A stretch of DNA of 64,000 bases from Lobosporangium transversale (taxonomy: Eukaryota; Mortierellomycota; Mortierellomycetes; Mortierellales; Mortierellaceae): contig NW_019029015.1 of NCBI RefSeq assembly GCF_002105155.1, positions 248,001-312,000 of the forward strand. Direction: 5' to 3'. The translations under genes and the position numbers were made by a program. Under the pieces are notes generated by a model. It saw only the letters and a program-made list of their open reading frames with translations. It was not told the origin of the DNA and ran no database searches. Below, piece by piece: positions 1 to 64,000 of this stretch (positions are counted from its first letter, which is position 1; every line of letters begins with the position of its first letter).

Positions 1-855
1 TCGACGGCTACGGGCATGGACCTCACGAACATATGATACCGTCAACTTTTCGGCATCAGTGTCAGTGAGCGCAGAGATAATCTCAGCATTTGTAGCAAGA
101 CCAAAGGTTGGGATATTTGGGGTGTAATCGTTATCGGATATAACGCCATAGACCAGGAGTTGACTGTCCCTTGAAAACCCAAGGGCTTGCAGGACCTCTT
201 GTTTCTCATAGAGTGCAAACATGTGATGGCGACGAGGGATTGGACGAAGAACTCTTTTTATAGAAGGATAGATGAGAAGGTCAGAGTCCCCAGACACAGC
301 GATACTGGTTGGTGTACATTTGGCGGCAATACACACATCAGCCTCATTTCTACAATGGCAAATCACAAAGTTATTGTATCGACCGAATGGCGCCGCGAGC
401 TCCCTCTTCTCGTTATGACTGAATGTGAAGAGCTGTCGAAGATTCTTTTTAATGGCAATCATATGGCTTCGAGATTCCCATTTGCCTTCATTGGACTTGG
501 TTTCCATGTTGGCTATGAGCGTATCGAGTTTTGCATCCGCTGCTGTACGCTTAGCATCTCGGTCCCTATAGGCGCGCGTTTTTTCTTCGCAGCGAGGCCC
601 ATCAATGTGTATCGTCACTGTGGCAAGAGGACCAAAGATTTTTCGAATGATACTAGCCATAGCATGGCCGCAGGCAGTGAAAGAACTCTGCCGGCTGAAT
701 CTCCTTAGGATGATATTATGTATATCGCTGTGGAAAGTGCCAAGCAGATCCAGCTCAAAAGATGAATGGGGTTCAGCAGCAAGCTCATGTACATCAATCT
801 CCTTTGGTGGCAGGTCTCTCCTTGAAAGGTATGAATAGAGTCCTTTAATACCCAT
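1..855 (-). CDS. FEN1/XPG-superfamily nuclease, 5' part (runs off window)
   Basis: Reading the minus strand from an ATG at 855 gives 285 codons without a stop to the window edge, so the 3' end is missing. The protein opens with MGIKGLYSYL, the usual start of XPG/FEN1 PIN-like nucleases. Acidic residues fall where FEN1 has its metal ligands: D36, D85 (HIDGPR), E171 and D173 (RNEADVCIA), D190 and D192 (SGDSDLLIY), and D243 (SDNDYTPNI, followed by the helix-hairpin-like region). All seven FEN1-type carboxylates therefore have a counterpart, which suggests an active metal-dependent flap or structure-specific nuclease; the substrate is unknown. The family is known from structure-specific nucleases of repair, and the cellular role here is not shown. 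No intron is visible in this part. The assignment rests on motifs; the subfamily is uncertain. Confidence 0.8.
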   Translation of the reverse strand, partial: MGIKGLYSYLSRRDLPPKEIDVHELAAEPHSSFELDLLGTFHSDIHNIILRRFSRQSSFTACGHAMASIIRKIFGPLATVTIHIDGPRCEEKTRAYRDRDAKRTAADAKLDTLIANMETKSNEGKWESRSHMIAIKKNLRQLFTFSHNEKRELAAPFGRYNNFVICHCRNEADVCIAAKCTPTSIAVSGDSDLLIYPSIKRVLRPIPRRHHMFALYEKQEVLQALGFSRDSQLLVYGVISDNDYTPNIPTFGLATNAEIISALTDTDAEKLTVSYVREVHARSRR

Positions 856-1454
856 CTAGAGAAAGTATAGTGTAAAACAGTGCAAGCAATGTTGGTTTAA
901 GCGGCTAAAGATTGAAGCTGAAGTTGTTAGAGTAGAGATAGTTTACCTTTAAGAAAGCAAAAAGTTATGATCTGTGAGGGGATGAGGGTGTAAGAGTACG
1001 GGTGAGAGTGCGAAAGCAATGTCGTTGTAAAATGAGAGAGAGAGAGGGAAAAAGAGAAGGAGGCAGGACGTGTTTATAGGTGTATGAAAGAGAACGAAAC
1101 AAAAGGCTGATGAATTTGGAACAACTCGAAACAATAAGATTCTCAGCGACAAGTTTTAACTTTTTGGATTTCGAGTATTGTTTACAGCTCTTCTCCAATC
1201 ATCTACATTTACCAAATCAAGCCTTCGCCATGACAATCAACAAGAAATAAAAAAAACAGACTTCCTTACGTTCCCCCTCGGTATGTGTATCTGTCTGAAC
1301 ACGTCCTAACTGACATCCTCTCGACAATCCTTCCAAGGCTGCAGTGTTTGAATGTGTACAGGGAACAAAAGAGGTCTAGATACAGGCTCTCTTTGTGACA
1401 TTGAAGGAGATCGCATGTTTCATGGCTATCGAGACAAGGTACCCCTACAGGCAC
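856..1454. other. Spacer upstream of the nuclease gene
   Basis: No convincing gene. The strand that promotes the nuclease gene is pyrimidine-rich between about 1000 and 1110, which fits a leader or promoter region. Short open frames here have no recognisable domain. Confidence 0.5.
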
Positions 1455-1773
1455 AAGACAAAGGTATAACTCGGTTCAAACTCAAAGGAACGGTTTTGCC
1501 AATGGCCTTGTTCTGAATCCACTTGCCTATGACACAGTCCAGACGAAGAGACAGCAGCAGTCTGACGTAGATGAAGAAGATCTCAGCCAGGAATTGAAAC
1601 TTTCTCAAGGATTCCTTAACACGGCGTGTTTTAAAGGCAGCCGGTGAAGACCTGACAGATAAAGACTACGCAAACATAAACTGGAAGAGGAGCCCCAAAC
1701 TTCTTGAAAACGTTGGACTCATATTCCATGAGCTAGGGCGATGCTCATCTGCAAATACCACAACTACCGTCTA
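1455..1773 (+). pseudogene. Frameshifted coding remnant
   Basis: Two overlapping open stretches in different frames have protein-like composition. The first ends with a hydrophilic stretch including SDVDEEDLSQELKLSQ and stops at about 1650. The second starts near 1610 and reads through RVLKAAGEDLTDKDYANINW to a TAA at 1771-1773. The charged, non-repetitive composition in both pieces suggests one ancestral reading frame broken by an indel near 1615. No domain is recognised, and a link to the neighbouring nuclease gene cannot be shown. It could also be chance open sequence. Confidence 0.35.
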
Positions 1774-2853
1774 ATGCGATCCTGGTATTGTTAATGCCCT
1801 TACGTTTTCTTCGCTAGACCGTCACAACCCTGACCTGCGTCAAACGGTGAAGGTGAGAAGTAGGCTCGTCAACAGCCTGTGTGCCTTATATGCGTTGCAC
1901 CAATGCTCACTGACAGGTTGAGTCCAAATTCGAGATACCAAAATAGCCTTCTTTGAATCCATGGGGAGGAAAGACACCAAGCCGGCAACAACAATAGGAT
2001 ATGATCAGTTGCATATTTCACAGTACACGTGTTACATGAAAATTTATAATACAGACATACTAACAGCTCTATGCCCCATAGTGTGGTGCCCGAGACAAAC
2101 TTGCAGTTTTATTTTGATACAAATTTGGATAAATGCCCCATGGATGTGATGTGTGAATCCACATCCTATTCTCACTTCTGCTCCCTGGTTACTATTTGTC
2201 TGTCTAAAATTTTTCATGAGCTACTACAAACATGACTAGGTCGGGAAAGGCCTTCGTCTTGAAAAAGTTGTAAGTATTAGCTTGACAGTGCTTTCTTGAC
2301 TAATCTCTTTATTTCTATGCTTGGTCTAGATGGTGTTTCTTTATGGAGAGGACTATTTAGACAACATATAGACCCCACATATCTTAATCATAATAAATTG
2401 GCTTGGTGGCATTGTTGTAAAAAATATCTTTGCTCAAGGGACAGAAAGATAGACACAATCAGGAAAAGGCAGGACAAAGAGTGTCAACAAGATTGACAAG
2501 AGAAAATAGAGTCAAATAACCTTGACTACAAACAGCGCCATAGAATGTCAAAAGAAAAGATGGGAGCTTTATAGGTGAGCTCACAAACTGAGTTACCGGA
2601 AGACAAATGCTTGTTGTGAAAAGGGGGAAAAGATAAATGGCAAGATGAACTGCAGGTGAAGAATAAGACATGTGGGGAAAACTGAAGACTTTATTAAGAA
2701 GGAAGTTTCTTTGGCTTTTATACTCGGTAGCTTCTAGGTGAGGCGGACCCGCCTATGACTACAAAGGGCTTTTGCGCAAAGATTCCTTAAGCTGGTTCGA
2801 CAGATTAGTGGATACAAAATAAACTGAAATTAACTTTAATGACCAGTCACACC
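1774..2853. other. Gene-free spacer
   Basis: AT-rich sequence with only short, domain-free open frames on both strands. A small perfect palindromic motif (AGGCGG-AC-CCGCCT) lies near 2738-2751. Nothing else can be supported. Confidence 0.5.
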
Positions 2854-2944
2854 ACTTGCAAACAAGCGAGTCAATTGGCTGCCAATACATTTAAGAGTAT
2901 TCAAAAAATATAAGGGATCGCGACCAAATGGAACGGGCTATACT
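2854..2944 (+). repeat. Dispersed repeat copy related to the MITE at 6551-6722
   Basis: About 90 bases from ACTTGCAAACAAGCGAG to AACGGGCTATAC match, with scattered differences, the reverse complement of 6541-6641 (shared blocks include CAATTGGCTGCCAATACA, GTATTCAAAAAATATAAG and GACCAAATG). This copy shows only one end of the element; the opposite inverted arm is not recognisable, so it is probably truncated or more diverged. Confidence 0.7.
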
Positions 2945-3588
2945 ATATTTACGGTCTCCACAGGACTATAAGTCCCTCTTTGCACTCTTCGAGCGTTTGG
3001 GCGATAGCTTCTTCTCTCTCTTCAGCTCTTATCACATTCAGCTCGCACAGCAGACCTGGCAAGATAAAGCTCTTAAGAGGAGGTGAAAAATATTCTGTAA
3101 ATAGATAGTAAGCAGCAGAAAAGTAGGTGAGAATAAGATGTAGGTTCATTTTCTGGTAAAGGAACCAGTCAACTATGTGGCATATCTATAAGATGACAAA
3201 GGCTCATTCCAAAAACCTCATGTCAACGATTTCTTGTGTCTATGTGTGGTGCGTTATTGCCACTAATTTCTACTGCTAATCTTAGCGCATTAGTGTTTTT
3301 TACTCGGTATTTTTCTAACTAGGCCATCATAAAATTGCATACTGTACTGTGGATCAGTGTATGCAACAGAGCGTGCGATGAGTATCGCAGCCCCCACGGC
3401 GCTGCAACTTCCAACGGTAATAATACCAGACTCCCTCTACTCTAGACTCACCTTCGCTTATTTCCTTCGAAATAAAAAGCTAGAACCATGTAATCTGTAG
3501 GATACACGTTGCCGCTTGTAGATAAAATAAAGACCCCATGCAAATAACCTCATCCAATTTATCAAGCAAAAAATTCAAGAAGCAAAAG
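2945..3588. other. Gene-free spacer
   Basis: No gene, repeat or RNA could be recognised on either strand between the dispersed repeat and the tRNA. Confidence 0.5.
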
Positions 3589-3661
3589 AGGTCTCGCCGA
3601 GACTCGAACTCGGATTGCAAGATTCAGAGTCTTGATTGCTAACCAATTACAACACGAAACC
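3589..3661 (-). tRNA. tRNA-Gln (anticodon CUG)
   Basis: The minus strand folds as a complete cloverleaf. The acceptor stem GGTTTCG pairs with CGAGACC (one T-G wobble). The anticodon stem CAAGA/TCTTG closes the loop CTCTGAA with anticodon CTG. The T arm is CCGAG-TTCGAGT-CTCGG. There is no intron and CCA is not encoded. A TTTT terminator for RNA polymerase III follows one base after the discriminator (3584-3587 on the plus strand as AAAA). A terminal-inverted-repeat element begins only 24 bases upstream of the 5' end. Confidence 0.93.
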
Positions 3662-3685
3662 ATATCAAGCTGATTTTTGTCGTAA

Positions 3686-3976
3686 ATGACGCCTATTCAT
3701 TTACCTAAATATGTATTTCCTTTCAATTTATTTATTTCCTATCATCCTATTTTCTACCATTTTTAAATAGTATTTAAGTAGCTTTTTCCTTCACTGCAAA
3801 AACGGCATCTCTCTTCTTATTATCGATGCCCTTTTGCAGGTGAGTTTATCTTCATTATTCTCATTATGAATTCTCAGAAAATTAGCAGTTATTAAAGATC
3901 TCTCTTCTTATTATCGAAAAAAAAAAAAAAAAAAAAAAAAAGGAAATACATATTTAGGTAAATGAATAGGCGTCAT
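3686..3976. mobile_element. MITE-like element with perfect 36-bp terminal inverted repeats
   Basis: The arms at 3686-3721 and 3941-3976 are perfect reverse complements (36 of 36), starting ATGACGCCTATTCATTTACC. The interior (about 220 bp) has no coding capacity. It contains a 20-base direct repeat, ATCTCTCTTCTTATTATCGA, at 3807-3826 and 3898-3917; a hairpin formed by 3796-3809 and 3825-3837; and a 24-base A tract touching the right arm. The size and structure fit a non-autonomous DNA transposon. No clear target-site duplication is visible outside the arms. It lies 24 bp upstream of the tRNA-Gln gene. Confidence 0.8.
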
Positions 3977-4367
3977 CCACGGCGGTCAGGGTTTATGAAA
4001 TCATGGATACAGCGGCTCTTGTCGTTGTGCAGTAATAGCTGTATATTGACTATAGTTTCTGGAGCATTTTGTTCATAGAATGTAGATAATAAATCCCATG
4101 GCCCTGAGGGTCCTTGTTATCAAAAAAAAAAAAAAAAAAAAAAAAAAAAGATGGAAATAATGAACGTAAATAGCAGATTTACGACAGATTTCCAAGATAT
4201 TTAAATATATTTATATCCTTTTATGATTCACAGCCACAGTCGCTTATATAAGCCACATGAGACTGGTATTTGCTATAAATGTTTTTTTTTTTTTTTTTTT
4301 TCATTTAAAAGGTAGTTTGAGTTGTTTGGTTCCATATGTCCTTGTTCCATTTCCTTACTTCCTTACC
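3977..4367 (+). promoter_or_regulatory. IMP3 upstream region with TATA-like box
   Basis: The spacer holds a long A tract (about 4122-4149), a T tract (about 4281-4301) and a TATATAAG box at 4245-4252. The TATA box is only a few bases before an in-frame ATG at 4257, so transcripts starting the usual 30-60 bp downstream would omit that ATG. This supports translation from the ATG at 4368. Confidence 0.5.
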
Positions 4368-4807
4368 ATGCGTCAATTAGCACATCATGAACAAAAACTT
4401 CTCAAGAAGGTCGACTTTATGCAATGGAAGTCGACTGAGAATATCAGGGAGATAAAAGTCATGCGTAAATACCATCTTCAGAAACGTGAGGACTACACAA
4501 AGTAAGCAAGAGTACCTAAAAAGAAGTACTTGGTTACTTGGGACAGGATGGAGACGAAGTATAATGCAGGGCAAACGAAGTTTTTACTTTAAATTGTAAA
4601 GAACCAATTCATGGAAAGCACCACGGGAGGTCAAAGGCGACAATTATAAGGCTTTATGAGCCACAGAATATGTTATATCATTTTGAAGCCAGCTCTTTTG
4701 AGCCAGGACTGACCAAAGCTTCGCTAATGAGAACCAACAAAAGGATGTTGACGAGATCAAAGGTTTTATAGGGAAATGAAATGAAAAGTAATCCCCCGCC
4801 AGAGTGC

Positions 4808-4839
<32 letters not shown>

Positions 4840-5503
4840 ATTTTCTATCACTTTGAACTGGTTAGATAGGTGACTATTTGGATGAAGCAAGGAGGTCGTT
4901 GTGTCAAAAATCTGAAGCAAACTTATAAGATTATCATATTTCCTAACAAATAAATATTTTTTGGCAATATCTTCTTTTGTTTTCCATCTAGGTACAATAA
5001 ACTTGCAGGAAGCATTAAATCATTAGCCAATAAGATCTCTCTTTTGCCACCACAGGACCCTTTTCGCCGTAAACAGGAAGAGGCACTTCTGGAAAAGCTT
5101 TACAGTATGGGATTGATCACAGCACAGAAACAGTTTTCTCAAGTGGATAAGATCACAGTATCATGTTTCTGTCGTCGTCGGTTACCCATTGTGATGTGTC
5201 GGCTTAAAATGGCAGAGACCGTTAAGGAAGCTGTGACCTTTGTGGAGCAGGGACATATCCGGGTTGGTCCGGAAACGGTGACTGATCCAGCTTACTTGGT
5301 GACACGTAACATGGAAGACTTTGTCACCTGGGTTGATACTTCCAAGATCAAGAGAAAGATCATGAAATACAACGATAAGGTATACGAAAAAAAAAAAAGA
5401 AAAAAAAAAAAAAAAGAAAAAAAAAAAGCTACAGAAACAGTGCTAACTTGTTTTTTTTTTTATTTGTATCATTTTTTTATTATAGCTGGACGACTTCGAT
5501 CTT

Positions 5504-5509
<6 letters not shown>
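4368..5509 (+). CDS. IMP3: U3 small nucleolar ribonucleoprotein IMP3
   Basis: Three exons (4368-4501, 4992-5379, 5486-5509) give 181 residues, the usual length for IMP3 (yeast 183). The start [17 protein letters not shown] matches the family N-terminus. An S4 RNA-binding domain spans about residues 105-170 ([16 protein letters not shown], then [20 protein letters not shown], then [16 protein letters not shown]). The last exon adds only LDDFDLL, the conserved acidic tail. IMP3 acts in the nucleolus with MPP10 and IMP4, promoting U3-pre-rRNA pairing in the small-subunit processome. Both introns carry homopolymer tracts: a long T run in intron 1, A-rich and T runs in intron 2. An in-frame ATG at 4257 would add a phenylalanine run and is rejected as a start. 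Confidence 0.95.
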
Positions 5510-5539
<30 letters not shown>

Positions 5540-5827
5540 CTTGTTTCCTTGTACGATATGCATCTTCATTGCCGTAGTAAAACTACTTAAAAAATCAAAA
5601 GGCACTTTAATAAATCAATATAAAAAAAATAAAATATTTTACAATATCAAACATGTCATGTTGTACTTGTGCGCTATTCTCTACACTTCAAAGAAAAGGC
5701 CACGTCTACAATACATGGATATTTAAAAGCCTTACTTCACTATCCTAATTTCTTGACACATTACCTCACCTATCTCTGAACCTTTACTTTCATTTACTAT
5801 CTCATTTCTTGAAACTATGCCTGCCAC
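5510..5827. other. AT-rich spacer after IMP3
   Basis: Starts with an A tract directly after the IMP3 stop codon (to about 5536), then AT-rich sequence with several possible AATAAA-like 3'-end signals. No gene seen. Confidence 0.5.
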
Positions 5828-6310
5828 ATGCTCCCTCCTATCACACGTTCGTCGTCTGCACCTTCATCTTCCATACGTCCGTCGCCTGTTAAACGCTCTC
5901 GCTCTATTTATAGAGTTTCAAGCCATTCAACAACCGTTTCTCAGTTGGAATGATCCACATCAGGGGTACCACGTATCATCCGAGCACGGCGAACCAAACG
6001 GGCTGTAGAGACTGAAAAAGAGCCACAAGGCCAACAGATAACGGAGGATGAAGAGAAGCTGTATGATAGGGTTTAAAACTTCATCGACGAGTGCGTCCTG
6101 CTTGGCTTTCTCGAATAGGAGGGGAAAGAAGGGGAAAGAAAGAGCCAGAGAAAAGAAGAGTTAAGATCGCAATTGAACTTGGATTCAGCGTTTGCTTGGA
6201 CACAGGTTGCTCTTCTCAGTAAAGGTGTATCTATCCTACTTCAGAATAATTATACAGAAGGGAGTCGTTTAAGCCAAACTTACACCGTCAGGTTACTGCC
6301 GAGCATTACA
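5828..6310 (+). pseudogene. Decayed coding sequence with three in-frame stops
   Basis: One reading frame starting at ATG 5828 keeps protein-like composition for about 160 codons but is interrupted by TGA at 5951, TAA at 6074 and TAG at 6116. It begins MLPPITRSSSAPSSSIRPSP, is basic near ARRTKR, turns acidic near ITEDEEKLYDRV, and continues with a charged then mixed segment (LDSAFAWTQVALLSKG) up to an A tract at 6313. The frame is kept without indels across all three stops. No family is recognised. It could be a relic gene or, less likely, exons with the stops in introns; no good splice sites were seen. Confidence 0.4.
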
Positions 6311-6312
6311 CG

Positions 6313-6343
<31 letters not shown>
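6313..6343. repeat. Poly(A) tract, 31 bases
   Basis: Uninterrupted A run directly after the decayed coding sequence. It could be a retroposition-like tail or one of the general homopolymer tracts of this genome. Confidence 0.9.
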
Positions 6344-6344
<1 letters not shown>

Positions 6345-6550
6345 ATGGACCTGAAATAGATAGATTTCAATGATGGCCCCCTTCGAACATCGTCCATAGC
6401 CTCTGCTTCAATAATGGATTACTTCAGCCATCGATACATATGCATGGTTAAATTGATTGGACACTAAAAGTCGTAGAATATGAGCGTTGAAATGCTTGAT
6501 TTCATTTCTGTTTTTTCTTTAGGTGTGGTGTTGATATATGATATAGCCCG

Positions 6551-6722
6551 TTTCATTTGGTCATGATACCTTATATTTTTTGAATACTTTCGAGTGTATT
6601 GGCAGCCAATTGGCTCGCTTGTTGCGAGTATTGTTGCAAGTCCGTCACGTAGTGAAATGCCACCAGAACAATTCAATCATCGTTTTTAGATTAAAAATAT
6701 AAGGTATCATGACCAAATGAAA
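6551..6722. mobile_element. MITE-like element with perfect 30-bp inverted arms
   Basis: The arms at 6551-6580 and 6693-6722 are perfect reverse complements over 30 bases (TTTCATTTGGTCATGATACC and onward). The 112-bp interior has no coding capacity. The left half of this unit and its flank (6541-6641) recur, inverted and diverged, at 2854-2944, which shows that it belongs to a dispersed family. No target-site duplication was recognised, so the true ends may lie slightly outside the coordinates given. Confidence 0.72.
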
Positions 6723-7767
6723 TTGGCGAAATATTTGATGAATTTTTTTTTTTCTAAATTATTCGCTCCAAAAAAAAAAAGGAAAAAGAAACACGAGCGA
6801 GTGGCGTCAAGGCAAGACTTTGATACTTCTTTGGGCTTAATCACTTAGTTTAGCCCGGACTGTAAACCGGGCTAATTTGCCCATTTAGCTTCCATCAACT
6901 CATGGGCAGATCAGATCCAAGTTCTCTGTGCTTTCTACCAGCAGAAAACAACCGTCTATTGCATGCCAAGGAAGAAAAAACAATCAGTAAAAATTAATCA
7001 GTGAAAATCAATCAGCAAAAAAATCAATAAAACCCATATATATATATATCAAGCAATATCATCACGATGAACTATGTCCGCCATTTCCTTGTCTCCATTC
7101 CTTTATTTTTCATTTTTCATTCCTTCTTCCCAGCCTAAAGAAAAACAAACACCTTTCCGGCTCCTTTTCGCTAGAGGTGTTACCGAATCTCCATACTGGG
7201 CTAAAAATGGTTGTCATTTGAGATTTTAAAAAATCGCTTGATTGCATGCTCAAGTCTTTGTCTCTAACAGCAATAGTAGCAAGGCAACCTGCTAGGTGGT
7301 GTTCATAGGTATCCCACAGGTACGCGTTGTTACCAGTCCCCTAGCATCAGTCCTACCACGATTATAATACTACTGTAGGCGAGTCCTCTTAAAGAGGGTA
7401 TGGGAAATTATTATGATTAAATGAGCTCAACAAAATCCATTGACAAGCGGACCATTTTGGCCCACTTCTTGAGGGTGGACTGTACTCAAGTCGAAAATTA
7501 GTGAATGGATGAGGCTGAAATAATCAACTTAATGGTGTTCATATAATAAAGAGTATCCGGATAGAATACCTTTTATACGTACTGGTACCCTTCAATCATG
7601 TTTTTGTTCTTGAAAATTAAGCCGCAGCCTCCTGCTTCCCTATATCCAACTATACATCGGTCAAGGTCATAGGCTCATCAATTTTAATAAAAACCTCAAC
7701 ATACCTAGAATGAACACATCATTGTTGGTGTTCTGTGCGAGCGGGAGAGAAATGAGAGTCGAATTGC
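6723..7767. other. Gene-free spacer with a small hairpin
   Basis: Contains an 8-bp perfect hairpin, TAGCCCGG at 6851-6858 with CCGGGCTA at 6867-6874 and an 8-base loop, plus a TA microsatellite near 7038-7050. No gene was recognised. Confidence 0.5.
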
Positions 7768-8524
7768 TTGATAGCGTTTCTTTTCCAGAACATAAAATGC
7801 TTGAGGAGGAGGAGGGAGGTAGAAGTTGGAAGGAAGAAACGCAGAAAGATCCAGGTTCAAGTTAATTTACCACCCCCACCACTGTTTGAGCTACTCTCAA
7901 TGCCAGAGAATAGCGCTTATATCAGTCTACTTACTGAACTAGCACAAGACTCGCCGCTTATAAGTCTCTTCAAACAAGCAGGGACCATTGATCGTTCTTG
8001 GATGAATATTAATTGTGAGGAGTTTCTGACATGGATTGCCATCACAATACACATTGGCCTCTACAAAATTACTCTCAACCAATACTGGAACAATGAAGCA
8101 TTTCAGCCGGCTCATGAGATCTCAAAATACATGCCGCTCATTCGCTAGGAACAGATCAAAAGCTTCCCTCCATATTTCCGATCCGAGGAAAGAGACCCAG
8201 CTCTTCATCGATAAACTATAGGATAGTGGATACATCAATTTTCAATTCGCATATCATAAGCCAAATAGCTGGATCTTTTCTCTCACAGAGAATTCCGAGA
8301 ACAGCTCGTTCACCACACTGTTAGACCAGAACGCTTTGGAGTCATTAAAAAAGATTCACAGCCGAAAACCACCAAAAACTTTAAGCTTCCTGACACCAAT
8401 GTCCCTCACAGAGTACAATGACAAGAGAAATGCTCAACTTGCGCCCTCTACGAATATACTCGACTTCAGGGTTCGCTCACTACCCAGCTTTTGGAAAAGC
8501 CCCTCAATCGAGAGTCGCTGTTGA
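7768..8524 (+). pseudogene. Decayed piggyBac-type transposase (DDE_Tnp_1_7-like)
   Basis: The first frame (to 8148) reads through EEFLTWIAITIHIGLYKITL, then YWNNEAFQPAHEISKYMPLIR. This is the pattern of the start of piggyBac transposases: a hydrophobic helix with a G-L/M core, then a short tryptophan motif before the MS.. RF.. I. repeat. A frameshift moves the match to another frame with LHISDPRKETQLFIDKL, and after a stop a third piece includes SLTEYNDKRNAQ. The catalytic aspartate-containing core is not recoverable, so the copy is dead. The assignment rests on motif memory, and the last piece is less certain than the first. Confidence 0.6.
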
Positions 8525-9128
8525 TCTGGTAGGCGATGGATATATGGATAAGGGCAATGATAAGAACATTTTCCGCATAATGTAGCAGTCATGCAAGCGC
8601 CCACAGCCAGAAAATTGGTTATTTGGTTATTTGATGTTACGCCAGGATGTTTGTGTTGTGTTGACACAAAACACAGCACAAGAGCAAACAAAGTCCACTT
8701 TAAAGTAAAAATGTAGGGGCAAAACTTCTTACGGAAAAAACGAAGCATATAATGCATAATCACTCATTTCTCTCCTTTTGTGGAGTCCAGACTTCATTTT
8801 TGTTCTTTTACGCTATGCCACATGCCTCCCAAGTTGACGTTTTGTTTTTGGTGATCATTAAAAATAAAACTGCATTTCAAGTAGTCGATCACTTTGGACA
8901 TTTCTATGTACTTTATCTTTTTAGTTCCTTTAGTTAATGCATGCAACTGGTATCTATATCCTTTTGCGTTTTAAAAACTTTTTTTTTATTAAGTGAAAAA
9001 TATTTACTTTTTTTTTTTTTTTTTTTACTATCCCAAGGACGTTGAGGACTAATTTTGAAATTGACCTTGTTCCTTTATGGAGACATGGGGTATATGTACA
9101 TGAAACCCCATTTTCTGGAATTGCCTTT
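8525..9128. other. Gene-free spacer
   Basis: No gene was recognised. Contains a T tract at about 9009-9026. The 3' region of the ML-domain gene begins at the right end. Confidence 0.5.
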
Positions 9129-9791
9129 TTAAGGAGGGCAGTTCTGGGCGATGACGCCGTTGGCTAAGGAAAAAAAAAAAAAAAAAAAAAAAAAAAACAT
9201 AAGAATAAGCTCATTATAGGAACAAGAAAGAAAAAGAAAAAAGACGGATAAAAATGTCATACCAGCCTGGCAGAAGAGGACGTGGCCGTTGCCGTTGGTG
9301 GCCGAGACTTGGAGAATGACAGGGATCTTTTTTTTTTTTTTTTTTTTTTTTTTGAAATAGAATGAATAAGCGCGTTATTATTTCTTTCTGGTAGAAGAGG
9401 ATAACAAGTTTCAAAAACTTCGGTAACTTACACCAGCAGGAGCAGTGGGCTTGACCAAGACGCAGGCAGTGATTGAGGTCATGGTGATTGGGATTGGGCA
9501 AGGGACACCTTGACTGCCAAGGAGAGTGCAGAGATCATGGGCATCCGTGTAGACGATACGGTTAAGGTATTTGCCAACGATATTGAGCTTGGCACCCTGG
9601 GTAACAGGGGCGCTCAGAATACCAGTACCACTGGCGCAGACGTTCTGTCCGATGCAGAGAGGGTAAGGCGCCAAAGTGAAGTTGGTGACGAGCAGATCCG
9701 TGGCACCAGTTGCGCAGTTGTATGGAGTTGGCATCTGAGCGCTCGACAATGCGAGGCAGGCAAGGGCAACGATGGCAGCGAAGAACTTCAT
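9129..9791 (-). CDS. Secreted ML-domain (NPC2/PG-PI transfer protein-like) lipid-binding protein
   Basis: Three exons on the minus strand (9791-9432, 9326-9263, 9163-9129) give 152 residues. Residues 1-18 (MKFFAAIVALACLALSSA) form a clear signal peptide. The mature part has the size and cysteine pattern of the MD-2-related lipid-recognition fold (beta-sandwich; cysteines in YNCATGA, YPLCIGQNVCASG, DLCTLL, VPCPIP, TACVLV, LFCQA, QNCPP). Such proteins bind sterols or phospholipids in the secretory pathway or outside the cell. Both introns contain long homopolymer tracts. In intron 1 the acceptor AG is the last two bases of a sense-strand A run, with no pyrimidine tract. A TATAAAAG box lies about 107 bp upstream of the ATG. 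Confidence 0.85.
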
Positions 9792-9897
9792 GATAGATAG
9801 AATCCTTGAAGCAGTGAAGAGTCGAGAAGAGGCAGAGAGAAGAGGCGGTGTGTGGTCCTGAGGATGAAGAGGAGGATAAAATGGTTCCTCCTGGATG

Positions 9898-9905
9898 CTT
9901 TTATA
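9898..9905 (-). promoter_or_regulatory. TATA box of the ML-domain gene
   Basis: TATAAAAG on the minus strand, about 107 bp upstream of the ATG at 9791 and next to a T tract (plus strand, about 9908-9932). Confidence 0.55.
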
Positions 9906-9932
9906 CCTTTTTTTTTTTTTTTTTTTTTTTTT

Positions 9933-11180
9933 GGGGGAGGGGGATTACAGTTGTGGAGCTTGAGTACAAAGTTCTATGGTCAGTGGACATGGCAGGAAGG
10001 GCGCTAGTTACGAGAAGGCTGGCCTCGGCCCACATCGTAGACGCCTTCTAGGTTTCTACTAGAGGTTTTTAAAAAAAAATACAGGTGTTCAATAACCCCA
10101 GAAATACTGCATTTTTGGCTTCTGCTTCCTATTGGCGCAAGTTCACCATTACGCTCATGAGCCAAGGGGAATGTGAGGTCGACAATCTGTCAGTTAAGCC
10201 AATGTTGTTGTGGAGGAAGAAGATTTAGCAAATGTCGAGTATGACGAGGGCGTTTTTTTTTTGTTTTTTTGTGGGGAGGAGAAGGGGCAGAGAGAGGCGG
10301 CAATCGGGGCGCATTTGTATATTTGAGCCCAAGGTCATAAGACGCGATGGAATCGGAAAAGAGGGGTCCCTGCGAATGCGGACAACGGAAAGAAGAAGCA
10401 GCCAAACAAACATGTGCTTATTTGCCTAGTATGTCTTGTTTGCACAGGACGTGTGCGCCTTGGACATTCTTCTCTCCTTGTCTCTCTCTTCCTTTGCCCG
10501 CCATTGTTTCTCTTTGTTTGTTTTGTGAGTCGATGCAGGAGGATAGGATGTGTGGGCGAAGATATAAAACAATCGTCAACTAATGCAAAAATATAAATAA
10601 AAGAAGATAGAATAAATAAGCAGGAGAAGTAATGTTGATTGGTAAGCTTTCATCCATCCTTTTCCTTCAGTTGTTCCTCCAACATGTTTTGGTTTCTTTT
10701 ATTGCATTCATCCAGCAAAATGTTACTTGTCTACATTTCATTGTAAATAAGCTGACTGAAAAAAATAACCATTATACGCACAACAACAAACATAAAAAAA
10801 AGCAAGGGTTCTTCAGCATGCATATGAAGCAGCAGCAGCGATGCCGTTCGCGCTTCATCCATAATCAAGGCCCTTTGTTTATTACATAATTGATGTTCAT
10901 GCAAAATGCAGATTGACGTACATGCGACCAAAGAGACGCGTCAAAAATTGGGCGAAATTTATCACGTGTTGGCTATTAAGGTCATCAGCGGCTGATCGCT
11001 TTCCTGAAAGCAAAGAGCACGTAACAGAGCCTTCCTTTCATTTAGGAAGTGCACTGCGGAGCATAGTTGATGCTGTTTGCCTCAGGATTATCCACCTGAG
11101 ATGAAATGCTATCGTTTGTTATGTTTGACCATTTTTTAACTATTTATTTTTATTTCTATTTTTCAAAGTCAAGCAGAGTG

Positions 11181-11213
<33 letters not shown>

Positions 11214-11560
11214 ATTGGTTCAATTGCTGGTCCAGAATTCGGTGGCTGCGAAGATATTTTAGCTTCCCAATTTGGAGTATTATCAACTGTCAACTGTCCC
11301 GATGTGATAACCATTCTCTTGCCTGTTTTTCATTCCAACACTCATTAATTACATTGCTTTTTGTTAGCCTGGCCTCAAGGGTAACAAGCCCATAACCGAC
11401 CTTCAGCCAGAAACGCCGGTCAATGGAGAAAAACACAATAGCAAAGACAAAGTTGAGAATAAAGCCGATAAATAAAGTGATAAAGATAGAGGAGAATATT
11501 AAGATCCAATTAGAGTCAAGTCAAAAAACTAGACAGACTGTTGCAGACACTTGCTATATC
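9933..11560. other. Long gene-poor spacer
   Basis: No convincing gene on either strand. Contains a T tract at about 11181-11206, an isolated ATCACGTG E-box at 10961-10968, and short charged open pieces (for example near 11370-11475, plus strand, reading KGNKPITDLQPETPVNGEK) that may be further coding debris. Confidence 0.45.
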
Positions 11561-11569
11561 ACCAAAATC

Positions 11570-12060
11570 TACTACAGAGTTGCGCGTAAGATTGGAAGAG
11601 CCTCATAGTCAACTCCGTGGAAACTGTGCTGCTATAGAAATCTCCAAAGGCTCCAAACGAACCCGTGTTAAAGCGAGCTGTCTTATAGGCTGGCTCGACA
11701 AGGTCATCTTAGGGTAGTAATGTGCCTGATCACATTTCCAGAAAATAGTGGCGGGTAGATCTTGCTTAATACATACTATTGGTGGATAGTGTCCATCTTG
11801 TTTAATCAATAATTAACCAAGATTAAAATGAGACCTCATCACTTGTGATTCGCAATAAGCACCTGGCCAAATATGACACGACTCAATTGGTTCTTCTCGC
11901 TTAAATAATGAACTTGGCGGCCTAGTTTTTGAAGGAAGGGGTGATAGACAAGTAGAAAGGCTTCCAAGCCGCCATCGGGGAAATATATGATTTGCAGGAG
12001 TGGTATATATCATTTCCATGCAACCAGGCCCTTTCCTTTCCGAGGTTGTATTTTTATAAT
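11570..12060 (-). pseudogene. Frameshifted coding remnant
   Basis: On the minus strand several open pieces in different frames have clear protein composition: first FPDGGLEAFLLVYHPFLQKL continuing to VIFGQVLIANHK and a stop, then IKQDGHYPPIVCIKQDLPAT through LEPLEISIAAQFP, then HGVDYEALPILRATL and a stop. Together they look like roughly 150 codons of one ancient gene broken by stops and shifts. No domain is recognised. No splice sites that would rescue a single frame were found. Confidence 0.45.
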
Positions 12061-12958
12061 GGTCCGAATGGTCCGTGCAACGAGGCGAATTGTGTGCAGA
12101 TGGCGATGATCACTTCGTATCGACATTGGCAATTTAAAATTATTCCACGAGGAACTTTCTTTGCAGGCTCACAAATGTCAAAAAAAAAAAAAAAAAAAAA
12201 AATTGCGCTACAAATGTGGTAGCGATTAAATCAGAGATTGTCACCATATTTGGATGTTTGGGTCAGAGATTGATTATTGTATCCTTCCTGGTGCCCAGTG
12301 ATATTTATACATGTATACTTGGATGTGAATACAGAAAAAATTTTATACAATTATGCATGAATCTCTTTTTTTGAATCTTCAGGTGACACAGATTTTATCC
12401 GACAGAAGCAATTAAAGTTTTATGCACCAGTTGGAGTTTGTGTAGAGAATTGCTAAAAGTCCCGAACTTGCCCTGAGCTGTCTCAAGTCAGAGAGACAAG
12501 ACAATACCCACACTCAGGACGTTAATCTTCAGTCGGTGTAGAAGAATTGGTCTATATACAATTTGAGCTATTCATCTTCGATCCAACACGACAAAAAAAA
12601 AAAAAAAAAAAAAAAAAAGAAACGCTGTCAACGTTGATTGTACTCAAAACATTTTGCAAACGGAAAAAGAATGTCGGTCAGCGATGGAGTGGAAGGCCGT
12701 GCTTTTCCTTGCTCCATACATCATTCTCTCCGACCCGCAAGAGAGCCTCATGCCGGCTGTGTCGTAGACTTCGCCCTACAACCCATGTGCATGTGCCATG
12801 TGTATATTTTAAACTTTCTTAAACTTCTTTAAATTAAACCGCATTTTGGTTTTTTTCTAAAAATTTTTTTTTATCTCACAAAAATTAATTTCATATTATC
12901 TTTAAGACATTTCAATTCTTCCATTCCATAACTTTTATTCATCTCATTCTCATTCACC
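12061..12958. other. Spacer upstream of the N-acyltransferase-like gene
   Basis: Contains two A tracts (about 12180-12202 and 12593-12618) and an AT-rich, pyrimidine-rich leader just before the ATG at 12959. No gene was recognised. Confidence 0.5.
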
Positions 12959-14879
12959 ATGGCAGGGAAAATCATCTCGATTCCCTCAATCGCCGCCATC
13001 CTCATTCCACTACTTGTACTTGTTTGCACAGTGTTCGGTGCTGGTTTACTAAATGTTGCGCCGGCTCCATATCTGCAGATCGCCTTGTCATTAGGCTATC
13101 TAGAGCGACTTGGCCCTTGGTCCTTGGCATCCATCTTTCCAAACCTATATCTATTCGCTTGTATTACTATCGGAACAGGCATTGCATACGCGGGCATGCT
13201 TCAAGGGGATGAATGGGACAACTCATTGATGGTTACCCCATTCTTGATTGGTATGGGTGCTGCCCTTGTGGGTTTGATCCCTCTCTGGGTTCACCTTGCC
13301 TGGCAACAGCGGTTCTTGCAATCTAAAAGATTTCAAAACGGCCCATCTGCCTTACTCGCGACTTTGGTGGCACCAGCCGTCTGGGTGGCTATCTTTACCA
13401 TCGTGTATGCTGTCAGTCCTATCGGATCATATGGTTCCATCGCATACACTCAGTTTCAGTTGGAACCAGTAGTCCAATGGTCATCAGTAGCAGGCATTGC
13501 TGGTATCGAGTTCTTGGTGGTAAGTCTTTTTTTTTTTTTTTTTTTTTTTTTTCCCTTAAAATAATAGTTGTTTATGAAATATAAAATCTAATAGCCTTTC
13601 TACTTGTTTCTGCTATATAATACTGCTAACGACAACACCAATCCTGATACCAAAAGGTTTGGTCAGCAGTCATTATTCAACGTTCCTGGACCAGATATGT
13701 GCGATATGATGTCAGCAGAGAAGAAGACTTCAAAACATGGAACCCTATCGGATCAGAAACGCGTCCCAGCCATCGTCGAAGCCTGTTGCGCCGCATTGCC
13801 TTCTCTCCAACGCCTACATTCCTAATTGTGACACTGTTTATTTACACCTTTGGATCAATGCGCTTCTGGAATGGCACAGGGTCTTTCTACATGAAGCCTC
13901 TACGAGACACTATTCAGCCCACTGTTAAGGCTAGCTGTGTGATCGGTTCTTCTGAAACAAACGATATGGCTCTTTACTTGAACCAGACTGTCGATCTGGC
14001 AAGGAATGGATCTGAGATCGTGATGTGGAGTGAGGGTGCGGTCAAGATCAACAACGAGCAGGAAAAGTTGCAATTCTGGGATAAAGCTAGAAACATTTCA
14101 ACCACCTATGGTATCTATCTGGGCGTCACTTATGCTGAGTATGTGGATAGCGCTCTGGTTCAGAACAAGAACATGTTTACAGTCTTTGATCCCAGAGGCC
14201 AAGTTGTGATTGAGTACCAAAAGGCTCATCCTGTAACCATGGTTGAGACAACGGTCATTGCTGGACCCAATGTCCTCCCCACATTTGATTCTGAGAAGTA
14301 CGGTCGCTTCGGAGCCGCTATCTGCTTTGACTTGGATTTCCAGAATTTTATCGCCCAGGCTGGCGATAAAGAGGTCGATATTCTGCTTCAGCCAAGCTGG
14401 ACATGGGGTAAGTGGACAAGTTGCCAAAAAAAAAAAAAAAAAAAAAAAAAGAAATATCATCTAATCATCTTTATAAACAATTATTCATAGCATCCATTGG
14501 TCGCCTGGAAGCCTCGATTCAGTCATACAGAGCGGTAGAACAGGGATTCACTGTTTTCCGATGTGGTTCCTGGGCACCATCTACTGTCTGGGATCCTTAT
14601 CATCAGATTTTTGGATACAAATATCTTTTGGGCTCTGGTACCTTTACTACCGACATTCCTCTCCGTAAACATGTACCAACAATCTATAATGCTGTTGGGA
14701 ACCTCTGGGCATATATCTGCTGCGTGTTTTCAATCATTGCTCTCATCTTGGTGATTGTGCCCAAGAGGTTTGTGGATAGTTGGATGCATGCGGTCGAGAG
14801 ACGTCTTTCAAAGAACAATTCTGGCTCTGAGGCTAGTGATGGATCGCAAAGCGAGCCTGCACAGGCTTCAAGTGTGTAA
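12959..14879 (+). CDS. Apolipoprotein N-acyltransferase-like membrane protein (nitrilase superfamily)
   Basis: Three exons (12959-13519, 13657-14407, 14491-14879) give 566 residues. The N-terminal half has about six hydrophobic segments; the next part is a nitrilase-fold domain with a recognisable Glu-Lys-Cys triad: E313 in MWSEGA, K376 in EYQKAHPV, and C410 in GAAICFDLDF. A last membrane segment lies near the C-terminus (AYICCVFSIIALILVIV). This is the layout of bacterial Lnt, which N-acylates lipoproteins; the fungal substrate is unknown. For exon 2 the acceptor at 13655-13656 was chosen because it follows a perfect TGCTAAC branch point and restores the frame; the earlier acceptor at 13593 leads to a stop. 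Both introns contain a homopolymer tract soon after the donor. Convergent with the transporter gene downstream. Confidence 0.85.
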
Positions 14880-15090
14880 CGGGAAATAAACCATATAGAA
14901 AGAAAGAGGAGGAAATAATACCATTATTCACTTTTCAGTTACCATTGTATTAAATCAATAAAATCCATGCCGTTATGCCTTTATTACAAAATGCAGTAAT
15001 GTGTTATATAGTATTATTATTATTATTATTATTTTGTTGAGCGCCCTGAAGCACCAGTTAGTCCATTACCTTCCTTGCTCTGAACTATCT

Positions 15091-16514
15091 TCACATCCGA
15101 ACGAATATCCGCTTTTCTTCTTTGAAACGAATAAATAGCGGCAGGCATGCGCCGAGGAAGGTTATCAAACCTGCGAATGCCTGAGCCCATATGTAGGATC
15201 CGTTTGATGCTGCAATCAGCGCTGAGGCTAATGGGGTTCCAAACAAGTTACCTAATTCGAACCAAACAAACAAGCGAGCAAAGAGTATAGGCTTTAGTAG
15301 CTGATCAAAAAAAAAAAAAAAAAAAAAAAATATTCTTACCAAAAAAGTTGCCTGAATAGAGCAAACCGACGGATGCTGCCAAGGCCTCCACACCAATGAC
15401 ATTGGCTGCGACAACAGGAAAGAGACTGTTAAATCCTCCAGCATTTATTCCATAAAAGATCATGAAGACGGTGACCATGGTTAAGTTCTTGGCAGTCATC
15501 CAGAACATGTAGCAAGCAAGGCCACTAAGAGCTGAAGTGAGGATCAAGATATTCAGAGGACCAAAAACATCTGCTACAAATCCTGTAGCAACTCTAGAGA
15601 ATGCATTCACGCCCGCAAATGCTCCCACTAAATTGGCTCCTACAGTCGGATCCAGGCCGATGTCGGTAACGAATTCCGGCATTAGGAAAATAGGAGTCAG
15701 ATAGCCGAATGTTACAAACATACCCTACAATGGTAAAGAGGAAGGAGATAAGTCTCTAAGGAATAAGGTGATTGACTATCAATAAGAATAGCTCTTCCAT
15801 ATTCTCATACCATGAGAAACATGAGAGTGAACCCCATGTGCTTGAACATGGATACGTCAAACAAAGGGCCACCTCGTTTCTTTGGTGGGACCCTTGTACG
15901 AATACAAGGCAGGACAGAGCAGACAATGGTGATGGCCGCGATGCCCACGATCCGTAATGCCCATTGATGTCCTAGTCGACTGATCAAGTATCGATTCAAT
16001 GGCGCTAATGTTGCTCCTCCCACGCCTGATCCTGCAACAGTAATGCCGGATGCAAGGCCTCTCCTCTTTTCAAACCACTGCACTGGGATCGCGACGGAAG
16101 TGAACAAGGCCATTCCTGCGCCCAATCCATACATAAATCCCTACAATACGAAACAATACATGGTTAATAAAAAAATGAAGCGTGGAGTTACAAATTTGAA
16201 CGTCATTCTTTCTAGCACCTACCTGAGTCAGATAGAGCTGCCAAAGTGAGGTTGCGAAGCTTGCCAGGATCATGCCACTACCGCTGATGAGAATGCCTGC
16301 AACAATGATTTTCTTTAGTCCAAACTGAGCAACCATATATCCCTGAAATGGAGTAGTCAGAAAGACACTGGCACTTCCAATTCCTCCAGACCAAGAGATC
16401 TGAGATAATGTAGCCCCATTAAAAATGTTATGCTCGACATAGTACTGTTGATAGACACCCCAGGAAAAGTTGAATCCCCAGCAACTGCGTGCATATCCCA
16501 CCATTAGAAGAGAG

Positions 16515-16546
<32 letters not shown>

Positions 16547-17212
16547 ATTCGTTGAGCAGTTAGAAAATATGAGAGCAGAGGAGCAGTGGTTCGATTCCAC
16601 ATCTTTAAGATTGGTCCCCCCATGAAAGGAAAAAAAAAAGGCCTGTGCAGATCGATAAAGATCCTCCTGCATGCAATTCATTTTTTAGCATTTTCTTGTC
16701 CAAATCAGGCATGCTTACCAGAATTGAATCATAAATGCTCCTAATACAACGAACCATCCAAACCCACCATCTGGAAATGTCATGGGCGCAGCCTTCAAGT
16801 TTAGGGTAGCTTCAGTACTGGAGGGGTCCATCGCTGTCTCTACATCTGAAAGTTTTTCGTTACATGCTATTTCAGCATCTTTGGAGGCATAGTTCTCGAA
16901 CATGGACTCGGATTTGGATTCTGACTCAGTTTTGGCTTCGAGTTGGTTCTGATCTGTACGTCGCACAAGATCGACAGAGCTCTGTTCATTGATTTTCCCT
17001 GATTTGGCATCTTCAGGGCTCGTTGCTTCTAATGGAGGAGCAGAAACTGGGACTGGGCTCGACAGATCATTTGTTTTAAGGATAGGAGTGATGGGTGATG
17101 GTAATGATGATGGTGATGATAATGATGATGGTGATAATAATGAAGGTGAATCTTGAATGGAAGTAGGAGCAGTGATAATATTAACTGCATCTTTATCTGA
17201 ATGGGATGCCAT
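15091..17212 (-). CDS. MFS transporter, monocarboxylate transporter (MCT/SLC16-like) family
   Basis: Five exons on the minus strand (17212-16719, 16484-16223, 16140-15811, 15724-15340, 15251-15091) give 543 residues. About 145 polar N-terminal residues with SP/SL-rich repeats precede twelve predicted membrane helices. The MCT signature at helix 1 is plain: DGGFGWFVVLGAFMIQF, completed across intron 1 by CCWGFNFSWGVYQ. Later parts show typical MCT segments (KRRGLASGITVAGSGVGG; GLACYMF). Fungal members move monocarboxylates or related acids across the plasma membrane; the substrate cannot be read from the sequence. Introns 1 and 4 hold T runs on the sense strand. Convergent with the upstream gene, with about 210 bp between stop codons. 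Confidence 0.88.
16515..16541. repeat. Poly(A) tract, 27 bases, in the transporter's first intron
   Basis: Uninterrupted A run on the plus strand (T on the sense strand of the gene), about 30 bases from the intron's acceptor. Confidence 0.9.
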
Positions 17213-17599
17213 TTCCTTGTAATGAAACTATTTAGAGTTGTGGAATGTTTAATTGTTTAATCAAAGTACATGAATTATATGTCAAGGAAATGGCTTCTTA
17301 GGGGTATTAGGTATTATTATCGTTATTATTATTTTTCCACCTAATGTTTCTGAAGTGATCAAAAAACTGCGTGGGAGAACAAAGGGTAACAGAAGGATGA
17401 GAGAAGAGGAGGAAGAGTGGAGAGAAAGAGGAGAACAGAAAGAAAGAAGGAAAGAGACATGGAAGGAAAGAGATATGGGATAGGCTGCTCTTATTAACTT
17501 TTTTTTTTGTCACCATTGGAGCATGCGAGATAGCTGCGATGTGAGCAAGAGCAGAGGGGTGATTGGAGGATTGAGTATATACTCAGCGTCGAGTCATTT

Positions 17600-17630
<31 letters not shown>

Positions 17631-18071
17631 GCCATGCTTGCGATAAGAAATTATTCACAAAGAAAAAGGGGACCTGTCTCTTGATTCTCCCCCTGAGTGG
17701 TTATATTTGTCTTTTATCTCTCAACTACACAAGCTGCTTATCTTGTAAAGGTTAGTGCCAAGTCTATTGTACACAAGGAACGTGGGTATCGGAAAAATAT
17801 GTTTGTATGGGATTAATGTCCACCGGCATATCACCAACGCGCCGTACTTTCCAGGGAACAAAAACAAAAAAAATTATTGTCACTTTTGAATAATTGTTTT
17901 CAGCCCGGAAAGGAACTCGTCATGTCATCCTGGCTCATTCCTCTTACTCTATCAAGTCTGCAAAAGTAAATCTTCGGAACTTTTTTTCGTTTTTCGATTT
18001 ACTTTTAAGATAGGTAACCTTCCTCTTTATAGATAATAGCCTTGAACACGTCTTTATCATTTCACGATATT
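17213..18071. other. Spacer between transporter and hydrolase genes
   Basis: Upstream of the transporter the sense strand is strongly pyrimidine-rich (about 17380-17500), fitting a fungal leader. An A tract lies at about 17603-17630. No gene was recognised. Confidence 0.5.
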
Positions 18072-19625
18072 CTACGATTGTGCTTCGCGTATAAGCGCGT
18101 CCTCGACCATAGTTTTGATACACTTCACAGTCTCATCGCCCATCTGATAATAGTCGAAATTCTTGCTCGGATTGAACATCTCCATATGGGCTTCGATTTC
18201 ATCTTGGCCAGAACACATACGGGGAGAGAATTTGGATTGCATATCGCTCGGGATAGAGGCCAACTCCACAAATGTCCTAGATGTTGTTTTCCAATTATTT
18301 GCAGAGCTAGCTGGGATTTGCACCTGCGTATAGAAGCAGTGGAACCCAATGGGTAATTTGAGAACATCTGCCACTCTACCAGAACAATGAAGAAAGGAAA
18401 AAAAAAAGTATTAGCCAGTGAAGAATGAAAAGTGTATATTTCACTTATATATTATCTCATAACATACCTCCGTGTGAGCTGCGTGCTATTCCAGAGGATG
18501 CCCACGAATTGTAAATGTGAGGTAATATATTCCATGCCCTTATTCACATGACTATTAACAGTAACAGCCGCCCCTGTGGCTAACACGGCGGCACCGACGC
18601 CTAGTGCGACTGATCCCCAGCTCCACTTTGATCCAGATGATGAGGAGGATGAACTGGTCGTTATTACTCTTTTTTCATTTTGAGATGATTTGACCGATGT
18701 ACTCGACCATAATGACCCAACACTGAATCCATTTGAAGCTGAACCTGGTTCCTGTTCACCCTTTTGCTTTATCCCCTTCTTTGTTTGAGTATCTGATATT
18801 GTAGCCGGATTCAATGCGTTCCATGTAGTAGCCGCTGGTATGTATGCTGACATGAGATTATAGGCCCCTATAGCCTTTTGTGCCATCCCTGTTGCTCTCT
18901 CATATGCTGCATGAGTAAAGACAGTGTGATTCAATCCGAAATAGGGTGTATCGAACGCTAATATGCCAATGACAGGTGACTTTTGAAGTTGTTCTTCAAG
19001 GAGGATTGCAGCATCAGCAGCTGCAAACATTTTAGGAAATAAAATATAAAAAAATTGTTCTTAGCTTAGTTTTCCTTTCTGTTTAGACAGTTTGGAGAAA
19101 TAAAAACTATTGGTTTTTTTTTTTTTTTTTTTTTTACCTACTAATCCACCCATCGAATGGCCAACAAAGCATACATAGACGGGGGGTATCTTTTCGTTCT
19201 GTGTCTTGGTTTCGATCTGTTCTCCTTGATTCGTTTGCTGTTTTTGTGGCCCATATGCACGAATGTTGAATACTTCTCTGGCTTCGACTTGTTGTCGAGT
19301 CCATTCTGCAAATGTCTTTACGGCTACCTGCATTAACAGATTTGTACAAATATGTGAATAAAGAATAAATCGACTGGAACATGTTAGACTACGCTTTTTT
19401 TTTTTTTTTTTTTTTTTTTGAGCTGAGAGAGTGTGTGTGTGTTACCGAAAAGTCTCCTCGAGTATCGTACTGAGGATAGATAATGGATTCAACATCGAGG
19501 TTTATTTTTGCATTGGTGAAGATGGTCATGATCCTTGTTGGGAAATCCAGAAAAGTGTGGAGGTCATGGCCCTTGAATCCATGCACGAACAAGAGCAAGA
19601 TGGTTGCTTTGGGAGGCGGTAACAT
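18072..19625 (-). CDS. DUF676-like alpha/beta serine hydrolase
   Basis: Four exons on the minus strand (19625-19446, 19327-19138, 19020-18468, 18375-18072) give 408 residues. The oxyanion-type motif VHGFKGHD is at residues 14-21 and the nucleophile elbow GHSMGG has S118. The segment FDTPYFGLNH follows, as in DUF676 and related lipase-like proteins. The middle has a serine-rich linker and a hydrophobic, glycine/alanine-rich helix (GSVALGVGAAVLATGAAVTV) that may associate with membranes. A lipid or ester substrate is expected from the family but is not shown. An upstream ATG in the same frame exists, but MLPPPKATILL is the better start. Introns 1 and 2 hold A runs on the sense strand; in intron 2 the run begins at the donor itself. 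Divergent from the nuclease gene, about 230 bp apart. Confidence 0.8.
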
Positions 19626-19853
19626 TGTGTCGATTAGAGGGAAAGATGAATGGGTTGATAAACAGGAAAAAAGGAAAGCAGTTGTGTATGGTATGTGTTT
19701 GTATGAAGGGGTATAGTTCGGCGAAGCAGGGCTTCCTTTTTTGCACACAATGGCAACGGATGTTGTGAGGTGACTGTGCATATTGTACACAAAAAAGCTG
19801 GTTCAATTCTTTTTTTGAATGTCTTCTTCATTCATTCAGATCTTTGCCCCTCA

Positions 19854-22772
19854 ATGGGAGTGCTTGGGCTCTATAGTTACTTTGAATGCAGATCGCTTGG
19901 CATTCGCAAGAGCTGGGTCTCACCTGATGAACCATCGATCTCTGAACAGCAACAACAGGGGCAACAGAAAACGGAGCAAAGGCGATATTTTATTCTTGAT
20001 GGAAATGCATACATCCATCACCTCTACTGTGGTCAATTCGAATGGATCTGGGGTGGTCAATACAGCTCCTTTGTCAGCCTCTTGATCGCCCATATCTCTG
20101 CTCTAACTGCCTGTGGCTTCCGTCTTCAGTTCCTTTTCGATGGTCCACTTCCACTTCAAAAACTTCAAACACGTTTAAACAGAGACACCGAAAAGATTCA
20201 CAAAATGAGTAGAGTGATGAACGATCTGGAGCATTACCATGCCTCGGGACTCTATAATAGAGGAGTTGGTGGAAATGAAAGCAACGATACTCTCCTATCG
20301 AGCCATGGATTAGCAGCTGCTCACTCTTTAGCAGGAATTGGGTTAGCATCAGCATCGGCACCTGGAACATCTGGAGCAAGAACAGGAAGCAGATCTAGTT
20401 CAAACTTTTTAATCCCACCACTGGTGATGGAGGTCACTTTACAGACATTGAGGTCCTTAGACGTTGACCTACTGGTATGTGAAGGAGAGGCAGATGGTCT
20501 CGTTGCGCAATTGGCTATGGAAAAATCCATGGATGAGGGTGTCGAGGAAGCATACGCTGTTAGCAAAGACTCTGGTAAATATATGTGCGTGAAAATAGCA
20601 ATTGACGAGGAAATCGATCATTATGGCTAATGCTCCTTTACTATCTCTTTGTCAGACTATTTCATCTACAACACTGGATCTTCTACAAAGGGCGGATATA
20701 TCCCACTTGATACCTTTTACACCTCCAAAAATCCAGAGACATCTGCTATCACGATCACAGCAACAGTCTATTCTCAGTCAGTAATCGCCAATCATCTTGG
20801 GATCCGCCCCGAATTCCTTCCATTATTTGCATCACTTACAGGAAATGATTACCTAAGGCCCGATGTCTTTGAAGGTCAAATTGCTAAATCATTGGCTTCT
20901 GCAACGGGTCAAAAGCTCTCAACCGCATCCAACACCAATCACGCTCGGATCAAGGCTACAGCAGGGTTCTTGAAACAATACGGAGCAGGCTTTGATGGTA
21001 CAAAAGGTAGTCCTATTCCTGCCATTCCTAGGGCTGATAATGATTTCGTGTTCTCCAAAGAACAAACTGACAAAGTCATGGAGAGAATATTGGAAGATCG
21101 GATACACCTTTATCCGGCAGAAACCTCTGAGCGGCGACACGAACTGAGATCGTTGCTCAAGGAATCTATACAGCAATATGTACCAATCATCCAGAGTAAT
21201 ACCGGAACATTATTTTCACCGTTATCATCGAGCTTTGCTTCTACTCCATCAAGCGAAGTTATGTTTCATAAAATTAAGGATGCCTTTCGGACAGGTCAAT
21301 TTTCATTCAAACTCATGGATGTGGTCTGTAATAAGATGTTTTGGTGTACACCCTTCCTAGAGGATGTGAATCGTGAGAGTGCTTGGTTAGTTTCCAGGGA
21401 GATGAGGCGGTGGGTCTATGGGATTTTAGCGTGCAGCCTCTTCAGCAAACTAGGGAGTGACCATGATGACAAAGATGAAAAAGGGTCTTTATTAGATGTA
21501 GTCGAATATGTGAGACGTGGAGACCACCTGTCCGCTGAGATAGTCACTGGAGTATCTAGCTTGGAACTGGATGAAATGTTGAGAACTGCACAGGCGAAGG
21601 AAGCGATCAGGAAAACTAAACCAAGCATCTATGCCATGGATGTCAACACCTCTTCTGCTGCCTCTGCTACTGATGACCTTCATAGTGTTTACCAAGGGAA
21701 AGCTGAAACAATGAGCATCGACATCCCTTTTAATGAATTCGATAACGACATGAACAGTCAGAATTCGATATCCAAGAATGAGTTAGATCAGGCTAGCAGG
21801 ACTAGCCTTTTTCTCGGAATCTTGGGTGCAGATACTGACAATATCCGCTCACTTCCAAAACCCTTCATGGCTCTGGCAGCGACCCTACGGTACCTCATTA
21901 ACGCATTGGCACATTCCAAAACAAGGTCAACCAGCATCCCTATCGCCAATTTTGAGGTGATTGCTATTGTTGCCTCAGTTTTGTTTCTCAGAGAGAAATA
22001 TTATCCAGAAACAATACCATCTGAATTTTCAGCACCTAGCGAACATCAGGACACTAATATACTCACAACGAACTCGAAAATGTTAACAACGGCGATAACT
22101 CCCAAGTCCGCGCCCAGTAGTTCGTCGTTTGGTTTTGATGAAACACCGCCACTGACTAAACGATCCCTTTATCTGTCGACGCAATATCAACATACCCTTG
22201 GGACAGTGTCCTTACTAGCGAATTCATTACAGCTTGAAGACATGATTCCACCGCTTGCGACACTTTTTGATGGGCTATTGTTCCAACAAACATTGGCTCT
22301 TGCTCGAGGCGGCACCTTACTGGAACAGCGAATGATTTACCAAGAATCGATTGATCTGTACCATAGGATTCTGGCTGCAGTTGAGGAGGGCTTTATTGAC
22401 ACGGGCGAAATTGACGTGGTAGTTGTTTTTCGAGCTCCAGCTGGTAGTAGGAAAAACCAACAGCAGCAGCAACAGCAACAGCAGCAGAGACGCGTATCTC
22501 TTGGGATATTCGGACCAGAGGTTAAGCCTGTCAATCAACTACCGTCTGCCACACCTTTGGCGTCTGGGTCATCTTCAGCAAGTTCCTGGTCTATAAAGAC
22601 TACAAAATCTTCAGCAATCCAAAAAAAATCATCTGGATCGTCGAAAAGACGAATAGGAAACGGTAGTGGCGGCCGCAATGGTGGCAACAATAATACCCGG
22701 GGAAGTGGCGGTAGTAGCGGCAGTAGTGGAGGAAATATGTTTAATGTTCTTGCCCTTGGTTGTGAATTCTGA
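19854..22772 (+). CDS. Asteroid-type XPG/FEN1-superfamily nuclease
   Basis: Two exons (19854-20574 and 20656-22772) give 945 residues. It begins MGVLGLYSYF, like the nuclease gene at the left edge of the window. Candidate metal ligands are D49 (FILDGNAYIHH), D96 (FLFDGP), E210, E212 and D214 (CEGEADGLVAQLA), D239 and D241 (SKDSDYFIYN; the last codon is split by the intron) and a GNDY motif after LPLFASLT. This is the layout of Asteroid homologues, a large branch of the XPG family with little-known function. The long C-terminal part has a glutamine run and ends in a Gly/Ser/Asn-rich tail, probably disordered. ATG 19854 is preferred over an earlier in-frame start because it gives the family N-terminus. 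Convergent with PRP3, about 170 bp apart. Confidence 0.85.
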
Positions 22773-22941
22773 TTACGGCAGTATGAGGCATCACTATCAA
22801 CAACATTCATCATCGTTTTCGTTTTAATTGCCATCATCATTATTATCATTATCATTGTTACTAGATAAAGATACTTTAGAACATACTTGTTTTCTCACAG
22901 AGTCTGTTTGTGTAAAAAGGAATTTTTTTATTTTCTTCTTT

Positions 22942-25150
22942 TTACAAAGTAACCTGCGCACCAAGCATATCGTCCTCTTTGAACGCAAGTGCTTGGTCCC
23001 AGTAATGCTGCACACCAAACCGTGCCAATGTCTCCTTCAATTGTGCGTCTGTCCTGCATTTAAAAAATCTGAATGTTTTGAATTGTCGCTCCCTCAGTTG
23101 TCCTTCCCAAACCAATAGACACTTGTTGTCAATCGTCGCTCCATTCTCGGACGCTGCAGTCACTTCGCTTCCATCTAACCGTGTGTTATCTGTCCAGTCG
23201 ATTCTCCGCAACATTAACTTCTTGTATTGGTTGATTGCCTTTCCCCCTCCTTCTACCACTACAATCGTAAAAGTAGGGTACATGAGCACAATCCCTGTCA
23301 ATCCTAATTGCTCTGCATTCTTATCCACTTTAAACTTTTTCTGTGGATGAGAAAGGTCGTTAATCCTACAAGAGCGCATACGCACAGAAAAAAAGAATGA
23401 AAAAATTAGCAGCTTCTCTAAAAACCGAAGTGCAAAAAAAAAAAAAACATAGATAAAAATAAAAAACATACTTATATAGACTGACGTGGATCCCCTTGGC
23501 CAAATCTTCTTCCTTCTTTTTCGCTTCTTTGGCTTTCTTTTCCTCATGAGTCAATTTCCGCTCTGCATTCATATCCAAGTGGCCTTGCAATCTAGCGGCC
23601 ACTTGTTGTCTGACCTTCATTTCTACCTCTGTTGGATTCAAAACCGCTTCCTGCCCCAAGACACGCATCATGTTGGCTAGTTTAACCTTTGGTGCATCTG
23701 GTGGCAGTAATCCCAACCTGATCTTATCCTGTTTCTCCTTCAGTAATTCCCGTCGCTTCTGCCTTCTCAATTTTTTGCGCTCCTTAGTTGTCAACATCAG
23801 CGGTCGTGGTTTTGCACTAGCTGCATGTGCGGCTTCATTTGGAGGTTCAATAGGAACGGGATGTTGGATATAATGGGTGATCAAAGAATCTTCCGTTTCA
23901 ATCTTGCAAAGTCCCTGTGCGTAGTCATCGTAGGTTTTGTTAGGTAAAAATGCAGCATCCCACCATTCGACTCCTTTCAATGGTTCATGCTAATAGTGTG
24001 ACATTTATTAACGAAGCAATATTAGTTAATTTCCTTGTATCAAAGGTCGTTTATGACAAATTTGGTGTAGTATATGTTATAAAGGATCAGTTTGTCTTAC
24101 TTTGACGAATCCATCCTTGACCTGCAAGTCCTCTTCTTGCACATTAGCCTGTCCACTCTGTTCAATGTCCTTCTTCAGTTGCTCCACACGCTGTTCTGCT
24201 CGGACCTGGTTCGCAATGCTTTTAAATTTGCCCTTGGGTGCAAATCTAAGTGGCCTTGATTTGCGTTCCCGAGGCGCTGCTGATAAGTTAGGGTCGAAAT
24301 ATGGATTCTTTTCAGGGTCCACAAAATCTTCTGGTACATCTAAAAGCTTGAGCTCTTTCTTGGGTTCTACTTTTTGATTAATCTAAATAGGAACAAAAGA
24401 GGAAGATAACCGATATATTTGTAAGTAGCATGGCCATGCAGCGAAAATGGTATATATATATATATATGTAATACTAATGAAAATCAAATTTGACTGAGAC
24501 GTTCATGAATCCAACGGTCATAAAAAATAAAATATTTTTTAAAAAAAGTGCTTAAATGTACATACTTTTGCAGTGGCGAACGATGGCCCCTTCATACCCT
24601 TTCCTGATGTAACTGAATTGATAATCAAATTTCCTGCTTCATCCCGCGAGATCATAGAACTGAGATCTACTCCTAATCCTCCTCTGGCTCTTGGCTCATT
24701 AGTTGTTTGTGCCGGCGCTGCAGCTGGTGTAGTTCTTGTTGTCGTAGGCGTAATGGCAGGTGTTGTAGGCCGTTGAGTACTAAGGGTCTGTTGAACCTTC
24801 GCCCTAATAGCTTCAGTTCTCTGACGAATCAATTCTGCAGCAGATATTCCTGCTCCAGGTCTTGCTGTCGATACTGCTGCCGATGCTTGGGGTTGCTGTG
24901 ATCCTTGAGCCTGCTGTTGCTGTGCCTGTTGACTTTGTTGTGCTCTCAAAGCTAATGCAGCAGCCTGAGCCTTCGCCATGGCTTGGGCCAACTCGGCTTT
25001 GATCTATTAATTCATATTAATAAAATAGATAGTACAAAGTCAACATAAAGGAACCAACATTCTTTTTTTTTTTTTTTTGATTGGGTTGATCTCGCTCAAG
25101 AGCAACGTGTAATGTTTAAAACAACTTGCCTGTTCCGGTGTCTTGGCCAT
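22942..25150 (-). CDS. PRP3: U4/U6 small nuclear ribonucleoprotein PRP3
   Basis: Five exons on the minus strand (25150-25130, 25003-24566, 24382-24101, 23989-23472, 23365-22942) give 560 residues. The central PRP3 domain is recognisable through residues such as HEPLKGVEWWD and the basic stretch KERKKLRRQKRRELLKEKQD, followed by LMYPTFTIVVVEGG and the C-terminal DUF1115-like domain (KNAEQLGLTGIVLMYP to HYWDQALAF). PRP3 is a U4/U6-specific protein of the tri-snRNP. The N-terminal third is Gln/Ala/Thr-rich and there is no PWI domain. The first intron uses a GC donor (CAG|GCAAGT) and an AG acceptor. The start used here makes a seven-residue first exon; an open stretch upstream without ATG suggests a 5' UTR. 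Confidence 0.9.
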
Positions 25151-25362
25151 AATACTTGTCTCTCTTTCGCTCAATGATCTATGCTTCACTGAATACCCCC
25201 GTCTTATAGGATTGTCGTCGAATGGTACAGAAATGCTAAAAAAAAAAAACGTAAATTAAATGCCGCGGCTGTTGTCACCTGATACTATATCACGTGGGAA
25301 GCCCATTTTTATGTGCCTACAATCAAAATAAAAAGTCGCGTAGAGCAAGTGATCAAACTCTC

Positions 25363-25399
<37 letters not shown>

Positions 25400-25695
25400 A
25401 TCGTATAGTATGGATAACATGTAACAGAGCTCAATGTACATGTACTTCATTAGGACTAAAATAGCTTTAATGAAGTATAATATTCTATATGTCAGGAAGA
25501 AAAAAGCTGTGCTAAATGATCATAAATATAGGAAGTTTATTAGTCAATCCCCGCCACTGGGCTCCTTCGGGCGTAACTGGCTCATTATTCAGCTATGGAC
25601 TCTCAAATTTTAACATGTTTTTTTTTTTTGTTTTTTTGTTTAGCGTAGATGCCAGTTTAACGCGCTTATTGGGAAAAAGAGGAGCGGAAAAGCTA
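25151..25695. other. PRP3 upstream region
   Basis: Contains a possible 5'-UTR intron end (T run followed by AG at about 25238), an ATCACGTG E-box at 25289-25296 and a 33-base A tract at 25365-25397. No gene was recognised. Confidence 0.45.
25365..25397. repeat. Poly(A) tract, 33 bases
   Basis: Uninterrupted A run in the spacer upstream of PRP3; reads as T on the PRP3 sense strand. Confidence 0.9.
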
Positions 25696-25971
25696 TCAAA
25701 GGGTACAAGAATTCGTAGCGACGATGATTTTTGACTCTTTGATGTCGGACCTTCTTGTCTTATTGAAGCAGAATGCAGTAAGAGTTAGATTGTTCGCTCG
25801 CATATAGGCAGCACAAATTAGGAATAATCCATTATGAGCTTTGTACGAGAGGAACCGTTCATCCGGATAATTGGTATTCAGGCCTGGCAGAGCGGGCAAT
25901 GGCTCGAATCTGTTATCAGTTGGATTAGAGCTGAATGCTTCCAAGTCAGAATCCGTGCAAGGATACGACAA
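25696..25971 (-). pseudogene. Possible gene fragment
   Basis: An open minus-strand stretch of 91 codons without ATG start has protein-like composition (RFEPLPALPGLNTNYPDERF, then YKAHNGLFLICAAYMRANN). An in-frame stop lies immediately upstream, and no splice acceptor was found that links it to an N-terminal exon. No domain is recognised. It may be the surviving piece of a decayed gene. Confidence 0.35.
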
Positions 25972-27929
25972 TTAGCGCAATTTCAAATTTTAGTTGGATA
26001 TGAAAAGAGTATCGGCTCTTGAGATATGCCGCGCAGGTTAAGAATTAACATGCAAGACGGAAGGGTCTTGACGTGGTGCTCGAAAATAAGAGATAAAGTC
26101 ATTAGACTACAATGACTTTTATGCAATGGTGTAATTAAGAGGCAAAGCACCACCAGATTTGTTCACTTCTCTGATGCATGACAGTCAAAGTATAACCTTT
26201 CGTAAGCAAATCAAATCGATCAGGGGTGGTCCGAGGAAAAACCCCACCGCTTGTCCCATCTCAATTGGAGTATTGTTAACGCCACTATCCCATTATGCAC
26301 TTCACAGGCTAATTGCAGTTTTGAAGGAAGGGCTTTTCCATGCCTTTATACTGAATGAAGACGGAAACATGCATAGCGCATGAATTAACAGAACAACATA
26401 TCTCTTTCATTTGCCTGTTTTGTTTATTTTATTCGATCTGTTATATATATCCTGTGTTCTTTTTATTGGACATCGGGAAGAAGTAGGGACCAATAAGTTC
26501 GTAACTTGTCAACCAAAGGACCAAACGATCAACCTGCTTGATTTCATTTAAACTTCTAGAAGAAATAAAAACAAGGGTTTGTATCACATGTGGTACAAAA
26601 GAAAGACTGTACCACAGTTTACCCAACCTGGGCATTTTGCCTTATCCTCCCAGTCTTGTGGGAAGCATTCGTCTGACTGGCATACTCGTCATAATCATTC
26701 ATTCCCTTTGATGCTGTAAGCGATACCTTTTTGTCGGCATTCAAACCCAATTTCGCCCTTTTCCACTTTGTCTGTTCTGCTGACACCTTTGTTTTGACAC
26801 AAGTGAAAATAGTGAGCTTGGACCCTCTCTGTTACACACACAACTGCTACGTCAGTTCGCGCGGGATGTCTCTATCCCACATCTCAACCACACAGAATAA
26901 CAGACTCCCGAGCTATTTTTTTTGTTATTTTTTTTTTATTTTATTTTATTTTTATTTTATTTTATTTTTTTTTTTGGTTCATGTCATATAAGCTATATCC
27001 CTACCTGGTTATCGCTCTCTCTTTCTCCCTTACTGTTTCTACATCTGTCTCTGTCTCTTTACCCCCCTGTCATCTCCCATTGAAAGGAAGGATCGAGAAG
27101 AAATCAGAATCAATGACATACACATTCTTCGGACATTATTAGCACTGTGCTTGGACCAACGAGGAGGTCTTTGAAGGCAGGAGCGCTCAAGATGTACGAT
27201 GCGGCGGAGTTTGCAGATACCTGGAGTGAGCTGGGGTGGAGCGAAAGTCTAAGATATAAAAAAAGTAAAAAACGATGTCAGAGCCATCTGACATTCACTA
27301 GGCTAGTGCTCTCCTACTAAAAGAGATACAGGAGAAGGGAAATGGATATCAACAAGAAAATAGACATGTTTTGACAGGGCGGGTGTAGAAAAAAAAAGGG
27401 ACAATTGCAGATTGTTTCTCCTTCGAAGTTCTATCTTTGCGGATTGTTGCTTGCCCCCTTTTTAGACCAAATACCATTTTGTGATTTTTGAATGTCCGCG
27501 AGGAAGAAACGCAACAGACGACGTGCTTGTGCATAGTCTTCCCTTTTCCCAAATGTCCTCCACTCTCTGAAGTATTGCATGGGCTCAACGTTAAGCTCTC
27601 AAGGAGATTCTGAACGCGGTATAAAAACTCGCCATTAACCCTCTTTCAACCTCACCGTTTCGGTTTATTTTTTGTCTTTTTTCGATTACTCGTCTATCCT
27701 ACTTTGTCATTTCCTTTCTTTTTCTTTGCGTTCACTCTTATACTTTTCTCTTTCTCTTATTCTTTTCTTTCATCCCCCTTCTCTTCTTCTTTCTCATTCC
27801 TTGAGTACCGGGACAGTCAAGGCACAGAAACGTGATAACTATTGACTGTAGAATTTCCTCGACTTGAATCTACCGCACTTTTACACCCCTTCATCCATAC
27901 ATAAAAGACAGACGCACACAACACACATT
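25972..27929. other. Long spacer and probable promoter/leader of the next gene
   Basis: No gene was recognised. T-rich low-complexity sequence lies at about 26915-26975. A TATAAAA box at 27620-27626 is followed by a strongly pyrimidine-rich stretch (about 27640-27830), the usual picture of a fungal promoter plus leader for the gene that starts at 27930. Confidence 0.5.
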
Positions 27930-29182
27930 ATGAACAAGAAAGAGCTGTGCACCGGGCTTTGGGGCCAATTTGTCAAAGACACAAAGGTGTTTGCAAATCA
28001 GATCTTTGGCAAAATTTTGAACAAACCTCCAGGTACACAATCTTGCCCTGCGTCTCAGCATTCATGCAACCCTTGTGGTACAATAATCTAATTGGTACTA
28101 ATGTGATCTCCCTTTTTGTTCATTCAGCAGGACCATCTACCCAAAGTGCATACGAACACCAACGTCAATACGATTCACAGTATCACCATCAGCACCCCTA
28201 TTCTAACGTCTCCTACACTAGCACTCTCTCCCTTGTCAACATCACCACAGCATCTCATATCTCACTCGAATCATCAGCCACGTATCATCACAATCCCATC
28301 CAAGAAATGACTCTCCAATATGAATCTCTGTGGGAGGTGCAGCTTGCTCTCGGAGAGATCCCCAGTATATTTGATGCAGGAAACATCTTGCAGCCATACC
28401 AGTCATCACAGTACACACCGTTCCCATCCCGACCTCCAACAGAGCCTATTCAATACCCGCATCAATATCAACAGCAACGACCCTGCCAAGACTACAGCCT
28501 CCCAGACTTGGCCACTTCAATCTCCTCTTCATTTTCACCATCACCCATGAGCTTCGAAGCAAAAACCAAGCATCAGTTCCACTCACCTGGAGGGTCTGGA
28601 AATGCAGGGCATCTTTGGTTCCGACCCATTGCAGCCCAAGCACATTCATACACGTCTTCTCATTTTTTTTCCACATCTGTTGATGAGGCAGTGTTGGAAT
28701 ATACATTCCCTATCCGCGATTCTTCTATCTGTATTTCTCAATCCAACAGTGATATTAATGAGCCAGATGATGATGTCTATGATGATGATGATGGCGATGA
28801 CGACGATGCTATGATTAATATGCCGAGCAAGGTCAGCGAGCTCCGCCATGACCGTAAAGATAGTGGTGTTTTCATACAAGATGGCGATGAGGGAATCATT
28901 CTCCAACGTTCACCGAAAACAACTGCCACTACTACCGCTACCATCACTGCTGCCACTGTTACTGCTACAACGGCTTTTAGTTCCGAAAAGAAAGTAATTT
29001 ACACTCCTGACCACGCGTCTGAGGATGAGAACGAGTATGTATACCTGCCTGTAAAAGGGCATTGCCTAGAGTTGCGATCCCGAATCATGGGTGACGATAT
29101 CTTGCACTCCGACGCGGGATTACTTGCGCTGTCTCTTCCATCTCTGATGGCAACTGTATCTACGCTTTCAATACAGGCATAA
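27930..29182 (+). CDS. Uncharacterised low-complexity protein
   Basis: Two exons (27930-28032 and 28128-29182) give 385 residues from ATG 27930 (MNKKELCTGLWGQFVKDTKV). The acceptor is a NAGNAG tandem (CAGCAG at 28125-28130); either choice keeps the frame and changes one residue, KPPAGPS or KPPGPS. The protein is rich in Ser, Thr, Gln, His and Pro, with an acidic tract (DDDVYDDDDGDDDDAM) and a Thr/Ala run. The C-terminus is less repetitive, with NEYVYLPVKGHCLELRSRIM. No family is recognised. The composition resembles disordered regulatory proteins, but no function is claimed. Confidence 0.7.
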
Positions 29183-31220
29183 AAATACTCCTACTTCCCG
29201 TTACATTGTCACACAATACACATCTACATTCATGAACACATCACTTGCACACCCATACAAACATACATCCCCCCTTTTTTTTTTTTTTTTTTTTTTTTTC
29301 TTGAAACCTTCCTACATGTACCAATGTATTTCTATGATAGGGTGTCCAACACCAACCCAACCAAGCTTGCTAGCATTTATCTTATAGACTAAACCATATA
29401 ATCCCCCCTCACTGGAGCTTGTCATGCTCTACGACCATGTTTCGTGCTGGCCACGAGGCTTGGTTTGATTCACGCCTAAATAGTAATTACAATAAAAAAG
29501 CACGAGAAGAAAGGGCTGCTATGATAGAAACGATACAATCCCCCATGAGATATTGATAGAAAGGTTCTACATTAGACAAAACACAAAAAAAACTTTGTTC
29601 TTAGATAATCTCAACATCCATGGATTTATTGTAGTTTATCGATTGGTTGAAAAACGAATATGCTTTTGCTTGGTTTATATATTTTTTAATAGTATAAATA
29701 TATATATATATATGAATAGTAAATCGCGATACGTTGCTTGGGAGATAATGAAACCATAATGGGTTTAAGATAAGAAAAAAAAAAATCCTGGCAAGTCGTT
29801 TAGTGGCGCGCACACTTGCAGTGTCAGACAAGGGCTCTCGTCGAAACATTTTTTATGCATTTGCGGGGATGTCAACGCACTTTATCAGGGTTTAGAAAAA
29901 AAATAAAATAAGGATTATGCTTTTTATTAATACAACTCAAAAGCTTTGTTATGATCAACTAGAGTTACTGCGGGAGGGAAGAAAGGAACGAGACTGCTTG
30001 TCACGAGTTTTTCTAACGATCTGGGCTTTGTAGATGATGGAGATGAAGATAAATTCATGCACATTATCGGTGGTGTTTATTGACACATGTTATACCAGGA
30101 ACTCGTTGTCAGACTTTTTTCTCGAACAGGGGAACGCTTTTATGCACTTCTTCTTTCTAACCCCATTCCATGGTGCAGTAGTACATCCAATGTTCATGTA
30201 AATTCACTCAGATACACATTATTTATCCCCAATCTTGTTTTATTGTTTTATTGTTTTATTGTTTTATTGTTTTGTTTGTTTATTTACTCTTTCATAATCC
30301 ATTTGCCGTGCACGCGCTTCTTGAATGTCAAAATTGTTCTTCCCATCTCGATGGTTGATAATCTAATCCGGGGTACGTCCTATATTTGAACTTGACACCC
30401 ATTCAGCAATCTGTCAATTTACACAAAGAAGATAAGGGATGTAACAGAAAAAAAGGGTGGACGAGTCCATTTAATATCGGATCTCTTGATGTTGCCATTT
30501 CTTCCTTCGGGCCGTGTCTGCTTTCTTCTGTTCTTATGCTTTGTAGATGAAAGTAGAGATAGATTTTTTCACCTTTGAAAAAAAAAAAAAAAAGATAAAG
30601 GAGTCTTCAGACAGATTGATTCTAAAGCCATGCTACGCAGAGAGCTCGCGTGGCTGAACCCTCCTTGGATACAATAAAACCTTAGTTTATTTTGCACATT
30701 TCAATGCATCTAATGTGTTGCCTTAACGAGTAACTCTGAGCCATCGGAAAAAAAAAATGGCAACATTGATAGCACAAAGAGAGAGCCTACACTGCACGAT
30801 AAACACCAAAGAAAATGATCTCTCCGATACACATATTTCCATTTAGACCATCATGCTGATATGAACACACGCCATCAATTGCCATCCCCATTCAATATTG
30901 CTTTTTTGCAGAGGAAAAGCCCTGATAGACTACCCCATTGGCAGAGAAGATAGACAGACCCTATACAAAGGACATTGTCTTCCTATATTCGATTGTTATT
31001 ATTATTACCATTATAGGTGTTGTTTTTATTTCCTCACCTATCCTCTCCCTTGACAACACGATTAGTATTTCCTTTCTTTCTTTCTTCTCATTTCCTTCTA
31101 CTCCTGTATCCATTTGTCTATTGCTGCCCCAAACTGGTTTCCTTTTGTTATCCTTTTTTTTTTTTTAGTGATCCGGCTGCCATTTCTTCTTATTTCTTTT
31201 TCTTCCTGTTGCTTGAAGCG
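29183..31220. other. Long spacer before the GATA-factor gene
   Basis: No gene was recognised. Contains a T tract at about 29276-29299, a TA microsatellite near 29699-29713, a tandem TTTTATTG-type repeat at about 30236-30275 and pyrimidine-rich leader sequence from about 31030 to the ATG at 31221. Confidence 0.5.
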
Positions 31221-34200
31221 ATGCCATCTCCTGCGCCCACTCCTTCACATCCCCAATCGCTCCTCCTCTTGCAACACCTTCAACGACAGCAACAACAGCA
31301 ACAACTTCATTCAAACCAGCATCATGGCCAAGCTCTTGATGATTCTCCCTTGTATCACTCGCATCAAGCCTTCGCCCAATCTCTCTCATTCACTGGACTG
31401 GGTTTGCAAGACCAATTGCTCTTACCTGCGCAAAAGCTTAAGGTAAACACAGTAACTGGAAACACGCGATCTTGATTCTGTTTAATATATTCATCTTTTA
31501 ATAGTTCGATCGTTCATGAAACACTGCCCTATTTTCTATTCTAGTTATTCCAATTACAACAGCAACAGCAGCCTCAATTCTGCTTCCAGCAACAACCTCC
31601 ATGGTTAGCAAATATGACTCTCTCCTCAAATTCCTCACTTTCACCTGTTTTAACAGCAAGTACCCCAAGATCAGGGTCACCTTTGCCTGTTTCTAGTCCA
31701 CAGTCTGAACATTCCGATATAAATGTCCCATCAATGACGCCTTCCGCAGACTATTGCCGACGGCGGACCTCGGCCACATTCCGATCATCCCTTTCTATGC
31801 TGGCAATACCCTCGTTTGAGACCTTTGAATTCGGTCCTGACGATTTTTTGAAGCAACAGAACGATGACAGCGACGTTGAGGATGAGGAGCCCCAGCGGCA
31901 ACATCAGGCAGACGAGCGTAATGGGGAGTATAGGTACAAATGTGTCCATTTCGGCAATGTATATGCTCTCGTACATGATCTTCACAGATTGAATGCTTGC
32001 TTGCTTTTAGTGTCATTCGATAAAAGGATTTTTCCTCTTGTGAATACGTGTATATTTATTTTTATATATCTCTTCGGTGCAAACGTTATAGAAGCACCAA
32101 TGCATTGTCCCCCACATTCATGGATACTGGTAATAGTGAACAAGCTAATGAAATAGATAGCATTGGTGGCACGGATGACGCGGATGACTCGACGGGACAA
32201 GTTGGCGTATTCCAAGAAGATAGTAAGTAAAGAAGAGCTATCGCTGTAATATATAGTTTAGATTGATATATATATAAACAATGACAAAAGTTGAGCAATA
32301 GGGTTGTTGATCTGCAACTGTCTGCAAAGACCGAGGACTTCTAGCCTATTACATTTCTGAAATAATTGGATGGCGTTTGTTTTTTTTTTTTTTTTTTTTT
32401 TTTTTGTCTGTGCCCCCATTCGTTGTCTTCACATGCTTTCTTTTGTGGATGTTCATTTTATTTTATTTTTTATATTCTAATTCCACTGTAAGGGCCAATA
32501 GGGGAGACTTCGGGTGGAGAAGGAGCCTCAGAGGCAAATCTCGGAAATTTATTTCCTTACGCCCCAGATGTATGGCACAGTAGCTCGCAACAGACACCAG
32601 TGAAGGCCGAGCAAAGTGGTGAACCAGACGAAGAGGAGCAACAACTAGAAAATCGTCAAGCTCGGACACGAAAGCAGGATAGCAATGATAAAGACAACGA
32701 AAACAACACTAAAAGTAACCAAAAGACTAAACATGGTCATGGTCCAATAGCACAGAGTGGTAAAAGCTTCGTTGGCACGATACCACTTGACCTTCGTTTG
32801 GACCTTGAGGGCCTACAATCGCTCTCGGCCCTCTCCTTGATATCGCCTCAATCAGCTAAATCTAAACTTCAAGCTTCGTCTTTGATGGAGCAGTGTCTGT
32901 CTGATCCGATCTCTGTTTCTGCTCAGACAGATTCCTTAAACAGGGACCAGAGCATTGAGGAAGAAACAGTTGATGCAAATAATAATGGCAATGGTGGTAA
33001 CGAGAGCTGTGGCAGTGGCGATAGTGGCTTTTTGAAAAGGGAAGAAGATAGTACGATGGCATCAAACAGCATCAACTCAAGGTAATGAATAGCATTTCTT
33101 TTTTATTTATTTATTTATTTTTACAATCTTTTTTCGGACAAGAGTCAAGACAGGCCAAAAAGAAAGTTTTGTCTGAATGTGACATGACGAACTCTATTTG
33201 TCACACTGTGTTGCTTGCAGATAATGCAGAAAGAGACAGTTTCCTGATGATGATACCATTCATCGACAGCGGACACATTTTCAGTTCTGATTCTAACTGA
33301 ATTGTCTATTTTATTTATTTTCTTATTTTCTTATTTTCTTATCCGTTTTGAACTTTTTCCTGCAGACAAACCAATGCTTCTATGTCCTCTCCCGCCTTAT
33401 CACCCGCTGTGATCCATCCCTTACTTGACCCCTTTTCCAAGCAGACTCTTTCTTCTTCTTCTTCTTCTTCTTCCACCTCTTTTTTGATTTCTGATCCAAT
33501 TGTCCCAACTTTCTCTGCAGACAAGGTTGAACAAACTGTAACAGCCACTCGACCCACTTCTGTTTCTCCCTCCTTATCTCAAACGACCTCTTCCTTTTCT
33601 TTTTCCTCCTCCATCTCCAACTCCTCCCTTACTGTGGGGCAGGCATCAGCGTCTATCACTTCCAAATCTTCTCCTGCTCCTTCGTCCATGACGACCCCCA
33701 CGACCTCCACTACTACTGCCCTTGCCCCAAGTGCCGCACATCTCCAATTACTTCTTCAACAGCACCACGCTTTACAACGCAAGGAGCAAGAAGCTAAAGA
33801 ACGTCTCGAGCGAGAAAAACAGCAATTGAAGCAACAGGAACAGAATACAGCAATGGCACCCACATCTTCCACTGTTCCCGCTGCTTCTAGTCTGAAAGCT
33901 GATGCTCAGTCTGTAGCCGCTTACATGGCCGCTTACATGAGGCTAGTGAGCACCAGAAGTATAGATCAGGTCAATTCTGCAAATGAAGCAGCTGGCCAAT
34001 TGACAGTCGATCCAGTACAAACGTCATTCGATACAACATTTTCTTCAATAGTCGCCACTACATCTGCAGACAAGACGACAGCATCGCCTGCCACTATTGC
34101 ACCTTCTTCCACCGTACTGTATCCCTCTCCGCCTCCCTCCGTAGTCTCATCTTTTACACAAAAGTCATCATCAACCAAACCATTTAAACCTCACGGCAAA

Positions 34201-36610
34201 AAGCTTTCTTCTGACGCAGCAGTAGCTGCCGAATCCTCAGTAGACACGGCGACTGCCACTTTTGATCCACTCTCCACTACAGGATCAAAATCTCAGCTAC
34301 ATCATCGACAGGAATGCTACAATTGTGGGGTGACCAAGACTCCGCTCTGGAGAAGGACTCAAGATAGGAAACACTCTCTTTGTAATGCTTGCGGACTTTA
34401 TTTTAAGCAATATAAAACCAATCGGCCGATTGCTGGACGCACCTCAACAGAATCGGTGGTCGTACAACAGCAGCCACAGCAACAATTGCTTGCAGGACAA
34501 CAGACAAAACGACGAAAGATTAACGATGCAGCTGATACAACAATTTCTGTCAAGAGTGAGCCAACAGATTTATCACAACAACAACAACAACAACAACAAA
34601 AGCAGAGACTTCCGGAGCAAAGAGCAACAAATACAAGCCATTTGAAGCCATTGCTTCCTCATCCTTCATCCTCCCGTCATGTTACACAGATCGGGCGCTC
34701 ACAAACAATAGACTCACATTCCTTTGACCGGCATGGTACCATCGCTATCCATGATGAATCAAAATTGGCTAGTGAAAGTGAGGCAGATGACGAAGGCGGC
34801 GGCGAAATGGATCAGGATGAAATAGACGAGGATGATATGGTAGAGGCGCATCGAAGTAACATTAAAGAAGATGTGGAAATGGCTGATGAGCGTTCAACGC
34901 GCGAGATGTCTGATTCGGATAATGACAACTCTGATGATTCGGATTGCAGTGATCGTAATCAAGAAGAGATCGAAGATTATGCTTCAAAGTCTTTTACTAC
35001 AGATAAACCCACACCTCCTCGACCTGCTGTACAGTCAAAGCCCGGAAGTGTCAACAGCAAAGCTACCGCCAACGCAAACATCGAATGCGCTAACTGTGGA
35101 CAGACTCAAACTCCACTCTGGCGTAAGGATGCTAAAGGGCAGTCAATTTGCAACGCTTGCGGTCTTTATGCTCGACTCCACCAACGCGATCGCCCTGTGA
35201 CCATGCGAAAGACAAAGATTGCAAGGCGCAAGCGTGACTGGAAGGCGAGTCAGGAAAAGGCTGCTGCCACTACTGCTGCTGCCACCGCCGCCTCTTCGGC
35301 TGCAGAAACAAACAGCAGGGAAAGCTCTCAAGTATCTGAAGGCGAGAGCAGTAGTGGCAACAAGAAGCGCAAAGAGCAGGAACTGGATGAAAGGCATGTA
35401 GAGGTGCGAGCAATGAATATCCCTATGAGCTTGGAGCATGAATCGGATGAGTCAAGTCTTTGCCTACTGGAGCAGACGCCTGAAGATAATGTAAGTGGTG
35501 ATGAGATATGTGGTTGGACAAGCGATACGGATAAACAAACAGACGAATTAACTAATCTACATTTTCAACATATCAACCGCCTTTTAGCACTTACCCACTC
35601 CGTCATCGAACGCTTCTCTGTCACCTATTATGTCAGCGCCACCAATGCCTACAATGAACCTAGGAAGTGGCTCGCTCTCCCCTTCCTTGACGGCGTCGCC
35701 TCCTACACCAGCATTATCTTCTTCCCACTTCTTGAATAACTCCACCACCACTCCTACATCAGCCTTTCCTACCAGTTTGAGCCCACTTTTGATTCAACAG
35801 TATCAGCAACATCTTCAGAATCAAGCGGCGCTTAATGCCGCAGCAGCAGCAGCCGCTACAGTATCATCCACAACCACATCTGCATCAGAAACTCTTCCCT
35901 TACTTAGTAATACTAATTGGCTTTCGCAATTGTATCCACAATATCCTACGACGCCATTCCTCCCTAGTTCGACTCTTGCACGAGACCCCATGACTCTAGC
36001 AGCACTACAACAACAGCAGCAAAATCAACTTCAAAATAAAGTATCCTCTCCACTCTCAACTATCGGCTTGAACAGCGGCATTCCTGCTTTTTCTTCAACA
36101 AGGCCGTGTCCAATAATTACTAATGTCCATGTTCTTCAAAACCTTCAGCGACAACAAGAACAGCAGCAGAAGCTCAGACAACAACAGCAACAGCAGCAAC
36201 AGCTACTTCTTCAACGACAACAACAACAGCAGCAACAGCAACAACAACAGCAACAGAGCCAACAAAACCAGAAGAAGAGTCAAGGTCCATTGATATTGGA
36301 TAGCACACGCTTCACTCGTCTGATGAACCAGATGAGTAAGCCCCAACTATCCATGTTTTTGACGATTCTTGAGGAACGTTGTGGAGCTCTGCGTCATCGA
36401 CTCTCGGGTGAAGATGACCAGGTTGGACGTGTAGACACCAACGAGATGATGATGATGATCAATAATCCGCAATTCACGTCAATGGAAGGTGGATTATCAA
36501 GTAGTACTAACAATGCTTCCGAGACCACAGCATCGTCGTTATTAGCAACAATGAATGATTTGGGGCAAGATCATGATCAAGATGGTTCTCAATCCGATTT
36601 TATGATGTAG
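31221..36610 (+). CDS. GATA-type transcription factor with two zinc fingers
   Basis: Six exons (31221-31442, 31545-31933, 32092-32222, 32493-33081, 33366-35490, 35588-36610) join in frame to 1492 residues. Finger 1 is C761-X2-C-X18-C-X2-C (CYNCGVTKTPLWRRTQ, then LCNACGLYFKQY); finger 2 is C1018-X2-C-X17-C-X2-C (CANCGQTQTPLWRKDA, then ICNACGLYARLHQ) followed by a basic tail (KTKIARRKRDW). Fungal GATA factors bind HGATAR sites and control nitrogen, iron, light or developmental genes. The spacing of about 230 residues between the fingers, acidic and poor in cysteine, is unlike the siderophore repressors (SreA/Fep1). The rest is Ser/Thr/Pro- and Gln-rich, with long CAG/CAA-coded Gln runs in the last exon (about 36160-36260). 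The target pathway is unknown. Confidence 0.88.
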
Positions 36611-36885
36611 CCAGTAACCGTATCAGGAAAAAAAAAAAAAAAAAAAAAAAGTACTCCCCTCTCCACTCCACTTTTATTCATATTGTAATACATAGACAAA
36701 AACCCCCTTCCACTTTTTAATACCTTGTATCAAATAAAACTAAAAATTCGTTTATTTCTTACATAAATGTATATGCTTTTTTGAGCGGCAGGGTATAGTA
36801 CAAGGATGAAGTGTAGAGTGGGATATCGTGCGAAACTTTTTTGTTCTTCTAACACGTCTATAGGGTCATAATTAAAAATGAAGGC

Positions 36886-39807
36886 TTATGCAACCTCAAA
36901 AATTGAAGAATAAAACCCACCACGTTCATACACTGGATTTAGAGACAGATGTTGGAATGGAGTGGATTGCTTATCGTGATAATATCCTTCCACATACCCA
37001 TCGGCCCGTCGCATTGATACATAGTAGAATCCAGCAATTGTCAATCCGCTTGTCCGCTCACTCACATTTACAAAGCATTTTTCTTGAAAAAAAGATATAA
37101 AATAAAAAACGGTTTGTCAATAATCAATCACTGGTATTTCTGACATTCACAGATATATATTTCTTTTTTTCTTCTTCTTTCCTTTCATAGAATTACCTTT
37201 CCATCGCATCAAAATGTATTTCTGGTCAATATGTCCACGGAATTTCCCTGACTTGGCTCCTTTTGCAATATGTTTTTCATCCATGCCTTGAAAGGCTTCT
37301 AATCGCTTCCAGTGATCCAGATCTGTTTTTGTCCCGGCTGCCCATTTCTTTGTCCAAAGTGTATAGTTCTCAAAATCAATGACCTATTTCCCCAAATAAT
37401 AAAATAATATTAAAAAGAGTATCTGTTAAGACAAAGGGCTTTTTTCAGCGATACTAAAACTATACGATATACTATATGTAAACCATTCTGGATAGCATCT
37501 AATACCTCTCCTTCCCAGGAAGTAACGACACTCGAAGTGGACATGGGCACATCCATGGCCTCCATAAGTCCATAAACCACCCCTGCATTGTAGTCCACTG
37601 CACTGATTGACTGTATTTGTATATCGCACATGAAAAAAAAAGAAGATTAATTTACTTCAGCAAGTGTTACTGAAGGAATTTATAAATAAAAAAAACTTTA
37701 CCACTTTCACATCCCACTCTTCAAACTGCCGAGATCGTTGTCCGTTAAGTGTGCTCATCTGAGTTTTCAAATTCTGAGTCCCTTTGAATTTTTGTCCTGC
37801 TCGTAAGAAGCAGCATGGTCTTCTTAAATAATTCGATCTGGGTACTTTGTAAAGACTAACTGAATCAGGCTTATCCTCAGCTGCAGCCTCAAAAGCTTCA
37901 TCATCAATTCCATAGACTTTTGGCATAAATACTGTTGTTGCGAATGAAGGCAACGATGTGATATGAGAAGATGAGATTGGACGACGACGATAGCGTCTAG
38001 ATCCTCGATCGTTGACATCATTACTCCTGCCATCGCTAGTGTGTTTATCGGCTGTCAATACCGACGCTGGTGCCGATGTCAATGCCGATGTTGCTATCGT
38101 GGCTACAGAAAAATGCGTTGAGGAGCATGGTGATGTAGAAAAAATATGTCCTCGGCCCTCATGGGCATCATCTGTTCGTCGCTTCTGGGTTTTTTCCTGA
38201 TTGTCTCCGGCAATGGCAGTATCCGTTTCCATAGCTGATGGCCCTACAGTTGCTATTGTGGACTCTGGACCGTCGTCGCCATTTGTAGGTTTGTGTGCCA
38301 AAAGCGAATGCGCTTGCTCTGGGATAAGAGAGATCATTCCAGAAGAGGAAGCCGAGGAAACTGAGGAGGATGTAGGAGGCGATAAATTAGGGGCCGTGAG
38401 AGGATAAGGTAGCGTGATTTGATTTTGCGCGTTACTATTACTATTACTACTATTGCTATTGTTGTTACTGTTGCTGGCTACATTGGCTGGGCTATAATTC
38501 CTGTGAGTGGCAGGCAGACCATAATCGGTGGTCATAGTAGAATCATGGAGAGGATGACGAGAGTGCTGAAAACGACCCCCAGGATCAACACCCCAGAGCG
38601 GTGAAGCATTATGTGGGAGAGTATAGCTGTGAGAGGTCCTTGCTATATGCGAAGCTCGGCTGTAACTAATTACTGATTGAAGGTGTAAATGATCAAGTCC
38701 AGTAGCAAGGGGGTTTGCATGTCTTTCTCTTTCCATTCTATGATCACTATTATTACTACCACTTTCACCATTTCTGAAAGTGCTGCTATTGTTGATATTG
38801 CTGCTATTGTTGATATTGCTGCTATTGTTGATATTGCTGCTATTGTTGATAGGGGTGGCGGGCCCACCACGAACCACGCTATCGTCTTGACTGATATCCA
38901 TCTCTCCATGGTAGCTGTTCAGATGAATATCATCATTCCTAAAATTAGACTGCTGTGGCGAGAGATTCCAGTTTTGGGAGCTGGTCTGGCCCTGCAAGGG
39001 TGTTCTGGTGGTCCTGTAACTAGTGTATTCTAATGGCGCTCTATCCCCGGATTGTGAAGGAGAATCAGGTGAGATGGCTCGGGTCCATAAGGTTGTAGGC
39101 TCTGGAGAGAACATGACCCGTGCCGCAGTGGTAGTGGCTGTAGGCAGTTCTCTATTGAGTTGGGTGGTTCTATCAGACGATACCACAGCGGTGGCATGGT
39201 CTGCAGGATGCGTATTGGAGCCAGTATGGTGCTCAGAAACAGGGGCGGTGCGTCTGTTGCTGAAGTCCGTATCCTCACCTGCCGAAGATGTTGATGATGA
39301 AATTCCAGATAAGAAAATAATAGGTGTGGAACCTGGACTTGATTCCAAGATCTCCTGGACTCTACTCAAGTCAAGATATATGCTCCGCCTCCGTCTTGTA
39401 GCAGCAGCGGCAGTAGGCCCCTCTGACATGTCTGTATCGTTATCCCGTTCCTCGTCATCATCATCATCCGCATCACCTTCGACGCCTTCACTATAGTCGC
39501 CTCCAAGGTGCCAATGTGCTGTCAAATCCCACCGCCCTGCAAGTGGCATTTCATAGTCTGAGTGGTCTGCTGATTCCATTCCTCCCCTGTATACATCCCG
39601 TTGGAGGTCCAGATCTGACAAACTTGAATAATCTGATGAAGAAGCATCCATATCTGATATCTCACGAGCTCCCGAGTCAAGTATAGAGAGTACACGGTAT
39701 TGTTGATGTTGGTGGGGGAACCGTCTGTTCGACAGTTGTAAAGCTGGCATAGCGGTCTCGCTGTTAGAGTTGCTGTCTGGGTCTTCTTGCTCCCTCAGAC
39801 TTGACAT
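36886..39807 (-). CDS. GID4: GID4/VID24, substrate receptor of the GID (CTLH) ubiquitin ligase
   Basis: Four exons on the minus strand (39807-37702, 37610-37473, 37383-37197, 37082-36886) give 875 residues. The Vid24 beta-barrel lies in the last 210 residues: CCFLRAGQKFKGTQ at about 665, WDVKV joined to SISAVDYNAGVVYGL, TSWEGEV, YTLWTKKW, then YILMRWKEKCFVNVSER and GLTIAGFYYVSMRRADG. GID4 binds Pro/N-degrons and recruits gluconeogenic enzymes or other targets for degradation. Without the last exon the frame would end in a lysine run; the fourth exon restores the family C-terminus. The N-terminal 660 residues are low-complexity, far longer than in yeast (362 residues in total), and include four copies of an 18-bp unit. 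Convergent with the GATA gene. Confidence 0.9.
38782..38853 (-). repeat. 18-bp tandem repeat, four copies, coding
   Basis: The unit GCTGCTATTGTTGATATT (plus strand) is repeated four times, the last copy diverging at its end. It encodes an Asn-Ile-Asn-Asn-Ser-Ser type hexapeptide in the disordered N-terminal region of GID4 (about residues 319-342). Confidence 0.9.
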
Positions 39808-40144
39808 ACCGTGTGGAAGGGGATTGAATTAAATATGGTAATGGCAGCAAAGTCGAAGAGAAGGTTGAGATAAAGATATTAAGAATCTGGCTCTATTTAT
39901 GACCGCGGGAAATGAAGTGTATCGAGACTCAAGAAAAAGGCGAGTGAGAGTATGACTGAGCGTGGGCGCTTTTCAGGTTATGACTTGGGCGAAGAGAAAG
40001 AAAAAGCTTGTATCTCCAGACAAATTTCTTTGAGTAGAACAAGATGTCCACGGGCGGTCACGCTGTTGCCCCTCGTGACGTGCATAGCATCCAAAGATCA
40101 TGTCGCTCCTCATTCTCATTTTCTGTCTCAACAGAGACAATGGA

Positions 40145-41139
40145 ATGGATGATGTCCCTGCATACGAACTTGTGTTCCTGAATGAACTCCACGACAGGCT
40201 AAAACTACTCAACCCATGGTACACTACCAGTGCTGGCCTCTTCAGGGTCCTTGGCCGGTAAAATCGATATTTGTAAACCCATTTAAGGCTTTTATTCCAC
40301 TCCTTCATCCCCAAGTCATGTTCTAACCTTTATCATTCTTCCTCTCTAAAATGTTGATTAGTTTATCCACATATGATTTAGATAATCAAGTCGTTATAGT
40401 TGAGTCTTGCTTCCATCATCAGCATACTCCACTGAGAACAACTGAAGCAGCAATGATAACAACGACAGTAGAGGCCAATGGAAACAGACCGAAAACGCCC
40501 TTCGGACTCGGATCAAGCACTGAGGACCCAGTTCAGCCAATCAAAAGTTGCACGATTGACCTGACCTTAGGTGACGAAGAAGAAGGGAAAGAGGGAGGTG
40601 ACGGAAGCGAAGATTCAGAGTCAACGGCGGTAAATAATAGTGGATACATCGATCTGACGTGTACCACAGATGACGAATCTTGTAATGGGGATGAGAACGA
40701 CAGTAACAGCGATGCACTGACGTCATTTATTGCCGTGTCTCAAGTATGTGAGAACAAAGAGAAGGGGGCCGGGAAGCGGAAGCTACTGTCATCATCTGTA
40801 TTTCCTTCGTTAACAGGATCACCGCCTCAGCCAAGAAGACGCTGCTCTGAACAACAGAAAATGAGAGCACCTAAGGTTGCTCTTTGGGTCAGCACAGAGT
40901 TGTTATCACCAGGGCAATGGCGATTTGAGCCGGGAGTGATCTTTCAATTTATTGGAGAGATTGAGTACAGGTCAGGGCATTGGGTCTTGGTTGCAAGGGC
41001 CTGTCGTAATATGGAAGGGCTAGATTTGTACACCTACAGAGAGTCTATCCTCTTGACTAGGAAGCTCATGCAACGAATGGCGCGTAGAGGAAGTGACTCT
41101 GATCATGAGTATCAATGCAGATATGCAGCTCATCATTAG
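40145..41139 (+). CDS. TEN1: TEN1-like CST telomere-capping subunit with SIM-bearing insertion
   Basis: Two exons (40145-40257 and 40362-41139) give 296 residues; human TEN1 has about 120. The start MDDVPAYELVFLNELHDRL, then GLFRVLGR joined across the intron to LSTYDLDNQVVIVES, corresponds to the first strands of the TEN1 OB fold. The last third (KVALWVSTELL, PGVIFQFIGEIEY, ARACRNMEGLDLYTYRESIL) matches its end, including the helix after the E/VEGMxL motif. Between them, residues about 55-207 are acidic, Ser/Asn-rich and probably disordered, with two typical SUMO-interaction motifs: TIDLT followed by GDEEEG (102-106) and YIDLT followed by an acidic patch (133-137). TEN1 works with STN1 at telomeres and lagging-strand fill-in. 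The homology is inferred from the motif pattern and needs a profile search. Head-to-head with GID4, 338 bp apart. Confidence 0.7.
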
Positions 41140-41203
41140 AATTTTGTATTATCATTGATTATGAAATAAAGATCCATTCTTTAATAAAATAAAAATAAAA
41201 TAA

Positions 41204-41206
<3 letters not shown>

Positions 41207-41243
<37 letters not shown>
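41207..41243. repeat. Poly(A) tract, 37 bases, downstream of TEN1
   Basis: The longest uninterrupted homopolymer in the window. It follows AATAAA-like signals after the TEN1 stop codon. Further A runs lie at about 41330-41346 and 41594-41615. Confidence 0.9.
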
Positions 41244-41244
<1 letters not shown>

Positions 41245-41650
41245 CCTTGGAGTTCTGTGTATACTGAATGCTTCAAGTCTAATAAAATAAAATATCGTCC
41301 GTTATTAGAACAGCATTGACCGTAACCAAACAAAAAAAAAAAAAAAGATTGTTTAGACGAAAAGAGTATGAGATTTTCTTGAAATGATACCATGCTTAAC
41401 AAAGAAGTAAATGTAGAAGTGTGTAAAGCAAACAAAGAAACCAGCTTTTTTCACTTTTTTCTGTGGCATAACGCAGGGTCCACTAAATGATTCCTTAGTA
41501 ACAAAAATGAAGCTTGATCTTGATACAAAGAACATCAATACATTCTGCTCCGAAACCGCATTCTTACAAAATGGCACTTAAAAGGCCCGTCCCAAAAAAA
41601 AAAAAAAAAAAAAAAGAAAAGAAAAGGTAGTCGTGAATATATAATACATA

Positions 41651-44056
41651 ATGGAGCATTGCTTTTGCACTTTTCCTTACCCGTTCTGTCTTATTGATCC
41701 CACCATACACAAAATGGATAACTGCTGTTTCCCGGATTTTCTCGATTTCAGTGAAATGGCATGCCCCAAACGCGAGTTCACCATCCCCGAAGATATCGAA
41801 TTTGACCAATTTCTTAATGCTAGCTTACCATGCTCAAGCCTGCCAAACAGCCTTTCCTCATCCCGTTGCGCTTCAGTTGACTTTGATACTTCTCCGGAAC
41901 CTTCAGTAGAATCGACCTCGTTTAGAACAAGTGTGGATTTAGGATTTGAACAAACTACGGAGAGAACCCCACCTTCTGTGCCAGGGGGGGATGTCCTTGC
42001 AGGTACAACTGCCATGACTGCATTCGATAGCCTGTTACAAAGTACTCTGTTCATAGAAGGAGGATACCAAATGGGTAGTACAGTCATAAAAGACAGTGGG
42101 GCTCTAGAACATCCTGTTACAAGCGCGTCAATTCCAGGCACGGATTTTGCCCCAAGTCAACTTCAATATTCCAATAATGCTCCAATTCCTGTATTAACCT
42201 CTGATTGTAAACATGGGCAACAATTTTTACTCTCTACTATGAAATCGTCCAAGTTCATACAAGACCACGAGGCGCCCGCTAATCTTGCTCATGTCTCGCT
42301 TTCCAGCGTTCTGGATAACAGTGGCCCATTCGCAGCTACCAGTTTGCCCTGTGTTACAGCACCTTGTCATTGGCTTGGAGCAGCGCCACTTCTCGCGCCG
42401 TCGTCGGACATACTTGCATTCTCTGATTGTATCGAGCAGCAGGCGTTATCGACCACACAGCTTCCCCTTCTGCTTCCACCACTACTTATGCCTTCACTTG
42501 TGACATCATCATCACCATTATCACCATCATCACCATCATCACAGGACATCCTCAGCGGACGAGCGCAGTCTATCTTTATCAATCCGTTCGAACCGTACAC
42601 CTTGAGTGATAAAACTCTGCTGGACGACCTTAAGGCCAACGCCCCATATACTGAGAACCAGATGAATCCAGAGACAACAGCTATTGCAATGGCCAACAGT
42701 ACTCTAAAACATCTGTCGACCCAAAATGACGCTTTCAGCTATAATAGTGGTATACAAGGACTATTCACAGACTTTTCCTATTCAAACATTCCTGCTAAGC
42801 ATAATGGCCTCGAATCCGAACTAAGGTTTGTTCAAGAGTTCTTAACACCACCCCTTACCATGACCTCGTGGACGAGTTCAGATGAACCTGCTGCACAAGC
42901 TTTGGTGATACCAGAAACTGAGGCATCGGTACTAATGTTATATAGGCCAAATGAATTGAACCAAAATGGCCCATGTAATATTGGTCATGTTGGGTATATG
43001 TCACCACAAAGGATTAATAAGAATAGGACGAGCCTTAAGACGCGTAGTAATATTAATAGTAGGAAGCCATTTTCAATGAAAAAGATCACTGATTGCGCAC
43101 ATTACCGACCACGAAACGCTTTCTTCATGTTCCGCGGATTTGTATCTCGCCTGCAGCAATACAGCGGTCTCCATTACAATCTTCATAGACAGCAAAAGAA
43201 AGGCAACCATGATGATGATAGTCATAGCAATAACAAGAATGGTAGTGATGTCGCGCTAATGTCGTCCCCATGCTCGCCCTTGGCTTCGTCATCGCCCCCG
43301 ACCTTTTCACTGCCACCGCAATCATTATCACCATCGTCCCCATCCTTGCCATTGCCAGCGCCTCCTCTTCAGTCTTTAGCTTCCGCAATACTCGATCCAG
43401 GAGAGAATATTCTCCCTCCTACAGCAGATACTTCATCAGACTTTAAAGAGACAGAGAGTGTTGGATGTGGTATGACTCAAACAAAGGTGTCCATCAGTTG
43501 TGGTAAGATTTGGTCCAGTGAATGCTTTGAGGCCTGTGGTCCGGGAGGATGTCCCAACTGCCGTATGCGATCCCTGTTCGGCCAAGCATCCTCATTTTTG
43601 AAGTTACGGCAAGCCGAAATAGAGCGACAGATCGAGTTTTCAGAGTCTATCACCACTGCTACTTTGCTTGAGAAAAACATCCCATTATTATCACCATCAT
43701 CATTACCATCTACTACAAAGATGATGAACACGTCTATATCAGATAACGATAGTGAAAGCCAAAAGAATACGTATGTAGCGTTAACAGCGGGTCATTTAGC
43801 AATTATGTCGCTCGAGAACTCTTTCAATTGGGAAGAGTTTACACAATTGTACTACGAGAGTGATCTATTCAAATGGCATCGCAACCATTATTTGGGCACG
43901 AATGGAGTGTTAGATCTTGAGGCAATGAAACATGTTTGGATGGAGAATGAGCTGGCATATGAAAAAGCCTTTGTAGAAGGCGCCAGAAAACGAATTTTAC
44001 AAGAAGGTGGATCCAAAAAATTAGGTCAAAGGATCCGCAGGACAAAATTAAAGTAA
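41651..44056 (+). CDS. HMG-box protein with a split, cysteine-containing box
   Basis: A single open frame of 801 codons. The HMG-box start, YRPRNAFFMFRGFVSRL, is at residues 485-501 (fungal MAT/SRY-type boxes have RPxNAFxxFR). The next expected piece, helix 2 (the I-x-K-xx-G-K-x-W pattern), appears only at residues 612-623 as KVSISCGKIWSS. About 105 Ser/Pro/His-rich residues lie between. A cysteine cluster (C625-X3-C-X4-C-X2-C637) follows, then FLKLRQAEIERQIEFSE, which could be helix 3. So a sequence-specific DNA-binding box appears to carry two insertions. The C-terminal 120 residues are well ordered in composition (SLENSFNWEEFTQLYYESDL). Residues 1-480 are low-complexity. An internal ATG at 41714 is an alternative start. 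The target genes and role are unknown. Confidence 0.7.
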   Translation: MEHCFCTFPYPFCLIDPTIHKMDNCCFPDFLDFSEMACPKREFTIPEDIEFDQFLNASLPCSSLPNSLSSSRCASVDFDTSPEPSVESTSFRTSVDLGFEQTTERTPPSVPGGDVLAGTTAMTAFDSLLQSTLFIEGGYQMGSTVIKDSGALEHPVTSASIPGTDFAPSQLQYSNNAPIPVLTSDCKHGQQFLLSTMKSSKFIQDHEAPANLAHVSLSSVLDNSGPFAATSLPCVTAPCHWLGAAPLLAPSSDILAFSDCIEQQALSTTQLPLLLPPLLMPSLVTSSSPLSPSSPSSQDILSGRAQSIFINPFEPYTLSDKTLLDDLKANAPYTENQMNPETTAIAMANSTLKHLSTQNDAFSYNSGIQGLFTDFSYSNIPAKHNGLESELRFVQEFLTPPLTMTSWTSSDEPAAQALVIPETEASVLMLYRPNELNQNGPCNIGHVGYMSPQRINKNRTSLKTRSNINSRKPFSMKKITDCAHYRPRNAFFMFRGFVSRLQQYSGLHYNLHRQQKKGNHDDDSHSNNKNGSDVALMSSPCSPLASSSPPTFSLPPQSLSPSSPSLPLPAPPLQSLASAILDPGENILPPTADTSSDFKETESVGCGMTQTKVSISCGKIWSSECFEACGPGGCPNCRMRSLFGQASSFLKLRQAEIERQIEFSESITTATLLEKNIPLLSPSSLPSTTKMMNTSISDNDSESQKNTYVALTAGHLAIMSLENSFNWEEFTQLYYESDLFKWHRNHYLGTNGVLDLEAMKHVWMENELAYEKAFVEGARKRILQEGGSKKLGQRIRRTKLK

Positions 44057-44138
44057 CTATTTTTATGCAAATAGTAAATGTGATTGAAAAACGAAGCTAA
44101 TCTAGACTATGAGGTGCTTGTTTTCTCTCTCACTCTCT

Positions 44139-44519
44139 CTACATGCGGTTATTGGGAACTTGCATGACACGTGTACGAAACCAAGCATTATTCATCACCC
44201 CCCGATAGTTCCAAATCGCATGCTCCGGCTGCGTATTTCCACTCGAGTCATCTATGTTCAGCATTCATAGTGTTAGTTGCTTTTTTTTTTCTAAGCCTAT
44301 TAAAATCAAGTTTTTCACTTACATGCACGTGCAATGATCTCGGTAGAGTGGGGAATCTTAGACACAGTCTTCTCCCAGATGGCCCAAGTCCAGTACATAC
44401 CGCTGTGTACTTCAGGGTTTTGTACCAGTTTGCTCGCTGGTTCCCATGTCTTGCCACTATCTACAGACACCTCAACTCTGTATATACTTCTTCCGCCGCC
44501 TGTAAACAATATTTATTTT

Positions 44520-44559
<40 letters not shown>

Positions 44560-46086
44560 AAAGAAGTAAAGACAAATAGAACAACCTTACCAGATATGGC
44601 ATAACCCTTGATGGTTACTGCTTCTGTGGAAGGAATAACTTCATTCTCTGTTGGAGTACATATCACACATTGAACATTCATTTCTGTGAGAGAGGCAGCC
44701 GTGTCCCAAGATTCTTCTACATTCGTATGGTCGATCTGTCGAATAACCGAATGAAGATAAATAATAATAAAAAGTTAATGACAGTTATTAATATGATATT
44801 AGTCAAATTTAGCATGGCATCTCGATCGTACTGTTGGATCAAGAATCTTGTAATCGCGTCTCTATTATATTTTCAATAGAAAAAGAAAAGTAAAAATTCA
44901 AAATTAAATCTTTGTTTTTTTTTTTACATTCGAAATAATTTTGTTTTGTGTTACAGCTCATATTTACTTGAAAGAATGAGGTTGATTCTTGAGGCTGAAT
45001 AACTATTTTTTGCAAGTATTTGACAGATCGCGCTCCAATATACCCAGGGACGATTACTCTAATAGGAAATCCATGTTCCCGCGTTAATGGTTTGCCATTC
45101 ATCTACACGAGAAGATAGCCAGATGATCAGTAGTATGATAGATATATGTGTTAGGTAGACTCAGTGAGCGACAGAAAACAAGAGTTCACATGTAAAAGAT
45201 ACCTCATATGCTAATATAACATCTCCCATCGGATCCCTAAATGTAGCATTATGGCGTTGTGGTGTGTGCAGAAGGAAGATTAGAGTTGTGCTCGCACAGA
45301 TATCAATTTTTTTTTTTTTTTTTTTTTGCGTCATCTTCGAATGGATTACTTACATTGCTTTTCTAAGTGGGATTGAGCTGCCGTAGCAAACATCCTCGTG
45401 AACATGGTCATTTGCTTCAAAGCAGACATGGTAGTCGCGAATCATTTTGTTATGATGTTCTGCAGATATTCCCGCAACATCATTCAAAATGTCACATAGT
45501 TGTGCACCAGACCAGATAGCCTAATTGACGTGATTTTTCGATCGAAATTTTTGTCCACATCAATCTCAAAAGAAATGACGCCTTTGCGCAGTTGAGTAGA
45601 TCTTCTTTAATATATGGATCTTACAGTAGAGACGGCTGCTGATTTCCAGATAACTCCTTTAACCTCTTTGACAGCTGCAAGTCCATCACGTCGATTACCC
45701 GCACACTGTAACGTTGCTGTGACTGTAACCTTTGGCCACCGAGTCATGATGTCATTCATTGAAAGAGACTGCCAATTGATACCTTGATGTCGTTCCCCAT
45801 CCTGTAAACCGATATAGACCCTATGTTGAATCTGTGAAATATCTGGGATAGGCCCATGATTGCGTTTGAAAAAAATTTCTGTAGGTGTGATCTCCCCAGC
45901 GTTAATAAGAGCTGGTAAAGAAGGCTCTGCATTGAATGGCTTGTCACAGTGGACTAGTAAATTGGATTGATCCCATGTAGGCTCATGTGAATAGTCAAGC
46001 TGATCTTCAGGTATTCGGATCTTTTCTGGAGGCACCACGGTATGATCACTACGGCTTTCATGACACTGATACGATGGTGGGTGCAT
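44139..46086 (-). CDS. Sulfite oxidase (molybdopterin-dependent)
   Basis: Eight exons on the minus strand (46086-45625, 45520-45354, 45236-45203, 45102-44968, 44861-44832, 44735-44591, 44499-44323, 44251-44139) join to 420 residues, with two tiny exons of 34 and 30 bases. The molybdopterin domain shows [12 protein letters not shown] and the molybdenum-ligating cysteine C128 in TLQCAGNRR. It continues with [44 protein letters not shown] and RRDYKIL. The Mo-co dimerisation domain follows: [23 protein letters not shown], ending in [15 protein letters not shown]. The enzyme oxidises sulfite to sulfate. There is no cytochrome b5 domain and no clear targeting peptide, as in the plant-type peroxisomal enzyme, but the C-terminus is not a standard PTS1. 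Divergent from the CBF1-like gene; convergent with the HMG gene (83 bp). Confidence 0.9.
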
Positions 46087-46237
46087 CAAGATAGATGACT
46101 AGATAACACACTTTATTGATAGTCGTTGTTTTAGGTGCTTGTGAGAAAGCAATGGCCAGGTAGTTTGGAATGAAATGGTTAAGTGAATGAGCCTTGGAAA
46201 CTTTCGCACAGTGCTACGCCCATTTCCATGAGGCTAT

Positions 46238-46245
46238 GTCACGTG
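46238..46245. promoter_or_regulatory. CBF1/CDE1-type E-box GTCACGTG
   Basis: A perfect RTCACGTG site in the divergent spacer between sulfite oxidase (start at 46086) and the CBF1-like gene (start at 46755). It lies about 150 bp upstream of the sulfite oxidase ATG. The site matches the known binding sequence of yeast Cbf1 at sulfur-metabolism promoters; its use here is inferred. Confidence 0.6.
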
Positions 46246-46644
46246 CATTTCCAAAAATATGTGGTTTGACCAAGCCACTTCACGTTAAAAATCAGGTGAT
46301 GACGAAATTTTTTGTTCTTCTCTTCAAATCCTGACCCGTGACACCCGCCCCACTGACACGCCGACAGAACACACCCCAACACAAAAAAGAAGTAAGTGAC
46401 AACATGCCATGGACAGCTCCATCTCTCTCATGCAGCTTCTCTTGTCTCTTGCAAAAGATGTCCTTTGATGGACATTTGGGCTCGTTGAAGCCTGAAGCTC
46501 AGACAGGGCTAAATTGGAAGGTTGACATCAGCATCGTCAATGTCATCATCCTGATGAGCTTGCTCATGGATGAGTACAGTTCAATGTTGACTAAATAAAA
46601 GTGTGCGAGAGAAAATGAGCTGCGCATGAAGCAGAAAAAAAAAC

Positions 46645-46653
46645 TATAAAAAG
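46645..46653 (+). promoter_or_regulatory. TATA box of the CBF1-like gene
   Basis: TATAAAAAG about 100 bp upstream of the ATG at 46755, next to an A run. Confidence 0.5.
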
Positions 46654-46754
46654 CTCTTAGACGCGACTTGCCTATCTTGGCAATCTAACATTGATTTGGG
46701 ATATCCTTCACCAAATGGATGTTGTTGTCTTTCACCGACCATAGTATAACCGCT

Positions 46755-47891
46755 ATGACATCGTCATCCGATATTCCTGTCCAGGAGTTGTTAAACAATC
46801 TGGTAAGTGGCACAAAGTGAAGAGCCTAATTTTACACCTACAATCCTGTGGGAGAGATAAGCGGAGGCACCTTGTAGAAAAAAAAAATTGACGTGATAAA
46901 CATATGTCAATAATATTCTGGGTGGGGTGCCTCTTATCCTTGGGCCACTGATAGACAAAGACGATCAAAAGCGAAGGTATCGAGAAGATTGACATTGAAG
47001 AGACCCTATCTGCTGTCATTGCTCAACAAACTGCTGCCCAGGTAGCTCAGGCTCAGGCTCAAGCCCAGGCTCGAGCCGAGGAAGCTCAAGCTCAACTTCA
47101 AGCTCAGGCACAGGCACAGGTGTCCATGGAAACACGAGTCAATCAAGCCCAGGAAGAGCATAATCAACAGCAAATCAACCAGAAAGAGCTTGATCGCATT
47201 GCATTGGAGCATCAACAAGCGCAACAACAGCTAGAAAAGACATCTGGCCAACGAGAGGACTCACAGGAAGCTTTGGCACAAAACAAGCCTGATCAACCAG
47301 CCATCTCAGGAGAGAGCACCGCTACCATTATTCACGTCAATGCTCTAGATGGTGATAACGGCAGTACTTTAGCTACGGTCCCTATAACTACATCAAGGTG
47401 TGAAAAACTGAGTTCTGGATGAAGAGGAAAACGAGAAAGCGTTTATGATTAACAAAAAACTAATTTTTAAATCCAACAGTCCTGCACCGTCTGTAGCAAA
47501 GCCCGCAGCGGGAACCCCAGAGTGGCACAAGCTGCGTCGTGACAATCACAAAGAGGTAGAACGCCGACGTCGCGAGACGATCAATGCCGGTATCAATGAC
47601 TTGGCTGCATGCATCCCCAATCCAGACAAGAACAAGGGCGCAATCTTGCGCCAAGCTGCTAAATACATCCATTCGATACAGGAAATCCATCAGAAGCTCC
47701 TCGCAGAAAAAGAAGCCCTAGCAAACATCGGTTTTGAATATGATCGTGCGCTGTTGGAGAAGAACATGGCACAGAATGAACTTCAGAGATTGATTACAGA
47801 GCATGACCAACTTAAGCGCGATTATGAGGCTCTGAAGAAGGAGTTCGAGACCAAAGAAAATGAGTCCAAGAAGAGACAGAGATCAGAATAG
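46755..47891 (+). CDS. CBF1: bHLH-leucine zipper factor of the CBF1 type
   Basis: Three exons (46755-46802, 46961-47397, 47480-47891) give 298 residues. The basic region HKEVERRRRETIN starts at residue 185 and has the His-Glu-Arg readout set (H185, E189, R193) expected for CACGTG. Helix-loop-helix follows (INDLAACIPNPDKNKGAILRQ, AAKYIHSIQEI), then a long coiled coil (LLAEKEALA to DYEALKKEFETKE). The W-K-LRRDNHKEVERRRRE context is closest to yeast Cbf1, which works at centromeres and at sulfur-assimilation promoters. The first part is Gln/Ala-rich with a hexanucleotide GCTCAG-type repeat. The very short first exon ends NNL and is joined to TIKSEGIEKIDIEE; this junction rests on frame and splice sites only. 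Confidence 0.85.
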
Positions 47892-48578
47892 AGTGCCGCG
47901 GAATATGCGTTATTTGACTTTAGTAGGAGCAAAAAAAAATCCCTTCCTCGTTGGATATACACTAAATACATTCATAGTCTAGGCTTAAATGACACAGAAA
48001 AAAAACGACTGTACTCATCTCCATCAATGCGATATTCCGCAGTAATTACTTTTCAACTTGACTAGACAGAGTAAAATCGTTTCTGTAGCACGATGTAGGA
48101 GGGCAAATGGAATGTTCTTCACCTTGAATGGGGCGTTGTAATATAAATTTTGGATAGCTGCCACCAATTATGAGCTTGGCATTGCACAAATGAGAACAAG
48201 TTCCTGAAAAAGTTTTGCCACAGCCTTTTCATAAGAGAAATAAAAACGAGTACTCAATAAAATAGTAAAAACAGTCGTACTTCTGTACTTCTGGCCTATG
48301 TGGTTCCAGGGACGCTAGCCTAGTCTACAAAAGCTTCGCCTCATCTTGTCTTTTCTCTTTTTTTATTTTTATTTTTTTATTCACTCATCATTCCAACAAT
48401 CCCAGCATCACATTCAATCCTTCTTCTGTTTTACAGCACTGGTAGCGGTTTGAAATCATTCGAAAACGCCGATGTTACCCTACTCGAGGGTTTAGAACAT
48501 TTTGGCTGTGAATATCTCTTATTCAGCTTTTTAAACCAACTACATTAATCCCCCACGCACTGTTCTGAAAAGTACACA
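47892..48578. other. Spacer upstream of the mannosyltransferase gene
   Basis: No gene was recognised. T/C-rich leader sequence lies between about 48330 and 48440. Confidence 0.5.
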
Positions 48579-50710
48579 ATGTTCTCTTTACCACGATCGC
48601 CCATCCTCAGATTGCTCATTCTTCTTTTTGCTGCACTCATTGTGTTTGCATTAATTCTGCGCAAAAAGGACCTGTCGCAACAAAACTATTTTGATTGGAG
48701 ACAACAGTGGCAACAACAGCAAAATCAAGAAGCGCAAAGACAACAGCAGCGTATACCACTTCCAGCAGAGGGTTCAAAGGAGCGTGTACCATTGAGCACA
48801 TTCCAGGTATGCATTTAAGAAAGGCTAGCATGATCAGCGATGTTGTCCTTCCCCCTTTTTTTTTTTTTTTTTGCAAAATATCAGAAATGATTGTGTTCCC
48901 AGGCATTAATTTATTTGTGATATCAATCGTAGGTCCCAGAAAGTCTGCACTTGACACACGATGTAGCAATTCCTCATCCTATTCCACCATGGACTACAGC
49001 TGATACAGAGATGCTGGGAACTACGCTTGGATTCACACTCAAGACTGAAATGCTGAAGCCAGAATACCTACCGGGGGAAGACCTGAATGGCAAACCTGAA
49101 CGTATCAACTTTCCTGAATTGAGTCGTACAGAGCGTCTCTACAAAGCACTCTGGAACCACATCTACCCTCTTTATCAATCTTTGCCAGGAGGGAATGACC
49201 GTGAAAAGGATAAACAGCTAATTGCTATGGCGAAGACAAGACCCGAGATTGACTTCTTTTTGAAACTGGAAAAGAGACTCTATCCATGGGTCCAATATGG
49301 TCGAGTGTCGTCTTTCTCACTTCATAGGACATACAAGGGCAGAGGGATTGTGTACTGTGCAGGCAATGGGCAGTTCGAGTTTGTGGTTACATCTATTCAG
49401 GCGATTAGAAGCAGGCTCAAATCAACCCTACCTATCCAAGTCTTTTATATAGGAGATGGCGATTTATCAGAAGAACGCCGGAAATATCTAAGGGAAATGA
49501 CATCCGATATAGAAGTGTTGGATGTGACACAGTTCTTAGATAATGATTATATGCAGCTCGCGGGATGGTCCATCAAACCTTTTGCGATGCTGGCTTCAAG
49601 CTTTGAAGAAGTCATGTTTGTCGATGCAGACGCCTACTTTTTGCAGGTATGAAGTAAACACGAGGAACGATTTTTTTATCCATGTCACGATCATAACAAA
49701 ATAATAATAATAATAATAATAATTAATGTGATGGCTGATTGTGTAACAATAGGATCCTGCGGTTCTCTATAATGATCCAGGCTATCAGGCGACAGGTGCA
49801 CTGTTCTTTTATGATAGGACACTCTTCCCTGATTGGCGTGACGGACCCAACTTTATCAAATCCATGCTCCCAATCATGTCCTCATTCCCACCAAAATCTC
49901 GTATGCTGAACCTTCTCTCAGCTCATGAGCAGGAGTCTGGCGTTGTATTGATCAACAAAAGGAAACGATTCACAGGATTGCTTGCCATTTGCAAAATGAA
50001 TGGCAAATGGGAGCGTGATCTATACACATACAGGGTTTTCCATGGTGATAAAGGTAAAAAAAAAAAAAAACTATGCCAGATTTATTTCCGCTATTTCAGT
50101 ATGACTAGTTTGACTATTTTTTTCAGCTCGTTCATGAAAAACTGACCTCCCTTTTTTGGTTCACTCCTAACTTTGTGCTCGAGCAGAAAGCTTTTGGATT
50201 GGCATGGAAATGGTTCAGGAGCCTTATACATTCATGCGCACCTATGGTAGTGCCATTGGAGAGCTTCGACCTGACAATGACAAATCCGTCTGTGGAGCAC
50301 AACTGCACTTGGACCACTTGGGCCGACCGTTATGGTGGAATGGTGGATTGTACAGAAATAAGAATGCAAACGTGAACAGGAATCTGGATTTTGGATACTG
50401 GATGAGTGGTGGAGGACATCAGAAGCACAGAGAATATTTCACACGAGACAAAGAGACCATGATCAAGGTTTTAATAGAGGAGGGTCTTAGTTCGAGTGAC
50501 CAGCTGAAGCTAGAGCCCAGGGATGGGGATTGGGACTTTCAAGAAAGTTGCTTGGCAGGTGCGCCGGTGCAGAAGCTCACAGAAAGAGAAAAGACTTTGG
50601 CAAATGGCTACATCCAAATTGATAACATTGCAAGAGCGGATGGCCAAAAGTTGATAAGGGGTGAACGTCCAGATCCCAAGGCGCACAATTGGGAGACAGC
50701 AACTGCCTGA
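48579..50710 (+). CDS. Alpha-mannosyltransferase, GT71 (MNN1/MNT-like)
   Basis: Four exons (48579-48806, 48933-49646, 49753-50053, 50187-50710) give 588 residues. Residues about 9-28 (ILRLLILLFAALIVFALIL) form a signal anchor, giving a type II Golgi membrane protein. A glutamine-rich stem follows. The catalytic domain holds GRGIVYCAGNGQFEFVVTSI, the metal-binding motif D307-A-D309 in MFVDADAYFL, GYQATGALFFYDR, the HEQESGVVLINK segment and SFWIGMEMVQEPY, all features of fungal alpha-1,3-mannosyltransferases. The role is elongation of N- or O-linked mannans in the Golgi; the linkage is inferred from the family. The next gene begins only 99 bp after the stop codon. Confidence 0.88.
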
Positions 50711-50809
50711 TTTGGATTAGATCAGACTTACCAGAAGTAGAATAAATTATTTATTTAAGACCTTTTTTTTTTTGCACATTTACATTTACTCTCATCATTG
50801 CATACCACC

Positions 50810-52225
50810 ATGACAATTTCTGCTCATCGCGAAAAGGGCCATATTGCAGTTGCAAAGACTCGTAGTAAAGTGCCTGTTAAATTGTACTATGAAAAGACAG
50901 GTAACGGCCCAAAGAAGCTTCTGCTCATTATGGGCCTCAATTCCCCTGGAAATGCATGGGAGCCTGTTGTAAGTTTCTGCATTACTGCTAAAATTCTTGC
51001 CATTCATGTCTATTGCGGTCCGGCTGAAATAATAATTTTCTTTTAACTGTTAATAATTAATTTCTTTTTTTCAGGTCGAGCACTTTGCAAAGAATCCTGA
51101 ATACACTACCGTTTTCTTTGATAACCGGGGTGTTGGCCATTCTGATGCTCCCAGAGGTCTCTATGCGTAAGTCTTTTTTTTTTATCCATTTCGACTTGAG
51201 GTTTAAGACCATGTGACTAACGTTTTTGTCTCATTAAATATGAAAAAAAATGAAAACTAGAACGTCGCAAATGGCTCAAGATACCATTGATCTTATGGAT
51301 GCCCTTGGATGGACTCAAGGCGTACATGTTGCTGGAGTCTCGATGGGAGGCATGATCGCGCTCGAGTTAGTCTTGGCGGATCCCAAACGTTTCTCTTCTT
51401 TGTTGCTTACGTCTACCAACGCAGGTCGATCACCTCCTCAGTTGGTGACAGTCTCTTTTCTTTCTCGAGTGGTCCTGCTCAGAGAGCCACACGCACGCAT
51501 CAAGCTAATTTGCGAGACTCTTTATCCAACTGTAAGCAAAATTTTGTTTTCTTTGGCATGCTTTTTTTCCCATGATTTTCACCGGCTTCACGTGTTGCTC
51601 GGTTGGATATCCTCTCCTTTTCAACAATACTAAAACTTTTCAAAAACCCATCCATCTTTTGCGGCGTGATATTGATATCCTTAGAAATGGTTAGATTCGC
51701 CAGCTCCTAAAGACTCTGGCTATAAGACTAACCGTGAGATGTCAGCAGCAGTAAGTTCAGTTACCTCATTTTAATGTTCTGAAATGAAAGACTCTGGCTG
51801 AATATTTACCCATCAAGTTTCACCTGTGTCGTATCTGACTTTTTTATTTTTTATTTTATTTTATTTTATTTTATTTTACAAAGAGTTTGAAGAGGCGTTT
51901 TGCAAACACACCAGTGCAGCCTATCCATGGCAACATTGCTCAGTGCTGGGCGGCTCTCTTCCATCATGTGAATGCGAAACGGTTAGCGCAGATTCGTGAA
52001 TCGGGTTTACCTGTTCTTGTGGTCACAGGCACAGAGGACAACTTTGTCAGACCTTCAGGATCATACCATCTGGCCAAGGAGATTGGCGCTCCTTTAGTGG
52101 TATTTGAAGGCTCAGGACATGCTCTTCCAATGGAACAGACCGAAACATACTGCAAATTCATCGAAGAGCTGGTGGATAACGGCAAGAATGGTGCCTTTGA
52201 GTTGGCCAAGGGGCAAGCCCTGTAA
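50810..52225 (+). CDS. Alpha/beta-fold hydrolase
   Basis: Five exons (50810-50968, 51075-51166, 51261-51531, 51685-51750, 51884-52225) give 309 residues. The core has LLLIMGLNSPGNAWEPV (oxyanion region), FFDNRGVGHSDAPRG, and the nucleophile elbow AGVSMGGMIALEL with S111. Asp D248 lies in VTGTEDNFVRP and His H275 in GSGHALPMEQ, so a complete Ser-Asp-His triad is present. The FDNRGxGxSD type occurs in epoxide hydrolases, prolyl-peptidase-like and haloperoxidase-like enzymes; the serine nucleophile argues for esterase or peptidase-type chemistry. The substrate cannot be told. A TTTTA tandem repeat lies before the last acceptor (51843-51880). Convergent with the gene on the other strand, 134 bp between stop codons. 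Confidence 0.85.
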
Positions 52226-52359
52226 TTAACGATAAGAATAATAAAAATATATCCTTTAAAAAAGAAAGATGTGGATGGCTTTATTATATACTATTTCTTT
52301 ATTATACATGTCATTATGGATACACAAGGTATATTTTTAAAAATTCGCAAGGAACTTTG

Positions 52360-53937
52360 TCACTTGCCAATGAGCCGCAGTTTTGACTTCAAGCTCTTCT
52401 TTGGTTGGAGAGGATCTCGATGCAAAGATGATGGATCATCGCCACAGCAAGGGTGGTCCCACGGTCGACTCGCTAGAGCAACTGGCAGGATCCAGATCGC
52501 AGAGATGACTACACCCTTTCCCAAGTCTTCAGACTTAATAGCAGTCCACTGATATTCAACCCAAGAAGCGATGATATTGGCAATAGGGACAAGAACACTT
52601 AATGCCGGAATGCCAGCGATAGCACTCGTAAGGATATTAAAGAAGATTTGACTGGTATTGGAGACATGTTGAATAGTGATCATGCACTTGTGGGGAACAT
52701 AGATCTCGAATCCCCACCAATAAGTGAAGGCGCTGACGGTACTGGTTGGAGGTGAGCCGAGCTGCAAGGCGAGAAGTTGGCGTGAAAATGAATTGATAGT
52801 CGCCACCAACGAGATTGGCGAAGATGCAGTAGCAGCGGCAGCAGCAACTGTTGTTGTTGTGGAAGAGGTGTTTTTAGAAGTGTTGGTTACTTTACAACCA
52901 TCTGGGGTAGACTTTGATGTATGAAGCAGTGCTTTAAGTGGGCTTGTCTTGAGGTTAGGCATAGAGGATTGACGATGGAGGCCTGATGATGCCTTGGCGT
53001 TGGCATCTGCTTGGAGTTCCTTGGGTTTTGAGACAGCGGCTATTGCTAGAAGAGCAGCTGCAGCGAGAGCAATCTGCTCACCTGTGGAGAGGCCTTTCTT
53101 AATAGGCAGTGGAGGTGTAGGTTTGCTGGATTTTGTAATGAACCGAAGAGATCCGTATCCAGTTGAGTTTGTAGAGCTCTTTTTATCATCCTTAGAAGTG
53201 ATAGTAGCTGTAGCCGTAGCTGTAGCCGTAGCTGTAGTAGCTGCAGGGATTGGCGATGAGGGAGTAGAAGTTGAGAACCACCATGCAGGCGATGTGATGC
53301 CGATACAGGACTGAGGATCGACCACACCTGTGGTTTGATCGTTACTCTTTTGAACTTCCCACGCCCACTTTTTATCAATCTTGTCCCATTCTTCCAATTC
53401 CTTGTCGAGATCGAGAGATTCTTGTGTCTTTTTCTTTTTCTTGCTATTGTTGGTATTATTGTTTTGATTATTCTCTTGTTTCGTTGTGGCGTTCTTATTG
53501 CCTGGTGTTGGTGCTGTTGCCGTCGTTGTTGTAGGAGCCATTGTGGTTGGGTCTGGCATAGCCTTCAAGAGAGCAATCACTTCATTGACCTTAGCAGGAT
53601 CTGCATTTTGTAGCGCTTTGATAACTTTTTTCTTTTCGCGATTGTCTACAAGAGCTTCATGGTCAGCGCCCTGGAAGAATGTGTGGAGTGTGGGCGAGGA
53701 TGTGGGCGCGGCCGTAGAAGATGTCAAGGAGTTAAACGCCGAGATGAGTCCTGCAAGGAAGAGAGGATATGGTGTAGATGCTGGCTTTCCATCCAGAGCA
53801 GGCAAGGAGGCAGATCTATGGTGCTGGTGCTGTTGCTGTTGTGAAAAGACATCTACTGCAGTCGGTCTTTTCCTCAGCGTGCTTGATGGTTCAGTGACCT
53901 TGACTGTCTTGTACTTTAGTGTTAAGATCGTTGACAT
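52360..53937 (-). CDS. Uncharacterised protein with hydrophobic segments
   Basis: A single exon on the minus strand, 525 residues, ATG at 53937 with a TATAAATA box about 58 bp upstream (53995-54002). The N-terminal half is polar and low-complexity with an Asn/Lys-rich linker (NNNTNNSKKKKKTQESLDL), a tryptophan-containing charged helix (EWDKIDKKWAWEVQ) and an Ala-Thr dipeptide repeat encoded by a 12-bp unit (53206-53241). Hydrophobic stretches at about residues 290-310 (ALAAAALLAIAAV) and in the last 130 residues (ILTSAIAGIPALSVLVPIANIIA; GVVISAIWILPVAL) suggest membrane association. No family is recognised. Confidence 0.65.
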   Translation of the reverse strand: MSTILTLKYKTVKVTEPSSTLRKRPTAVDVFSQQQQHQHHRSASLPALDGKPASTPYPLFLAGLISAFNSLTSSTAAPTSSPTLHTFFQGADHEALVDNREKKKVIKALQNADPAKVNEVIALLKAMPDPTTMAPTTTTATAPTPGNKNATTKQENNQNNNTNNSKKKKKTQESLDLDKELEEWDKIDKKWAWEVQKSNDQTTGVVDPQSCIGITSPAWWFSTSTPSSPIPAATTATATATATATITSKDDKKSSTNSTGYGSLRFITKSSKPTPPLPIKKGLSTGEQIALAAAALLAIAAVSKPKELQADANAKASSGLHRQSSMPNLKTSPLKALLHTSKSTPDGCKVTNTSKNTSSTTTTVAAAAATASSPISLVATINSFSRQLLALQLGSPPTSTVSAFTYWWGFEIYVPHKCMITIQHVSNTSQIFFNILTSAIAGIPALSVLVPIANIIASWVEYQWTAIKSEDLGKGVVISAIWILPVALASRPWDHPCCGDDPSSLHRDPLQPKKSLKSKLRLIGK

Positions 53938-56900
53938 GTTGATAAAGAGCAGAAGTTTTAAAGAAAAGTGAAGGGACGTGTTCTGCTTTTGTTATATTTA
54001 TAGTACGTCTTCCCAGTTTCAAAATTGGGAAATTGCGCTGCTACTTTCCCGAGCCTTGGTATGCATTTCTTAGTCTTTTCTTGTAATTTTACTTGCTTCA
54101 AGGCCCCTTGTTTTTTTTCTTTTCTTTTTGTTATTACTGCATATCTGGGAAGAGGTGTGAAGTGATAGTGAGGCCACATGGTTAATTTTTTTCCATTTTA
54201 ATTGCTCCCACAAACAGTGAGTGGCGAAGAAAGAAGTCCAGAGTACTTTCAATGAGTCAGAGAGAGTGAAGAACAGGTTGTCTCTTGTTCGAATTCATTG
54301 ACCTACAACCATAGCATAGCAGAATAGAGCGTTGGGTCACAGGTCTTCTTTACTCTAATTTATTTACCGTCTCATTCTCAATCTCATGCATGTACTTACC
54401 CAGACAAAAGAGTATTGAGTCCAAATGAAAATGAATAAAGGAGATAGTGGTTATATCTCAGGCTATCATGAGGACGACGATGTGGAATGACTCCCAGCTG
54501 TTCAGAAAGAAGCGTCATAAAATGCCTACTCCTCAACACTATCTTATTAATACTAAGGCTATCATCTGTCTTGGTTGTTTGTGTTGTCGCATGCCTTTTT
54601 TATTTGTGTAGCTTGCTTCATTCTCCACCCCTACACTTTATTGGCCCTGTGTTGAGTCCTGCATCATCTGCATGCCGTATTTTGCGCTGTACAATGAATA
54701 AAGATTTTGACTTAATACATCCCATACAAAAGCATCCTAGTATGCATCACCGTAATTTTTTTTTTCTGAGCCATCTTTGAGCACCAGAGTCGTGTTTATT
54801 GTGAGTAAAAAGTCCTCATTATAGATTCTAAGGGTCTCCATCCGATATAGGCCTCCATATCAGCCTTATTAGGAATACCGTCATGATGGTAAGCGACCAA
54901 CAGTGATGTCTTTTTCTTTCATAACAAGGCTCTCTAGGTCATGGAATTCCTCAACAGCGATGCCTTCTCGCATGCTGTAGCGCAAATTTCAAACACTGCA
55001 CATGTTATTGACGTTATGTGAAACAGTGTCCTTTGAACCAGGACCATACATGTGTAATCTTATGAAATAAAGCTAAAATCTGCTCTGCTACCAAGCGGAT
55101 CTGCATCTTCCTGATAGTGAACCTGGAGAGTACGTAACAAAAAAGGGGTGAGTATAAGGCGGGACAGAAATGGCCCTGTCTTGAAGGATAATAAGCTTAA
55201 GTCGTCATGACATTCGACTTGGCCAGCTAATGAGGAAGGTGACCGTAGTACTTGTGGCAAAAAAACACCAGCTTTTTTTTGTTCTTTCATTTCATTTTTT
55301 TTATATCACAGAGGTATGACCGACGTCGACCAAAGGAGTGGATGACGCTCTTTTACTCTTTGTTTTTACAGGCACGATAACCCGGGTTGTATTTGCTTAA
55401 GCGCCCTTCGTCCTTGCATTTTTTTCCCATATCCCCTTGAAAACATGAAGAAAGGTCCAATAAAACGATAATGAGAGCACGGATGACCATGTAAACAAAT
55501 CTCATTTTCCTTATCTTTCAAAGAGCTCAAAAGAGTCAATGCACTGCAACAACAGCATTTTGGAGTTAACCACCAATGGGCATGAGGCTGCCTTTGCAAG
55601 CAGGAGCCTATAAGCATTTCCCAAACCTGTCGGATTAATTAATGAGTACTTTAACATATTTGTTGCTGTAACTATGGTTTCGTACATGTATAAAGTTATT
55701 TCATAAAAAGGCGGGTGGATGGATGATGCCTGTTGTTTTTCCTTTAGAGGAACCAAAATGGCACAAGTTTTTCATTATTAGAGTTAATATGAAGACAAAA
55801 TATGGTTTTGTATACAAGAACGCGTTACTGCACACGCGATTTCCAGCATCCAATGAAACTCTTTGGACGCCCCATCGAACAATTGACTAAGATTCTGTTC
55901 CTGCATGTACAAGAAAACAAACTGGAGCTTTGGCTGTGCTCATTTGCAACCACACTCATCAACTCATGCATGTAAAAGAGCAAATATATATATATAAGAG
56001 GTTGTTCTAGTTGGTTCTAAGATCTTGTTCTATTTCGTCCTTCTCCTTCATGCTCGTCATTGATCGTTAAAGCTTTACCTTCCTTTAATTTTCCCCCTAT
56101 CCATAAATTGCCACCATGCTTGAGGTCTACACAAAGCTTAGCTGAGGTACTGTCCTGCGCTACATCTCCTTAGCTGCTCTCTAATCTATCTTTTTTTTTT
56201 TTTTTTTTTTTTTTTTTGCAAGTGTGGAATTAATGCCACGTTTATATTGAAGCATTAACTTTTTTTCCTCGTATCTTTTCCTCTCCTCCTTTCCACGCTC
56301 TCGCCCACGCGCCGCGTGCTACTGCATCTCCTGCTTCTCTCCTTTTTTTTTTTTTTTTTTTTTTTTTTTTGGATAAGAACGCGCTTATTACACATGGAGG
56401 CCTATTCTCCATTCTTACCCAGATCGGTCATCATTTCATCTTCCTTCTGCCCCTTTTTGGAGCTCGACCTGCAGACAATTTATCCCATCCTATCCTGGAG
56501 AGCCAGGAAAAGACTAACAAGAAACCACGCGAAAAAAAAAAATAAACAAACGTTGCCTTCTTTTCTTAACCTATTGCCTATTGTCTCCTTTCTTGCCCTT
56601 TTTTCATGGAGATTTTTCTAATACCTTTCATCTTGCCCCCTCTCCGCTCCTTGCTTCTCATCCTTTCTTTCCCCTGCCCAGCTTGTCTTTTTTCCTTTTT
56701 AAATGGTATTTTAGAGATCATTGCAAATACAATCTCTTTCCCCCATACTTTGGTCTTACTGCATTGAAGTAACAGCGAGAGAGCTATTTCAATTATTTGG
56801 TATGAGATTCCCTGGCTTACTTGTCTACTTCTTTTCTTCTTTCCTTTCAAACGATTGCCTCAATACCACCGTATTGCCCTTCAATTCTCTGCTTCATCGC

Positions 56901-57274
56901 TTTCTCATTCCGGACAGTCTGTCTCATGTACATTGCGTCTCCATTTCCTTTCATTTAGTAATTCATTGTTACACCCTCGTTCATGAGTTGAGCTACATAA
57001 TTTTTAATTTCTATTTGATTCATATTAACAAACTTAACGAGCTGATCGTTCCTGTTCTTGTGTCACTCATCACTAAAGACTAAAGCACCTGGAACCACTT
57101 TTCGGACTTCACGCGCCTTTTTATTTCCTCCTTCTCCTTTACGGGTAATGCCTGGCATACTCATCGATCTCCTCTGCTTTGGTTGCAGAGCATTCATTCA
57201 TTCATTTCCTTTATCTTTATCTTTATTCTATACATCAGCAACCAACTACTTTCTGGTCCCTTTCGATCTACTGA
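53938..57274. other. Long gene-free region and leader of the AT-hook gene
   Basis: More than 3 kb without a supportable gene on either strand; only short open frames without domains. Two T tracts lie at 56191-56217 and 56343-56370. From about 56280 to 57270 the plus strand is strongly pyrimidine-rich, which fits a long leader or promoter for the gene at 57275. Confidence 0.5.
56191..56217. repeat. Poly(T) tract, 27 bases
   Basis: Uninterrupted T run upstream of the AT-hook gene. A second run of 28 T lies at 56343-56370. Confidence 0.9.
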
Positions 57275-60077
57275 ATGGTTAATTCTGAGACTGAACAACT
57301 TTGGAAGACCCAAGATGCAAAGGCTGGTCTACAAGTGAGTTCTATACAAGATGGTCCTTCAGCTGCGGACACGAAGCTCTCAGAACCACCACGATTGTCC
57401 TGGTTACCTTTGGGTACTGTAGGGTATAATGCGTACGACAAAGAATTGGAGAATCTGGATGATCTGCAAGGCACCGCTGCCATGGCGCTGACAGCTCTAT
57501 CATCAGGCATGGGAACAGCCCCGAGGCATGGGTCCGGATTAACAATGATTAAAGATGGGACATATTATGATGATATTCAACAAGATCAGAGCATAGTGAC
57601 AGCGACACCAGAATGGAATTCCGTCAAATTATCGCAGGATGTTAATACAGTAACATCTATGGTCACAACATCGTCCCCAGCACCTCATTCCACGAGTGTA
57701 GCCTTAATGGTTCACGACGAACAGGGGCCCCGATCAGCTTCAGATCGTGAGAAGGCGAGTGCGGCGTCAGTCCCAAAAGCGCGCTCAGGAGACGTAGAAA
57801 TAATAGCAGCGGCAGAAACACAGGTTGACTTTATTCCAATAGCGGGATCAATCCAGCCCAAGGAACATGATTTTAATCCTGCAACAACATCAGCGATGAC
57901 AGCATACGCATCATCACCGCCGCCACCGATTGCCGTGGCGCCAACTTTCTCTAACGTCCCTAACGTGGCCATGTCATCACTTTCATCAAACATCTACGCG
58001 TCGGCGGTCCAAGCACCAGTAAAACGGACCCAATCTGTAAGTACAGTTATAAACTGGCTTTAAAAATTCGATTATTGAGTTGGGTTGCGCACCGAACTAT
58101 GGCTCCTGACATTTTACTGAATTTTGTGCATCTTTACATGTGGTGTTTATGCAGCTATCGCATCTACTTGAGGATCGATTGTCGCTAGAACCAATGAAAG
58201 CAGGGCAGGTGAGAAAAATGTTTCATTCAGAACATGGATATTGGGCAGGCCATTCGTACAATGGCGGAGAACAAGTGAGTGTACGAACAGTGGATGAAAG
58301 ATCACTCCAGGCCCAGATCAACAGTTCACGCACCAACCACCAACAGGACTTCCATAAAACATATTTGCATTCAACAAATATGGCTTACCACCAAAACGCT
58401 TCACCACTCAACCTCCGGCCTTTCACTAGGGGTGAGACTCAGTATGCTCAAGAATGGGACCTGGAGCGTCAGTCACAAAGACAGGAATCGTATCAACCAT
58501 CCGTACAGCATGAGCAATCTCATCATTCAAAAGATATAGTCCTCACCCACCTGGTGCACCATTCTGCTCCTCTCGAAGCTGCAATCGTGAAACCGAAACG
58601 AAAGTACATTAAAAAACCATCGACTCTTCAGCTCATGGTGCAAACTTCCAGCCAAGCAAAAATCTCGCCTCTGGCAAAACAAGAGGATGACCCACTCTTG
58701 CAGTCTGACCGAGGATTAATCCTTAAGACTCAGATCCCAAAGAAAGGCAGGCCTATTTCGAAACATGCATCTACTTCTCAAGGCACGCCAGCAGTCCCCT
58801 CATTTGGAGCTACTCCCATGAGCCACTCCTCTTTTAATCCTAAAGCTAAAACCTCTGTGCCTGCCTCCGTCAATTCACCTAACACTAAGCAGCAGTTCGA
58901 GCTCAATTACCACTATCATCATCAGCAATCTCCCCCTATACCTGCTCTAGCTGGCGCTAAAATCCGTCTTCCTTCTGATGACTCTCATTTACTAGCTCCG
59001 TCTCCTGTTCGTTGCCGGCCAGGTCGACCGCCACTAGCCACAGTAGCTCGACATACACACTCTCAATCTCACTTAGGCCTACAGTCTGGCCTCCTTTCTA
59101 TGTCTGATTCCGATTCTCATTTGCTATTGTCGAAACCATTCCCGACACCATCACCAGAAGATAGCGCTATTACCAGGCGCACAATAGCTAGCGATCATGA
59201 TCCACACGATTGGCCACGGCCACCCCACAGTGCGCCATCGTCATTCTCTGCACAAAGAACACAGTGTTCTAGGCACAGTTATCCTAGTTCAGACAACCAG
59301 TATAACCATACCCTGGCTATCCAATACCATGATACACAGTCACTCATGGAGTCTGAACAATTACGAGGAGGTCGATTTATCCAAGAGCCCCATCAGAGCA
59401 GAGGTCCACCGTCATGGCAGCAACGTTCTTTTGGAGGAAAACCGATGCAGATGAACAGCCGAAAGAGAAATATTTACGGAGCAGAGAAGCAGCAGTTTAT
59501 GAGCGAGCCATACAGTCCTGAAGATGAGAAAAGGGAGATGTGCTCCATCTATACCTTAGTTGATTATGACGAGAGTGGACGATTCAGGAAACGATCCTCA
59601 AGGTTGGATTTAAAGCCGCCAAACCCTGAATCAAACTTTCGAGAGCAAGATACTTTTCAAAGCTGGCCAAGCAATGACTCCAGCAAGCGACGTCCGCGAC
59701 CTCAGTCGCTGGTGCTTCCTAGGACTTACAGTGACCCTTTGCACAGACAGTCGGCGATTACAATGGCACTAGAGAGAGGGTCAACGGAGCACTATATAAG
59801 TAAGGACATGGCAAGGATAGAAGACAGGGATCTGGCGATTTACGAATCACGAGTGCAGAGCTCACCTACTCTTCCTAGGCTATCATGCGCTCGGCTCCTT
59901 GGCGCTGATCGTTCGTCCCATACCAATGCACAGTCTTTGGATATTTCCATGCATCCACGTTTTGCTTCGAGTCAACCGTTGCGACAATATCAAGAACAGT
60001 ATCCTTCCGGCCATGTTGTTCATTCCTTCCATGATATGCTTAATGAACAACTTGGCTACAGTCGCTCCAAAAGCTAG
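57275..60077 (+). CDS. Uncharacterised protein with AT-hook-like motifs
   Basis: Two exons (57275-58036 and 58155-60077) give 894 residues. Three short basic motifs of AT-hook type lie in the middle: KPKRKYIKK at 400-408, KKGRPISK at 450-457 and RPGRPP at 542-547, the last two with the GRP core that inserts in the minor groove of AT-rich DNA. A further basic stretch lies near SRKRNIYG, and DYDESGRFRKRSSRLDL may be a conserved region. Most of the protein is Ser/Pro/Gln/His-rich and likely disordered. A nuclear chromatin or transcription role is inferred from these motifs only. No catalytic or zinc-finger domain was found. Confidence 0.7.
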
Positions 60078-60377
60078 ACTACCCATATTATCTCTCGCCC
60101 CCTTCCTGCTCTTACTTCTTCTGATCCGGCAAGGCTTCATCATTCAGTATCCAGAATTGGCAGCTGCGTGACGCTCTGTATCAACTGGTCCTTCTGTAAT
60201 CCTCTATTCCGTAAAAAAAAGGTTTTCTCCTAGCATCCACAATACAGAGTCTGTTGATCTTATTACTCATTCTGCCACTCAATGGACTTTAATTATTACT
60301 TTGTATACTCTCTATAAAAGATATTATTCTGCTTTCTATCTCGTCTCACTTAATGCTTTTTATTTTTATTTATATAT

Positions 60378-60515
60378 TTATTTGGAGAGAAGACATACGG
60401 TTACCTTCCCGCCACGCAGTTCGCTCGTTGTGTGGCCTTGGCTCATCACCATTGACAACTGGGGTGGTTGAGGCTGGTAGGTTTGTTCACGAGCGGTGAT
60501 TTTCGTCGGTGGCAT
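60378..60515 (-). CDS. Small open reading frame, 45 residues
   Basis: ATG at 60515, stop at 60378. The peptide starts MPPTKITAREQTYQPQPPQL and has a compact, non-repetitive composition with SELRGGK near the end. The sequence AAG|GTAACC inside it could be a splice donor, so it may instead be a first exon. No homologue is recognised and it may be chance. Confidence 0.25.
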   Translation of the reverse strand: MPPTKITAREQTYQPQPPQLSMVMSQGHTTSELRGGKVTVCLLSK

Positions 60516-60635
60516 TTTTTTAAAAAAAGATTACTGTCTCCATTTATATTTTCTATTTACGCGTTTTCGCATCGCACTCGTTTTTAGGTTCGTCATCCTT
60601 TCTTTAATCGGCTGATATAACAATGACAGACATCA

Positions 60636-61056
60636 GCTCGGCGGCACGGACGCGAAATGTAGCCCTTATGATACACTAGCTCATAGTGTCGATGCTCTCC
60701 AAGGACAACTCTTCGAAAACATAGATTCCGTAACTAGTCAAGGGTCGGTGAATTTCCCTGTGATCGAGCTGGAGCATCTATACGTCAGGAAGGTTTACAT
60801 GGACCTTTACCAAGAGGCCATAAAGAGACTTGACCATATAGAGACTACAGGGTGACCACAAAATATTGCTCGACGTCCTTCCTTTACAAGACTTTTTGAG
60901 GGGTTCAAAAAAAAGGAGTGGATTGGATCTAAAGAAATCTATGGCGAGTTCCAATTACAGAAGTTGCAAGGCCGCTGTCAAATACGAAGCAATACGTTTT
61001 GGGGGTTAATAATATGGGTTTACCTACCAGAAAATCCTCATGAAGGCGACAAATAA
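60636..61056 (+). pseudogene. Coding remnant with one in-frame stop
   Basis: A single frame of about 140 codons with good protein composition is interrupted by TGA at 60853-60855. Before the stop it reads through DTLAHSVDALQGQLFENI and FPVIELEHLYVRKVYMDLYQ; after it, RRPSFTRLFEGFKKKEWIG and EFQLQKLQ, then a double stop at 61054. There is no ATG at the beginning and no clear acceptor, so it looks like a fragment of a decayed gene. The family is not recognised. Confidence 0.4.
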
Positions 61057-61901
61057 TAAAAATTACTTATACATGTCACTCCAATACTTGTCAATTGTTC
61101 AGAGAATGGTAAAAAAAAGCTTGGCTTTATAATGGAGAGGATATACAAGGCTACAAATGCAATCAAAAAACAAGCTGGCAGATCCATGTCGAGTGGGAAG
61201 GGCGTACTTCATCTGGCACATCGGGCTGACAAATGAATGCGAGAAATCTTTTTTTTTTTTTTTTGCACCTGCATTTTATATTGGTTGACCACAGTTCTTC
61301 AGAATCAATGACAGTGTTACACTCTTCTCATCAGGATTGCCTTATTGACTGGTCCAGCTTGCGTGCAAAGCGGATGGAAGAGATTTGAAGATCGTTGTAT
61401 TTATCAAGCGGGAAACAGTGGCACCCAAGGTGGAGTTTCTTCATGAAAGGAGCTGCCTATGAAACCAAAGTTGAAATTTCAAGACCTCTCATACCGATTT
61501 GGTTCGGTAAATTCAGTGAGTATCTTTCATGTTAATGAATAGGAGCATGGATCCAAGTTCCAACTGGGAATGCTTATGCCTAAATGGGTCATATTGTCAA
61601 CTTTTAATGCCTTTAGAGAGACTCTAAGAGCTGAATTCTCTTAAAGAGAGCAGGCTCTGCAGGTTGTTGCGAACTTTTTTTTTTTTTTTTTTTTTTTTTG
61701 ATAAAACGGCTCAATTGAGGGATAGTCTTGCCACAAATGTCATAACATGTGTTATTTTTTACCGGTTTCGGTCCTTTAAAATTAAATTCATTTCCCCTGT
61801 CTCTTTGAGACTAAGAGAAGAGGTCGTTGTCCCTTTCTCTCTTCATTGTTTCAATTTCAATTCCACAATTTGGTTCCTTCATTCACTTGACCCGACGCAA
61901 A
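61057..61901. other. Spacer upstream of the amidase gene
   Basis: No gene was recognised. T tracts lie at about 61250-61264 and 61676-61699. Confidence 0.5.
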
Positions 61902-64000
61902 ATGAGCACCTATAATCTCAAAGACCCTTCCACGCCCGTAGTCTCAGGCCGTCTCTTGGCGGTCCTCACAAACGTCGTTGAGAATATTGGCGAGTCCACA
62001 GGTATTATCTCGCACCTATGCAAAGACGCTGGTTTATATAGTCTTCGTGAAATCAACTACAATGAACCTCCTACGACTATGCCTATTTGGCCCCCTGTTC
62101 AGGATATGGTCCAAGCTGCCATCCCTTCCAATGGCTCCACATTGAGTGCACACGACTTTCTCACCTCGCTTCAGCAGCGTGCTGATCACGAAGCTTCTCA
62201 TGGAGCTCGATCGGCTACTGCTGTTGATAGTAATGAACAAAAATTCTTGACCTGTCGTGACTTTTATATCGCCTACAAATCAGGGAAAAGAAAACCAACT
62301 GAGGTAGTTATAGCTGTTACGAAGACGAGTGGAAGGTTGAAATCCTTACTCAATTTAACGCTTCATTATAAAAACATTTTTGAATTTCTTAGGTTGCAGA
62401 ACAACTTTTGAATGCGATCAAGGCTTCAGATGAAGTCTCGCCAGCCTTGGGTGCTGTCTGGAACTATAATAGGGATGCCATCCTCAAGCAAGCTAAAGAA
62501 TCAACAGACCGATATAACCAAGGCCGACCTTTAAGTATCGTCGACGGTGTTCCAGTTATCATCAAAGGTACCAAAAAAAAAAAAAAAAAAAAAAAGTGTG
62601 ACTGCAAAGAAGCAAGCAAATCTAACTTTTTGTACAATGGGGTTTCAATCATCCTTTTATTTTCTTCAAGATGAGCTCGACATCAAAGGACTTGAAACTG
62701 GAGTTGGTACTAATTTCATCAACAAGGGTAACCCAGCAAAGGAAGATGCTCACCTGGTCTCCTTGCTCCGTTCCCACGGCGCTCTCATTATTGGCAAATC
62801 TGTTATGCACGAGATTGGTAAGCAAATGACCGATTGATTTTCTTAATTTGTTTGTGTACACATTAAGACAGAGCATCGGTATCTGACAAATAATCAAATT
62901 GACAGGTTTGGGTATCACCAACTTCAACCCCAGTACTAAAACTCCCCGGAATCCTTACCAGCCCGAACATTCAACAGGAGGAAGTTCAGGCGGATCAGGC
63001 GCCGCTGTAGCCTCTGGGTAAGTTGAACAGTATTCATGGTTACTTTTTAAAGCTACAATAGTACCTTTTTATTTTTGTTTTTTAATATTCATCACTTCTA
63101 TTATCAAAATAGACTTTGTCCAATTGCAATTGGGTGTGATGGCGGTGGATCCGTCAGAATCCCTTCATCGTACTGCGGGATCTATGGTCTGAAACCCACC
63201 CAGGGCCGTATTTCAGGCCGGGGTGAATATCCATTGGCGCCGAGTGTAGCGACTAGCGGACCCATGTGCGCCACAATGGAGGACCTTGCGATCGTATACG
63301 CCATTATTGCCGGTCGAGATGTTAAGGTTTGTTGCTGCTAACATTAAAAGACACTTTGCACTTTGTGTGCATACTGGGCGCAATCCAAATGTGTTCTAAT
63401 GAAACAAGGTTTGCATTCGTACATTTAATTTAGGATCCGAATTCACACTTTCAGCCTGCAGTAGTGTTACCAGCTCCGGGTGATGCGGCAATTGCTGCCT
63501 CCAGTGGTCAGCTTCAAGGCCTCCGCATTGGCATCTATCGCCGCTGGTTTGAAGACGTCACTCATCCTGAGATCTCCAAGATATGCTACAAGATGCTAGA
63601 TCAACTCTGCAAGGATCATGGAGCTGTACTTGTTGATATTGAAATCCCTGAGCTGTTTGAATTGAACAAGGCACACAATATTGCGATTGTTGGAGAGATG
63701 ATATCAGAAGTCTATGTAAGTTGAACAAAAAAAAAACTATTTGAATGCTTGCGAGCTACGAAGAAATATAATATGATATTTATTACTATTAACACTTATG
63801 CTTTCTTTTTGCTTTTCTTTCATTATTCCATGTCTTAATTAGAAAGATCGCAAGAAGTTTAATTATCAGACGAGGCTAGAATTGGCAATGATGAATAGTT
63901 TGAGGATGCAGGATTATGTTCGGGCACAAAAGCAGCGAACGCGTAATATCCGCTTCCTTGAGACTTTGTTTGGACATAAAGCAGATGACCAGCAGCACCA
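61902..64000 (+). CDS. Amidase-signature hydrolase (FAAH/acetamidase-like), 5' part
   Basis: Seven exons are visible (61902-62303, 62393-62567, 62671-62817, 62906-63017, 63113-63326, 63434-63715, 63843 to the window end); the gene continues beyond 64000. All joins keep the frame. The Ser-cisSer-Lys triad is plain: K192 in [13 protein letters not shown], cis-serine S268 or S269 in [16 protein letters not shown], and nucleophile S292 in [16 protein letters not shown]. The segment [13 protein letters not shown] follows. Family members cleave amides such as fatty-acid amides or acetamide; the substrate here is open. Intron 2 has an A tract soon after the donor (about 62573-62595). Exon 5 ends with a GTTTGT donor, weaker than the others. 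Confidence 0.88.

Follow-up and report, generated by a model that had tools for sequence, protein, structure and literature searches.

What does the gene at positions 40145 to 41139 of the window (the whole 64-kb stretch of Lobosporangium transversale DNA analysed here) encode, and what could be the use of a long arm with two short acidic motifs in the middle of its fold? A preliminary description had proposed a TEN1-like telomere protein in which the OB fold is interrupted by a SUMO-interaction region. The host belongs to the Mortierellomycota, family Mortierellaceae. The features of the locus are as follows.

40145..40257, + strand: TEN1 exon 1, N-terminal helix and beginning of OB strand 1 (public protein identical)
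40258..40361, + strand: TEN1 intron, 104 nt, GTAAAA...GATTAG (protein identity; LGR junction common to P0032 and P0033)
40362..41139, + strand: TEN1 exon 2, with stop codon at 41137-41139
40423..40848, + strand: disordered insert, residues 59-200, in the loop between OB strands 2 and 3 (low pLDDT; absent from four outside TEN1s)
40555..40566, + strand: SIM-like motif 1, core IDLT, residues 103-106, followed by LGDEEE
40648..40659, + strand: SIM-like motif 2, core IDLT, residues 134-137, followed by CTTDDES
40867..41136, + strand: second half of the OB fold, strands 3-5 and C-terminal helix, residues 207-296 (PF15490, AlphaFold)

Identity of the gene product

Translation of the window DNA gives a product of 296 residues from a gene with one intron. 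No residue differs, from end to end, between it and BCR41DRAFT_359368, a hypothetical protein of L. transversale, so that the public gene model is spliced in the same way, and the fragmentary homologues P0032 and P0033 stop at the same LGR junction as the border of exon 1 and the intron. An alternative in-frame ATG upstream, at 40100, would lead to 311 residues with the splice unchanged; homologues begin at the position matching the ATG at 40145, not at 40100. Coordinates, intron, length and the motifs TIDLT (102-106) and YIDLT (133-137) had all been described correctly.

The full protein matches the profile PF15490 (Ten1_2, curated cut-off 27 bits) in two stretches (2.5e-13, 50.2 bits), the second of which covers residues 209-275. 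With the two ends joined without the insert, the match rises to 55.8 bits (4.5e-15). The AlphaFold model has an OB fold with a C-terminal helix (strands 211-215, 231-241 and 244-254; helix 260-295) to which solved TEN1 chains are the nearest structures, and the six top PDB entries for the window protein are all TEN1 chains. By profile, predicted fold and relatives, the gene product is the Mortierellaceae TEN1, a member of the CST complex, which bears out the earlier reading of its two ends. A profile search of the 42.7-Mb assembly returned one Ten1_2 match, indicating a single-copy gene.

In the same model, the means of pLDDT blocks are 37-51 over residues 61-200, with confident strands on either side. 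The insert had been placed within the OB fold, and this stands, its site being the loop between strands 2 and 3; it had also been called acidic, but with 25 D/E versus 13 K/R in 142 residues, 7 of these being lysines, its acidity is moderate only. As modelled, the OB fold of TEN1 is intact and folds across an arm of about 100-185 residues. The public gene model and conservation at the protein level speak for retention of the insert in the TEN1 product.

The surroundings of the gene contain long homopolymers. We counted 44 runs of at least 12 A (23) or T (21) in the 64 kb, for example at 41207-41243, 25365-25397 and 6313-6343, and no run of at least 8 G or C in the window. A run of 37 A begins 68 bases past the TEN1 stop codon. 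Poly-K and poly-F stretches in frames at other genome loci suggest that long A/T runs are common in the genome. Further downstream, at 41717-44056 on the + strand, lies a low-complexity frame of 779 residues, in which two stretches around an insert resemble by eye the halves of an HMG box; Pfam gave no HMG match for this frame, whole or joined.

Conservation and origin of the insert

Both motifs lie in a disordered region and combine a [VI]DLT core with acidic residues after it, as in SUMO-interacting motifs (SIMs); the residue preceding IDLT is T or Y, and not V as in VIDLT. Such SIM-like sequences are short and often non-functional. Shuffling the L. transversale insert produced two motifs in 0 of 5000 shuffles, and no [VI]DLT other than the two in TEN1 occurs in the 10,767 residues of the window's stop-to-stop frames of at least 150 residues, many of which are not genes.

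Homologues were collected with a single-protein search and a core-alignment search, giving a set of 33 proteins including the window's own. Those with a name, except Basidiobolus, come from eight genera, all Mortierellaceae by taxonomy. Complete inserts are present in 26 of the 33 and range from 98 to 186 residues. Fifteen of these 26 (the window's included) contain two strict [VI]DLT motifs, eight contain one and three none. In the proteins with two, the spacing is 23-55 residues. The three inserts without a strict motif form one group and have, at corresponding positions, IDLV then acidic residues, and VELIVLSDDEE; these were labelled SIM-like post hoc, after viewing them. P0024 and P0027 retain a single IDLT, with IEI-type acidic stretches upstream, and in P0010 the first motif is followed by only one acidic residue among the next ten.

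At a threshold of 60% identity the 26 inserts fall into 19 clusters, whose pairwise identities have a median of 26%. In these clusters, 30 [VI]DLT were observed versus 0.096 expected from shuffled inserts, and none of 20,000 shuffles contained more than 3. In an alignment of 14 rows, 64-100% of the rows share the commonest residue at each of the eight motif columns; this share averages 27% over the rest of the insert and is 75-78% for the core. The pair of IDLT-plus-acidic motifs first noticed in L. transversale is thus better kept in relatives than the sequence around it. We see in these comparisons strong evidence, of a sequence nature, that selection keeps the SIM-like motifs while the remaining arm drifts.

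Two species stand out. Modicella reniformis has two differing TEN1-like proteins, P0009 and P0019, with SIM-like motifs in their inserts, a possible duplication. In Mortierella alpina (P0012, P0021, P0022), a third acidic motif, of PIDLEDE type, comes after the two IDLT motifs.

The question arises as to when the insert was acquired. In four TEN1s outside Mortierellaceae, namely that of Basidiobolus ranarum (129 residues) and three placed outside by sequence (119-132 residues), it is absent and strand 2 leads directly to strand 3. PF15490 appears in the search tables for all four, and a direct profile check confirmed two of them. A third homologue search, with Basidiobolus as seed, added three short proteins to the 33. 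The solved human and S. pombe TEN1 chains (PDB 4JOI, 8D0B, 6W6W, 8SOJ, 3KF6, 3K0X), of 99-121 residues, differ from that of L. transversale in being without the insert. Since outside TEN1s and solved chains lack it, the insert is most simply a gain within or before Mortierellaceae. The nearest outgroups of this family are Mucoromycotina and Glomeromycotina, neither of which occurs by name among the TEN1 homologue matches; in the few TEN1s sampled, the insert appears to be confined to Mortierellaceae.

Possible roles of the arm

We consider it probable that TEN1 gained a tandem-SIM arm through which CST would reach telomere proteins carrying SUMO; that the arm binds SUMO, which partner it meets and how telomerase responds are what we infer. 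Projecting from the hairpin of strands 2 and 3, the arm would read SUMO in tandem. SUMO would gain a strand from each [VI]DLT core, and its basic face would be met by the acidic, Ser/Thr-rich tail that follows, a contact perhaps tuned by phosphorylation. Bound to STN1, TEN1 could in this way have CST recruited to, or held at, SUMOylated telomere or replication proteins, where telomerase would be stopped and C-strand fill-in would begin.

Two of the components that such a mechanism would need, SUMO and STN1, are encoded in the L. transversale genome. A SUMO exon is present (a SUMO2 construct is its best PDB match, E 6.7e-27), and an STN1 gene was assembled from four exons.

L033:1180-2448, genome contig C2, outside the window: STN1 gene, C-terminal PIVLDESEDEF

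The five best PDB sequences for residues 2-81 of this protein of 318 residues are all STN1 (1.4e-12 to 1.3e-8); Pfam detects only an OB fold, below threshold. Its C-terminal end, PIVLDESEDEFEKSKDA, has a SIM-like start (PIVLDESEDE) in this one sequence, from L. transversale. SIM-like motifs may therefore sit on both CST subunits, TEN1 and STN1, and the TEN1 arm may be auxiliary, given STN1's own SIM-like tail. Profiles of POT1, TPP1 and CTC1 had no match in the L. transversale genome and were silent in all control genomes as well, hence this result is uninformative.

The preliminary description had the arm acting instead of a partner's SUMO modification. This was mistaken, because a SIM reads the SUMO carried by a partner, which must be SUMOylated, and STN1 may share the task. 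What relocated may be the SUMO reader, from STN1 to TEN1, and even so incompletely, the STN1 tail being SIM-like.

The same motifs lend themselves to other explanations. They may be SIMs by which TEN1 serves the SUMO machinery as target or client, through SIM-assisted SUMOylation or STUbL control, and does not read SUMO to recruit CST. Motifs of this sort are known to assist modification of their own protein, and the lysines of the insert might offer candidate sites for it; retention of the motifs across relatives suits reading at least equally, however, and we hold this scenario to be rather unlikely. Binding of the [VI]DLT-acidic stretches to a ligand other than SUMO, such as a basic patch of STN1, polymerase alpha-primase or a replication factor, seems unlikely to us. 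It would be in keeping with the acidic disordered arms of replication proteins, which bind many partners, but the group of three relatives exchanges the strict IDLT for VELIVLSDDEE and IDLV with acidic residues, which another ligand would not obviously permit, and core and acidic tail fit the SIM type of PIAS and RNF4 as given in the available part of PMC3901395.

A meaningless low-complexity expansion with motifs inherited by chance would account for an insert that is almost unconserved in its remainder and so variable in length. Yet the count of 30 motifs in 19 clusters far exceeds the 0.096 expected, and the motif columns are conserved although insert identity between clusters is down to a median of 26%; such an origin is very improbable.

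Returning to TEN1 as a SUMO reader, we would place part of SUMO reading on this subunit in Mortierellaceae. A bolder version, possible but held tentatively, is that the Mortierellomycota rebuilt the SUMO-reading part of CST as a tandem-SIM arm on TEN1, able to sense a SUMO chain or more than one SUMO at once and to time the switching off of telomerase; its origin would be independent of the fission yeast Stn1 SIM. If TEN1 has SUMO-binding sites in this early-branching fungal lineage, then the link between SUMO and CST persists while the reading subunit changes, and TEN1, seen elsewhere as structural, gains a regulatory role.

SUMO and CST in other systems

In a literature search conducted mostly outside subscription papers, nothing was found on Mortierella telomeres or CST, on SUMO-interacting motifs in Mortierella or on Lobosporangium telomeres, and no title on TEN1 and SUMO, within the same scope, announced a SIM in TEN1. 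In the accessible part of PMC7952879, retrieved for TEN1, Mucoromycota and telomere, Ten1 occurs only in the reference list.

In two yeasts, Stn1-Ten1 is known to be under SUMO control, via Cdc13, Tpz1 and Stn1, according to the accessible text of PMC4197044. The same text describes fission yeast two-hybrid assays in which Ten1 alone had no significant SUMO binding, while Stn1 bound SUMO and was strengthened by Ten1. In budding yeast two-hybrid assays, Cdc13 and Stn1 interact with SUMO, and Ten1-Elg1 signals are weak (PMC10396338, in part). In the Tpz1-K242 switch of S. pombe, SUMO on a telomere protein promotes the arrival of CST and limits telomerase (excerpts of PMC6686008 and PMC4197044). 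The S. pombe SIM, ILAL at 226-229 with a putative second one, IIYL at 195-198, is located in Stn1 (PMC6686008, in part), whereas L. transversale has tandem motifs in the TEN1 loop, plus the STN1 C-terminal PIVLDESEDE.

Outside telomere biology, RNF4 carries several SIMs in its N-terminal part, and the SIM regions of RNF4 and PIAS, as far as the accessible portion of PMC3901395 describes them, have a DLT-type core with an acidic C-terminal flank, as in L. transversale TEN1. Unlike those of RNF4 and PIAS, the motifs of L. transversale and other Mortierellaceae sit within an OB-domain loop, and in 15 proteins the two are spaced by 23-55 residues.
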